Assembly: GCF_000424065.1 (NCBI RefSeq)
Contig: NZ_AUJE01000036.1
Location: 1 to 39,016 of the forward strand
Reading direction: 5' to 3'
Length of the DNA stretch: 39,016 nucleotides
Origin: Selenomonas ruminantium subsp. ruminantium ATCC 12561
Lineage (GTDB): Bacteria; Bacillota; Negativicutes; Selenomonadales; Selenomonadaceae
In this document: positions 1-39,016 of the stretch, one piece after another
How the letters are laid out: each line of letters opens with the position of its first letter
How positions within the stretch are numbered: position 1 is the first letter of the stretch
Program-made: the position numbers and the translations under genes
The notes under the pieces: generated by a model
Seen by the model: the letters and a program-made list of their open reading frames with translations, nothing else
Database searches by the model: none
Told to the model about the DNA's origin: nothing

Positions 1-290
1 TGAGTCTTGGAACGAATTTTATATTTCTGGCAAATGTCAGTCTGACTGCCTTTACCGCTCAAATAATCTAGGACAGCCATCGTCTTTGTTTTTGGTGCAT
101 AAACTTTGTTGCCCTTGCCAGTATAAAATCCGTCAACACCTTCTGCTTTGTAGCGTTTAATCCACACTTGTACTGAGGCCAGGCTTACTCCTGCTGCTTT
201 GCTAATCCTACCTTGAGTAATTTCTCCGCGCAGATAAGCTCGTACATATTCTACTTTTTCTTCTATTGCTACTTTCTGTTTGTTTGGCAT
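1..290 (-). CDS. IS3-family transposase OrfA-like protein, partial
   Basis: The reading frame starts at ATG 288-290 and runs off the left edge after 96 full codons. The product begins MPNKQKVAIEEKVEYVRAYL. It has a helix-turn-helix around residues 24-50 (ITQGRISKAAGVSLASVQVW) followed by IKRYKAEGVDGF, the layout of IS3/IS150-type OrfA proteins that bind the terminal repeats. A second helix-turn-helix seems to begin near residue 80 (GSQTDICQKYKI). The catalytic DDE part would be outside the window. I see no strong ribosome site; the start lies just behind the 299-343 hairpin. The family call rests on the helix-turn-helix and the general look of the protein, so another IS family with a similar first domain is possible. 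Confidence 0.65.
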   Translation of the reverse strand, partial: MPNKQKVAIEEKVEYVRAYLRGEITQGRISKAAGVSLASVQVWIKRYKAEGVDGFYTGKGNKVYAPKTKTMAVLDYLSGKGSQTDICQKYKIRSKT

Positions 291-298
291 AGAAAAAT

Positions 299-343
299 CC
301 CCCTATGATGACAGTTTTATTTTTTACTGTCTCTCATAGGGGG
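299..343. repeat. Inverted repeat in the IS leader
   Basis: CCCCCTATGA (299-308) pairs exactly with TCATAGGGGG (334-343), and inside it ACAGT pairs with ACTGT. The result is a 10 + 5 bp stem with a small internal loop. It lies between the IS end and the transposase start. It could fold in transcripts entering the element and protect it from outside transcription. Confidence 0.75.
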
Positions 344-380
344 AGCATATCATCGTGAGCAGTCCCCCAACAAGGCAAAA

Positions 381-2009
381 TTATTTTTTAAAAAAATGGA
401 TATCATTATACGCCTGATGCTGAATATCCGATTCAAACATGCGATTCCAGGGGAAATAAACATATATTTCCTCCAGACTGGATATCGCCGGCAAATTTTC
501 AGCTGCAAAACGGCTTATCATCTTTTGTGTACGCAAAGATACCGCTTCCCGTTTGGTATCCAGACTGCCGTACACACCATCACCTCGCAGCCAGGTCAGC
601 TGACGGGCAATCGTGTTGCGGACATTGGCCTGATAAGCCCAGTCATCTAAATAACGCGTCAGGAGCAGCGCATCCACATCCTCTTTTTTCATGTGACGTA
701 CCAGCGTACCTTCAGCAATGACGAAGCCAGAACTGTTGGTCGGCGTGTTCCAGCCGGAGTACGCACACAGCTTAAAGAGCAGTTTACGTTTTTTGAGCTG
801 TTCCATCAAGGCGTTGTCCGAACCATTGGCATAGGAAATATCTGCAATCCCCACAGGATACCCCTTGTCCACATATTCACTGACCAGGTCAGCAAAATAC
901 TTGCTGCCTTCCCGGTCTTCGCCATCATTGTTTCGCTCATTGGCTTCATAGGTCTTGCCATTCGGATTGGTGTTCACCATCAGCACAAAATCCGCCTGAG
1001 CAGGATTCGATACCGCCGTTCCACCAACCGCAGTAATCGCGTCACCGATGGAAATGCTGATTTTTTCGTCCGAATAAGCCGGTACCGTATTCGGCCCACG
1101 GCCCCAATTATACCGGGTATAGACCGAAGGCACTTCCCGGCGCAGCGTATTTACCGAGCGAGCCATGAGCAGCATGGCCATCTCGTCAATTCCTGCCATC
1201 GTCTGAAAGCGGGTCTTGCCTAAATCCTTGCCGGCTTCCGACAGATGACGGCTTTCCATATGCGTCTGACAATAAGGTGCATTGTCATCGCGGCCTAAAA
1301 CCAAATAATCAAAGACATTCTTACGCGTAAGCTTAATAAGTTCTTCGTTGACCGCAAAATTCTTTTCCCGTCGTCCCAGCCAGTCATTCAAATCCCGTTT
1401 GGGAATAAGTTCCCGCAGAAACGCTTTTTCCTTAGTCTCCCGACGACTTAATCCTTCTACTTCCTCTTTGTCCGTTAAAACGGTATAGCGGAAGATATCG
1501 CCGCCGTAGCTGCGATAATACTTCGGTTCCTCGTGGCCAGAGGCCATACCACTGCGTGGGGTACGCATGATGGAGCCAAATACATAGAGCGGCAGTTTCG
1601 GATTTTCCTGCCGGAACTGTTGGAAGCGGGAAACCCGCTCGATTACCTCGCCCCGCTTGTAATTATGTTTGCGTGAGCCCACCAAACTGCCATACACCAG
1701 CGAGTCGGAAGAAATTACCGCGGCCTTTGCTTCCAGAGCATTGGCATGCAGCCATTCCCAAAGTGCATCCGGATTGCCCAGATTCTCCCGGTTTCCTAAC
1801 ATATCGTCCGGCGGTACGACCACCTCATAGCCAAGTTTTTTCACGACCTCTGCGGTTTGTTTATCCGAAATAGGCCGATTATCATGGGGGATAAACAAAA
1901 TCTTATCCGGCTTCACTTCCTTATGGCGCGCTAAACCAGCAGGCATAAACATGACCATCGCCAATAGCATGGCTAAACAAGCCGCCCCCCGCTTGTACAA
2001 GCTGTACAA
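381..2009 (-). CDS. DUF4127 family exported protein
   Basis: 542 residues. Residues 1-27 form a signal peptide (basic MYSLYKRG, hydrophobic core, AGLA). The mature part opens with ILFIPHDNRPISDKQ and continues with ISSDSLVYGSLVGSRKH and LGRDDNAPYCQTHMESRH. These are the conserved patches I associate with DUF4127, a family of unknown function common in Clostridia and Negativicutes. The acidic/His patches (HDNRP, GRDDNAP) suggest a metal or sugar site, but that is inference. The start is TTG at 2007-2009: an in-frame TGA lies shortly upstream and AAGGGAGAG is well spaced before it. It is the last gene of a three-gene operon, 34 bp after the preceding stop, and ends next to the IS element. Confidence 0.85.
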   Translation of the reverse strand: MYSLYKRGAACLAMLLAMVMFMPAGLARHKEVKPDKILFIPHDNRPISDKQTAEVVKKLGYEVVVPPDDMLGNRENLGNPDALWEWLHANALEAKAAVISSDSLVYGSLVGSRKHNYKRGEVIERVSRFQQFRQENPKLPLYVFGSIMRTPRSGMASGHEEPKYYRSYGGDIFRYTVLTDKEEVEGLSRRETKEKAFLRELIPKRDLNDWLGRREKNFAVNEELIKLTRKNVFDYLVLGRDDNAPYCQTHMESRHLSEAGKDLGKTRFQTMAGIDEMAMLLMARSVNTLRREVPSVYTRYNWGRGPNTVPAYSDEKISISIGDAITAVGGTAVSNPAQADFVLMVNTNPNGKTYEANERNNDGEDREGSKYFADLVSEYVDKGYPVGIADISYANGSDNALMEQLKKRKLLFKLCAYSGWNTPTNSSGFVIAEGTLVRHMKKEDVDALLLTRYLDDWAYQANVRNTIARQLTWLRGDGVYGSLDTKREAVSLRTQKMISRFAAENLPAISSLEEIYVYFPWNRMFESDIQHQAYNDIHFFKK

Positions 2010-2043
2010 AAAATCTCTCCCTTCTCAACGGTTTTTTCATCCG

Positions 2044-2730
2044 TCATTTATTTTTCTGTGGCAAAAGGTTCTTCAAATCATCTTTTACATCATCGGGTAT
2101 ATTCAGCTTCGTCTGAAACATGATGCCCCCCTCTTTGGGTATGGCTTTTTCAATCTCAATCATATCGAGCAGACGATGGCCATGGAACATGGTCTTACCA
2201 AATTCCGAATCTGCCAAAACCTTGCTGTAATCAATATGCACGGTATTGTGCTTTATCTCTACCGGCAGGTTTTCTGGCATAGGCAAGTGTCCCACCATGC
2301 GCTGTGCCATAGCTAGGGACACCCGGGAAAAGACCCAGGACATCAAACCGTGATTGGGAATATTTCGTTCTCGCACACGGTAGACCATATAGGATTTATC
2401 CCCTTCATGGACAAATTCCTTCACTTCCCCGGATAATTCCACCTTGCCTATTTTAGCTGTATCCACCGTTACATTCAAGCGCCCATTTTCCTTAGACTCT
2501 AAAATCACCGATTTTACCGGGCTGTCTTCTTTGATACTTTGTGCAATCGCATCATTGAGCATTTTATCCGAAACAAAGAGATTACCCTGGCTGATTTCGG
2601 CCAGGGTTTCTCTGTCCCAGGTATCGCGGATAACACGCAAGGCCGGGCCATAGTCAGCAACTTTTTCCTGTACCTTGGCCCAGTCTATATTTTGCAGCTG
2701 CTCTTGCCAATTCGCTGGCAAATCAATCAC
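2044..2730 (-). CDS. Hypothetical protein in the DUF2225-DUF4127 operon
   Basis: 228 residues, no signal peptide or membrane segment seen, and I do not recognise the family. The N-terminal 60 residues look helical. The middle (about 70-120) is rich in alternating residues and basic/acidic pairs (GRLNVTVDTAKIGKVELSGE), suggesting beta strands. A third region (130-200) mixes helix and strand (LMSWVFSRVSLAMAQRMVGH), and the C-terminus is lysine-rich. The start codon overlaps the stop of the DUF2225 gene by 4 bp (2727-2730), so the two are translationally coupled. A structured lipid- or envelope-related domain is possible, but nothing in the sequence proves it. Confidence 0.75.
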   Translation of the reverse strand: MIDLPANWQEQLQNIDWAKVQEKVADYGPALRVIRDTWDRETLAEISQGNLFVSDKMLNDAIAQSIKEDSPVKSVILESKENGRLNVTVDTAKIGKVELSGEVKEFVHEGDKSYMVYRVRERNIPNHGLMSWVFSRVSLAMAQRMVGHLPMPENLPVEIKHNTVHIDYSKVLADSEFGKTMFHGHRLLDMIEIEKAIPKEGGIMFQTKLNIPDDVKDDLKNLLPQKNK

Positions 2731-3425
2731 TTTTTACCCCCCTTTTCCGCTTTGCCCTGGTCCTCACGAACATTCTGCCACAAGTCACGAGAGCGTTTAT
2801 AAAGCTGAATGTCCCGGTCACGCAGGCTCTGGTCACCAATTAGTCGTGACAAATACTGTGTAGATTTTTCATAATCCTTCAAGCGGTAGTAAATCGCTCC
2901 AATCAGATAAAGCGCAGTATCATCACTCATGCCATTCTGCGGATAACGTTCCTTCATCAACGACAAATCGTACATTTCTGCCGCTTTATGCATCATTTCA
3001 AGCTCTTTTTCCTGTTCGCCGGAATAACGATATATCCAGGCAAGCCCCAGGTATAATCCTGCTTGTTTTGCCAGCGACTGGTCGGTCATTTCCGCAAAGA
3101 AAACAGCAAGTTTATACGCCGCTACGGCATCGGGAACGCCCCGTTCCTCGACAAACTGCATATTTAATTTGCGGCTATCCAGGAATTCCTTCAATTTTCG
3201 CTTATGGATTACGGACATAGAGCCTAGAAAAGTCTTCTCATCAGCTGCATAACCACAATTCTCGCAGAACCATATTTTATATAAATACGGATTAAAATTC
3301 TTGTAATGGACACAAAAATCCTCGTCCGTGCTATCCACAATAAGTTTTGACTTGGTTTTCACTACCCGGGTGGATTCGCCGCAAACAGGACACGGCTTTT
3401 CAACGGTAAACGTAAATTCTCCCAT
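2727..3425 (-). CDS. DUF2225 family protein
   Basis: 232 residues. The N-terminus carries two cysteine pairs, CPVC (12-15) and CENC (about 54-57, WFCENCGYAADE), with a further Cys-His (FCVHYKNFNPYLY) between them. This is the zinc-ribbon-like start of DUF2225. The rest is helical and tetratricopeptide-like (AVFFAEMTDQSLAKQAGLYL, ALYLIGAIYYRLKDYEKSTQ). Function is unknown; such proteins probably act as cytosolic scaffolds. ATG at 3423-3425 is preceded by GGAGGAAC, a good ribosome site. It is the first gene of the operon. Confidence 0.85.
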   Translation of the reverse strand: MGEFTFTVEKPCPVCGESTRVVKTKSKLIVDSTDEDFCVHYKNFNPYLYKIWFCENCGYAADEKTFLGSMSVIHKRKLKEFLDSRKLNMQFVEERGVPDAVAAYKLAVFFAEMTDQSLAKQAGLYLGLAWIYRYSGEQEKELEMMHKAAEMYDLSLMKERYPQNGMSDDTALYLIGAIYYRLKDYEKSTQYLSRLIGDQSLRDRDIQLYKRSRDLWQNVREDQGKAEKGGKK

Positions 3426-3509
3426 CGCTGTTCCTCCCTCGCATCTATGCTAACATGCAATTATTAGATTTTGCTAAAAAAAACGCTTTATTTGCCGATA
3501 TGTGATAGT

Positions 3510-3518
3510 ATTATATCA
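3510..3518 (-). promoter_or_regulatory. Extended -10 promoter for the DUF2225 operon
   Basis: On the minus strand the sequence is TGATATAAT: TATAAT at 3510-3515 with the TG-N extension in front. The -35 position is A/T-rich and poor (TTTATT). The predicted start of transcription is about 80 bp before the DUF2225 ATG. Confidence 0.5.
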
Positions 3519-3541
3519 TTTTCCTTCTTAAAAATAAACGA

Positions 3542-4393
3542 TTAATATTTTTCCTCTGCAACCGGCACCGCAATGCGGGTAAGGAAGTCCTGAGGATTTG
3601 CCGTACTCATATCTTCAATAAGGCTTTCTTCATAGGCAAAGTCTGCCGGCCGCAAATGATGTGCCTGCATATACGACCGCAGACGAGAATAGGCCGCCCC
3701 AGTAGCCATGTAATCTCCGGCAAAGTATGTGACAATATACCTGCCGGCAGAACGCTGACGGCGATAATCCTTTGAAAGCTTCCGCCAAGGCTTATCCGTG
3801 GGGACAAATAAGTAACTGACTACCTGCTCATTTCCCGGTTTCATGAAGTCCTCCGGGGAAACCATCGCCCCAAAAGTGTAACCGGTAAGACTCTCCCCTT
3901 CCAGTGCATCTCTCAAGTACATCGCAAAATGGCGTTCCACAGCCTCCCAATCCTCACGCAGATAAAGCTGGCGCAAATTTTCCGAAACCAGTAAGCGCTG
4001 TTGCGGAAACACGCACTCTTCTACCGTATTAATCTGAACTTTTTGCGCCTGCGACAAAATCTTTCGCTGATTGGCCACAATCTGCTGCATACGCTTTAGT
4101 TTAGCCATTTCTTCTTTCAGCCATGCTTCCTGCTCAGTCAGCAGCCGCGCAAATTTTTCCGGTGTACGTCCCTGCATATATTCCTTGATTTCCGACAAAT
4201 CCAATCCCATATCACGAAACATGCGAATCATATAGAAAGGATAAAACTGCCGGGAAGAATATACCCGGTAACCATTCGGCTCTACACTATCCGGACTGAA
4301 GATGCCCTCATGATCATAATAATGCAGCGTGCGCTTGTTTACACCGGTCATGCGGGCAAATTCCCCCACATGGAAGGTCATGTGACGTGCCAT
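3542..4393 (-). CDS. MerR-family regulator with GyrI-like effector domain
   Basis: 283 residues. Residues 5-70 are a MerR winged helix (FHVGEFARMTGVNKRTLHYYDHEGIF, then NGYRVYS) followed by a coiled-coil dimer helix (about 80-115). The C-terminal half (about 120-283) resembles the effector-binding domain of BmrR/BltR-type regulators, which sense multidrug ligands. It is divergent from a MATE exporter. Its own minus-strand promoter is TTGAAC (4461-4466), 17 bp, TATATT (4438-4443), which overlaps the exporter promoter, so it likely controls both genes. Start ATG 4391-4393 has GGGGGA upstream. There is no CxxC metal signature, so an organic ligand is likelier than a metal. Confidence 0.88.
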   Translation of the reverse strand: MARHMTFHVGEFARMTGVNKRTLHYYDHEGIFSPDSVEPNGYRVYSSRQFYPFYMIRMFRDMGLDLSEIKEYMQGRTPEKFARLLTEQEAWLKEEMAKLKRMQQIVANQRKILSQAQKVQINTVEECVFPQQRLLVSENLRQLYLREDWEAVERHFAMYLRDALEGESLTGYTFGAMVSPEDFMKPGNEQVVSYLFVPTDKPWRKLSKDYRRQRSAGRYIVTYFAGDYMATGAAYSRLRSYMQAHHLRPADFAYEESLIEDMSTANPQDFLTRIAVPVAEEKY

Positions 4394-4405
4394 GAAAAAT
4401 CCCCC

Positions 4406-4436
4406 TTGACATTACAGCTACTGTATCCTTTATGCT
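4406..4436 (+). promoter_or_regulatory. MerR-type promoter of the MATE gene with dyad operator
   Basis: TTGACA (4406-4411) and TATGCT (4431-4436) are 19 bp apart, the over-long spacing typical of promoters that MerR proteins untwist. Inside the spacer lies the dyad TACAG-CTA-CTGTA (4413-4425). Transcription would start near 4443, which rules out the upstream in-frame start of the MATE frame at 4432. Confidence 0.85.
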
Positions 4437-4437
4437 T

Positions 4438-4466
4438 AATATACAGTATAAAAATCAAGTGTTCAA
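4438..4466 (-). promoter_or_regulatory. Promoter of the MerR-type gene
   Basis: On the minus strand: TTGAAC (4461-4466), 17-bp spacer, TATATT (4438-4443). A second small dyad, ATAC-A-GTAT (4441-4449), overlaps its -10 box. The -10 boxes of the two divergent promoters are one base apart, so one bound regulator could act on both. Confidence 0.55.
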
Positions 4467-4497
4467 GAAAATTATGTTTAACGAAAGGAAAATTTTT

Positions 4498-5901
4498 ATG
4501 CGTAAGAACACCCATAATCCACTATCTTATCACCACAGTATGTGGTCACTGTTGATGTTTGCGACCCCGTCCATCGGCATGATGATTGTGATTTCACTCT
4601 ACACCGTAACCGATGGCATCTTTATCGGGCGCTTCGTCGGCAGTGACGCACTTGCCGCATCCAACATCGTCTATCCGGCATTCAATCTCGTATTGGGGCT
4701 GGCCATTATGCTCGCCTCCGGCGGTTCGGCACTAGTTGCCAAAACCTTGGGCGAGGACAATCGCGAGCTTGCCCATAGACGGTTCACCCTGATTACCATC
4801 AGCGGCGTGGTTATAAGCACCTTTTTAGCCTTTGTACTCTGGCTCTTTATGGAGCCGCTGCTCGCGTTCCTTGGTGCCAGTCCCACGCTCTATGAAGAAT
4901 GCGTAAACTATATCGTGACCCTGCTGCCCTTTTTCCCGGCAGCAGCCCTGATGCTGATTTTTAACGCTTTCTTTATCGCCGATGGCCGTCCTATTCAGGG
5001 CTTTCTGGTTTCGCTGGTATCGGGTATCTTAAATGCTGTCCTTGACTACCTCTTTATGGCAAAGATGGGCATGGGTATTGCCGGTGCAGCGTTAGGCACC
5101 GGCCTTGGCGAAACAGCTGCTGCCCTTATCGGCCTGCATTACTTCGCCTGCCGCAGCCGCCTTATCGGCTTTAGAAAGCCGGACATGGAATGGCGGGCTT
5201 TGGGGCAGGCCATGTACAACGGCTCTTCGGAACTCGTTACCGAACTTTCCATCGGCGTGACCACGTTCCTCTTTAACGTCATTACCTTTGCCTGGGCAGG
5301 CGAAGACGGCGTAGCTGCTATCTCCGTTATCCTCTATGCTGAAATGCTCCTGACCTCCGTTCTCGTCGGTTTTTCCAATGGCATTGCGCCCCTTTTCTCC
5401 TACCAGTTCGGAGCCAAAAATTACCGCGAGCTGCTGCGGCTGATGAAACTTGCCCTGCTGGGCATTGCGCTGTTCTCCCTTACGGCGTTTATCTGTTCCC
5501 GTGTGCTCGCCGAGCCGCTCATTCATCTGTTCCTGCCGGACGGCGGTTCCGCCTACAGCATTACCGTAAATGGTTTCCTGCTCTTTGGCTTCAGCTTCCT
5601 GCTGTCGGGCTTTAACCTCTTTACCTCCGGATTCTTTACCGCGATATCCGACGGCAAAACCTCGGCTATTGCCTCCTTCGCCCGCAACCTTGCCGGGATT
5701 GTCATTTTCCTGCTGTTGCTGCCAAAACTCATTGGCTTTAGCGGCGTATGGCTGGCCGTGCCGGCAGCTGACCTTGCTGCTGTTCTGCTTTCAGCATTCC
5801 TGCTCTACGAGCAGCGGCGCAGCTTTTTGGGGCTCTATCAGGAACGCCGCTTGCAACGCAGCAAATACCGCCATATTCCCCAGACTGCCAACTTAAAATA
5901 A
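4498..5901 (+). CDS. MATE family multidrug efflux transporter
   Basis: 467 residues with about twelve hydrophobic membrane segments. Early motifs PSIGMMIVISLYTVTDGIFI and SGGSALVAKTLGED fit the MATE family (MepA/NorM-like), which exports cationic drugs in exchange for Na+ or H+. The start is taken as ATG 4498 (MRKNTHNP): AAAGGAAA sits before it, and the MerR-type promoter puts the transcript start at about 4443, after the longer frame's first codon at 4432. It is divergent from the MerR regulator, which likely induces it. No terminator is seen after the stop; a tRNA promoter follows 17 bp later. Confidence 0.92.
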   Translation: MRKNTHNPLSYHHSMWSLLMFATPSIGMMIVISLYTVTDGIFIGRFVGSDALAASNIVYPAFNLVLGLAIMLASGGSALVAKTLGEDNRELAHRRFTLITISGVVISTFLAFVLWLFMEPLLAFLGASPTLYEECVNYIVTLLPFFPAAALMLIFNAFFIADGRPIQGFLVSLVSGILNAVLDYLFMAKMGMGIAGAALGTGLGETAAALIGLHYFACRSRLIGFRKPDMEWRALGQAMYNGSSELVTELSIGVTTFLFNVITFAWAGEDGVAAISVILYAEMLLTSVLVGFSNGIAPLFSYQFGAKNYRELLRLMKLALLGIALFSLTAFICSRVLAEPLIHLFLPDGGSAYSITVNGFLLFGFSFLLSGFNLFTSGFFTAISDGKTSAIASFARNLAGIVIFLLLLPKLIGFSGVWLAVPAADLAAVLLSAFLLYEQRRSFLGLYQERRLQRSKYRHIPQTANLK

Positions 5902-5918
5902 TTTTTTCAAAAAAAGTG

Positions 5919-5947
5919 TTGACAAACAGGAAAAAAAACCGTATAAT
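5919..5947 (+). promoter_or_regulatory. Consensus promoter of tRNA-Gln
   Basis: TTGACA (5919-5924) and TATAAT (5942-5947) with exactly 17 bp between them. This is a perfect sigma-70-type promoter, as expected for a stable RNA gene. Confidence 0.92.
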
Positions 5948-5972
5948 TTATTTCTGTTGACAGACGTCACAC

Positions 5973-6048
5973 AGGGGTATCGCCAAGTTGGTAAGGCACG
6001 GGTCTCTGAATCCCGCATGCGTTGGTTCGAGTCCAGCTACCCCTGCCA
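5973..6048 (+). tRNA. tRNA-Gln (anticodon CUG)
   Basis: 76 nt including an encoded CCA. The acceptor AGGGGTA pairs with TACCCCT; the D arm GCC-AAGTTGGTAA-GGC, anticodon arm CGGG/CCCG with loop CTCTGAA (anticodon CTG), and T arm with GGTTCGAGTCC all fit. The D-arm region is nearly the same as bacterial tRNA-Gln (TATCGCCAAG). The last anticodon-stem pair is a T-T mismatch. It decodes CAG. It is a single tRNA transcription unit with its own promoter and terminator. Confidence 0.95.
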
Positions 6049-6060
6049 TTTAAAAATTCA

Positions 6061-6087
6061 AGGAGCCGTGAAACGGCTCCTTTTTTG
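6061..6087 (+). terminator. Rho-independent terminator of tRNA-Gln
   Basis: GGAGCCGT-GAA-ACGGCTCC forms a perfect 8-bp stem with a 3-nt loop, followed by TTTTTT. Confidence 0.95.
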
Positions 6088-6147
6088 TATCTAATCATAC
6101 TTATCATTTTTTAGCATCTATGTTAGTATAATATTGAGGTGAATATT

Positions 6148-7026
6148 ATGCTATACAGTTTAGAAAATGACCAATTATGCGTGCAGGTGCGCAGCTATGG
6201 TGCAGAATTACGCTCCATCAAGGAACGCGCCGATGAAACCGAATATCTTTGGGACGGCAATCCTACCTGGTGGAAATACAGTTCCCCGGTACTTTTCCCC
6301 ATTGTCGGCAAACTTCAGGATGGAAAATATCGTGTAGATGGCCAGGAATATGAACTGCCCGGACATGGGTTCGGACGTATCTCCGAATACGAACTGGTCA
6401 AAAAAGAGCAGGACTATATCGAGTTTGCGCTGAAATGGTCCGAAGATACCTTAAAAGTTTATCCATGGAAATTCCAACTGAACATTGCCTATGCCTTAAA
6501 GGATAATGAAGTGGAAGTCATTTGGAAAGTCCAGAACCTCGATGACAAGGAAATGATCTATTCCATCGGCGCCCATACAGCCTTCCGCTGCCCGTTGGTA
6601 CAGGGCGAGGAATTCAGCGATTACTATCTGTCCTTTAATCAGACTGAAGACAATCTGAACATGCCGCTCAACGACAAGGGGCAATTTCTGACCACGCCGG
6701 GGCAGGCACATCTCCAAGGCCAGACTCTGGATTTGAACTACGAAATGTTTAAGGGCGATGCTTTGGCCTACAAGGCATTGAAATCAGATGAAGTAACCAT
6801 CTGCTCACACAAGAGCGCCAAGAAGGTTACGATGTCTGCCAAAGACTATCCCTTCTGGGGCTTTTGGACGCCCGCACAGGGCGGCGCGCCCTTCCTTTGT
6901 CTCGAACCCTGGCAGGGCCATGCAGACTACGAGGGCTTCAGCGGCGAATTCAAAGACCGTGAAGGCAGCCTGACCATTGCTGCAGGCGAAACACAGAGTT
7001 TCCATTACACCATCAAAATCGGCTGA
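6148..7026 (+). CDS. Aldose 1-epimerase family protein (LacX-like)
   Basis: 292 residues. It belongs to the galactose mutarotase-like family, which interconverts alpha and beta forms of sugars. Recognisable parts are the start (LCVQVRSYGAELRSIK, then EYLWDG), LFPIVGKL, PGHGFGR, the catalytic His in GAHTAF (H143) and the catalytic Glu in LEPWQGHAD (E253). These fit the LacX/YihR-like branch of unsure substrate. ATG 6148 is preferred over GTG 6139 because GAGGTG lies 7 nt before it. The gene stands alone and ends in a bidirectional terminator shared with the DedA gene. Confidence 0.88.
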   Translation: MLYSLENDQLCVQVRSYGAELRSIKERADETEYLWDGNPTWWKYSSPVLFPIVGKLQDGKYRVDGQEYELPGHGFGRISEYELVKKEQDYIEFALKWSEDTLKVYPWKFQLNIAYALKDNEVEVIWKVQNLDDKEMIYSIGAHTAFRCPLVQGEEFSDYYLSFNQTEDNLNMPLNDKGQFLTTPGQAHLQGQTLDLNYEMFKGDALAYKALKSDEVTICSHKSAKKVTMSAKDYPFWGFWTPAQGGAPFLCLEPWQGHADYEGFSGEFKDREGSLTIAAGETQSFHYTIKIG

Positions 7027-7036
7027 TTTTAAGCAC

Positions 7037-7092
7037 AAAAAGACAGGTTACCCGCTATTTCATTGCCAATAGCGGATAACCTGTCTTTATTT
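7037..7092. terminator. Bidirectional terminator
   Basis: AAAGACAGGTTA-CCGCTATT pairs with AATAGCGG-TAACCTGTCTTT around a short loop. Runs of A on the left and T on the right let it stop both the epimerase gene (plus) and the corA-dedA unit (minus). Confidence 0.85.
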
Positions 7093-7709
7093 TATTCCAA
7101 TGCCTGTTTTTCCTGCTTGCGCTTACGATACCGCAGGTACATCACGGCGATAATCACGGCACATACACCGACAAAAATCAGGCTGGCCTGATGGCCGACC
7201 TTCAGCATAACTTCCCAGCTCTTGCCCAACATCATACCGGCAAAGAGAATGAGTGCCGTCCAAGGCAGCGAGCCAAGGAACGTCAGCGTCAGGAATTTTT
7301 TCATATCCACATGGGCAAAGCCCGCCGGCAGGGAAATGAAGGTTCTGACCACCGGCAGCATACGGCTGAAGAATACCGCCTTGAGGCCATATTTATCAAA
7401 CCAGTTCTGCGCAATATCCACATGAGATTTTTTGACGAAGAAATAATGTCCGTACTTGTCCACAAACGTACGGCCGCCGTAGTGGCCCACGGCATAAGCA
7501 AAGATGGAACCGGCCATGCCGCCCACCATACCGGCAATCAGCGCACCGGTGAAGGTCATCTGGTCAGCAAAAATCAAATAACCGGCAAAGCCCAAAATGA
7601 GCTCGCTCGGAATGGGAATGCAGGCATTTTCTGCCGCCATCAGGATGGCTACTGCCACATATCCCCAGGATGCGATAAACTCCAAAAAAATCGATGAAAA
7701 CTGTTCCAT
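7092..7709 (-). CDS. DedA family membrane protein
   Basis: 205 residues with about five hydrophobic segments. The family marks are ENACIPIPSELILGFAGYL near residue 27, GSIFAYAVGHYGGR (about 67-80) and FFSRMLPVVRTFISLPAG (about 112-129), which holds the conserved Arg and Pro. DedA/VTT proteins are thought to move lipids, notably undecaprenyl phosphate, across the inner membrane and support the proton motive force. The gene follows corA after 23 bp and is likely cotranscribed. Start ATG 7707-7709 has AAGGAAT in front. Confidence 0.92.
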   Translation of the reverse strand: MEQFSSIFLEFIASWGYVAVAILMAAENACIPIPSELILGFAGYLIFADQMTFTGALIAGMVGGMAGSIFAYAVGHYGGRTFVDKYGHYFFVKKSHVDIAQNWFDKYGLKAVFFSRMLPVVRTFISLPAGFAHVDMKKFLTLTFLGSLPWTALILFAGMMLGKSWEVMLKVGHQASLIFVGVCAVIIAVMYLRYRKRKQEKQALE

Positions 7710-7732
7710 TCAAAATTCCTTTCTGATTTCTG

Positions 7733-8686
7733 TTAAAACATATCCTTTTTCCACAGGGCATAAGCTCCCGTTATACTGATGCCAAAGGCTATCATCATAA
7801 TGTAGAAAAAGCCGTGGCTGTCATCGGTAAACGGCACCGGCACATTCATGCCGAAGAAGCTGGATACCACTGTGGGAATAGCGATGATAATCGTCATTGC
7901 CGCCAGGAACTTCATCACGAGGTTCTGGTTATTGGCAATAATGGACGTAAAGGTATCGGCCATACGGGCGAGAATCTTACTGTACATCTCCACCATTTCC
8001 TTGGCCTGCTTGTTCTCGATAATAACATCTTCCAGCAAATCCTCATCTTCCTCATACGCCTTGAGAATCGGCGTGAGGGCCGGATTATTGCGCATGCGCA
8101 AGAGCTTATCAAGCACCGCACCATTAGAACGGATAGCCGCGTTAAAATACGTCAGGCCTTTCTGCAGCTCCAACAGGCGCAGGATTTCGCTGTTCTTCAT
8201 ATCATGGCGCAACTGGTTTTCAATATCGTCGGAAAGCTTGCTAATCTGACGCAGATAGCGCAGATAGAAGGTCGCCGACTTGTACAAAATCTGGAACAAA
8301 AAGCGGGTTTTCTTGTAGGTACGGAAAAGCTTTGCCGTACGCTCATTGAACTCTGCCATAACCGGCGTTTCTTCCAGACAAACCGTGATGATATAGTCTT
8401 CGCTGACAATAATGGCCAAAGGCAGGGCATCGTAGCTGTCCTCGCCCCGGTTCACGGCTACGTTAGTCAGAACCATGACGGAATCATCCTCAATATCCGT
8501 ATGGGAACGCTCCTCATCATCGAGTGCGGAACGCAAAAAGTCCGGGTCAACCTCAGTGAGATTGCTGACCACTTTCAGCTCATAAGGCGTAGGGTCAACA
8601 ATATTTATCCAGGCCCCCTTCTCCAGGGTCTTAAGCGTCAACTCCTGCAAAGGGCCGCTTTCCAAGGATTTGTAAATCTTTAGCAT
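7733..8686 (-). CDS. corA: CorA family magnesium/divalent cation transporter
   Basis: 317 residues: a large cytoplasmic helical domain, then two C-terminal membrane segments. The signature GMN is at about 279-281 (SSFFGMNVPVP), at the end of the first membrane segment, and the protein ends in the basic KKDMF expected inside the cell. CorA pentamers carry Mg2+ (also Co2+/Ni2+) inward. Start ATG 8684-8686 with ribosome site GAGAGGAGAT. A leader of about 160 nt with competing helices lies upstream, suggesting control by an RNA element. It is followed by a DedA gene. Confidence 0.93.
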   Translation of the reverse strand: MLKIYKSLESGPLQELTLKTLEKGAWINIVDPTPYELKVVSNLTEVDPDFLRSALDDEERSHTDIEDDSVMVLTNVAVNRGEDSYDALPLAIIVSEDYIITVCLEETPVMAEFNERTAKLFRTYKKTRFLFQILYKSATFYLRYLRQISKLSDDIENQLRHDMKNSEILRLLELQKGLTYFNAAIRSNGAVLDKLLRMRNNPALTPILKAYEEDEDLLEDVIIENKQAKEMVEMYSKILARMADTFTSIIANNQNLVMKFLAAMTIIIAIPTVVSSFFGMNVPVPFTDDSHGFFYIMMIAFGISITGAYALWKKDMF

Positions 8687-8691
8687 GGATA

Positions 8692-8846
8692 TCTCCTCTC
8701 TATATGGAGAGCACCATGCCCATTATCTTATGCTGCCAGGATAATGGTGCTGACGCTCCCTATTGTAAATGTGCATCGCTTTGGTTTTACCGTATCAGGG
8801 TGATCGTCCATTATCCTCACCAGCCTTTCTGTCGAAATTTTTTCCG
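8692..8846 (-). promoter_or_regulatory. Structured corA leader with mutually exclusive helices
   Basis: Read on the minus strand, element 1 GGATAATGG (8808-8816), element 2 CCATTATCC (8739-8747) and element 3 GATAATGG (8720-8727) give two exclusive helices, 1:2 and 2:3. Helix 2:3 can be extended by GAGC (8755-8758) with GCTC (8709-8712). The same GCTCTC stretch can otherwise form a 5-bp hairpin, CTCTC/GAGAG (8707-8711 with 8696-8700), that touches the ribosome site at 8692-8697. This is the layout of a translational riboswitch or attenuator. I do not recognise the M-box consensus in it. Confidence 0.55.
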
Positions 8847-8852
8847 CCTACA

Positions 8853-8882
8853 ATTATAAACCTTGCAGCTCCCACTTGTCTA
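8853..8882 (-). promoter_or_regulatory. corA promoter
   Basis: On the minus strand: TAGACA (8877-8882), 18 bp, TATAAT (8853-8858). Transcription should start near 8846, giving a leader of about 160 nt before the corA ATG. Confidence 0.7.
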
Positions 8883-8906
8883 CAATAATTTCGCACAAAT
8901 AGAAGC

Positions 8907-8934
8907 GGAAAAAGCCTGCTGTCGGGCTTTTTCC
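8907..8934 (-). terminator. Terminator of the chemoreceptor gene
   Basis: GGAAAAAGCC (8907-8916) pairs perfectly with GGCTTTTTCC (8925-8934). The stem itself carries the T-run, and the hairpin lies 27 bp after the chemoreceptor stop. Confidence 0.8.
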
Positions 8935-8961
8935 GGTTCCGTATTTCTATGCTATTGAAGC

Positions 8962-10947
8962 TTACAATTTGAACTTGTTAATGGCAGCTTGCATATCCGA
9001 TGCCAAATGAGCAAGGGACTGGGAAGCAGCGGCTATTTCCTCGTTGGATGCCGACTGTTCTTCTGTCGATGCCGAAATCGAGGACGTATGGTCGGCCGTC
9101 CTGCGGCTGACGCTGTCAATGGAATCTACCGCATCGACGATATTTCCCGCCCCCGAGGATACGGAATTGACCGAAGTGCTGATTTCATCAATCTGATTGC
9201 GGATGTCGTTAACCTGTCCCATAATATCCTGGAACTGTTCGCCCACATCCCGAATGGCCTTGGCCCCCAGCTGGACTTCCGTCTTGCCTTCTTCCATAGC
9301 GGATACCGCATGGGCAGTATCCTTCTGAATGGTCAAAATGCGTTCCTTAATCTGCTCTGCCGATTCCTGAGATTCAGCAGCCAGCTTGCGCACTTCGTCC
9401 GCTACGACAGCAAAGCCCCGGCCATGTTCACCGGCACGAGCTGCCTCGATAGCGGCATTGAGTGCCAGAAGATTGGTCTGGTCGGCAATGGAAGAAATTG
9501 CCTCCACAATCTGTCCGATTTGCTGGGAACTTTCGCCCAAAGTACGCACCACATCCGCAGAGTTCATAACACTCGTTTCGATATGGGCCATCTTGGTCGT
9601 GGCATCCTTCATGAGCATCTCACCCTGCTTGGCGGCCTCTGATGTGCTTACTGCCGCATCCGTAACCTTTTTGGTCTTTTCCGTCATGGCGGTGATGTCA
9701 ATAAAGACTGCATCCACATTCTTCTTGGCACCGTCAATATCAGCCAGCTGCCGATCCATCCCATTCGATACTTCGCCGATGGTTTCTGCCACATGAACAG
9801 AGGCATCTGCCGACTGCTGCGCATTAGCCGTAAGTTCTTCAGACGCTGCCGCCACCTGTTCCGATGTAGCCGCCATCTTACTGATTAAGTCATGCAGATG
9901 TTCCTGCATGGTGTTAAATGCCCGCGTCATCGAGCCGATTTCGTCTTCAGACTCCACAGGCAACTGCGGTACGCGCAAATTGCCATCAGCCAACTGGCTG
10001 GCTTGACCTTCCAGCGCCACAATAGGTTTGGTAATCCGGGCCGCAAAGGTAAGGCACATACCCATTACAAGCAACAGGCCTACCACAATCAGCACACCAT
10101 AAATGAGCCGCAAACGCTGAATCGGTGCAAATACAAAATCGGTCGGCACAGCCATGCCAATCAACCAGCCGGTAGTCGGTACCGTCGTATAGGCAAAAAG
10201 CTGTTCTGCTCCATCCGCATCCGTATAGGTGAAATAACCGCTGCCAGTCTGGAACATGCTGTCCAGTTTCTCCCCTACACCCTTGATGTCCTTTGCTTCA
10301 GACATAGGCTGTTCCTTGCCAGACGTTGCTAAAAGTTTGCCCGTCTTTTCAACAATATAGCCTATCCCCTGATTGCGATACTTGATATGCTGTACCTGTT
10401 CTTTCAGCACCGTCAAGGTAATATCGCCGCAGATGGCACCGCGGAACTGCTTGTTTTCTCCATAGAACGGAGCTACTGCCGACACAACCAAATCGCCGGT
10501 ACTCTTACTGGTATATACATCCGTATAAACGGTCTTGCCGGCCTCGCGTGCCTGCGCATACCAGGGACGCTTGCGCGGGTCAGTCTTGCCCGTTTCATCC
10601 GGGCTGTTATACGGCAGGAACATGCCGTTCTCATCGCCACGGGTCATCTCCTGAATGTCCTTATCGGACGCAGCCACACTCAGGAGCATTTTCATGTCCT
10701 CATTGTCAAATTCCAGGCCGCTCTTTTCCACATCGGTCATCAAATCTGCCTGTGAAGTAACCGGCTTAGCTTTCTCACGCAGCCAGCCATCCACTAACTC
10801 TCGTTCCGTGTTGACATTGGCCACAATCTCCTCGTTTACTGCCTCCGACAGATTATCGTAAGCTGTAAAGTAGCCTGTTACCGATACAATGGTCAATATA
10901 ATGCCCACTATACCTGCCAGCACAATGAACTTCTGCTTAATACCCAT
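8962..10947 (-). CDS. Methyl-accepting chemotaxis protein with dCache sensor
   Basis: 661 residues. Layout: membrane segment about 8-30; periplasmic dCache-type sensor about 40-275 with the typical RKRPWYAQA (about 125-133), TDVYTS and AVAPFYG; second membrane segment about 282-304; HAMP about 305-358; cytoplasmic signalling domain to the end, with the conserved hairpin [20 protein letters not shown] (about 492-511) that contacts CheA/CheW. dCache sensors often bind amino acids or carboxylates, but the ligand cannot be read here. Start ATG 10945-10947 with AGGGAGTG upstream. It is a single-gene unit, away from cheR, which lies about 12 kb to the right. No C-terminal CheR-tether pentapeptide is seen. 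Confidence 0.93.
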
Positions 10948-11087
10948 GTTTTCACTCCCTTACATTTTACCTCATCGTCAACCTTGATTTATACCCATTT
11001 GAAACAACTAATTCTACACACAACCTAAAATATCCTGCTGGATTTTGGTAGGATAAAATATATTTTTTCCCAAAATATCAAAATATC

Positions 11088-11126
11088 AAAAAAGCGCCGA
11101 CCAGTCAAAAATGACCAGTCAGCGCT
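11088..11126 (-). terminator. tmRNA terminator
   Basis: The minus-strand RNA folds into a 15-bp stem (AGCGCTGACTGGTCA with TGACTGGTCGGCGCT, three G-U pairs) followed by TTTTTT. The G-U pairs are only allowed in the minus-strand transcript, which confirms the direction. Confidence 0.9.
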
Positions 11127-11137
11127 GATATCGCGTT

Positions 11138-11476
11138 TGGTGGAGATGAGGAGAATCGAACTCCTGTCCGAAATACATCCACATCACAAGGCATTATCGC
11201 AATAGCTGGAGTATGCCAGCATCATAGAAGCGCAACTCTGGGATTCAGAGTTCCCCACCACCTTGTTTTGCGAAAACAAGGAAAACTGCTGCGCTTATTT
11301 GAAACCCTCAGCCCTGCCCGCAGCTAGTGATACCGAGGGGGCTGCTAAGCCGAAGCTTAGGCAGCGTATGCGTAATCGAATTCGTCAATTACATTTAGCG
11401 GTTAAGAGTTAGGCTTCATAACCATTGGCCTGCGAACCTCGTGGCTTCAATACCCCGTCGAAACCATTACATCCCC
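11138..11476 (-). ncRNA. ssrA: Transfer-messenger RNA (tmRNA)
   Basis: 339 nt. The 5' end GGGGATG pairs with CATCTCC before the 3' ACCA, forming the tRNA-like acceptor; TGGTTTCGACGGGG and the T-arm GGAGTTCGATTCTCC are hallmark tmRNA sequences. The tag frame ends at 11357-11359 and reads ...NVIDEFDYAYAA-stop (codons 11360-11395); the first tag residue is not certain. Its AYAA end resembles the hydrophobic ALAA ends that ClpXP reads. tmRNA with SmpB rescues stalled ribosomes. Promoter: TTGACA (11520-11525), 18 bp, TATGCT (11496-11501). A strong terminator lies 3' of it. Confidence 0.97.
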
Positions 11477-11495
11477 AAATTCAATTGTATAGATA

Positions 11496-11525
11496 AGCAT
11501 AGCATACATAGGCGATTTCTGTCAA
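11496..11525 (-). promoter_or_regulatory. tmRNA promoter
   Basis: On the minus strand: TTGACA (11520-11525), 18-bp spacer, TATGCT (11496-11501), about 20 bp before the mature 5' end. Confidence 0.8.
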
Positions 11526-11684
11526 CGAAAATCTCAGCATTGACGGAAAACAACTGAAAATGATTGCTTTTTAATCAAAATATAATTCTCTTCTTAGCAG
11601 ATTCCAAGAATCGGCGCGTAGGATAAGAGTCATGGAAAAAAGCCCCAAGGATGGTCTGTTACATTTTGAAAGGGGATTATCTCA

Positions 11685-11948
11685 ATGAACAAGAAACTTT
11701 TTGCCGCAGCAGCTCTTGCCGCAACCACTTTTACCGCAGGTCTTATCGGCAATGTCGCCAATGCTAACCCAGCACCGGCTCCCAAAGCTCCTGTCATGCA
11801 ACAACAGCAGGACAAGCAGGATGTAAAAGCACCGAAAGCTGAGCCGCAGAAAAATGACGTAAAAAAACAGGACAAAAATAAAACCGTCAACGAAAAACAG
11901 CCAAAACCGCAGCAGGAAAAAGAACAGCAGCCGCCAAAGGCTCGCTAA
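11685..11948 (+). CDS. Small exported Lys/Pro/Gln-rich protein
   Basis: 87 residues. Residues 1-27 are a clear signal peptide (MNKKLFAAAALAATTFTAGL, then AxA cleavage at VANA-NPAP). The mature 60 residues are low complexity: Lys, Gln, Pro, Ala, Asp and Glu with almost no hydrophobic residues, so it should be disordered, highly charged and exported. The ribosome site AAAGGGG precedes ATG 11685, and a strong terminator follows, so it is a real single-gene unit. Function unknown; wall or outer-membrane binding is possible, as the repeats of K and P resemble spacer regions. TATAAT at 11581-11586 may be its -10 box, but no good -35 is seen. Confidence 0.75.
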   Translation: MNKKLFAAAALAATTFTAGLIGNVANANPAPAPKAPVMQQQQDKQDVKAPKAEPQKNDVKKQDKNKTVNEKQPKPQQEKEQQPPKAR

Positions 11949-11952
11949 TAAC

Positions 11953-11997
11953 TACGGGGATGTGACTATGAAATCCATGGTCACATCCCCGTTTTTT
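11953..11997 (+). terminator. Terminator of the small exported protein gene
   Basis: ACGGGGATGTGAC pairs with GTCACATCCCCGT around a loop, followed by TTTTTT. Confidence 0.92.
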
Positions 11998-12001
11998 CGC
12001 G

Positions 12002-12056
12002 TTTAACACGCGCGTGCGTTGAATGCATTGATTTTTAACACACGCGTGTGTTAAAA
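12002..12056. promoter_or_regulatory. Paired operator-like palindromes
   Basis: A perfect 24-bp palindrome lies at 12033-12056 (TTTTAACACACG and its complement). A related imperfect dyad, TTTAACACGCGCGTGCGTTG, starts at 12002. Their centres are 33 bp apart, three helical turns, so proteins bound to both would face the same side. They sit directly before the ATG of the broken Rrf2-type gene and are likely its former operators. Confidence 0.7.
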
Positions 12057-12057
12057 T

Positions 12058-12260
12058 ATGAAATTCTCCACCGCGACTTCACGATTTACGAATTGATGGT
12101 GCTCAGCCAGCTTAAAGGGAATCAATTTCTGACCTGTCAGGAACTCTCTGCCCACACAGGCATTCCCTCCTTCTTCCTGCCACATCTTACAAAACAGGCT
12201 GTGAAGTTACGGATATTCAATCCGCAGCTTCACAGCCTGTTCATACACGTATATAATTGA
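12058..12260 (+). pseudogene. Frameshifted and truncated Rrf2-type regulator
   Basis: ATG 12058 opens with MKFST, the classic start of Rrf2 proteins, but hits a stop after 12 codons. In the next frame, from about 12075, the rest of an Rrf2-like winged helix continues: DFTIYELMVLSQLKGNQFLT, then ELSAHTGIPSFFLPHLTKQA. Restoring one C in the ACC-CGC run near 12070-12074 would join them as MKFSTRDFTIYEL. After about 50 residues the likeness ends, and the frame runs into the terminator of the RhuM gene (12194-12243). No ribosome site is seen. Rrf2 proteins are usually about 130-150 residues with an Fe-S or ligand-binding tail, so both a frameshift and a truncation are present. A sequencing error could explain the first but not the second. 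Confidence 0.7.
12192..12243 (-). terminator. Terminator of the RhuM-family gene
   Basis: AACAGGCTGTGAAG pairs exactly with CTTCACAGCCTGTT (14 bp), with a further CGGAT/ATCCG stem inside. On the minus strand it is followed by TTTG. It lies just after the RhuM stop. Confidence 0.85.
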
Positions 12261-12264
12261 CTGA

Positions 12265-13299
12265 TTATTTGTCCTGCAATGTATTATCGGCTTCCATCAT
12301 CAGCCTGTCAAAATCGCTGATATAAGCCTTATCCTGCAAAACTCTGTACTGTTCAAATTCACTTTCAGCAAAAGCTTTGGCTATAGCCGCTGATACTTTG
12401 CCTTTATCATGTAGGATTTCCGCATCGTTGAACTGCAGGAAAGCATCCAGTTTATCTGCCCAATCAGCCATGGTCATCGGAATATGACGGCGGGCTTGAC
12501 GGGTGGCATAATCCAGATACATTGTGACAATCTCGTTAAGTTCCTGCATCTCTTCTTTAGCCAAATAGTTTTTGGCAATCGACACATCAGCCTTTACGAT
12601 TTTGCCGTCAGGGGCATTTTTCCATGATGTCAGTCCCATATGTTCCTTTTTATGGTCAGCCCTCTGCATGATAAGTTCTGCGGCGGTACTGCCATGGACA
12701 GCATAGTGCATTTTATTCTGCACCGTGGCAAAGAACTCTCGCGTTGTCTTGCTATCCAGCGTGTAATCAACCGCTGTAGCATAGATATCCGTGATTTTCT
12801 GATAGAAACGCCGCTCACTGGCACGAATCTCTTGAATCTCAGATATCAGATGGTCGAAATAATCTTCGTCAAAAATCTGACCGTTAATCAAACGATTCTT
12901 ATCCAGCACATAGCCTTGCTTGGCAAAGGTGTCCAAAACTTTTGTAGCCCATTGGCGGAACTGAATAGCACGCTGAGAATTCACCTTATACCCAACAGCA
13001 ATAATTGCTGACAATGAGTAGAACTTGTATTGATATGTTTTACCGTTATCTGCAACTTGTGCAATTTTTGCACAAGTTGAACCCTCATCCAATTCCCCAT
13101 CTTCAAATACTTTTTTCAGATGCTTGCCAATAACACTACGGTCAACATCAAACAGTTCTCCCATTGCCTTCTGCGTCAACCATACATCATGGTCTTGCAC
13201 ACGCACTTCGATAGAATCCGCCCCGGCATCTTTAGTGAATACCAGAAAATCTACTGTACTGTTGCGGATGTTTGCCTTATTCTTTTTATCATTTTCCAT
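12265..13299 (-). CDS. RhuM family virulence-type protein
   Basis: 344 residues. The N-terminal part (about 25-125) carries a DNA-binding-like region (VWLTQKAMGELFDVDRSVIG, FYSLSAIIAVGYKVNSQRAI) typical of the RhuM family, named from a Salmonella pathogenicity island and widespread in genomic islands; its biochemical role is unknown. The rest is helical (SERRFYQKITDIYATAVDY, MYLDYATRQARRHIPMTMAD). It stands 17 bp after the ZIP gene, so it may be read from the addBA operon or on its own. Start ATG 13297-13299 with GAAGGGAAG upstream. The neighbouring Rrf2 pseudogene suggests this gene arrived by insertion. No restriction-modification genes are nearby. Confidence 0.88.
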   Translation of the reverse strand: MENDKKNKANIRNSTVDFLVFTKDAGADSIEVRVQDHDVWLTQKAMGELFDVDRSVIGKHLKKVFEDGELDEGSTCAKIAQVADNGKTYQYKFYSLSAIIAVGYKVNSQRAIQFRQWATKVLDTFAKQGYVLDKNRLINGQIFDEDYFDHLISEIQEIRASERRFYQKITDIYATAVDYTLDSKTTREFFATVQNKMHYAVHGSTAAELIMQRADHKKEHMGLTSWKNAPDGKIVKADVSIAKNYLAKEEMQELNEIVTMYLDYATRQARRHIPMTMADWADKLDAFLQFNDAEILHDKGKVSAAIAKAFAESEFEQYRVLQDKAYISDFDRLMMEADNTLQDK

Positions 13300-13316
13300 T
13301 CGTTACTTCCCTTCTT

Positions 13317-14099
13317 TCACCCCAGTGCCACATCCAAGGTCATCATCAAGGTGAACCCTATAGCAAAAGTAACAACACCGATATTACTGTGTTCGCCTGC
13401 GGACATTTCGGGAATCAGTTCTTCCACCACCACATAAATCATGGCTCCGGCGGCAAACGCCAAAAGATAGGGCAGAATGGGCAGGACAAGGCTGGCGGCG
13501 GCGATGGTCAGCAGGGCGCCGATAGGTTCGACTATGCCTGAAAGCATACCACTGACAAACGCCTTATGCTTACTCATTCCTTCCGCCCGCAGGGGCAGGG
13601 AGATAATCGCCCCTTCAGGAAAGTTCTGTATGGCGATGCCGATGGACAGCGCCAAGGCACCGCTCAGCGTGATATCGGCATTGCCCGCCAGCCAGCCGGC
13701 AAAGACTACACCTACCGCCATTCCTTCAGGGATATTGTGGAGCGTTACCGCCAGCAACAGCATGATGTTTTTGGGCAGTTTGCATTTTATCCCCTCTGCC
13801 TCCTGCGCATCCATATGCAGATGCGGAATGATATGGTCAAGGGCCAGCAGGAAAAGCGTTCCTGCCCAAAAGCCAATAACCGCGGGCAAAAAGGCCAGCT
13901 TGCCCATAGCCGCACTGCCTTCCATCGCAGGAATCAACAGGCTCCAGACGGACGCGGCCACCATAACGCCGGCAGCAAAGCCGGTCAGTCCCTTTTGCAC
14001 GCCTGTTTTCAATTCTTTTTTCAGTATGTAAACACAGGCGGCACCAAATGTAGTTCCCAAAAAGGGAATCAACAGCCCTTGCAATACTTCGACTGACAA
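13317..14099 (-). CDS. ZIP family metal transporter
   Basis: 260 residues with about eight membrane segments. HNIPEG (TLHNIPEGMAVG) and QNFPEG (AIQNFPEGAIIS) are the metal-binding helices of ZIP transporters of the ZupT/GufA type, which import Zn2+ and related ions. A His-rich loop (DHIIPHLHMDAQEAEG) between segments may bind metal. The start is TTG 14097-14099 with a strong GGAGGAG 6 nt before it. It lies 12 bp after addA and is thus the third gene of the addBA unit, though no functional link is known. Confidence 0.92.
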   Translation of the reverse strand: MSVEVLQGLLIPFLGTTFGAACVYILKKELKTGVQKGLTGFAAGVMVAASVWSLLIPAMEGSAAMGKLAFLPAVIGFWAGTLFLLALDHIIPHLHMDAQEAEGIKCKLPKNIMLLLAVTLHNIPEGMAVGVVFAGWLAGNADITLSGALALSIGIAIQNFPEGAIISLPLRAEGMSKHKAFVSGMLSGIVEPIGALLTIAAASLVLPILPYLLAFAAGAMIYVVVEELIPEMSAGEHSNIGVVTFAIGFTLMMTLDVALG

Positions 14100-14111
14100 G
14101 TAAACTCCTCC

Positions 14112-17100
14112 TTAATCGACCTTATCCATAGGAACAAAACTGCCATTCTGCAACAGGTAGAGATAGGTTTTATCCACCTTGCGCCCCAATATTGCTTCCA
14201 CAGCATTTTTATACATATCCAGCTGAATCTGATACCGACGCCGGATGCGGTCAGGGTCGGTCAGTTTGTCGGTTTTATAGTCAATAAGGATAAGCTTGCC
14301 ATCAGCCGTTTCCGCCAACAGGTCAATAACGCCCTGCGTGAAGACCAGTTCCGTTTCTTCCTGCACTTCGGGATAAAAGTCCTTGGCCTTCAGCATCCGG
14401 CTGAAGGGCAGTTCCCGATAGACATAGGGGGCACTCTGCACCAATCTGCCGATTTCCGATGTGAAGAATCCCTGTATGCCTTTGATATAGACCACTTTGC
14501 CTGCACCTTCCGGCAAAATGCCCTTGGCTTCCATATTGGCTACCTGCTTTTTGATTCCCTGAAAGCTGATATCGCCGGCAAAGTCAAGCCGCTGCATAAC
14601 CGTATGCATGATGGTACCGCGTTCCATTGCCGAGAGCGTTTTCGCCTGTTCCTGCATAAAGCGCGGGCGCGGCCAATCGGCCTCATCGACTTTAGCCGTA
14701 TCAGTTGCTGCCGGTTCTTCTGCCGGAACTGCTTCCAGTTCCTCATCTTCATTCATCACGATTAACTGCCGGGCGTTTGGCACTTCTTCATCCCAGGCAT
14801 GACTTTCGGCAAAACGCCGCTTGATTTCCGTTACGGTAAGTTTGGCCGGAACATGGGCAAGGCCTCTATCTGCATACTGCCAGCCCAACATAGCCTCCAC
14901 TGCCTCTTTATTCGGTGATGAGGGCATCGGCGACAGGGTGGCTGCCGCTTGCAGTAAAGCGTCCTGCTCGCGTTTTTTCTCTGTGCCATCGGTCACATCT
15001 GCCGCCGGACAGAGGTTAATCTTGACCTGCGCTTCAGGTTCCAGCTGCTTTTCTAGCCCGCCGGCGGCACTTATCCCGGCCAATTCCCATAACGGCACCG
15101 CTGCACTATGACGGCACAACGCGGCGGCTACCCAGTCGAGATAGCTGTCTGCCTTGGCAATGGCAAAATCCGGCAGTTGTGCTTCGTCACGTTCCACATA
15201 ACGGCAATAGCCTTTGGCCTTTTTCTCCGTATTCTTAGCCGGCAGTACACCAGTCAGAATGAGTTTTTCTCTGGCGCGCGTCATGGCCACATAGAGGATG
15301 CGCATTTCCTCGGCCTTGGATTCAGCACGGATTTTCGCCGCCACCGATTGCCAGGGCAGGGATTTATAGATTTGCCTCCCCGTATTAGAGCGCTGGGCAA
15401 GGCGCACGCCAATGCCGAGTTCCTTGTGCAGCAGGAACGTTCCCTGCGCGTCACGCAAATTGAATTTTTTGGCCATATCGGCCACAATCACCACGGGGAA
15501 TTCCAAACCTTTACTGCGATGAATGCTCATAATCCGCACGACATTTTCACTGGCGCCCAATGTACGGGCAACCGCCAAATCGGTATCCCGTTTCTGCAAA
15601 TTTTCAATAAAGCGCAGGAAACGGAACAGCCCGCGGTAATTGCTCCGTTCAAATTCTGCGGCGCGGTCGGCGAGCATGCGCAGATTCGCCTGCCGCAAGA
15701 GACCGCCTTTCAGGCCGCCCACATAGTCATAATAGCCGGTTTCGCGGTATAACAGCCAGATGAGCTCCGGCACGCTATGACTGACGGCAAACTCACGCCA
15801 GCGGGCCAGTTCTTCCTGAAAAGCTGCCGTACGGGCAGCCAGCTTCTTGGGCAGTTTGCTGTCCAGCGAAAAGCTGGCCAGCAGACCGTCATACAAATCA
15901 CCTGTTGCCGAAGCCAAGCGGATTTTCGTCAAATCCGTCATGGAAAAGCCGCCAATCGGCGAAGCCAGCACAGCCGCCAAGGGAATATCCTGCCGCACGT
16001 TGTCAATCACGGTTAGCAGCGCCAATATCAGGCGCACTTCCGGCGCTTCAAAATAACCGCCATCTACATCGGCATAAGCCGGAACGCTGTTTTTCCGCAG
16101 GGCTTCCAGCAGGATATTGGCCTTGCCGCTCACCGCGCGCATAAGTACAGCAATATCGCGATAAGCCAATGAACGATAAGTATTGCTGTCCTTGTCCAGA
16201 ACCATATAGCCCCGCTCTATAAGACGGCCAATCCGGCGGGCAATATAGGCCGCTTCGAGCTTGAAGCCGGACAGGTCTTCGCCATCCTCCTCGGTCGCCG
16301 ACTTATCTTCCTTTTCCTGTTCTTCCTGCTGAATCAAATCCAATTCCAGCGCCCCATCGGCGCCCGCAAAAGTATGTTCATGGGCCGGATAATTTGCGCC
16401 GGGATAAAGCTTACTGCGGTCATCATACTCTATTTCTGCCGCGCCTTTGGTCATAATCTGGTCAAAGACAAAGTTAATCGGCGCCAGCACCTCACTGCGG
16501 CTGCGGAAATTCTGTTTCATGGTAATCAGCAGATTTTTGTCCTCTGCCCCCGGTTCTTCGGGGAAGCTTTCGTATTTTGCCTGAAAGAGATACGGGTCGG
16601 CCAAACGGAAGCGATAAATGCTCTGCTTCACATCGCCCACGGTAAAGCGGTTGTTTTCCTGAGCAATCAGATTGAGGATGGCCTCCTGTACGCCATTGGT
16701 ATCCTGATACTCATCGACCATGATGGATTTATATTTTTCCCGCAGGGCAAGGGCTATCGGCGTTGGCATAACCTCTCCTTCATTATCCGCACAAAGTATC
16801 GCCAGCGCAAAATGTTCCAAATCGTTGAAATCCAAAATATTGCGCTCTTTCTTCGCCGCCTGCAACGCCCTGCCGAAGTCGAGCGCCAAACCTGCATAGA
16901 TTGCTGCAGTCTTATGGTTGAGTGCAATATCTTCCTCAATCTGTTCGGCCTGCTGATTGAGGTAAGTATCGGCAAATTTTTTCAGCGCTTTCTTTACAGC
17001 ATCGCGGCGTTCATCAAACTGTTTCCGCACATCGGGATACAGATTTTTCAAATCGCCATAAACTTTGCCCCGCATGGCCAGCCAGGAAAATTTGCTCACC

Positions 17101-17972
17101 TGCCGGACAAGTTCATTCCATTTTTCGCCGTCAGGATTTGACTCCAGCACATTAAAGGCCTCGCGAATGGCATCAAGACCGGCTAAATCCTGCTGAATAA
17201 GCTCTCCATAGGGAACCCAGGCCGCTTTTAAGGCAGGGTCACTCCCCAAGGCCATTCCCGCGCATTCCTCATACTGACTGATAACCGCCAGCAGCCCGGC
17301 CCGCATTTCCGGCACCGCCGCTGTCAGCCAGGGCGAATCGGCAATGGTCTGTCCCGTACCTGACTGCTGGCTTTCCAGCCATTTTTCCGGAAAAGGCTGG
17401 CTTTGGGCAAAGCTATGCAGCCGTAGAATCGCCTGTTTAACTTCCTCATCGCCTTTTTCATCACCATAGTCGTCCATAAAGGAGATAAATTCCTCCCAAG
17501 CAGGCAGTTTATCCGCCTCTAAGGGGCGCTCGTATTTTTCCTCCAGCATGGTTTCCAAGGTATCACTCTTCAATAAAACAAGTTCCTGTTCACTGGCCAG
17601 ACGGAATTTGGGGTCCACGTCAATCGCTTCAATATGCTGGCGGATAAGCCGCTGACAAAAGGAATGGAAGGTGCAGATATCCGCGCCGGTGAGCAGAACC
17701 CTTTGGCGTTCCAGCCGGGCAATGATGTCATGCTTGCTTGCTGCCGCTATTTCTTTTTCCAGCGCCGCTTCAATACGCTCCCGCATCTCTGCCGCTGCCG
17801 CATTGGTGAACGTTACCACGAGCAGCGCATCAACATCGAGTTCCCCTTCAATAAGCTGGCGGATAATGCGCTCCACCAGCACGCGCGTCTTGCCGGAACC
17901 TGCGGCTGCCGCCACCAGAATGTTGCGGCCACGTTCCTCAATGGCTTTCTGTTGGTCCTTGGTGTATTGCAT
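14112..17972 (-). CDS. addA: ATP-dependent helicase/nuclease subunit A
   Basis: 1286 residues, close to the usual AddA length. Walker A AAAGSGKTRV (about 22-31); Walker B VDEYQDT with Asp420; UvrD-like helicase motifs (LLITMKQNFRSRSEVL, RIMSIHRSKGLEFPVV, LYVAMTRAREKLIL); C-terminal RecB-type nuclease with IDYKTDKL (Asp1231). With AddB it resects double-strand breaks to a Chi-type site and loads RecA. The start ATG 17970-17972 lies inside the end of addB (35-bp overlap), with GAGAGGA upstream in addB. The ZIP gene follows. Confidence 0.97.
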   Translation of the reverse strand: MQYTKDQQKAIEERGRNILVAAAAGSGKTRVLVERIIRQLIEGELDVDALLVVTFTNAAAAEMRERIEAALEKEIAAASKHDIIARLERQRVLLTGADICTFHSFCQRLIRQHIEAIDVDPKFRLASEQELVLLKSDTLETMLEEKYERPLEADKLPAWEEFISFMDDYGDEKGDEEVKQAILRLHSFAQSQPFPEKWLESQQSGTGQTIADSPWLTAAVPEMRAGLLAVISQYEECAGMALGSDPALKAAWVPYGELIQQDLAGLDAIREAFNVLESNPDGEKWNELVRQVSKFSWLAMRGKVYGDLKNLYPDVRKQFDERRDAVKKALKKFADTYLNQQAEQIEEDIALNHKTAAIYAGLALDFGRALQAAKKERNILDFNDLEHFALAILCADNEGEVMPTPIALALREKYKSIMVDEYQDTNGVQEAILNLIAQENNRFTVGDVKQSIYRFRLADPYLFQAKYESFPEEPGAEDKNLLITMKQNFRSRSEVLAPINFVFDQIMTKGAAEIEYDDRSKLYPGANYPAHEHTFAGADGALELDLIQQEEQEKEDKSATEEDGEDLSGFKLEAAYIARRIGRLIERGYMVLDKDSNTYRSLAYRDIAVLMRAVSGKANILLEALRKNSVPAYADVDGGYFEAPEVRLILALLTVIDNVRQDIPLAAVLASPIGGFSMTDLTKIRLASATGDLYDGLLASFSLDSKLPKKLAARTAAFQEELARWREFAVSHSVPELIWLLYRETGYYDYVGGLKGGLLRQANLRMLADRAAEFERSNYRGLFRFLRFIENLQKRDTDLAVARTLGASENVVRIMSIHRSKGLEFPVVIVADMAKKFNLRDAQGTFLLHKELGIGVRLAQRSNTGRQIYKSLPWQSVAAKIRAESKAEEMRILYVAMTRAREKLILTGVLPAKNTEKKAKGYCRYVERDEAQLPDFAIAKADSYLDWVAAALCRHSAAVPLWELAGISAAGGLEKQLEPEAQVKINLCPAADVTDGTEKKREQDALLQAAATLSPMPSSPNKEAVEAMLGWQYADRGLAHVPAKLTVTEIKRRFAESHAWDEEVPNARQLIVMNEDEELEAVPAEEPAATDTAKVDEADWPRPRFMQEQAKTLSAMERGTIMHTVMQRLDFAGDISFQGIKKQVANMEAKGILPEGAGKVVYIKGIQGFFTSEIGRLVQSAPYVYRELPFSRMLKAKDFYPEVQEETELVFTQGVIDLLAETADGKLILIDYKTDKLTDPDRIRRRYQIQLDMYKNAVEAILGRKVDKTYLYLLQNGSFVPMDKVD

Positions 17973-20900
17973 CGGCTAAATCCTCTCTTCCAATCTTTTC
18001 TGCCATGCGGCGTTCCATTTCTTCTTCATCAAAATTTCCCACCTCATGATAGGAAAAACCCTCAATCTCCGGGTCAAAACCGCAGATTACCCGATAATTA
18101 CAGTAGTTGCAGGCCGTCCGTTCCGCATTTTTATCGTAACGGCAGGGATTTATCCGAATATCCCCGTCCAGGATGGCCCGGCCGGTGTCCTTCAACATAT
18201 AATCCACATAACCGAGCATGAGTTCAAACTCCTGCTGTGTGCGGATATAATGGCCCTTTAACGTGTCGCTGGTCAGTTCCCCATCTTTTTTCGTCTGCGG
18301 TTTGATGTGCTCCAAATTGGCATCAATGCTGCGGATAACCTCCATATCTGCCAGCACCCAGCCGGGCATAGTGAGTTTTTTGCGGATGGCATCGGCCATT
18401 TCTTCTGCCGTCAGCCGCTTATCCGTAGCTATGGTGGGATTATGAAGCAAAGCATATAAAATCCCCGCCGGCAGCCGTTCCTTGTCCTGTTGTTTGAGCA
18501 GTTCCTGTCCCACCAGCACATAGACCAGCAGCTGCAACTTCAAGCCGTAATAGACCTCAAAGAGATTAATCGCTGCCTGTCCAGTCTTATAGTCCAAGAC
18601 GAGAAAATAAGGATTTTCCTGATGAACGTCCAGCCGGTCAATCTGCCCTTTAAGCGACAGGGAAAAGCCATTGCCCAAGGGCAGCGGGGTGAGCTGCACG
18701 CGGTCAGCGGCATGGCCGAAGCCTTCTTCAAAGTAGGCGGGCTGAAATTCCGACATAGCGGCCCAGGCGGAAAGATGGTTTACCGCCTGCAGGGCCGTTG
18801 CCTCCATGCGCCGCTTGTAATGACGGTAGTCCGGACGACTAAGCAAAATTTCACTTTGCAGGCGAGGCGCAATCTCCTCCACCAAATCATGGCAAATCTG
18901 CCCGCGCATTTCCTCCGGCACATCCTGCCAGCGGCGGTTATAATCCCGGCTCACCATTTCACCATACTCGCGGATAACTTCATGCAAAAGCTGGCCTAAG
19001 TCCATATGACGGAATTCATAAGTACGCCGTTCCGTAAGTTTCAGGCCATAGCTGGCAAAATGGGCAAAGGGACAGCGGCGGAAACTTTCAAACTGCGTGA
19101 CACTGCCCCGCAAGAATTTCCCGCGCAGATAGATGGCCTGTGCCAGTTCCTTGGGAATGTTCTCCACCTTGGCCTTCGGCGACAGACCAGACAGAGCGAG
19201 CTGCAAGGGGCGCTGCATTTTGGGCTGTGCCAGCGCCCAATTGTAGACATCCCGCCAGAACTCGTCCATTTTTCGCTCATCCCGCTGGCCGCGCAGGGCA
19301 CTGGCCAAACCGGACACTGCCGGTGTCGGTGCCGCTAGCTGCAACATATCATGGCGGCCCAAAGTCTCCAAGGGAATGGACAGGAACGTTAACTTGGGGA
19401 AACATTTTTGCAGCCGTGCCACTAATCCTGCCGGCTGCAGACCATTGCCCTCGGCATCGGCCAGCGCATAGGAAATCCACAGATATTCCCGCGCTTCATT
19501 AAAACCGCGATAAAGCAGGAAGCGCTCACCAAAGCTGCGTTCCTGACCGCCACGGGAAATCACCGGACGCTCCCCATTTTCTGCCGGCATTTTGGCAAAG
19601 GCATCTGCTAAATGCAGTCGGTCGGCGTCGGTAAACATGCCCTGTTCCCCGATACGGCGCGGCATAGCGCCCGCATTGGCCCCCAAAATATAAATGGCCC
19701 GCGTGCCCGCCAGACTGTTCTGGTCAAGGGAAGACACCGTGACATAATCCAGGCTGGGCGGAATCAACGAAAGGGTCACAGCATCGAGCCCATCGCCCAA
19801 TACGGCAGCAAAATCGCTCAGGCTCATCTTTTCTGCTCCGCTGATTTCCACCAGCTGGTCAAAAAATTCCATGATGTCATCCCAAATCTGCCGATGTTCG
19901 GCGGCATCAGCCATCCGGCCTTCACCTTCCGCCACTTCCTGCCACTTGGCTAAGTGGGCAGGTACTTCCAAAGCAATCAGGAAATCATACAGGGCCGTCA
20001 CCTGTTCGGTCACATTCCCGGCCTGCCGGATTGACTGGTCAAAAACCTGCAAGGCCTCTACAGCCTGCCGCCGCAAACCGTCAATCAGCAAAAGCCGCTG
20101 TTTGGTTTCTTCATCGGCTTCTTCCGCTTCTCCGTCTAGGGAATAGCGGCGGTGCCAGTTCCAATCCTCCACCTGCAGCCAGCGCTTGCGTCCCCGCAGG
20201 CCAAATTCCAGCACATAATTTTCCAGCTTGTCCACATCATCCCGTACCAAGGGAAAAAAGCCCGTGCGCAGGCAACGGAAGATGTTTTCATAATTCCAGC
20301 CCTTCTGCACCACTTCCAACGCGGAACGCAAGAGTTCCGCCAGCGGATGATGAATACTCTGCCGCTTGCCGTCCTGGAAGAAGGGAATGCCGTAATCCTG
20401 AAAGACCAGCGGCAAAATCCCATCATAATCTTCGGCATTGCGGATAAGCACACCGATTTCCCGATAGCGGTAATTGCGCTCCCGCACGAGCCGCAAAATA
20501 TCGGCGGCTGCCGTCTCCAACTCGATACGGCGATTGGCCGCTTCCACCAGCTGCAGATTTTCCGGCGCAAACTTGGCAGCTTCCACCTGTCCAAACAGTT
20601 TTTCTTCCAGCCAGCCAAGCGCAGGATTTTGTGCACGACGATTATGCGTAAGCAAAGTGACAGGCTGCCAAAAAACCTGCCCATACGGCTCCAATTCCTG
20701 CATTAACCGGCAGATATTTTCCATCGTGCGATAGGGACGGTTAAACAGTCCCGTTTCCAGCGTATTTTCCGTCAGCTGAAAATTCACCTGCTCGTTAGGC
20801 AGCTGTTCCCCCATCATCGGCAGGGTGATGTGCACTTTGGCAGCCGTTGCCAGAATTGCCGCCAGCACATGCATTTCCTGTGGATTAAAGAATACAAAGC

Positions 20901-21528
20901 CGTCAATCCAGACTTCAGCCCCCTGCATAAGCTGCGCCTGCGGGATTTTCTCTGCCAAAATATGCATCAAATCTTCGGCATCGCTTTTGCGCCCTGCCAT
21001 GGCCTCAGCAAATTCATCAGCCAAGGTGCTGAGTTCCCGTACCTTGCCGGAGAGCCGTTCCTGACCAGCCCCAACCATCTCCGCTGCCTGTCGCAGTTTG
21101 TCCGTCGTGAGCCGATAGCTTTTTATCTCCTTGATGGCATCGGACAAGGTTTCCGTAAAGCCCCGCTGCCGAGCCGCCCGCGCAAAGACCGTCAAATCCG
21201 TATCCTTTTGATGTTTTAAGAGCAGCTTTTGCAATAGCAGGCGGCGTCCCACATCGCTGATGCGGGGCAAATCCCCGCCAGTCTCCATAAGAATCTGCCG
21301 GGCAAAACGGCGAAAACCAAAGACATAGGCACGGAAAAAGCCCTGCCCGGTAGAGTCCATCATCGTGGCTAATTCCCGTTCTGTCTTATAGGTCATATGT
21401 TCCGGCAAAAGCAGGATAAGTGCTTTCCCTAAGGGGCGCTCAGTCATTTCCTGCTGCATGGCCGACAGGCAGGCATGGGTCTTGCCTGTCCCCGAACGGC
21501 CAATGATAAAATCAAGCTTTGCTGTCAT
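17938..21528 (-). CDS. addB: ATP-dependent helicase/nuclease subunit B
   Basis: 1196 residues. Walker A GRSGTGKT (9-16), an inactivated helicase-like body, and a C-terminal nuclease with VLDYKTGQ (Asp at about 976). The four cysteines of the AddB iron-sulfur cluster are present: C819 (FRRCPFAHF) and C1140, C1143, C1149 (CNYCNYRVIC). Start ATG 21526-21528 with GAGGAAT upstream. It partners AddA, which it overlaps by 35 bp. A terminator-like hairpin lies only about 20 bp before its start, so expression may rely on read-through or a promoter within the PaaK-like gene. Confidence 0.97.
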   Translation of the reverse strand: MTAKLDFIIGRSGTGKTHACLSAMQQEMTERPLGKALILLLPEHMTYKTERELATMMDSTGQGFFRAYVFGFRRFARQILMETGGDLPRISDVGRRLLLQKLLLKHQKDTDLTVFARAARQRGFTETLSDAIKEIKSYRLTTDKLRQAAEMVGAGQERLSGKVRELSTLADEFAEAMAGRKSDAEDLMHILAEKIPQAQLMQGAEVWIDGFVFFNPQEMHVLAAILATAAKVHITLPMMGEQLPNEQVNFQLTENTLETGLFNRPYRTMENICRLMQELEPYGQVFWQPVTLLTHNRRAQNPALGWLEEKLFGQVEAAKFAPENLQLVEAANRRIELETAAADILRLVRERNYRYREIGVLIRNAEDYDGILPLVFQDYGIPFFQDGKRQSIHHPLAELLRSALEVVQKGWNYENIFRCLRTGFFPLVRDDVDKLENYVLEFGLRGRKRWLQVEDWNWHRRYSLDGEAEEADEETKQRLLLIDGLRRQAVEALQVFDQSIRQAGNVTEQVTALYDFLIALEVPAHLAKWQEVAEGEGRMADAAEHRQIWDDIMEFFDQLVEISGAEKMSLSDFAAVLGDGLDAVTLSLIPPSLDYVTVSSLDQNSLAGTRAIYILGANAGAMPRRIGEQGMFTDADRLHLADAFAKMPAENGERPVISRGGQERSFGERFLLYRGFNEAREYLWISYALADAEGNGLQPAGLVARLQKCFPKLTFLSIPLETLGRHDMLQLAAPTPAVSGLASALRGQRDERKMDEFWRDVYNWALAQPKMQRPLQLALSGLSPKAKVENIPKELAQAIYLRGKFLRGSVTQFESFRRCPFAHFASYGLKLTERRTYEFRHMDLGQLLHEVIREYGEMVSRDYNRRWQDVPEEMRGQICHDLVEEIAPRLQSEILLSRPDYRHYKRRMEATALQAVNHLSAWAAMSEFQPAYFEEGFGHAADRVQLTPLPLGNGFSLSLKGQIDRLDVHQENPYFLVLDYKTGQAAINLFEVYYGLKLQLLVYVLVGQELLKQQDKERLPAGILYALLHNPTIATDKRLTAEEMADAIRKKLTMPGWVLADMEVIRSIDANLEHIKPQTKKDGELTSDTLKGHYIRTQQEFELMLGYVDYMLKDTGRAILDGDIRINPCRYDKNAERTACNYCNYRVICGFDPEIEGFSYHEVGNFDEEEMERRMAEKIGREDLADAIHQGPTESH

Positions 21529-21546
21529 ACTGTATTCCTCAACTAG

Positions 21547-21570
21547 AAAAGCCTCCCTAAACAGGGAGGC
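21547..21570 (-). terminator. Terminator between the PaaK-like gene and addB
   Basis: GCCTCCCT pairs with AGGGAGGC around a 4-nt loop; on the minus strand it is followed by TTTTCT. Confidence 0.8.
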
Positions 21571-21583
21571 CGTTTAACATATT

Positions 21584-22561
21584 TTACATAAAGGTAAATG
21601 GTGTGGTCACCCGGTACAATGTACGCCCGCAATCACAGACGTCCGTTTCGAGCATGACCGCCTGTCCTGTCCGGTAACGAATCAGCGGCATGGCCTCTGC
21701 CATCAAGGTTGTTACCACCAGCTCACCCATCTGATGCGGCTCCGTCACCACCTGGTCACTATGGAAAGCCACAATTTCAGGATAATAATAATCCTCCTGG
21801 ATATGATAGCCCTTATGCGCTTCACATTGATAGAGCATACTGGCTGTACCCAGTTCTGCCGGTTCATACAGATTGTAGACCGTAGCATGGGTCCTGTCCG
21901 CAATATGACGCTGCATAGCATTGGTCAGCCCCTGCGGATTCATACAGATAACCCGGTTCAAAGGATAATCGGCGATGTTTTTGCCGGTAGCCTGCAACTG
22001 AATAATCAGCTGCATGATAAGCTGCGGCGTACTCACAATCGTATCCATGCTGATAAGGTCCATGAAACGCAGCCATTGCCGGTAATCCGTCCCCATGTTC
22101 ACCACTGTTGCCCCGAGCATTTCCAGAGCATATTGAATGTCCATTAGGCGGCTGTCCGCCATATCCCCCTGTATAGCCACTACCGAAGTCTGATTGATTC
22201 CCGTAGCCACCAGACAGCGGGTCATCATTTCCACATTCTTCGCCACATCACCATTGGTGTAGAACTTCGTCACTTCACCGTTTTCCTGCTGCACTACGCT
22301 AAATCGCAATATCGCCGACAACGGCAGTGTAAGAAGGTCTAACGAATCAACCTGAAAGAGCTCATTAGAGGTCAGGAAAGGAAGCCTCCGGATATCCTCA
22401 AGGCTTTGTACATCCTTTGCCGACACGCCTGCCTTGGCAAACTTCTGCTGATAGTAGAGGCTCTTTTCCTCCACCCATTTCAGCTGTTTTTGCAAGCGTT
22501 CAAGCTGCAAGGCCTGCATGCTTTCCCTATCCAGTTGTTCTATCTGTTGATTCGCGTACAT
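21584..22561 (-). CDS. PaaK-like adenylate-forming protein, degenerate and short
   Basis: 325 residues, against about 430 for phenylacetate-CoA ligases. The N-terminal pattern (LQKQLKWVEEKSLYYQQKFA, LEDIRRLPFLTSNEL), the core (FYTNGDVAKNVEMMTRCLVA) and the end LIRYRTGQAV align in my memory with PaaK. The glycine/serine/threonine-rich ATP loop (normally SSGTTGKPT) is replaced by VQQENGEVTKF, and the C-terminal lid of about 100 residues is absent. A CxC near the end (VCDCGRTL) matches the place where the lid would start. It is likely not a normal ligase. It lies 34 bp behind cheR, probably cotranscribed; its ribosome site is weak. Confidence 0.75.
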   Translation of the reverse strand: MYANQQIEQLDRESMQALQLERLQKQLKWVEEKSLYYQQKFAKAGVSAKDVQSLEDIRRLPFLTSNELFQVDSLDLLTLPLSAILRFSVVQQENGEVTKFYTNGDVAKNVEMMTRCLVATGINQTSVVAIQGDMADSRLMDIQYALEMLGATVVNMGTDYRQWLRFMDLISMDTIVSTPQLIMQLIIQLQATGKNIADYPLNRVICMNPQGLTNAMQRHIADRTHATVYNLYEPAELGTASMLYQCEAHKGYHIQEDYYYPEIVAFHSDQVVTEPHQMGELVVTTLMAEAMPLIRYRTGQAVMLETDVCDCGRTLYRVTTPFTFM

Positions 22562-22595
22562 GATTTAACACCGACCCTTATCGTGGTTTACTGGC

Positions 22596-23381
22596 TTAAG
22601 TTAATGGCTTTTGATAGAAGAATGGCTGGAAACTGGTGTAACCTAATTTACGGAAGTTCAAAATAGCCTCCGTAGCGCCTACAAAGAGAATGCCACCGGG
22701 CTTGAGTGCCTTAAAGAAATTCGCATAAAGCTGGTCTTTGGCTTCTTCCGTGAAATAAATAACTACATTACGGCACAGAATCAGGTCAAACCCACTTTCA
22801 AAGGGGTCTTTGAGCAAATTATGACGCTTGAACTCAATGCAGTTTTTAATATCCTGACTGACTGCATACTTCTCACCCTCAGGCTTAAAGTATTTGGCCA
22901 GACGCTCAGGCTTCATGGCCTTGATTTCGTCCTGCGTATAAACACCTCTTTTAGCCTTGGCCAGAATTTCAATATCCAGGTCCGAAGCCAAAATGCGATG
23001 GCGGGTATTCGGCGTCATTTCCTTCATGATAATGGCCAGCGAATACGGCTCTGCACCAATGGAGCAGCCTGCACTCCAAATATTGAGCTTTGGCGAACGC
23101 TTCAGCAAATCAGGAATAACATCCGTCTCGAGCTTGCCGAACTTCTCCGGCGTACGGAAAAATTCCGACACGTTGATGGTCAGATATTCGATAAAAGCCG
23201 CAAAATCGTCTTTATCCTTAGCCGCATTATCAAAATACTCCACATAGGAATTCATGCTGGCCCTGGTCACAAGATTACCAATACGGCGTTTCATCTGCGG
23301 TTCTTTATATAGGTCAAGGTCAATTTCCGTCTTGGCCTTCAACTTTCTCTTAAACTCCGCCCAATCCTTTTCATCCATCAT
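22596..23381 (-). CDS. cheR: Chemoreceptor glutamate methyltransferase CheR
   Basis: 261 residues. N-terminal helical domain (about 1-70), then a SAM-binding domain with SAGCSIGAEPYSLAI, LASDLDIEILAKAK and DLILCRNVVIYFT. VSEFFRTPEKF is the CheR-typical bridge. CheR adds methyl groups to glutamates of chemoreceptors for adaptation, so the chemoreceptor at 8962-10947 is a plausible substrate. Start ATG 23379-23381 (followed by a second ATG) with GGAGGG upstream. First gene of a unit with the PaaK-like gene. The other che genes are not in the window. Confidence 0.95.
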   Translation of the reverse strand: MMDEKDWAEFKRKLKAKTEIDLDLYKEPQMKRRIGNLVTRASMNSYVEYFDNAAKDKDDFAAFIEYLTINVSEFFRTPEKFGKLETDVIPDLLKRSPKLNIWSAGCSIGAEPYSLAIIMKEMTPNTRHRILASDLDIEILAKAKRGVYTQDEIKAMKPERLAKYFKPEGEKYAVSQDIKNCIEFKRHNLLKDPFESGFDLILCRNVVIYFTEEAKDQLYANFFKALKPGGILFVGATEAILNFRKLGYTSFQPFFYQKPLT

Positions 23382-23527
23382 AATTAGTCCCTCCCAACTC
23401 TCCTCTGGCTATTTATAGCGGTAACATTTTATACTCTATATTAATTCCCCTTCCATCCACAAAATCCTGCCATTTCCTCTAAGACAGATAAAATATTTTA
23501 TGCTCATTTGTATTTTATCATAAACAG

Positions 23528-23557
23528 AGCCTGTTGGCACTTTTTCTCCAACAGGCT
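23528..23557 (-). terminator. Terminator of hsp20
   Basis: AGCCTGTTGG and CCAACAGGCT form a perfect 10-bp stem; the T-tract on the minus strand is weak (CTGTTT). It lies 8 bp after the hsp20 stop. Confidence 0.7.
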
Positions 23558-23565
23558 TTTCACTT

Positions 23566-24012
23566 TTAGTCGATATCGAAGACCGTACGGCCCTCCTCTT
23601 CCTTCTGCTTGGGCAGCACGATATGCAGAATACCGTTCTCAAAAGCCACATTGACAGACTTCTTGTCAATCATGTCGATGTAGAACGTGCGTTCAAAATC
23701 ACCGCTCTTGCGTTCCCTGCACAGATACCTGATGCTGGCGTCCACAGCCTCTGCCCGCTGAGCCTTGATGCGCAGATAATTGTCATCATCGTAGGACACG
23801 GTAATCTGCTCTTTATAGAAACCTGGAAGTTCTGCAAACAGCTCATAGGCCGTATCGGTCTCAATCACATCCACCTTGAAGGAGGACAGGGCGCCGCTGA
23901 CTTTTCCCAGAGGATTCAGGGACTGTTCCGCCGCATAGCTTAAAACCTTCTCCAAAACATCGTAGCCCCGTTCTGCGTTTTCTTTCAGATGAAATGGTAC
24001 TGCTCTAAACAT
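23566..24012 (-). CDS. Hsp20/alpha-crystallin family small heat shock protein
   Basis: 148 residues. The alpha-crystallin domain covers about 45-145: FKVDVIETDTAYELFAELPG, then VAFENGILHIVLPK, the GxL-type motif. It binds unfolding proteins and holds them for refolding. The start is set at ATG 24012 (MFRAVPFHL) because AGGAGGGG stands 5 nt before it; the open frame runs further up but through the promoter. Promoter: TTGCAA (24080-24085), 17 bp, TACAAT (24057-24062). I see no CIRCE repeat in front. Confidence 0.93.
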   Translation of the reverse strand: MFRAVPFHLKENAERGYDVLEKVLSYAAEQSLNPLGKVSGALSSFKVDVIETDTAYELFAELPGFYKEQITVSYDDDNYLRIKAQRAEAVDASIRYLCRERKSGDFERTFYIDMIDKKSVNVAFENGILHIVLPKQKEEEGRTVFDID

Positions 24013-24056
24013 AAATACCCCTCCTAGCATATACATTGCTTGTTTTGATATGTCAT

Positions 24057-24085
24057 ATTGTACTATAATATTCTGAAAATTGCAA
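24057..24085 (-). promoter_or_regulatory. hsp20 promoter
   Basis: On the minus strand: TTGCAA (24080-24085), 17 bp, TACAAT (24057-24062). The transcript would start about 40 nt before the hsp20 ATG. Confidence 0.6.
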
Positions 24086-24098
24086 GAGGTTACCAGAT

Positions 24099-25313
24099 TT
24101 ATCTGTGGGCAAACTTTTCCAGAATAGGACTGCAATCCTGCACCGCTTCTAAGGTACCCATATACTCACCAGCTTCATCATAGACCGCCATATACTTCAC
24201 GAGAATCGGCTTGCCCATGATGTAACGCGCCACCTCCAAGGATGTGCGCTTTTTCGCCTTGAAATCCGCCACAAGATTTCTGACCACCGGCACAATATGC
24301 GGCGGATGGCATTCGGCCACATCACGCCCTAACGCAGCCAACGGACGCGGGAACACCCGGCCTTCGTTGATGAAGAACCGCAGCTTTTCCTCCGCATCGA
24401 TAAAGGTCAAGTCTAAGGGCAACAGCGCCAAGATAGCGCTTAGCTGCTTGACCGTCAATTCGCCCGTGGGCAGCTGGATTTTTCCCGCTAAAATCTCCTG
24501 TTCCGTAACCTTGGCCAGTTCCGCTGCCGCCCAGCGTTCGCCAGCCTCCCATCTGGCCGGCTTTTCAACAAAAGCCATGCCCATTTCCGGGAAATCGCGA
24601 TATATCCGCAGCCACTCCTCTTCCGTGAAAAAGCGCAAGCATAGCGGGAATAAAATCTGTTCTTCCTTGTACACCATCTCCCGCGCCTTTTTCGCCACAG
24701 CCGCTATACGCCCCTTGTAAATCAGCACATTGTCTGCGTCCTCCGTAACAGCCCGCGTAAGCGTACCGATTTCCTTTTTGATTTCATCATCCTCATTCCA
24801 CATGACCTGTGACGGCCCCGTTACACCATATTTATAGAGCTGCGCCATCAGCAGTTCTTCCTTCTTGGCGTAATGGGCGCGTACACCGTTAAGCACCTGC
24901 AATGCCTGAATAACCACATATGAGTTTGGAGCTCCACTGCCTGCACACTCCGCCTGCAGAATATCCAGCACCTTTTCCATGCCTGCATTCTCCGCTCGCA
25001 TCAGCTCAATCGGATGCCCTTCCGGCAAGGAATCTGACCGGTCAAAATGACCGGTCACAGAACAGGGAGCCGTGCTGCCTGCCGTCTCTCCATTAACTAC
25101 CGAAAATCCCCGTTTCCTAAAAGCGGCAATGACAGCCTCCATAGCCACGCCCTGCATAGCCGCCGCCCGCGGAATGGTCATAATATTGCCCATAACCTGC
25201 AACGCCTCAGGGCTTATCAGCTTTCCCAGCCCCAACCCGCTCAAAATCTCCGCCACCAACGGTTCCGCTTTCACCAGCTCCGCTACCATCAAGCTAAAAT
25301 CTATCGTCTTCAT
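24099..25313 (-). CDS. DUF1858/DUF438/hemerythrin/PAS protein
   Basis: 404 residues. Order: DUF1858-like start (about 1-65, LVAEILSGLGLGKLI), a DUF438-like stretch, a hemerythrin-like HHE helical bundle (about 115-260: GHPIELMRAENAGM, GVRAHYAKKEELLM, VYKEEQILFPL) with His/Glu ligands for a di-iron site, and a C-terminal PAS-like domain (about 285-404: LTFIDAEEKLRFFINEGRVF). Such proteins are thought to sense oxygen, NO or redox state in anaerobes; the partner is unknown. ATG 25313 is chosen because GAAGGAGT precedes it. A possible -10 (TATAAT, 25359-25364) lies upstream without a clear -35. The linker around 25035-25057 holds two TGACCGGTCA palindromes. Confidence 0.85.
   Translation of the reverse strand: MKTIDFSLMVAELVKAEPLVAEILSGLGLGKLISPEALQVMGNIMTIPRAAAMQGVAMEAVIAAFRKRGFSVVNGETAGSTAPCSVTGHFDRSDSLPEGHPIELMRAENAGMEKVLDILQAECAGSGAPNSYVVIQALQVLNGVRAHYAKKEELLMAQLYKYGVTGPSQVMWNEDDEIKKEIGTLTRAVTEDADNVLIYKGRIAAVAKKAREMVYKEEQILFPLCLRFFTEEEWLRIYRDFPEMGMAFVEKPARWEAGERWAAAELAKVTEQEILAGKIQLPTGELTVKQLSAILALLPLDLTFIDAEEKLRFFINEGRVFPRPLAALGRDVAECHPPHIVPVVRNLVADFKAKKRTSLEVARYIMGKPILVKYMAVYDEAGEYMGTLEAVQDCSPILEKFAHR
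25035..25057. repeat. Tandem TGACCGGTCA palindromes inside a gene
   Basis: TGACCGGTCA occurs at 25035-25044 and again at 25048-25057, separated by three bases. The same 10-mer is the core of a third palindrome at 35853-35866. In the protein they encode the linker before the hemerythrin part. Confidence 0.8.
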
Positions 25314-25412
25314 CCGAATAACTCCTTCATCACCAAGCCATCTTATTCTCTGCCCATAATTATACCCCTTCAACAACACAACGTCTGTTACAACCGTTAC
25401 AAAATTATCCCA

Positions 25413-25471
25413 CAAAAAGGGGCTGGAAAAGTCAACTGTCTGAGCACAGCGAGTTTTGACTTTTCCAGCCC
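25413..25471 (-). terminator. Strong terminator after nagA
   Basis: GGGCTGGAAAAGTCAA pairs perfectly (16 bp) with TTGACTTTTCCAGCCC across a loop of about 20 nt that contains CTGTCTGAGCACAGCGAG. On the minus strand TTTTTG follows. It closes the twelve-gene block. Between it and nagA lies a GC-rich stretch (25500-25556) with no gene. Confidence 0.9.
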
Positions 25472-25556
25472 TTAAATTAAAGATAAAAAATATTTTTAGT
25501 TCCGCGCCGCAGCGGATGACAGCTAGTCCTCGCCTGCCGCGCCTTTTGCCACGAAC

Positions 25557-26711
25557 TCAATCGTGGTAATAAACCTTGCCGCCAATAACGGTCTTGTGGA
25601 TTCGCACTTCTTCATCAAAGATAACGATATCCGCCCGCTTCCCACTTTCCAGCGAACCCATATCCTCATACAGCGCCAACTCCTGCGCCGGTGTCTTCGT
25701 CACCATCTCAATAATCTGCGGCAGCTCCGCTCCCGTATTTTCCCAGAAAATCTTAACGCAGCGGTTCATCGTCGCCACACTGCCAGCAATGGTGCCGTCT
25801 TTAAGCGTAGCCAGTTCCCCTTTAACAAAGACTTCCTGCCCGCCCAATTCGGAGGGGCCATCGCCCAAGCCACAGGCGCGCAGGCTGTCGGTAATCAGCA
25901 CGATGTTCTTCCCACCCTTGGCATGGTATAAGAGCCGCTGTGCCGCGGGATGGCTATGCACATTATCGGCAATGATTTCGCAATTGGCATCGGTATCAAA
26001 AGCCGCTCCCACAACGCCGGGGCTGCGATGGCTAAAGCCCGTCATAGCATTATAGACATGGGTGAAATGATGAATTCCATGCTCTTTTACCGCTTGCAGC
26101 GTTTCCTCGTAATCCGCCGCCGTATGGCCGATGGACACCGTAATCCCGGCCGCATGGCATTCATCGACAAAGGTATAATCCGTAAGCTCTTCCGGCGCCA
26201 AGGTGATGATTTTCACCACATCTGCCCAGGGCTTTACCAGCTTATAATCGGCCTTGCGGATATTTTCTTCCGCCTGTGCCCCTTTCTTTTGCGGACTGAT
26301 AAAAGGACCTTCCATATGTGCCCCCAAAATCCGGGCGCCAGCCAGCGGACACTGCATCGTTTCTTTTACCGCCAGCAGGGCTTCTTCCACCTCATGCCAC
26401 TTACAGGTCATGGTCGTGGGCAGAAAGCCCGTTACGCCGGTCTGCGCCTGCAGTTTTGCCATACGCTCCAACGCATCTATATCCGCATCCATGGTATCCG
26501 AGCCCGCACAGCCATGAATATGGACATTCAAAAAGCCCGGTGCCACATAATTGCCCTGCGCATCCAAAACTTCAGCATCCGCAGGAATATCTTTTTCCTC
26601 TGCAAAGCCCTTTATCCGTTCACCATCGCAGAGCAGTACGCCTTCTGTGCGGAAAACGAAATCACCGTTTTCATCGGGTACGATAAATCTGCCGTTTTTG
26701 ATTGCTAACAT
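25557..26711 (-). CDS. nagA: N-acetylglucosamine-6-phosphate deacetylase
   Basis: 384 residues, normal for NagA. Metal and active-site motifs: HIHG (H64, H66), AHMEGPF (E134), IGHTAAD, HVYNAMTGFSHR, and the catalytic Asp in ITDSLRACG. It removes acetate from GlcNAc-6-phosphate, feeding amino sugars from wall recycling or diet into glucosamine-6-phosphate. No nagB is adjacent. ATG 26711 is chosen (AGAGGCG upstream); the longer open frame overlaps the radical SAM gene and does not look like NagA. Last gene of the block, before a strong terminator. Confidence 0.95.
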   Translation of the reverse strand: MLAIKNGRFIVPDENGDFVFRTEGVLLCDGERIKGFAEEKDIPADAEVLDAQGNYVAPGFLNVHIHGCAGSDTMDADIDALERMAKLQAQTGVTGFLPTTMTCKWHEVEEALLAVKETMQCPLAGARILGAHMEGPFISPQKKGAQAEENIRKADYKLVKPWADVVKIITLAPEELTDYTFVDECHAAGITVSIGHTAADYEETLQAVKEHGIHHFTHVYNAMTGFSHRSPGVVGAAFDTDANCEIIADNVHSHPAAQRLLYHAKGGKNIVLITDSLRACGLGDGPSELGGQEVFVKGELATLKDGTIAGSVATMNRCVKIFWENTGAELPQIIEMVTKTPAQELALYEDMGSLESGKRADIVIFDEEVRIHKTVIGGKVYYHD

Positions 26712-26730
26712 CAAGCCAACGCCTCTTTTC

Positions 26731-27984
26731 TTAGTCTTCCACATAATGGCTGAAACTGCCGATAACGAGCTGCGGGAATTCGGCATGGAGGGTTTCGATA
26801 AACTTCCGCGTGCCAACAGCCTTGCCCTGCGGTTCCGGCATGATGTCGAGGAACGCATCGGGGTCGATATTGAGGTTGCGCACCTGAATCATCTGCACCG
26901 GCAGTTCGCGGAAAAATTCCTGCCAAGCCGCCAGCTCTTCCTCGCGGTCATTGAAACCGGGGAAATACAAGAGGTTCAAGGACACATAAACGCCCTTGTC
27001 CAAGGCATAGCGAATGGATTCCTTGACGTTTTCCAGATGATAGCTGGCGCGGTAATAGGCATCATACCCCTCCTCGCGAGCGCTGATAATCGACACGCGC
27101 AAAGAGTCCAAACCGGCATCGACAATCTTCTTGACGCCTTCCGTCCAGCCCACATTGGAATTCATGTTAATCTGCCCCTTATCGGTCTGCTGGCGAATCA
27201 GCTTAATGCCTGCGGCGATATTATCCGCCGCCAGACTCGGCTCCCCTTCACAGCCTTGACCGAAACTGATGATGCCATCGGGGGCCACCTGCAGATGGTA
27301 CACGCCGACTTCGGCAATTTCCTCCGGCGTTGGACGGAAGTCAATGCGCTGCTGCGGCGACGGACAGCACTCTGCGGGCTGCAGGGAAATACAGCCAAAA
27401 CAGTTGGCATTGCAGACCGGCGAAGTCGGAATACCGCATTCCCAGCGACGGTAGAACAGGTTCTGCGCCGTGCAGCAGTGCCATTTAAGCGAGCAGCCTG
27501 CGACCTGCTCCACAATGCGGTTGCCCGGCAAATCCTTCTTCGTGCGCTTGACGAGATTTTTGAGGTCCTTGGTATTGTAATGCACGGGGTCCCATTTTTC
27601 GTTTTCGTCCGTATAAACAGCGGCACAGTAAAGCTCGTCCTTGTAGACCACCACCGCTGTATAGCCATAAAGAGGCAGGCGTTCCGCTTCTTCCGCACGT
27701 TCATAAGCCGGCATATAAAGACGAGTATAACCGGCCGGCAGAATCGCAGCCACAGCCAGCCCGCTGATGGGCATAACCTCGCCGTCACTGGCCATGCCCA
27801 CAGCCAGATGGTCGGGCAGAAGCATTAAATCCGCACTTTCCGGCAGGGGAATCAAATCCTCCGGTTTGAGCAGGATATTCTCCCGCCCTGTACGGCCCAT
27901 GCCCTGCATGCCCGGAGCATCTAAGATATTGCCATCCTCATCGGCATAGACAGCTGTAATCATTTCATTTGTTTTCTGCGACAT
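26731..27984 (-). CDS. Radical SAM protein with a long N-terminal domain
   Basis: 417 residues. The iron-sulfur motif CxxxCxxC is C191, C195, C198 (VCNANCFGC), followed by a radical SAM barrel (ISFGQGCEGEPSL, SNVGWTEGVKKIVDAGLDSL). About 190 residues stand before it. They include beta-rich parts (TAVYADEDGNILD, LAVGMASDGEVMPISGLAVA) and extra cysteines (GCSLKWHCC; ECGIPTSP) that could bind a second cluster or zinc. Further cysteines follow the motif (PAECCPSP). Substrate unknown. The start ATG 27984 has AAGGAGG 8 nt upstream and overlaps the end of pth by 20 bp, so the two are coupled. Confidence 0.85.
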   Translation of the reverse strand: MSQKTNEMITAVYADEDGNILDAPGMQGMGRTGRENILLKPEDLIPLPESADLMLLPDHLAVGMASDGEVMPISGLAVAAILPAGYTRLYMPAYERAEEAERLPLYGYTAVVVYKDELYCAAVYTDENEKWDPVHYNTKDLKNLVKRTKKDLPGNRIVEQVAGCSLKWHCCTAQNLFYRRWECGIPTSPVCNANCFGCISLQPAECCPSPQQRIDFRPTPEEIAEVGVYHLQVAPDGIISFGQGCEGEPSLAADNIAAGIKLIRQQTDKGQINMNSNVGWTEGVKKIVDAGLDSLRVSIISAREEGYDAYYRASYHLENVKESIRYALDKGVYVSLNLLYFPGFNDREEELAAWQEFFRELPVQMIQVRNLNIDPDAFLDIMPEPQGKAVGTRKFIETLHAEFPQLVIGSFSHYVED

Positions 27985-28606
27985 TTTCTGTGCCTCCTTC
28001 CTGCGTTTCTGCAGCTGCTTCAACAGCCTTCTTTTTCTTCTGCTTCTTGGGATTATACTTATTCATCGCCATATCCACATCATCTTTTACGATGCACTCA
28101 ACAGCCGGCAACAGATAGTTTATCGCCTCTTTGATTTTCGGCTTATCTTCGTCCGTAAACGGTGCCAGCACATGATTGACCACCGTCCAGCCCGGCAGGG
28201 GACGGCCAATGCCAATCCGCACGCGTGCAAAGTGTTCATCCCCCAAATGTGCCAGTACGGATTTAATGCCGTTATGTCCACCCGCACTGCCCTTTTTGCG
28301 GATGCGCACGGTACCGGCCGGAATATCCATATCGTCATGGACAACGATTAAGTCCTCCGTCTCCAGCTTGTAAAAATTCATCAGCGGCCCGATTGCCCGC
28401 CCGCTTTCGTTCATATAAGTCAGGGGCTTGACGAGCAGAATCTTTTCCGTGCCCAAAAAGCCCTGCGCGACTTTGGCATCGAATTTATCCTGCCAATTGT
28501 CAATGCCCAATTTATCTGCCAGTGCATCCACCAGCATAAAGCCGACATTATGCTTAGTCGCGGCATATTCGCTGCCGGGATTGCCCAGGCCTGCAATTAT
28601 TTTCAT
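27965..28606 (-). CDS. pth: Peptidyl-tRNA hydrolase
   Basis: 213 residues. Typical marks: GLGNPGSEYAATKHNVGF with N9 and catalytic H19, LTYMNESG, VVHDDMDIPAG (Asp about 92) and GSAGGHNGIKS. It frees tRNA from peptidyl-tRNAs dropped by ribosomes. The C-terminal 30 or so residues (NKYNPKKQKKKKAVEAAAE, then a Glu/Gly tail) exceed the usual Pth end and are lysine-rich. The start is ATG 28606 (MKIIAGLG), with GAAAGGAA 7 nt before it; the earlier ATG is too close to it. Overlaps the radical SAM gene. Confidence 0.95.
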   Translation of the reverse strand: MKIIAGLGNPGSEYAATKHNVGFMLVDALADKLGIDNWQDKFDAKVAQGFLGTEKILLVKPLTYMNESGRAIGPLMNFYKLETEDLIVVHDDMDIPAGTVRIRKKGSAGGHNGIKSVLAHLGDEHFARVRIGIGRPLPGWTVVNHVLAPFTDEDKPKIKEAINYLLPAVECIVKDDVDMAMNKYNPKKQKKKKAVEAAAETQEGGTENVAENK

Positions 28607-28629
28607 ATCCATTTCCTTTCTGAGTGAAT

Positions 28630-28654
28630 AAGCCTTCCCCAACGGGGAAGGCTT
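28630..28654. other. GC-rich hairpin between uppP and pth
   Basis: AAGCCTTCCCC pairs with GGGGAAGGCTT (11 bp, 3-nt loop). The T-run is better on the plus strand (CTTTCTTTT) than on the minus strand (ATTC), where the genes are. In the minus-strand operon it may act as a weak terminator or a processing/stability site. Confidence 0.8.
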
Positions 28655-28662
28655 TCTTTTCA

Positions 28663-29511
28663 TTATTTATCCGCTGTCGGGTCGCCCACTAAGAACAGAT
28701 AGGCGATTACGATAATGCCCAGTACGATACGATACCAGCCAAAGGCCTTGAAGTCATTGGTCTTGATATAGCTCAAGAGGAACTTGATGGACAGAATGGA
28801 AACGATAAAGGCCGTAACCATGCCCACCACCATGATGACGATTTCCGCCCCTGTGTAATGCAGGCCGAACTTGACCATCTTGAGGAGGCTCGCGCCGAAC
28901 ATGACCGGAATAGCCAGGAAGAACGTAAATTCCGCAGCCACGATACGACTGGTACCAAAGAGAATACCACCGATAATGGTCGCACCAGAACGACTGGTAC
29001 CCGGCACCAGGGAAAGTACCTGGAACAGGCCGATAATGAAAGCCGTACGGTAATCCAAGTTCGCCAAGTCGTTAATCCGCGGACGGCGGTGCTTGTTGTA
29101 GTTCTCAATCCAGATAAAGAGCAGACCGTAGAAGATAAGCGTCGTGGCCACCACCGGCGCCGTCATGAAATGTTCTTCCATGTACTTGTTGAACATCAGG
29201 CCAATCACGGCTGCGGGAACGCAGGCCACGATAACCTTCATCCACAAGCTCACCGTATCCCGCTTTTCCTTCTTCGTCTTCCAATCCGACCAGGGATTGA
29301 GCTTTTCAAAATTCAGCGCCACAACGGCGAGAATTGCGCCCAACTGGATAACCACCAGGAACATATCCATGAAATCCTTGCTGACATCCAGCTTGATAAA
29401 TTCGTCCACCAGAATCATATGACCAGTACTCGATACCGGCAGCCATTCCGTCAACCCTTCTACGATACCGAGAACTACTACTTTCAGCAGTTCCACTATG
29501 CTTAAATCCAC
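28663..29511 (-). CDS. uppP: Undecaprenyl-diphosphatase (BacA/UppP)
   Basis: 282 residues with about eight membrane segments. [15 protein letters not shown] (from E18) and [10 protein letters not shown] are the two active-site repeats. It turns undecaprenyl diphosphate into the monophosphate carrier used for peptidoglycan and other surface polymers; excess gives bacitracin resistance. Start GTG 29509-29511 with GAGAGGAAG upstream. Four bp after the GIY-YIG gene. Confidence 0.96.
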
Positions 29512-29515
29512 CGTA

Positions 29516-29782
29516 TTACTTCCTCTCGTTACTCTCGATTAACATCCGTTTTTGTTTATGGGTAAGCTGCTTGATATGCCATTCACGGCTCTGCGCCTCC
29601 CGCTTATCGGCAAAGGTTTCAAAATAGACAAGACGCACAGGCAGGCGGGTGCGGGTGTATTTCCCGCCCCGGCCGGCATTGTGCGTCCTGACCCGCTTTA
29701 CGAGGTCATTTGTCCAGCCTGTATAAAAACTACCGTCACTGCACTCTAAAATATAAGTGTAGTTCTCGTCTTTATTCGGCAT
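29516..29782 (-). CDS. GIY-YIG domain protein (UPF0213/YhbQ-like)
   Basis: 88 residues, a single GIY-YIG nuclease domain: YTYILEC (8-14), [12 protein letters not shown] (20-31), then [19 protein letters not shown] and SREWHIKQL. This is the length and order of the YhbQ/UPF0213 group, whose role (perhaps DNA repair) is poorly known. Overlaps the cyclophilin gene by 11 bp, so its start ATG 29780-29782 lies within that gene's end. Confidence 0.93.
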
Positions 29783-30338
29783 CTTTAATGGTAACTTTTT
29801 CCATCACGACGTTTTCGAGCGGACGGTCACGAAAATCCGTTTCGCTGTGGCCAATGGTGCGGACAACATCCATGCCCTTAATTACCTTGCCAAAGATGGT
29901 GTGCTTGCCGTTGAGCCAGGGCGTCTTGTCCAGCGTGATGAAGAACTGGCTGCCGCCCGTGTGGGGCATCCCCGTGTTGGCCATAGCCAGGATGCCTTCG
30001 CCATCAAAGCGCAGGTCATCTAAGAACTCATCTTCAATGGTGTAGCCTGGGCCGCCCATACCCGTGCCTTCGGGGTCGCCGCCCTGAATCATAAAGCCGT
30101 CAATCACGCGATGGAAGATTACACCGTTGTAAAAGCCCTTTTCCGTCAGGTCGATAAAGTTTTTCGTCGTAATCGGCGTCTTGTCTTCGAAAAGTTCGAT
30201 TTCAAACGTACCTTTGTTGGTTTCAAATACTGCAATGCGATTAGCCACTTTTTTGCCTCCATTATCCTTGCCGCCGGCGATGCAGCCCGCTGAAAGAGCC
30301 GTCATAAGCACCAGCATCATAATCAATATCTTTTTCAT
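29772..30338 (-). CDS. Cyclophilin-type peptidyl-prolyl isomerase, lipoprotein
   Basis: 188 residues. Lipobox LSAGC with Cys19 after a hydrophobic leader, so it should be lipid-anchored outside the inner membrane. The cyclophilin core has [19 protein letters not shown], then [20 protein letters not shown], with the catalytic Arg in FHR. It speeds cis/trans isomerisation of proline bonds in exported proteins. Thirty bp after the FAD oxidoreductase gene. Start ATG 30336-30338. Confidence 0.95.
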
Positions 30339-30368
30339 TGTACAAAATTCCCCTCTCTATTGCAACCA

Positions 30369-31544
30369 TTAGTTGGTCTTTTTCTTCCCTAGAAATTCCA
30401 CCACCTTGCCACCGGCGGCAAAGTAGATATTCGCATTGCTGCAATTCTTATGCACGGCGTCCAGTTGGGGCTTCATCGCCTCATCATAAGTCTTTTTTCC
30501 CTGCAAAGCATCCGCTAATGCCTTTGCCGATAACAGCGCATAGTGGATACCACCACCGGTAAAATTATCCGACAAGCCCGCAGCTTCGCCAATCAAAAAA
30601 CAATGTTCTGCCGGCTGCAGCAGCACATCACTGCCATCGGGAATCAGGGCACCACGTATTTTGTTCTCCATTTTTATTCCCATATCCGCACAGCATGCCG
30701 CAAAGTGCTTCCTGATTTCACTGTCCCTGCATCCCAATTTATGATAGACGCAGCCAACAGTAGCATCTTTTCCGCGGGGAATATACCAAAAATAACCATG
30801 GTCAACCGGGCGCAAATAAATTACCGTTTCCCTCAGCGTAAGGGGCACTGGTGCTTCCAAAGCCAATGTCGTGCTTTGCCGCTTGCCAGTAAGCAAACGA
30901 CGTACAATCGATGTTGCACCATCTGCACCGACTAAAGTATTATACTTGATTTCAAAAGTCTTCTTGGTAACCAAATTTACGCAGCGCGCCACCTGCCGTT
31001 CTTTATCAATAGAACGTACCGTGGTATGATCCAGCAGCCGACCTCCCGCTTCCAAATAGCTGTTCAACACATAATCATCGAAGCGCTTGCGTGGCAAAGC
31101 CTTATAAGAAACCACCCCCGGCTCATAGCCAGCAGCTTTTTTCACAGCCATTTTAGCGGCTATTTTACCACCTTTTTTCAGGTAGTTACGCAAATTTGCA
31201 GCAAATCCTTGCGTTTTTTCATCTGCCCTTGCTAAATCTTGCGTTTTCCCCTGTGCAGACTGATTATTCTTCGGCATGGTATGGCTCATTTCATAAGCAT
31301 CATGACGAACCAGCATTTTTTCCATGGGCATAGTCGCCAATCCCGCCTCATCCAGCGTTTTTCCGAAAATATCCATAAATGCCTGCTCGGCCCTGTGCTC
31401 TATTATCCCTGCACACAGCTTATTCTTCTTTTTTGCATCCAGCATTTCCAGCAACAGCACATCCTTGCCCGCCTGTTTTAGCAAATATCCTAAAGATGCC
31501 CCAGCTGCTCCGGCTCCCACCACTAATATATCCGTTTCTTGCAT
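30369..31544 (-). CDS. FAD-dependent oxidoreductase, geranylgeranyl reductase-like
   Basis: 391 residues. FAD fold: VVGAGAAGASLGYLL (8-22), LVGADGATSIVRRLL in the middle, and LIGEAAGLSDNFTGGGIHYA near the end, the pattern of the geranylgeranyl reductase family. These enzymes reduce isoprenoid or fatty chains, or act as dehydrogenases; the substrate is not readable. An insert of about 50 Lys/Ala-rich residues (about 93-145, KTQGFAANLRNYLKKGGKIA) lies in the first third. ATG 31542-31544 has AGGAGAAG before it. Nine bp after the YitT gene. Confidence 0.85.
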   Translation of the reverse strand: MQETDILVVGAGAAGASLGYLLKQAGKDVLLLEMLDAKKKNKLCAGIIEHRAEQAFMDIFGKTLDEAGLATMPMEKMLVRHDAYEMSHTMPKNNQSAQGKTQDLARADEKTQGFAANLRNYLKKGGKIAAKMAVKKAAGYEPGVVSYKALPRKRFDDYVLNSYLEAGGRLLDHTTVRSIDKERQVARCVNLVTKKTFEIKYNTLVGADGATSIVRRLLTGKRQSTTLALEAPVPLTLRETVIYLRPVDHGYFWYIPRGKDATVGCVYHKLGCRDSEIRKHFAACCADMGIKMENKIRGALIPDGSDVLLQPAEHCFLIGEAAGLSDNFTGGGIHYALLSAKALADALQGKKTYDEAMKPQLDAVHKNCSNANIYFAAGGKVVEFLGKKKTN

Positions 31545-31553
31545 AAACTTCTC

Positions 31554-32453
31554 CTATCTGCTGTTATTCCCGTAACGGTGAATCACTGTCCCATTTTTTA
31601 CACCAGGTGAACTGAATCCATGCCCCATAACCTCACTGGCCGACATGATAATCACAAAGGCATCGGGGTCGATGGCGTTGATAATCATCTTCATCTTGGC
31701 CACCTGCGTTAAGGTCACAACCACGAACACGACATTGCGTTCCCGGCGCGTAAACGCGCCCTGCCCATGTAGGAATGTTACGCCGCGACCCACTTCCATA
31801 ATGCCCTCAGCAATGGCCTCGGCCTGATTGGACACGATAAGCAGCGCCTTACGGCTGTTGAAGCCTGCGATAACCTTATCCGTTACCATGGCATTCATAA
31901 ACATGCAGATAAGCGTAAACATCGCCGGTGCCACGCCGAACATAAACGCCGCCGCCAGCATGACCAGACAGTTAAAGCCGAAAATCACGCCGCCCATATT
32001 AAAGGAATAAAATTTCTTGGCAATAGCGCCCACGATATCGAAGCCGCCAGTACTGCCGTTCATGCGGAACACAATGCCGTAGCCGATGCCATTGAACACG
32101 CCGCCAAAAATGGCCGCCAGCATGTAATCATTGACCGGCGCATAGGCATTAAGCGGCTTGGTGAAATCCAGACAGAAGGAAAATATCGCCGTGCCGATGA
32201 CCACATCACAGGTATAGCCCTTGCCGAGCAGCCGCCAAGCTGCCATCAACAGCGGAATATTATAGGCAAAGGTCTGCGCACCAATGGGCAGATGCGTGAG
32301 GTAATAGACAATCATGGCAATGCCCGTGGCACCGCCCGTCAACAGATGTGAAGGCACCAAAAAAAGATTGATGGAGCAGCTGGCAATCATACAACCCAGC
32401 GTAATTCCTGCATAGCGCAGCAGACGGTGTTCCAGCAGTTTCAGCTGTATCAT
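31554..32453 (-). CDS. YitT family membrane protein
   Basis: 299 residues: five to six membrane segments (about 12-205) followed by a soluble DUF2179 domain (about 210-290, FLHGQGAFTRRERNVVFVVV, then DAFVIIMSASEVMGHGF). Motifs LTGGATGIAMIVYYL and GSTGGFDIVGAI are typical. Function unknown; proposed as transporters. The start overlaps the preceding stop by 4 bp (32450-32453). Confidence 0.93.
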   Translation of the reverse strand: MIQLKLLEHRLLRYAGITLGCMIASCSINLFLVPSHLLTGGATGIAMIVYYLTHLPIGAQTFAYNIPLLMAAWRLLGKGYTCDVVIGTAIFSFCLDFTKPLNAYAPVNDYMLAAIFGGVFNGIGYGIVFRMNGSTGGFDIVGAIAKKFYSFNMGGVIFGFNCLVMLAAAFMFGVAPAMFTLICMFMNAMVTDKVIAGFNSRKALLIVSNQAEAIAEGIMEVGRGVTFLHGQGAFTRRERNVVFVVVTLTQVAKMKMIINAIDPDAFVIIMSASEVMGHGFSSPGVKNGTVIHRYGNNSR

Positions 32454-33088
32454 CTGCCCCAGCCCTCCAAGTGTACCTCTTTGTCCTGCGGCATATTGGA
32501 CATATCAATCCCGGCAAAACCATTGTCATCATCACGGTCATGCTCTAACAATATGGGGTCGCCCGCTTCAGCCATAGCAGCCCGCTCTGCCTCGTCAATG
32601 GGCAGACTGCTTATCTGTAAATTGAGCAAATGACCATCATCACCGTCGACCTTTAAGAGCAGCTTCTGATGAGGGTGATTTTCCCGGGTATAAATCAGGT
32701 AGTATTCCCCCTCGATAAACTGTTTGTTCGTTTTGCCATAAACTTTTTCGAGCCAGAATTTCGTGGCTCCTTTGCGCACATTATCGCGGGCGGTATATTT
32801 CTCCATATCCACGGTGAAATCCACCACTTCGCCGGTGCGCACAGCAATACTGGCCTCACTGCGGTCTTTGTAAACATAGGTTTTGACCTTGACTCCCTGC
32901 TTGATGACGATTTTGTCATAGAGTGGCTCGCCCCACTTCGCCCGCAAAATGCTTTCGCTGTCGCCAAGCATTACCCCCTTGCAGGAAAAATCCTCGTCCA
33001 CGACTTTGCCCGCCGCCAAGCAGATTGTGCTCCACAAACAAAGGAACAGCAAAGTCAAGGAAAGCCCGCAACTCATTTTCTTTACCAT
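32450..33088 (-). CDS. Exported hypothetical protein
   Basis: 212 residues. Signal peptide 1-25 (MVKKMSCGLSLTLLFLCLWS, cleavage near CLAAG). The region about 35-80 (GVMLGDSESILRAKWGEPLY, VKTYVYKDRSEASIAV) looks like a BamE/SmpA-type small fold, and a like stretch may recur at 100-140. The C-terminus is acidic (EHDRDDDNGFAG). Family not certain. ATG 33086-33088 with GGGAGGAA lies in the last codons of the aminopeptidase gene (7-bp overlap), and the gene overlaps yitT by 4 bp. Confidence 0.8.
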   Translation of the reverse strand: MVKKMSCGLSLTLLFLCLWSTICLAAGKVVDEDFSCKGVMLGDSESILRAKWGEPLYDKIVIKQGVKVKTYVYKDRSEASIAVRTGEVVDFTVDMEKYTARDNVRKGATKFWLEKVYGKTNKQFIEGEYYLIYTRENHPHQKLLLKVDGDDGHLLNLQISSLPIDEAERAAMAEAGDPILLEHDRDDDNGFAGIDMSNMPQDKEVHLEGWGR

Positions 33089-34320
33089 AAGTTCCTCCCG
33101 AAATTGCCCTGTTCAAAAATCTTAATCTCCCGGCCATCGGCAGTTGTCCCCACGATTTCCAAATCCCGGGTGCCAATCATAAAGTCCTCATGCACCAGCG
33201 AATCGTTGACACCATGCCGCAACAGCGTCACGCTGTCCATATTCTCGCCACCTTCAATGCAAGTCGGATAGGCCTTGCCCAGTGCCAGATGGCAGGAGGC
33301 ATTTTCATCAAACAGCGTGTTGTAGAACAAAATGCCGCTCTGGGAAATCGGCGAATCAAAGGGAACCAATGCCACTTCGCCTAAGTAACTTGCCCCTTCG
33401 TCCGTTTCCAACAGACCTTTGAGGATTTCCGCACCTTTTTCTGCCGTATAATCGACCACTTTGCCGTCCTTGAAAACCAGCTTGAAGTTTTCAATCAGAT
33501 TGCCGTTGTAGTTTAACGGCTTGGAAGCCACAACCGTACCATTTACACCATCACGCTTGGGCATGCTGTAAACTTCCTCCGTCGGCATATTGGCGGCAAA
33601 CTCCGTCCCCAACTCCGACTTTTCCGCGCCGCCGGCCCAAATATGGCCTTCCGGCAGTTCGATTTCCAAATCGGTACCGCTGGCATTCTGATAATGAAGC
33701 TTGACGAACTTCTGCTCGTTGAGGAACTTCGCCGCTTGCTGCAGGAAGTCGATATGCTTGCGCCACTCAGCTACCGTGTCGATACCTTCACCAATACGCA
33801 CGGTCTTAAAAATGGCCTGCCAAAGTTTTTCCACCGCTTTTTCGGCTGTATCTTCGGGGAATACCTTCGTCGCCCAGCCCTTAGTCGGCACAGACACCAC
33901 GCACCAGGTATTCTTGTTGCTCATAAGACGTTCACGGTACTCTAAGAGCGCTGCGCCAGCCGCCTGATTGGCCAATTTTAATTTTTCCGGCTCAATATCG
34001 CTGAAAATCTGCGGGTCGCGGGCTGCAATGGACACAAACGCCGCGCCCTGCTCCGCATAACCCTGATAGAATTTCACCCGCCATTCGGGGAACTCGGTAA
34101 AGAGTTCCTTCTTGCCATGCTCGTAGCGGATATGGGCAGAGAGTTCATCCCCCCAGCTGATAACCACATCATGAGCACCGGCCTTGAAGGCTTCCTCACT
34201 GATTTTGCGGGCAAAATCCGCACATTCAATCGGGGAATTGATGACCAGAATCTGGTCTTTTTGAATATTTACGCCCACGCTGACCACGAGCTGGGCATAT
34301 TGCTTTAACAACTGATCCAC
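33082..34320 (-). CDS. M29 family aminopeptidase
   Basis: 412 residues, normal for the AmpS/PepS family of metal-dependent aminopeptidases. Likely metal ligands in order: Glu in NMPTEEVYS, Glu in YLGEVALVP, His and Tyr in SCHLALGKAYP, His and Asp in LVHEDFMIGTRDL. It removes N-terminal residues from peptides in the cytosol. Start GTG 34318-34320 directly follows the dtd stop codon (TAAGTG), and its ribosome site GGAGGCG lies inside dtd, so translation is coupled. Confidence 0.95.
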   Translation of the reverse strand: MDQLLKQYAQLVVSVGVNIQKDQILVINSPIECADFARKISEEAFKAGAHDVVISWGDELSAHIRYEHGKKELFTEFPEWRVKFYQGYAEQGAAFVSIAARDPQIFSDIEPEKLKLANQAAGAALLEYRERLMSNKNTWCVVSVPTKGWATKVFPEDTAEKAVEKLWQAIFKTVRIGEGIDTVAEWRKHIDFLQQAAKFLNEQKFVKLHYQNASGTDLEIELPEGHIWAGGAEKSELGTEFAANMPTEEVYSMPKRDGVNGTVVASKPLNYNGNLIENFKLVFKDGKVVDYTAEKGAEILKGLLETDEGASYLGEVALVPFDSPISQSGILFYNTLFDENASCHLALGKAYPTCIEGGENMDSVTLLRHGVNDSLVHEDFMIGTRDLEIVGTTADGREIKIFEQGNFGRNLW

Positions 34321-34764
34321 TTACAACGCCTCCGTATCGAAACATAAGGTCACAGGGCCATCGTTCACCGATTCCACCTGCATATCCGCACCGAATTCAC
34401 CATGCTCCACCGTCACGCCCAAATCCCGCAAGTCCTGCATAAAGACTTCATAGAGTTCATTGGCCATAGCCGGCGGCGCCGCATGGCTGAAACCGGGACG
34501 GCGCTTCTTCAAATCCGCATAGAGCGTAAACTGGGAAATCACCAGCATGGAGCCGCCCACCTGTTCGAGGTTTAAGTTCATCTTGCCGGCCTCATCGGAG
34601 AACACCCGGACATTATAAATCTTCTCCGCCAATTTCTGTGCTGATTCGGCATTATCTTCCGGCCCTACGCCCAAGAGCACCAAAAAGCCCTGCTCAATCG
34701 CGCCGTTCACTTTTCCTTCAATTTCTACACTGGCGGATTTTACCCGCGTTACCACTGCCCGCAC
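34321..34764 (-). CDS. dtd: D-aminoacyl-tRNA deacylase
   Basis: 147 residues, standard length. Active-site motifs SQFTLYA (about 77-83) and NDGPVT (about 135-140), plus N-terminal MRAVVTRVKSASV. It hydrolyses D-amino acids (and glycine from tRNA-Ala) off tRNAs. Start GTG 34762-34764 with AAGGAGT upstream. In many Firmicutes dtd stands behind relA; here it follows an alpha/beta hydrolase by 11 bp. Confidence 0.97.
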   Translation of the reverse strand: MRAVVTRVKSASVEIEGKVNGAIEQGFLVLLGVGPEDNAESAQKLAEKIYNVRVFSDEAGKMNLNLEQVGGSMLVISQFTLYADLKKRRPGFSHAAPPAMANELYEVFMQDLRDLGVTVEHGEFGADMQVESVNDGPVTLCFDTEAL

Positions 34765-34775
34765 AATTCCACTCC

Positions 34776-35744
34776 TTACTGCATATACGGCGCTGTAAAC
34801 TCCTGCACCGTCTTAAAATACAATTTCTCGTCTTTCTGACAGGCCACGCCATGTACCGCATCATGGATTAAGAGCAGACTCTTGTCCGGAGCTTTCGCAT
34901 CCCGGTAAAGCTGCTCGGCCATGGAAGGCGGGACTAACGCATCCCTCGTGCCATGAATGAACAAGATAGGCACTTTTGAATGCATCACCGCAACCTCCGG
35001 CACCGCTTGATTGAGGCTGAAGCCAGCCACCTGCTGACAACGCCAGTCCAAAAGATTCATGGCCGGGAAGGGCGGCAGGCCCAACGACTCATGTATCTGA
35101 TGCACAAGCAAATCAAAGGCGCTGGTGTAGCCGCTTTCTTCCACGCAAGCCGCTACATTCTTCGGCAAATCCTCATCATCACAGGCCATCATAACCGTGG
35201 CCGCCCCCATGGACACACCATGCAGGATAATCTTGGCCTGCGGATAGTAAAGGGCAATCCGCTTGGCCCAGTCCACCATATCCACGCTCTCCCGATAGCC
35301 CATGGTCAGATAGCGGCCCTCACTCTTGCCTGCAGCGCGCAGGTCAGGGGTCAGCACATGATAGCCCATCCGCAGATAGTGGGTTGCTATATAATAGGAA
35401 TTTTCCTGCGTACCCCCGTAGCCATGCGCTACGATTACCCATTTTTTCGCACCGTTATCCTCATCGGGATAAAAATGCGTAGCCTTTAACACCAGATTGT
35501 CCCGCGAAGTCAGCGTCCATTCCTCATTCGTATAATCCGGCTTATCATAATGGCGCGCCTCCGGCGGCATGAGCAAAGCAAACGCCCGCGGCGGTTCCTG
35601 CGGATTATCCACCGTCCCCCGCTCCAAGCCAAAGTGCACCGCATAATTGCCAACAAAATATCCTGTCCCCATGATAAAGGCCGCAGCCACAGCCGCCGCC
35701 GTAAGGACAGCTGTCAGGAGACAGGATAAAAACATCTTGTGCAT
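34776..35744 (-). CDS. Membrane-anchored alpha/beta hydrolase
   Basis: 322 residues. One N-terminal membrane segment (about 5-32), not clearly cleaved. Alpha/beta hydrolase core with oxyanion HGYGG, nucleophile Ser in HGVSMGAA, Asp in FIHGTRDALV and His in DAVHGVA. Close in layout to YqkD/Bem46-type hydrolases of unknown substrate; an exported esterase is likely. First gene of the twelve-gene block. The start ATG 35742-35744 (AAAGGTG upstream) lies in a 9-bp inverted repeat with a stretch upstream. Confidence 0.92.
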   Translation of the reverse strand: MHKMFLSCLLTAVLTAAAVAAAFIMGTGYFVGNYAVHFGLERGTVDNPQEPPRAFALLMPPEARHYDKPDYTNEEWTLTSRDNLVLKATHFYPDEDNGAKKWVIVAHGYGGTQENSYYIATHYLRMGYHVLTPDLRAAGKSEGRYLTMGYRESVDMVDWAKRIALYYPQAKIILHGVSMGAATVMMACDDEDLPKNVAACVEESGYTSAFDLLVHQIHESLGLPPFPAMNLLDWRCQQVAGFSLNQAVPEVAVMHSKVPILFIHGTRDALVPPSMAEQLYRDAKAPDKSLLLIHDAVHGVACQKDEKLYFKTVQEFTAPYMQ

Positions 35745-35789
35745 GTAATCACCTTTCTACTGCCTGCCTAAAAACAAAGATGATTACAT
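35743..35789 (-). promoter_or_regulatory. Inverted repeat over the start of the first gene of the block
   Basis: ATGTAATCA (35743-35751) is complementary to TGATTACAT (35781-35789). In the mRNA the 3' arm would cover the end of the ribosome site and the AU of the start codon. A weak promoter (TAGCAA, 17 bp, TAAAAT with -10 at 35788-35793) would start transcription inside the 5' arm, so the repeat could instead be a protein operator. Confidence 0.45.
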
Positions 35790-35852
35790 TTTAACACCGA
35801 TATGGAATTTTTGCTATCCCTTAATGAGGTACATTTTCCCATTCATAAAAGA

Positions 35853-35866
35853 CTTGACCGGTCAAG
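35853..35866. repeat. 14-bp perfect palindrome
   Basis: CTTGACCGGTCAAG. It shares the core TGACCGGTCA with two sites at 25035-25057 and overlaps the stop of a gene remnant. Confidence 0.8.
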
Positions 35867-35993
35867 CCTTGCTACTGTCGTTAGCTTTTTCTGCCGCCGC
35901 AACGATTCTGTCTCTATCTTCGTCCGATAGACCGCACCAGATGGCGAAACCTTTGCCATGATTATGGTAGCTTAAATATGCATATTTACTCTT
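35862..35993 (-). pseudogene. 3' remnant of an unknown gene
   Basis: A 43-codon open stretch with natural-looking composition (KYAYLSYHNHGKGFAIWCGL, then SDEDRDRIVAAAEKA) ends at TGA 35862-35864. It is blocked upstream by TAA and has no start codon or ribosome site, and it overlaps the end of the PBECR4 gene in another frame. It reads like the tail of a longer lost gene. Family not recognised. Confidence 0.4.
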
Positions 35994-36535
35994 TTATCCA
36001 CCACGTACATATCCAATATTTTCAACTTGGTCTGCCGAATTAAAAATTTCGGTGTATTTCGGGAAAAGAATGACACAGGAACATACTTTCCTTGCTGCCT
36101 CCCCTTCAAGAACAGATGATAGATGGTCTCCTGTTCCTTTTGATAGAGCAGAAAATCGGCGATTATCCTCGTACCTGCTAACTGGGAATTGAACTTGATG
36201 ATTACCTTGCCGCCTTTTAACGCCGCCAATAGTTGGGGCAGATAGGCCAAGTCATTCAGCCGACGGTCTATCTCAGGGAAAAATACACTTGATTGCAGGT
36301 AATTGTAGTCAATCTCCCCCATAAGCAATCGCCGATATAAATTACTTTTTGATTTTGCATTGTGAATATCTGCTAAATCCGCCAATTTTCCGATACCTGC
36401 CAAGTGCAGAAAATGTTCCGGCAGAAAGAAAAAAGAAATGTCCAGCAACTCCTGATGGGCACTGCCTATTTTCAAATGAAAGTCCTTATGACACAACGAT
36501 TGATAGGCATCAAGCGCCTCCCTCAATACATCCAC
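35972..36535 (-). CDS. PBECR4-type nuclease/toxin-like protein
   Basis: 187 residues from GTG 36535. The pattern VLREALDAYQSLCHKDFHLK, then FFLPEHFLHLAGIGKLADL and KYVPVSFFSRNTPKFLIR near the end, fits PBECR4, a domain of the Barnase/EndoU/ColicinE5/RelE-like RNase superfamily found in phage and mobile DNA. The frame is open further up to ATG 36571, but that ATG sits inside a terminator hairpin (36553-36588), so GTG 36535 (AAGGTGAT upstream) or GTG 36544 is likelier. No antitoxin gene is visible. A candidate small RNA lies directly upstream on the same strand. PBECR4 is often part of larger proteins; here it stands alone. Confidence 0.65.
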   Translation of the reverse strand: MDVLREALDAYQSLCHKDFHLKIGSAHQELLDISFFFLPEHFLHLAGIGKLADLADIHNAKSKSNLYRRLLMGEIDYNYLQSSVFFPEIDRRLNDLAYLPQLLAALKGGKVIIKFNSQLAGTRIIADFLLYQKEQETIYHLFLKGRQQGKYVPVSFFSRNTPKFLIRQTKLKILDMYVVDKRVNMHI

Positions 36536-36552
36536 ATTTATCACCTTACACA

Positions 36553-36588
36553 CAAAAATCGCCCAAGGCATCAGCGCCTCAGGCGATG
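36553..36588 (-). terminator. Terminator of the candidate small RNA
   Basis: On the minus strand ATCGCC-TG-AGGC pairs with GCCT-TG-GGCGAT and is followed by TTTTTG. It lies in front of the PBECR4 reading frame. Confidence 0.8.
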
Positions 36589-36724
36589 GAAATCCGGCAT
36601 TTTTCTTTCGGCTTTCGCCTAGACAGGCTTTGGCTCAATGCAAACCATACACAAAGACCTCCACTGGACACTTCCCTGACCAAGCCTCCAGAATCAACGG
36701 TGAAGATACGTCAAACGTTATCTT
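36553..36724 (-). ncRNA. Candidate small RNA upstream of the PBECR4 gene
   Basis: A promoter (36731-36759) and a terminator (36553-36588) define a transcript of about 170 nt with no good start codon and ribosome site. Likely helices: CTGGA with TCCAG, AGGCTTGG with CCAAAGCCT (one bulge), and GGC-GAAA-GCC. Alternative: the stretch 36635-36763 is an open frame (TKPDKCYYDCKITFDVSSPL, then WSGKCPVEVFVYGLH) without ATG, GTG or TTG start in the right place, which may be a decayed gene end in phase with PBECR4. Confidence 0.45.
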
Positions 36725-36730
36725 ACAATC

Positions 36731-36759
36731 ATAGTAACATTTGTCCGGCTTGGTGTCAA
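36731..36759 (-). promoter_or_regulatory. Promoter of the candidate small RNA
   Basis: On the minus strand: TTGACA (36754-36759), 17 bp, TACTAT (36731-36736). Confidence 0.6.
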
Positions 36760-36785
36760 TAATTTAATCCCAATCCAAAAAACGA

Positions 36786-37583
36786 TTATGTATGGGGTAA
36801 AATGCCGTCACCAGTCGATGTACTTTTTGTAAATACAGCAAAGGAATCTTCCAGCAGATTGTATGGCTTACTGTTTTTTACCAACGGCCATAGTTCCTCT
36901 GCTTTTATCCATTTGATTTGTGCTGACTGCTCTACGCTGTTCGAAAATTGCTCCTTCGCCAACTGCGCATAGCGTTTGGAACTGATTCTCTGCGCACCTT
37001 CTGTGCTGGTTGCCCGCCAACGGGGCAGATAATAATGCTGCTTGACGCTGCCGTCATAACCGGACAGTTGCCAGGTCGAAAAGCCCAGCTCCTCAACCTG
37101 CAATACGCCGTTCAGCCAAAGGGCATAGCGGGTATGCACCGCCTCAAACTCACCATGCATGATGGTTTCCGTAAAAAGATAGATATAACGCTTTTTCTGC
37201 GCATCATACAACACTGTGAATTGCCCATATTCCTCACCGGTCAAAATATCCGGCATATGCGAGCCGCCCACCAAATGAATGCCCCCATGGCGTGTCCATT
37301 TTCCTTCGTTTAATTCTTCACACCGCAGCTCTTGCGTTCCATCAAAGCTGCCTGCCTTCGCCAGCAAAATCTCCAAATTGCCGTCATGGTTCAAGTCGGT
37401 CACTGCGTAATGCCACTTGTTCCAATCTTTATCCTGCGTTGGCTGAACGAACCAGCCGTTTTCCGCCTTCGCCGTCCGCGCCAAAATATCCAGCTGCTCC
37501 GACACCTGCAAAGGTGCAGCGGATACAACGCCTGCACAAAGCCATGCTGCCATAAGCAGAACATACAGCCGCTTTAACACCAT
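36786..37583 (-). CDS. Exported protein with an EF-hand/FG-GAP-like repeat
   Basis: 265 residues. Signal peptide to about residue 22 (AAWLCAGVVSAAP). DLNHDGNLEILLA (about 68-80) is a calcium-loop/FG-GAP type motif. The rest is rich in aromatic residues and beta-like (FTVLYDAQKKRYIYLFTETI). It resembles exported hypothetical proteins of Negativicutes that report on content such as sugar or metal, but I cannot name the family. ATG 37583 is preferred to the TTG just before it; GGAGGTGCAGGG lies upstream. Likely second gene of a pair with 37643-38521. Confidence 0.75.
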   Translation of the reverse strand: MVLKRLYVLLMAAWLCAGVVSAAPLQVSEQLDILARTAKAENGWFVQPTQDKDWNKWHYAVTDLNHDGNLEILLAKAGSFDGTQELRCEELNEGKWTRHGGIHLVGGSHMPDILTGEEYGQFTVLYDAQKKRYIYLFTETIMHGEFEAVHTRYALWLNGVLQVEELGFSTWQLSGYDGSVKQHYYLPRWRATSTEGAQRISSKRYAQLAKEQFSNSVEQSAQIKWIKAEELWPLVKNSKPYNLLEDSFAVFTKSTSTGDGILPHT

Positions 37584-37642
37584 CAATTCCCTGCACCTCC
37601 ACTAATTGCTTTTCATCATTCACACAGGCATAATGCTGCTTA

Positions 37643-38521
37643 TCAGGGGAGTTTGGTAAACTCTACACCATTATCCGTGTTTTCCTTTTTATCCTGCCAA
37701 AGCATGATGCCATCACGCAGGACAAAGAGCGCATGACCGTCATTATAGGCCATATTCTCTTTGCTTGTACCATTTTCCGCATAAACATAATCGATGCGCG
37801 TGCCATTGCCGTTGCTGAACAGTATCGCCGCAAAATTGTCATAGCTGCAATGGTAAACCCAACGGCTGCCTTCAGCGGCACTGCTTGCCCATTGAATTTC
37901 CATCAGGAAACCATTGCCCTCCCGGCTGACTACAGCAGAACAACGGCCACTGCCCCAGACACCAACATAATCTTCTGCCTTAATGCCCACACGGTTTTTA
38001 TCGCAGCCATTTTCGGCATAACGCACAAAATGCATGGCTCCATCCTGCCCCGAATAAAGGTCTGTCTGCGTTGCAGCCTTTTCGTCCTTGGCAAAGGCAG
38101 CCCATTGTTCATTAGCACTCGTATACGCCGAATACCAAGGCGAGGCTGTGTTCTTATCCTCAAGAACTACACCGCCACCTTCCAAAAAGGAATACCAATA
38201 GGATGTTGAACCATCCGGATGTTCTTCAGCCGTTACCTTAACCATGCCAAAGGCCCTGCCGTCTTTGTAGGTCATTTCATACTTGCCATCCGCATAGATG
38301 ACAAGACTTCGCGCATCAGCTGCACCTGCCTCACGCCAGGTTCCGACAATAGGCTGAATACTGTGCTCACTGACCGCCGCTGCTTTCTGCACCGCTGTAC
38401 CGGCACTGTTTGCTGCCGCCACAGCAGTTTCTCCTACAGCGATACCGCTGATAAAACAGGCCGCCGCTCCGATTAGCAGCACAGGGAGCAGTATTTTCTG
38501 TATCGTTTCATATGCATACAT
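37643..38521 (-). CDS. Exported protein, lipocalin-like repeats
   Basis: 292 residues. The start is ATG 38521 (MYAYETIQKILLPVLLIGAA) because AGGAGG stands before it and a signal-like hydrophobic segment follows; the open frame above it runs into IS605 flank. The mature part has two similar halves: IVGTWREAGAADARSLVIYA with MTYKDGRAFG, and YVGVWGSGRCSAVVSREGNG with MAYNDGHALF. These look like two lipocalin-type beta barrels. Exact family unknown. An IS605-type element ends about 120 bp upstream and may have cut off the native promoter. Confidence 0.75.
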   Translation of the reverse strand: MYAYETIQKILLPVLLIGAAACFISGIAVGETAVAAANSAGTAVQKAAAVSEHSIQPIVGTWREAGAADARSLVIYADGKYEMTYKDGRAFGMVKVTAEEHPDGSTSYWYSFLEGGGVVLEDKNTASPWYSAYTSANEQWAAFAKDEKAATQTDLYSGQDGAMHFVRYAENGCDKNRVGIKAEDYVGVWGSGRCSAVVSREGNGFLMEIQWASSAAEGSRWVYHCSYDNFAAILFSNGNGTRIDYVYAENGTSKENMAYNDGHALFVLRDGIMLWQDKKENTDNGVEFTKLP

Positions 38522-38640
38522 TTTAGTATCCTCCTGCGCACCATTTAACCTGCCGCCTTTTCCCAATGCGTCTTGGAATGCCAGCGGTGACGATATTTGC
38601 CGTGATATTCGGGGATACCCGGATTTTGAATGTAACAGGT

Positions 38641-38769
38641 TTGACACTCCCAATGCCTAAAGGCAGGGGATTCTTGGTTCGCTGAACACTGCGGCCTAGC
38701 CGTAACCAGTTCGACTTACACGTTCTCCCCAAGCGTAAATTCCCGTGTGTCCCACGGTACTAATTTATG
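38641..38769 (-). ncRNA. Likely omega RNA and right end of the IS605-type element
   Basis: Downstream of tnpB the minus strand carries hairpin CCGTG-GGACA-CACGG (38743-38757), the stretch CGTAAGTCG-like (here GTGTAAGTCGAACTGG), a GCTAGGCCGC segment, and the end hairpin TGCCTTTAGGCA (38654-38665) followed by GTGTCAA (38641-38647). These are typical of IS200/IS605 right ends, from which TnpB guide RNA is made. The guide would be the flanking bases 38621-38640. Confidence 0.6.
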
Positions 38770-39016
38770 TTAAGCAACCTGTTTTTGTTCTATTGCCTTT
38801 CGCAGTATATTTATTGCTGCATTGGCATCTCGGTCATGATGTGAACCACATGCAGGGCAAGTCCAATCCCTGATACCAAGATTCTTAGTTTCTTTGTTCT
38901 GGTATCCGCATTTTGAACAGGTCTGGCTTGACGGGTAGAATGTATCTACCTTCAAGATTTCAGAGCCATGCAATTCTGCCTTGTATTCAAGCTGACGGAA
39001 GAACTCGGACCAGCTT
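38770..39016 (-). CDS. IS605-type TnpB (OrfB), C-terminal part
   Basis: The frame runs in from the right edge; 81 codons plus the stop are present. It starts SWSEFFRQLEYKAELHGSEI, then KVDTFYPSSQTCSKCGYQN, with the zinc ribbon CxxC (CSKC) and CPAC and the last RuvC Asp in HHDRDANAAINIL. TnpB is an RNA-guided DNA nuclease, ancestor of Cas12. Because the N-terminal part is not in the window, it is unknown whether the protein is whole. It ends with the basic tail KAIEQKQVA. Its omega RNA probably overlaps the stop and extends into 38641-38769. Confidence 0.9.
   Translation of the reverse strand, partial: SWSEFFRQLEYKAELHGSEILKVDTFYPSSQTCSKCGYQNKETKNLGIRDWTCPACGSHHDRDANAAINILRKAIEQKQVA

Follow-up and report, generated by a model that had tools for sequence, protein, structure and literature searches.

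In Salmonella, the ORF mgtQ lies upstream of mgtB and aborts its own translation; its four-strand logic with acidic codons has experimental support (PMC8092293). Acidic residues early in a nascent chain destabilise ribosomes, an effect that Mg2+ counteracts (PMC11282234, PMC9718836). Another enterobacterial leader, mgtL, precedes mgtA, carries an early acidic/proline start (EPDP) before a Mg2+ importer gene and acts via Rho-dependent termination (PMC11282234). Among Gammaproteobacteria, the corL/corA motif combines a uORF with two alternative structures before corA (PMC11552253, PMC6429828). The corL uORF has a UUG start and few acidic or proline residues and is Rho-mediated (PMC11552253), and the corA motif has been reported from Gammaproteobacteria and metagenomes only (PMC6429828). 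In the literature examined, the use of acidic nascent-chain ribosome destabilisation as an environmental sensor is known from a few enterobacterial leaders.

The leader studied here precedes a corA gene of Selenomonas ruminantium subsp. ruminantium ATCC 12561, on a contig analysed as a single stretch of 39,016 nt (the window). It resembles mgtQ in that a short ORF with early acidic codons stands before a Mg2+-transporter gene (here of the CorA family) and control would be translational. The scheme is also alike: pairings 1:2 and 3:4 alternate with 2:3, 3:4 hides the ribosome site of the transporter gene, and a ribosome on strand 1 favours 2:3. In contrast, mgtQ is an ORF of 8 codons inside an operon, whereas the corA uORF has 27 codons and lies in a 5' leader; the peptide, the transporter family and the phylum differ as well, and element 2 is placed near the uORF end. 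The early acidic/proline start is shared with mgtL, but the pairings predicted here point to the corA ribosome site. The start codon and peptide are unlike those of corL. The M-box (RF00380) is likewise a leader RNA controlling Mg2+-related genes, yet it has no match in the window or in any of 22 genomes of the genus. The uORF2 that accompanies the mycobacterial M-box is, like the corA uORF, conserved at its N-terminal end, where one proline is constant (PMC12810186). A search of the open-access literature found no report of a corA uORF in the Negativicutes.

Layout of the corA leader

The features of the locus are as follows.

7733 to 8686, minus strand: CorA-family metal transporter gene, 317 aa (ORF with ATG start, GMN motif and Pfam PF01544)
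8853 to 8882, minus strand: candidate sigma-70-type promoter of the corA leader, TAGACA-18 nt-TATAAT (consensus match only, 11 of 12 positions)
8815 to 8830, minus strand: extended Shine-Dalgarno of the uORF, AGAAAGGCTGGTGAGG (GAAAGG and TGGTGAGGA invariant in 21 genus leaders)
8728 to 8811, minus strand: leader uORF of 27 codons plus stop, MDDHPDTVKPKRCTFTIGSVSTIILAA, beginning MDDHPDTVKPKRC (ORF, conserved in related leaders)
8808 to 8817, minus strand: element 1, AGGATAATGG, the Shine-Dalgarno end and ATG of the uORF (pairs with element 2)
8738 to 8751, minus strand: element 2, AGCACCATTATCCT, within the uORF close to its end (pairs with element 1 or 3)
8720 to 8727, minus strand: element 3a, GATAATGG, third string of the first-pass annotation (found in 6 of 21 genus leaders)
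8706 to 8720, minus strand: element 3b, GGCATGGTGCTCTCC, anti-ribosome-site strand (its 8717-8710 part is able to pair with 8751-8744 in element 2)
8682 to 8698, minus strand: element 4, corA Shine-Dalgarno (GAGGAGA) and start codon (pairs with element 3b in the MFE structure)

The product of the gene scores 170.5 bits against PF01544 (cut-off 27) in Pfam and matches the CorA chains 4cy4 and 4ev6 of the PDB with an E value of about 1e-16. NCBIfam TIGR00383 also matches (E 6e-30), but its 104.7 bits fall under the curated cut-off of 200.75, so that the product can be called no more than a probable magnesium importer. As the first-pass annotation had noted, a good promoter (8882-8853 on the minus strand) precedes a leader of about 160 nt, and the predicted fold of this leader beats 200 of 200 dinucleotide shuffles (z -3.45). 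Between the promoter and a chemoreceptor-like gene (10947-8962), a terminator-like hairpin at 8906-8935 on the minus strand is probably the transcript end of that gene.

The first-pass annotation had read the leader as a three-element helix switch, and its strings do lie on the minus strand where it placed them: AGGATAATGG at 8817-8808, CCATTATCCT at 8747-8738 and GATAATGG at 8727-8720. What it overlooked is the uORF, whose ribosome site and start are element 1. We take AGAAAGGCTGGTGAGG to resemble a sequence complementary to the end of 16S rRNA, and the block GAAAGG..GGTGA upstream of the uORF is presumably an unusually complete Shine-Dalgarno. Alternative conserved pairings before a CorA-family gene are indeed found, but they involve four elements, and the literal third string is not among the conserved ones. 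GATAATGG occurs in just 6 of 21 genus leaders and is therefore not the conserved part; conserved instead is its neighbour GGCATGGTGCT (8720-8710), formerly regarded as an extension. In the predicted fold this neighbour is the partner of the ribosome site and start codon of corA. The uORF stop falls between elements 2 and 3.

Conservation of the uORF and its peptide start

Within the genus, corA was found in 21 of 22 genomes, and all 21 of their leaders carry the uORF. A codon-level pattern of the uORF occurs in 20 of 189 genomes of the family, every one of them in the genus. In one genus genome (G010:C39:35360-36370; L022 and L023) the corA match is split into residues 1-53 and 75-317 within a single 349-aa frame, which suggests an insertion.

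Beyond the genus, the start of the peptide mostly persists. Among 60 leaders from 27 other Selenomonadaceae genera, uORF starts read MDDHPSS, MDGDHPS, MDADHPS, MDDTPLQP, MDEYPES, MDAGPEP and others. We formulated a criterion (a ribosome-site-like sequence, at least 2 acidic residues in positions 2-7 and a proline in positions 2-8 after an acidic residue), fixed after inspection of the 81 Selenomonadaceae leaders; it selects 72 of these 81, against a mean of 3.4 and a maximum of 9 in 100 shuffled sets. One of the 72 (L100, at -294) is probably a chance hit. Each peptide start carries just two or three acidic residues. For a base rate, ORFs 150 aa or longer were called mechanically in 30 Selenomonadaceae loci; of these 281 ORFs, 3 have the acidic/proline start and none has its strict form.

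For the class as a whole, 121 leaders were collected: corA matches were present in 176 genomes of the family, 93 of which were used, and 28 leaders came from other families. A regular expression tailored to the data recovers the uORF in 103 of them. Outside the Selenomonadaceae 20 of 28 leaders have it, and these represent 13 families (for example MDVDRPS, MDVDIPS and MDIDRPR); the M-D-(x)-D-x-P start is mostly kept across 42 genera and 14 families. The 18 leaders in which the tailored expression did not find it belong, within the Selenomonadaceae, to our genus labels g11 (7), g14, g18 and g24 (1 each), and elsewhere to family labels f2 (1), f14 (1), f28 (3) and f30 (3). By eye, two leaders (L075 of g18 and L096 of g11) contain uORFs, MDDHPG and MDDPPRS, that appear to overrun the corA start in another frame, a geometry that differs from the remaining leaders. 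Of 20 loci scanned over 510 nt around the leader, 7 also contain a tRNA gene (L087, L135, L136, L144, L148, L151 and L152).

The link to corA was followed with the strict pattern GGTGA-N5-ATG-GAY-GNN-GAY-NNN-CC, which represents the M-D-x-D-x-P form and does not reach the window's own M-D-D-H-P. Of the 214 class genomes searched, 30 contain it, each in a single copy. All 30 places lie upstream of corA, at about 120-330 nt when the coordinates were compared by eye; the reversed pattern gave no match in the 214 genomes. In a sample of the phylum it was found in 1 of 398 genomes, a member of the Selenomonadaceae, and the remaining 397 include 374 from outside the class. The uORF, its conserved acidic/proline start and its association with corA are results of the computation.

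With one leader per genus, 41 of 42 genera could be aligned, the other having the start MDAGPEP. All 41 have an acidic residue at position 2, and 39 keep the acidic site that follows; the proline is also kept in 39, while the residue preceding the proline may be H, R, I, P, T, N or Y. The codons of Asp2 divide into 20 GAC, 20 GAT and one GAA, and the extra residue in the M-D-(x)-D start amounts to one whole codon. Since the acidic and proline residues are kept while the codons and the residue before the proline vary, and since the extra residue is a whole codon, the conserved uORF start points to a property of the peptide rather than of the RNA. We had also considered a GGUGA:UCACC hairpin around the uORF start that seemed conserved within the genus, and rejected it: other families read GAC CGA CC or GAC ATA CC at this place, with the acidic and proline residues kept. 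GGTGA is in our view better read as part of the extended Shine-Dalgarno.

Alternative pairings and ribosome position

The first-pass annotation had looked to covariation among related corA leaders, and helix 1:2 provides some. In the 21 genus sequences, 207 of 209 cells pair (99.0%), compared with 38-61% for partners displaced by 1-3 columns, and one pair occurs as UA, AU and GU. The 2:3 pairing fares well across genera and less so within the genus: the two elements pair better than the average of their shuffles in 75 of 82 leaders (16 of 98, in which element 3 is not downstream of element 2, were left out) and, by genus, in 35 of 36, but in just 15 of 19 leaders of the genus; 7 of these 19 reach the best tenth.

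Folding calculations were carried out on 98 of the 103 leaders with a uORF, five having been dropped because the uORF was more than 230 nt from corA or its stop less than 25 nt before it; spacer shuffles preserved dinucleotides and both ribosome sites. The best spacer partner of the uORF start region has an energy of -19.4 kcal/mol, against -13.6 in shuffled spacers, and the best partner of the corA ribosome site -17.9 against -12.4 kcal/mol. These partners are ordered around the uORF stop, in that element 2 belongs to the uORF in 38 of 41 genera, at a median of 22 nt ahead of the stop's last nucleotide, and element 3 follows the stop in 39 of 41, at a median of 14 nt. The sequence of four ordered elements is thus a computed result, as is the predicted effect of a ribosome at the start. 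Masking the uORF start with a ribosome made the corA site cheaper to open, at 8.0 instead of 11.8 kcal/mol, whereas the shuffled leaders gave 7.7 without and 7.8 with the ribosome. The mean switch is 3.76 kcal/mol against -0.04 with shuffled spacers, and 3.65 against -0.12 when one leader per genus (41) is taken. It exceeds 0.5 kcal/mol in 79 of 98 leaders and the leader's own shuffled mean in 85 of 98; in 7 of 98, a start-bound ribosome raises the opening cost by more than 0.5 kcal/mol.

In these calculations the empty leader is clearly separated from the start-occupied one. Compared with one at the start, a ribosome at the uORF stop opens the corA site nearly as well in the genus (opening cost 7.95 against 7.32 kcal/mol) and moderately less well overall (9.2 against 8.0 kcal/mol), and completed and aborted translation are therefore separated only weakly to moderately; with the uORF fully covered, the cost is 10.4 kcal/mol. 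In the window leader with its start masked, the MFE structure forms 2:3a yet retains the hairpin over the corA site. The opening cost nevertheless drops from 13.3 to 8.0 kcal/mol, presumably because the longer 2:3b pairing becomes available.

A candidate Mg2+-sensing attenuator and its alternatives

Judged on its sequence, the corA leader appears to have the testable features of translation-aborting Mg2+ leader ORFs. Like mgtL and mgtQ it has a short ORF with a ribosome site before the transporter gene, here of the CorA family, and early acidic residues with a proline; a ribosome on the uORF is predicted to decide between structures that exclude each other. Our preferred reading, which we hold to be probable, is that the leader is a ribosome-read translational attenuator that senses Mg2+ through a translation-aborting leader peptide. 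We infer translation of the uORF, its abortion, Mg2+ as the signal and low Mg2+ as the ON state. For mgtQ of Salmonella the same four-strand arrangement with acidic codons is supported by experiment. Against this reading count the weak separation of completed from aborted translation, the 7 leaders in which a start-bound ribosome hinders opening, the hairpin retained in the masked window leader, the less convincing 2:3 pairing within the genus, the small number of acidic residues per peptide start and the 18 of 121 leaders in which the tailored expression found no uORF.

The strong Shine-Dalgarno would load ribosomes onto the 27-codon uORF, where the Met-Asp-(x)-Asp-x-Pro start would destabilise them and Mg2+ would oppose the destabilisation. 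Destabilisation of ribosomes was reportedly the subject of a 2017 paper. With ample Mg2+, ribosomes would traverse the whole uORF, disrupting element 2 shortly before they terminate, and 1:2 would form between passages, hiding the uORF start and leaving element 3 for the corA ribosome site. Full translation and an empty leader would thus both let element 3 hide the corA ribosome site and start (OFF). At low Mg2+, frequent initiation followed by stalling or drop-off in the first codons would keep element 1 covered without reaching element 2; free element 2 could then capture element 3, so that the corA site opens and corA is translated (ON).

For the Negativicutes at large, we incline, by a little over even chances, to the view that the ribosome itself is the Mg2+ sensor of corA through an old M-D-x-D-x-P peptide and a four-element switch, which would have arisen apart from mgtL, mgtQ and corL. 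If true, nascent-peptide Mg2+ sensing would span much of a class and include the first case from the Bacillota found in the literature searched, and the leader would supply Mg2+ control in a genus where no M-box was found. The class-wide set, with dozens of natural variants, would reveal which peptide features matter (acidic spacing, proline, the one-codon insertion) and make the generality of ribosome-based Mg2+ sensing testable.

It is unlikely, though far from negligible, that the uORF and the switch are real and the signal is something other than Mg2+, early pausing reporting instead on charged tRNA-Pro, EF-P, EttA-type factors or ribosome stress. The uORF, the pairings and the ribosome-position results would all be equally expected, one proline is conserved in 39 of 41 genera, and in E. 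coli the early acidic residues of nascent chains, mgtL among them, are a target of EttA (PMC11282234). However, the acidic residues are at least as constant as the proline, there is no conserved run of Pro-Pro, and every place with the strict motif lies before a CorA-family gene.

We consider it improbable that a translated uORF acts on corA translation in a constant way, by coupling or by blocking, and senses nothing. Such coupling would fit the majority of leaders, in which the uORF stop lies a few tens of nt before corA; yet the stop varies between 29 and 201 nt upstream and in one leader (L068) lies 26 nt inside corA, and a conserved peptide start is something that coupling does not need. 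Across the class, between 84 and 321 nt separate the start of the uORF from corA.

The first-pass annotation had favoured a riboswitch in which the leader RNA itself binds Mg2+ or another divalent ion and its helices switch without a ribosome, and this now looks quite improbable. It would account for alternative helices before a metal-transporter gene and for the stable fold, but element 1 proves to be the Shine-Dalgarno and start of a conserved uORF. The class-wide constants are a strong ribosome site, an acidic-x-acidic-x-Pro start in the first uORF codons and the pairing elements, with a variable distance between uORF start and corA, and the acidic and proline residues survive codon changes and a one-codon insertion. 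The annotation had seen by eye no match to the M-box or to other classes, and Rfam release 15 (NiCo, yybP-ykoY, cobalamin and the rest) gave no match at gathering score in the leader or in 20 leaders from outside the genus, and a relaxed scan of the window leader, up to E 10, gave no relevant match. An Rfam match to the gammaproteobacterial corA motif/corL, should that motif be in Rfam, did not appear in the window either. The best sub-threshold match, with E 0.043 and 22.6 bits where 55 are required, was to Thr_leader on the strand opposite to the leader, and the reading strand matched miRNA and snoRNA families alone, far under gathering. An attenuator with an intrinsic terminator was also set aside, terminator-like sites being present in 7 of 103 leaders and absent from that of the window. 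The sensor is likelier to be the translating ribosome than a metal-binding RNA. The case also illustrates how what looks like an orphan riboswitch may turn out to be a leader peptide, with its ribosome site serving as one of the switching strands.

That the pairings arise by chance or as a by-product of two purine-rich ribosome sites per leader is hardly credible: two Shine-Dalgarno sequences do have similar complements and short strings do recur randomly, but the switch is lost when the spacer is shuffled with its dinucleotides and the two ribosome sites preserved, and the order around the uORF stop is kept in 38-39 of 41 genera.

Elsewhere in the window, a 344-aa ORF (12265-13299, minus strand) appears to resemble RhuM-family proteins. 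Rfam places a drum RNA (RF02958) at 36593-36702 on the minus strand, with 52.3 bits against a gathering score of 43; to our knowledge, the function of this RNA is not known. A tmRNA lies at 11138-11476 (minus strand) and a tRNA gene at 5973-6045 (plus strand).
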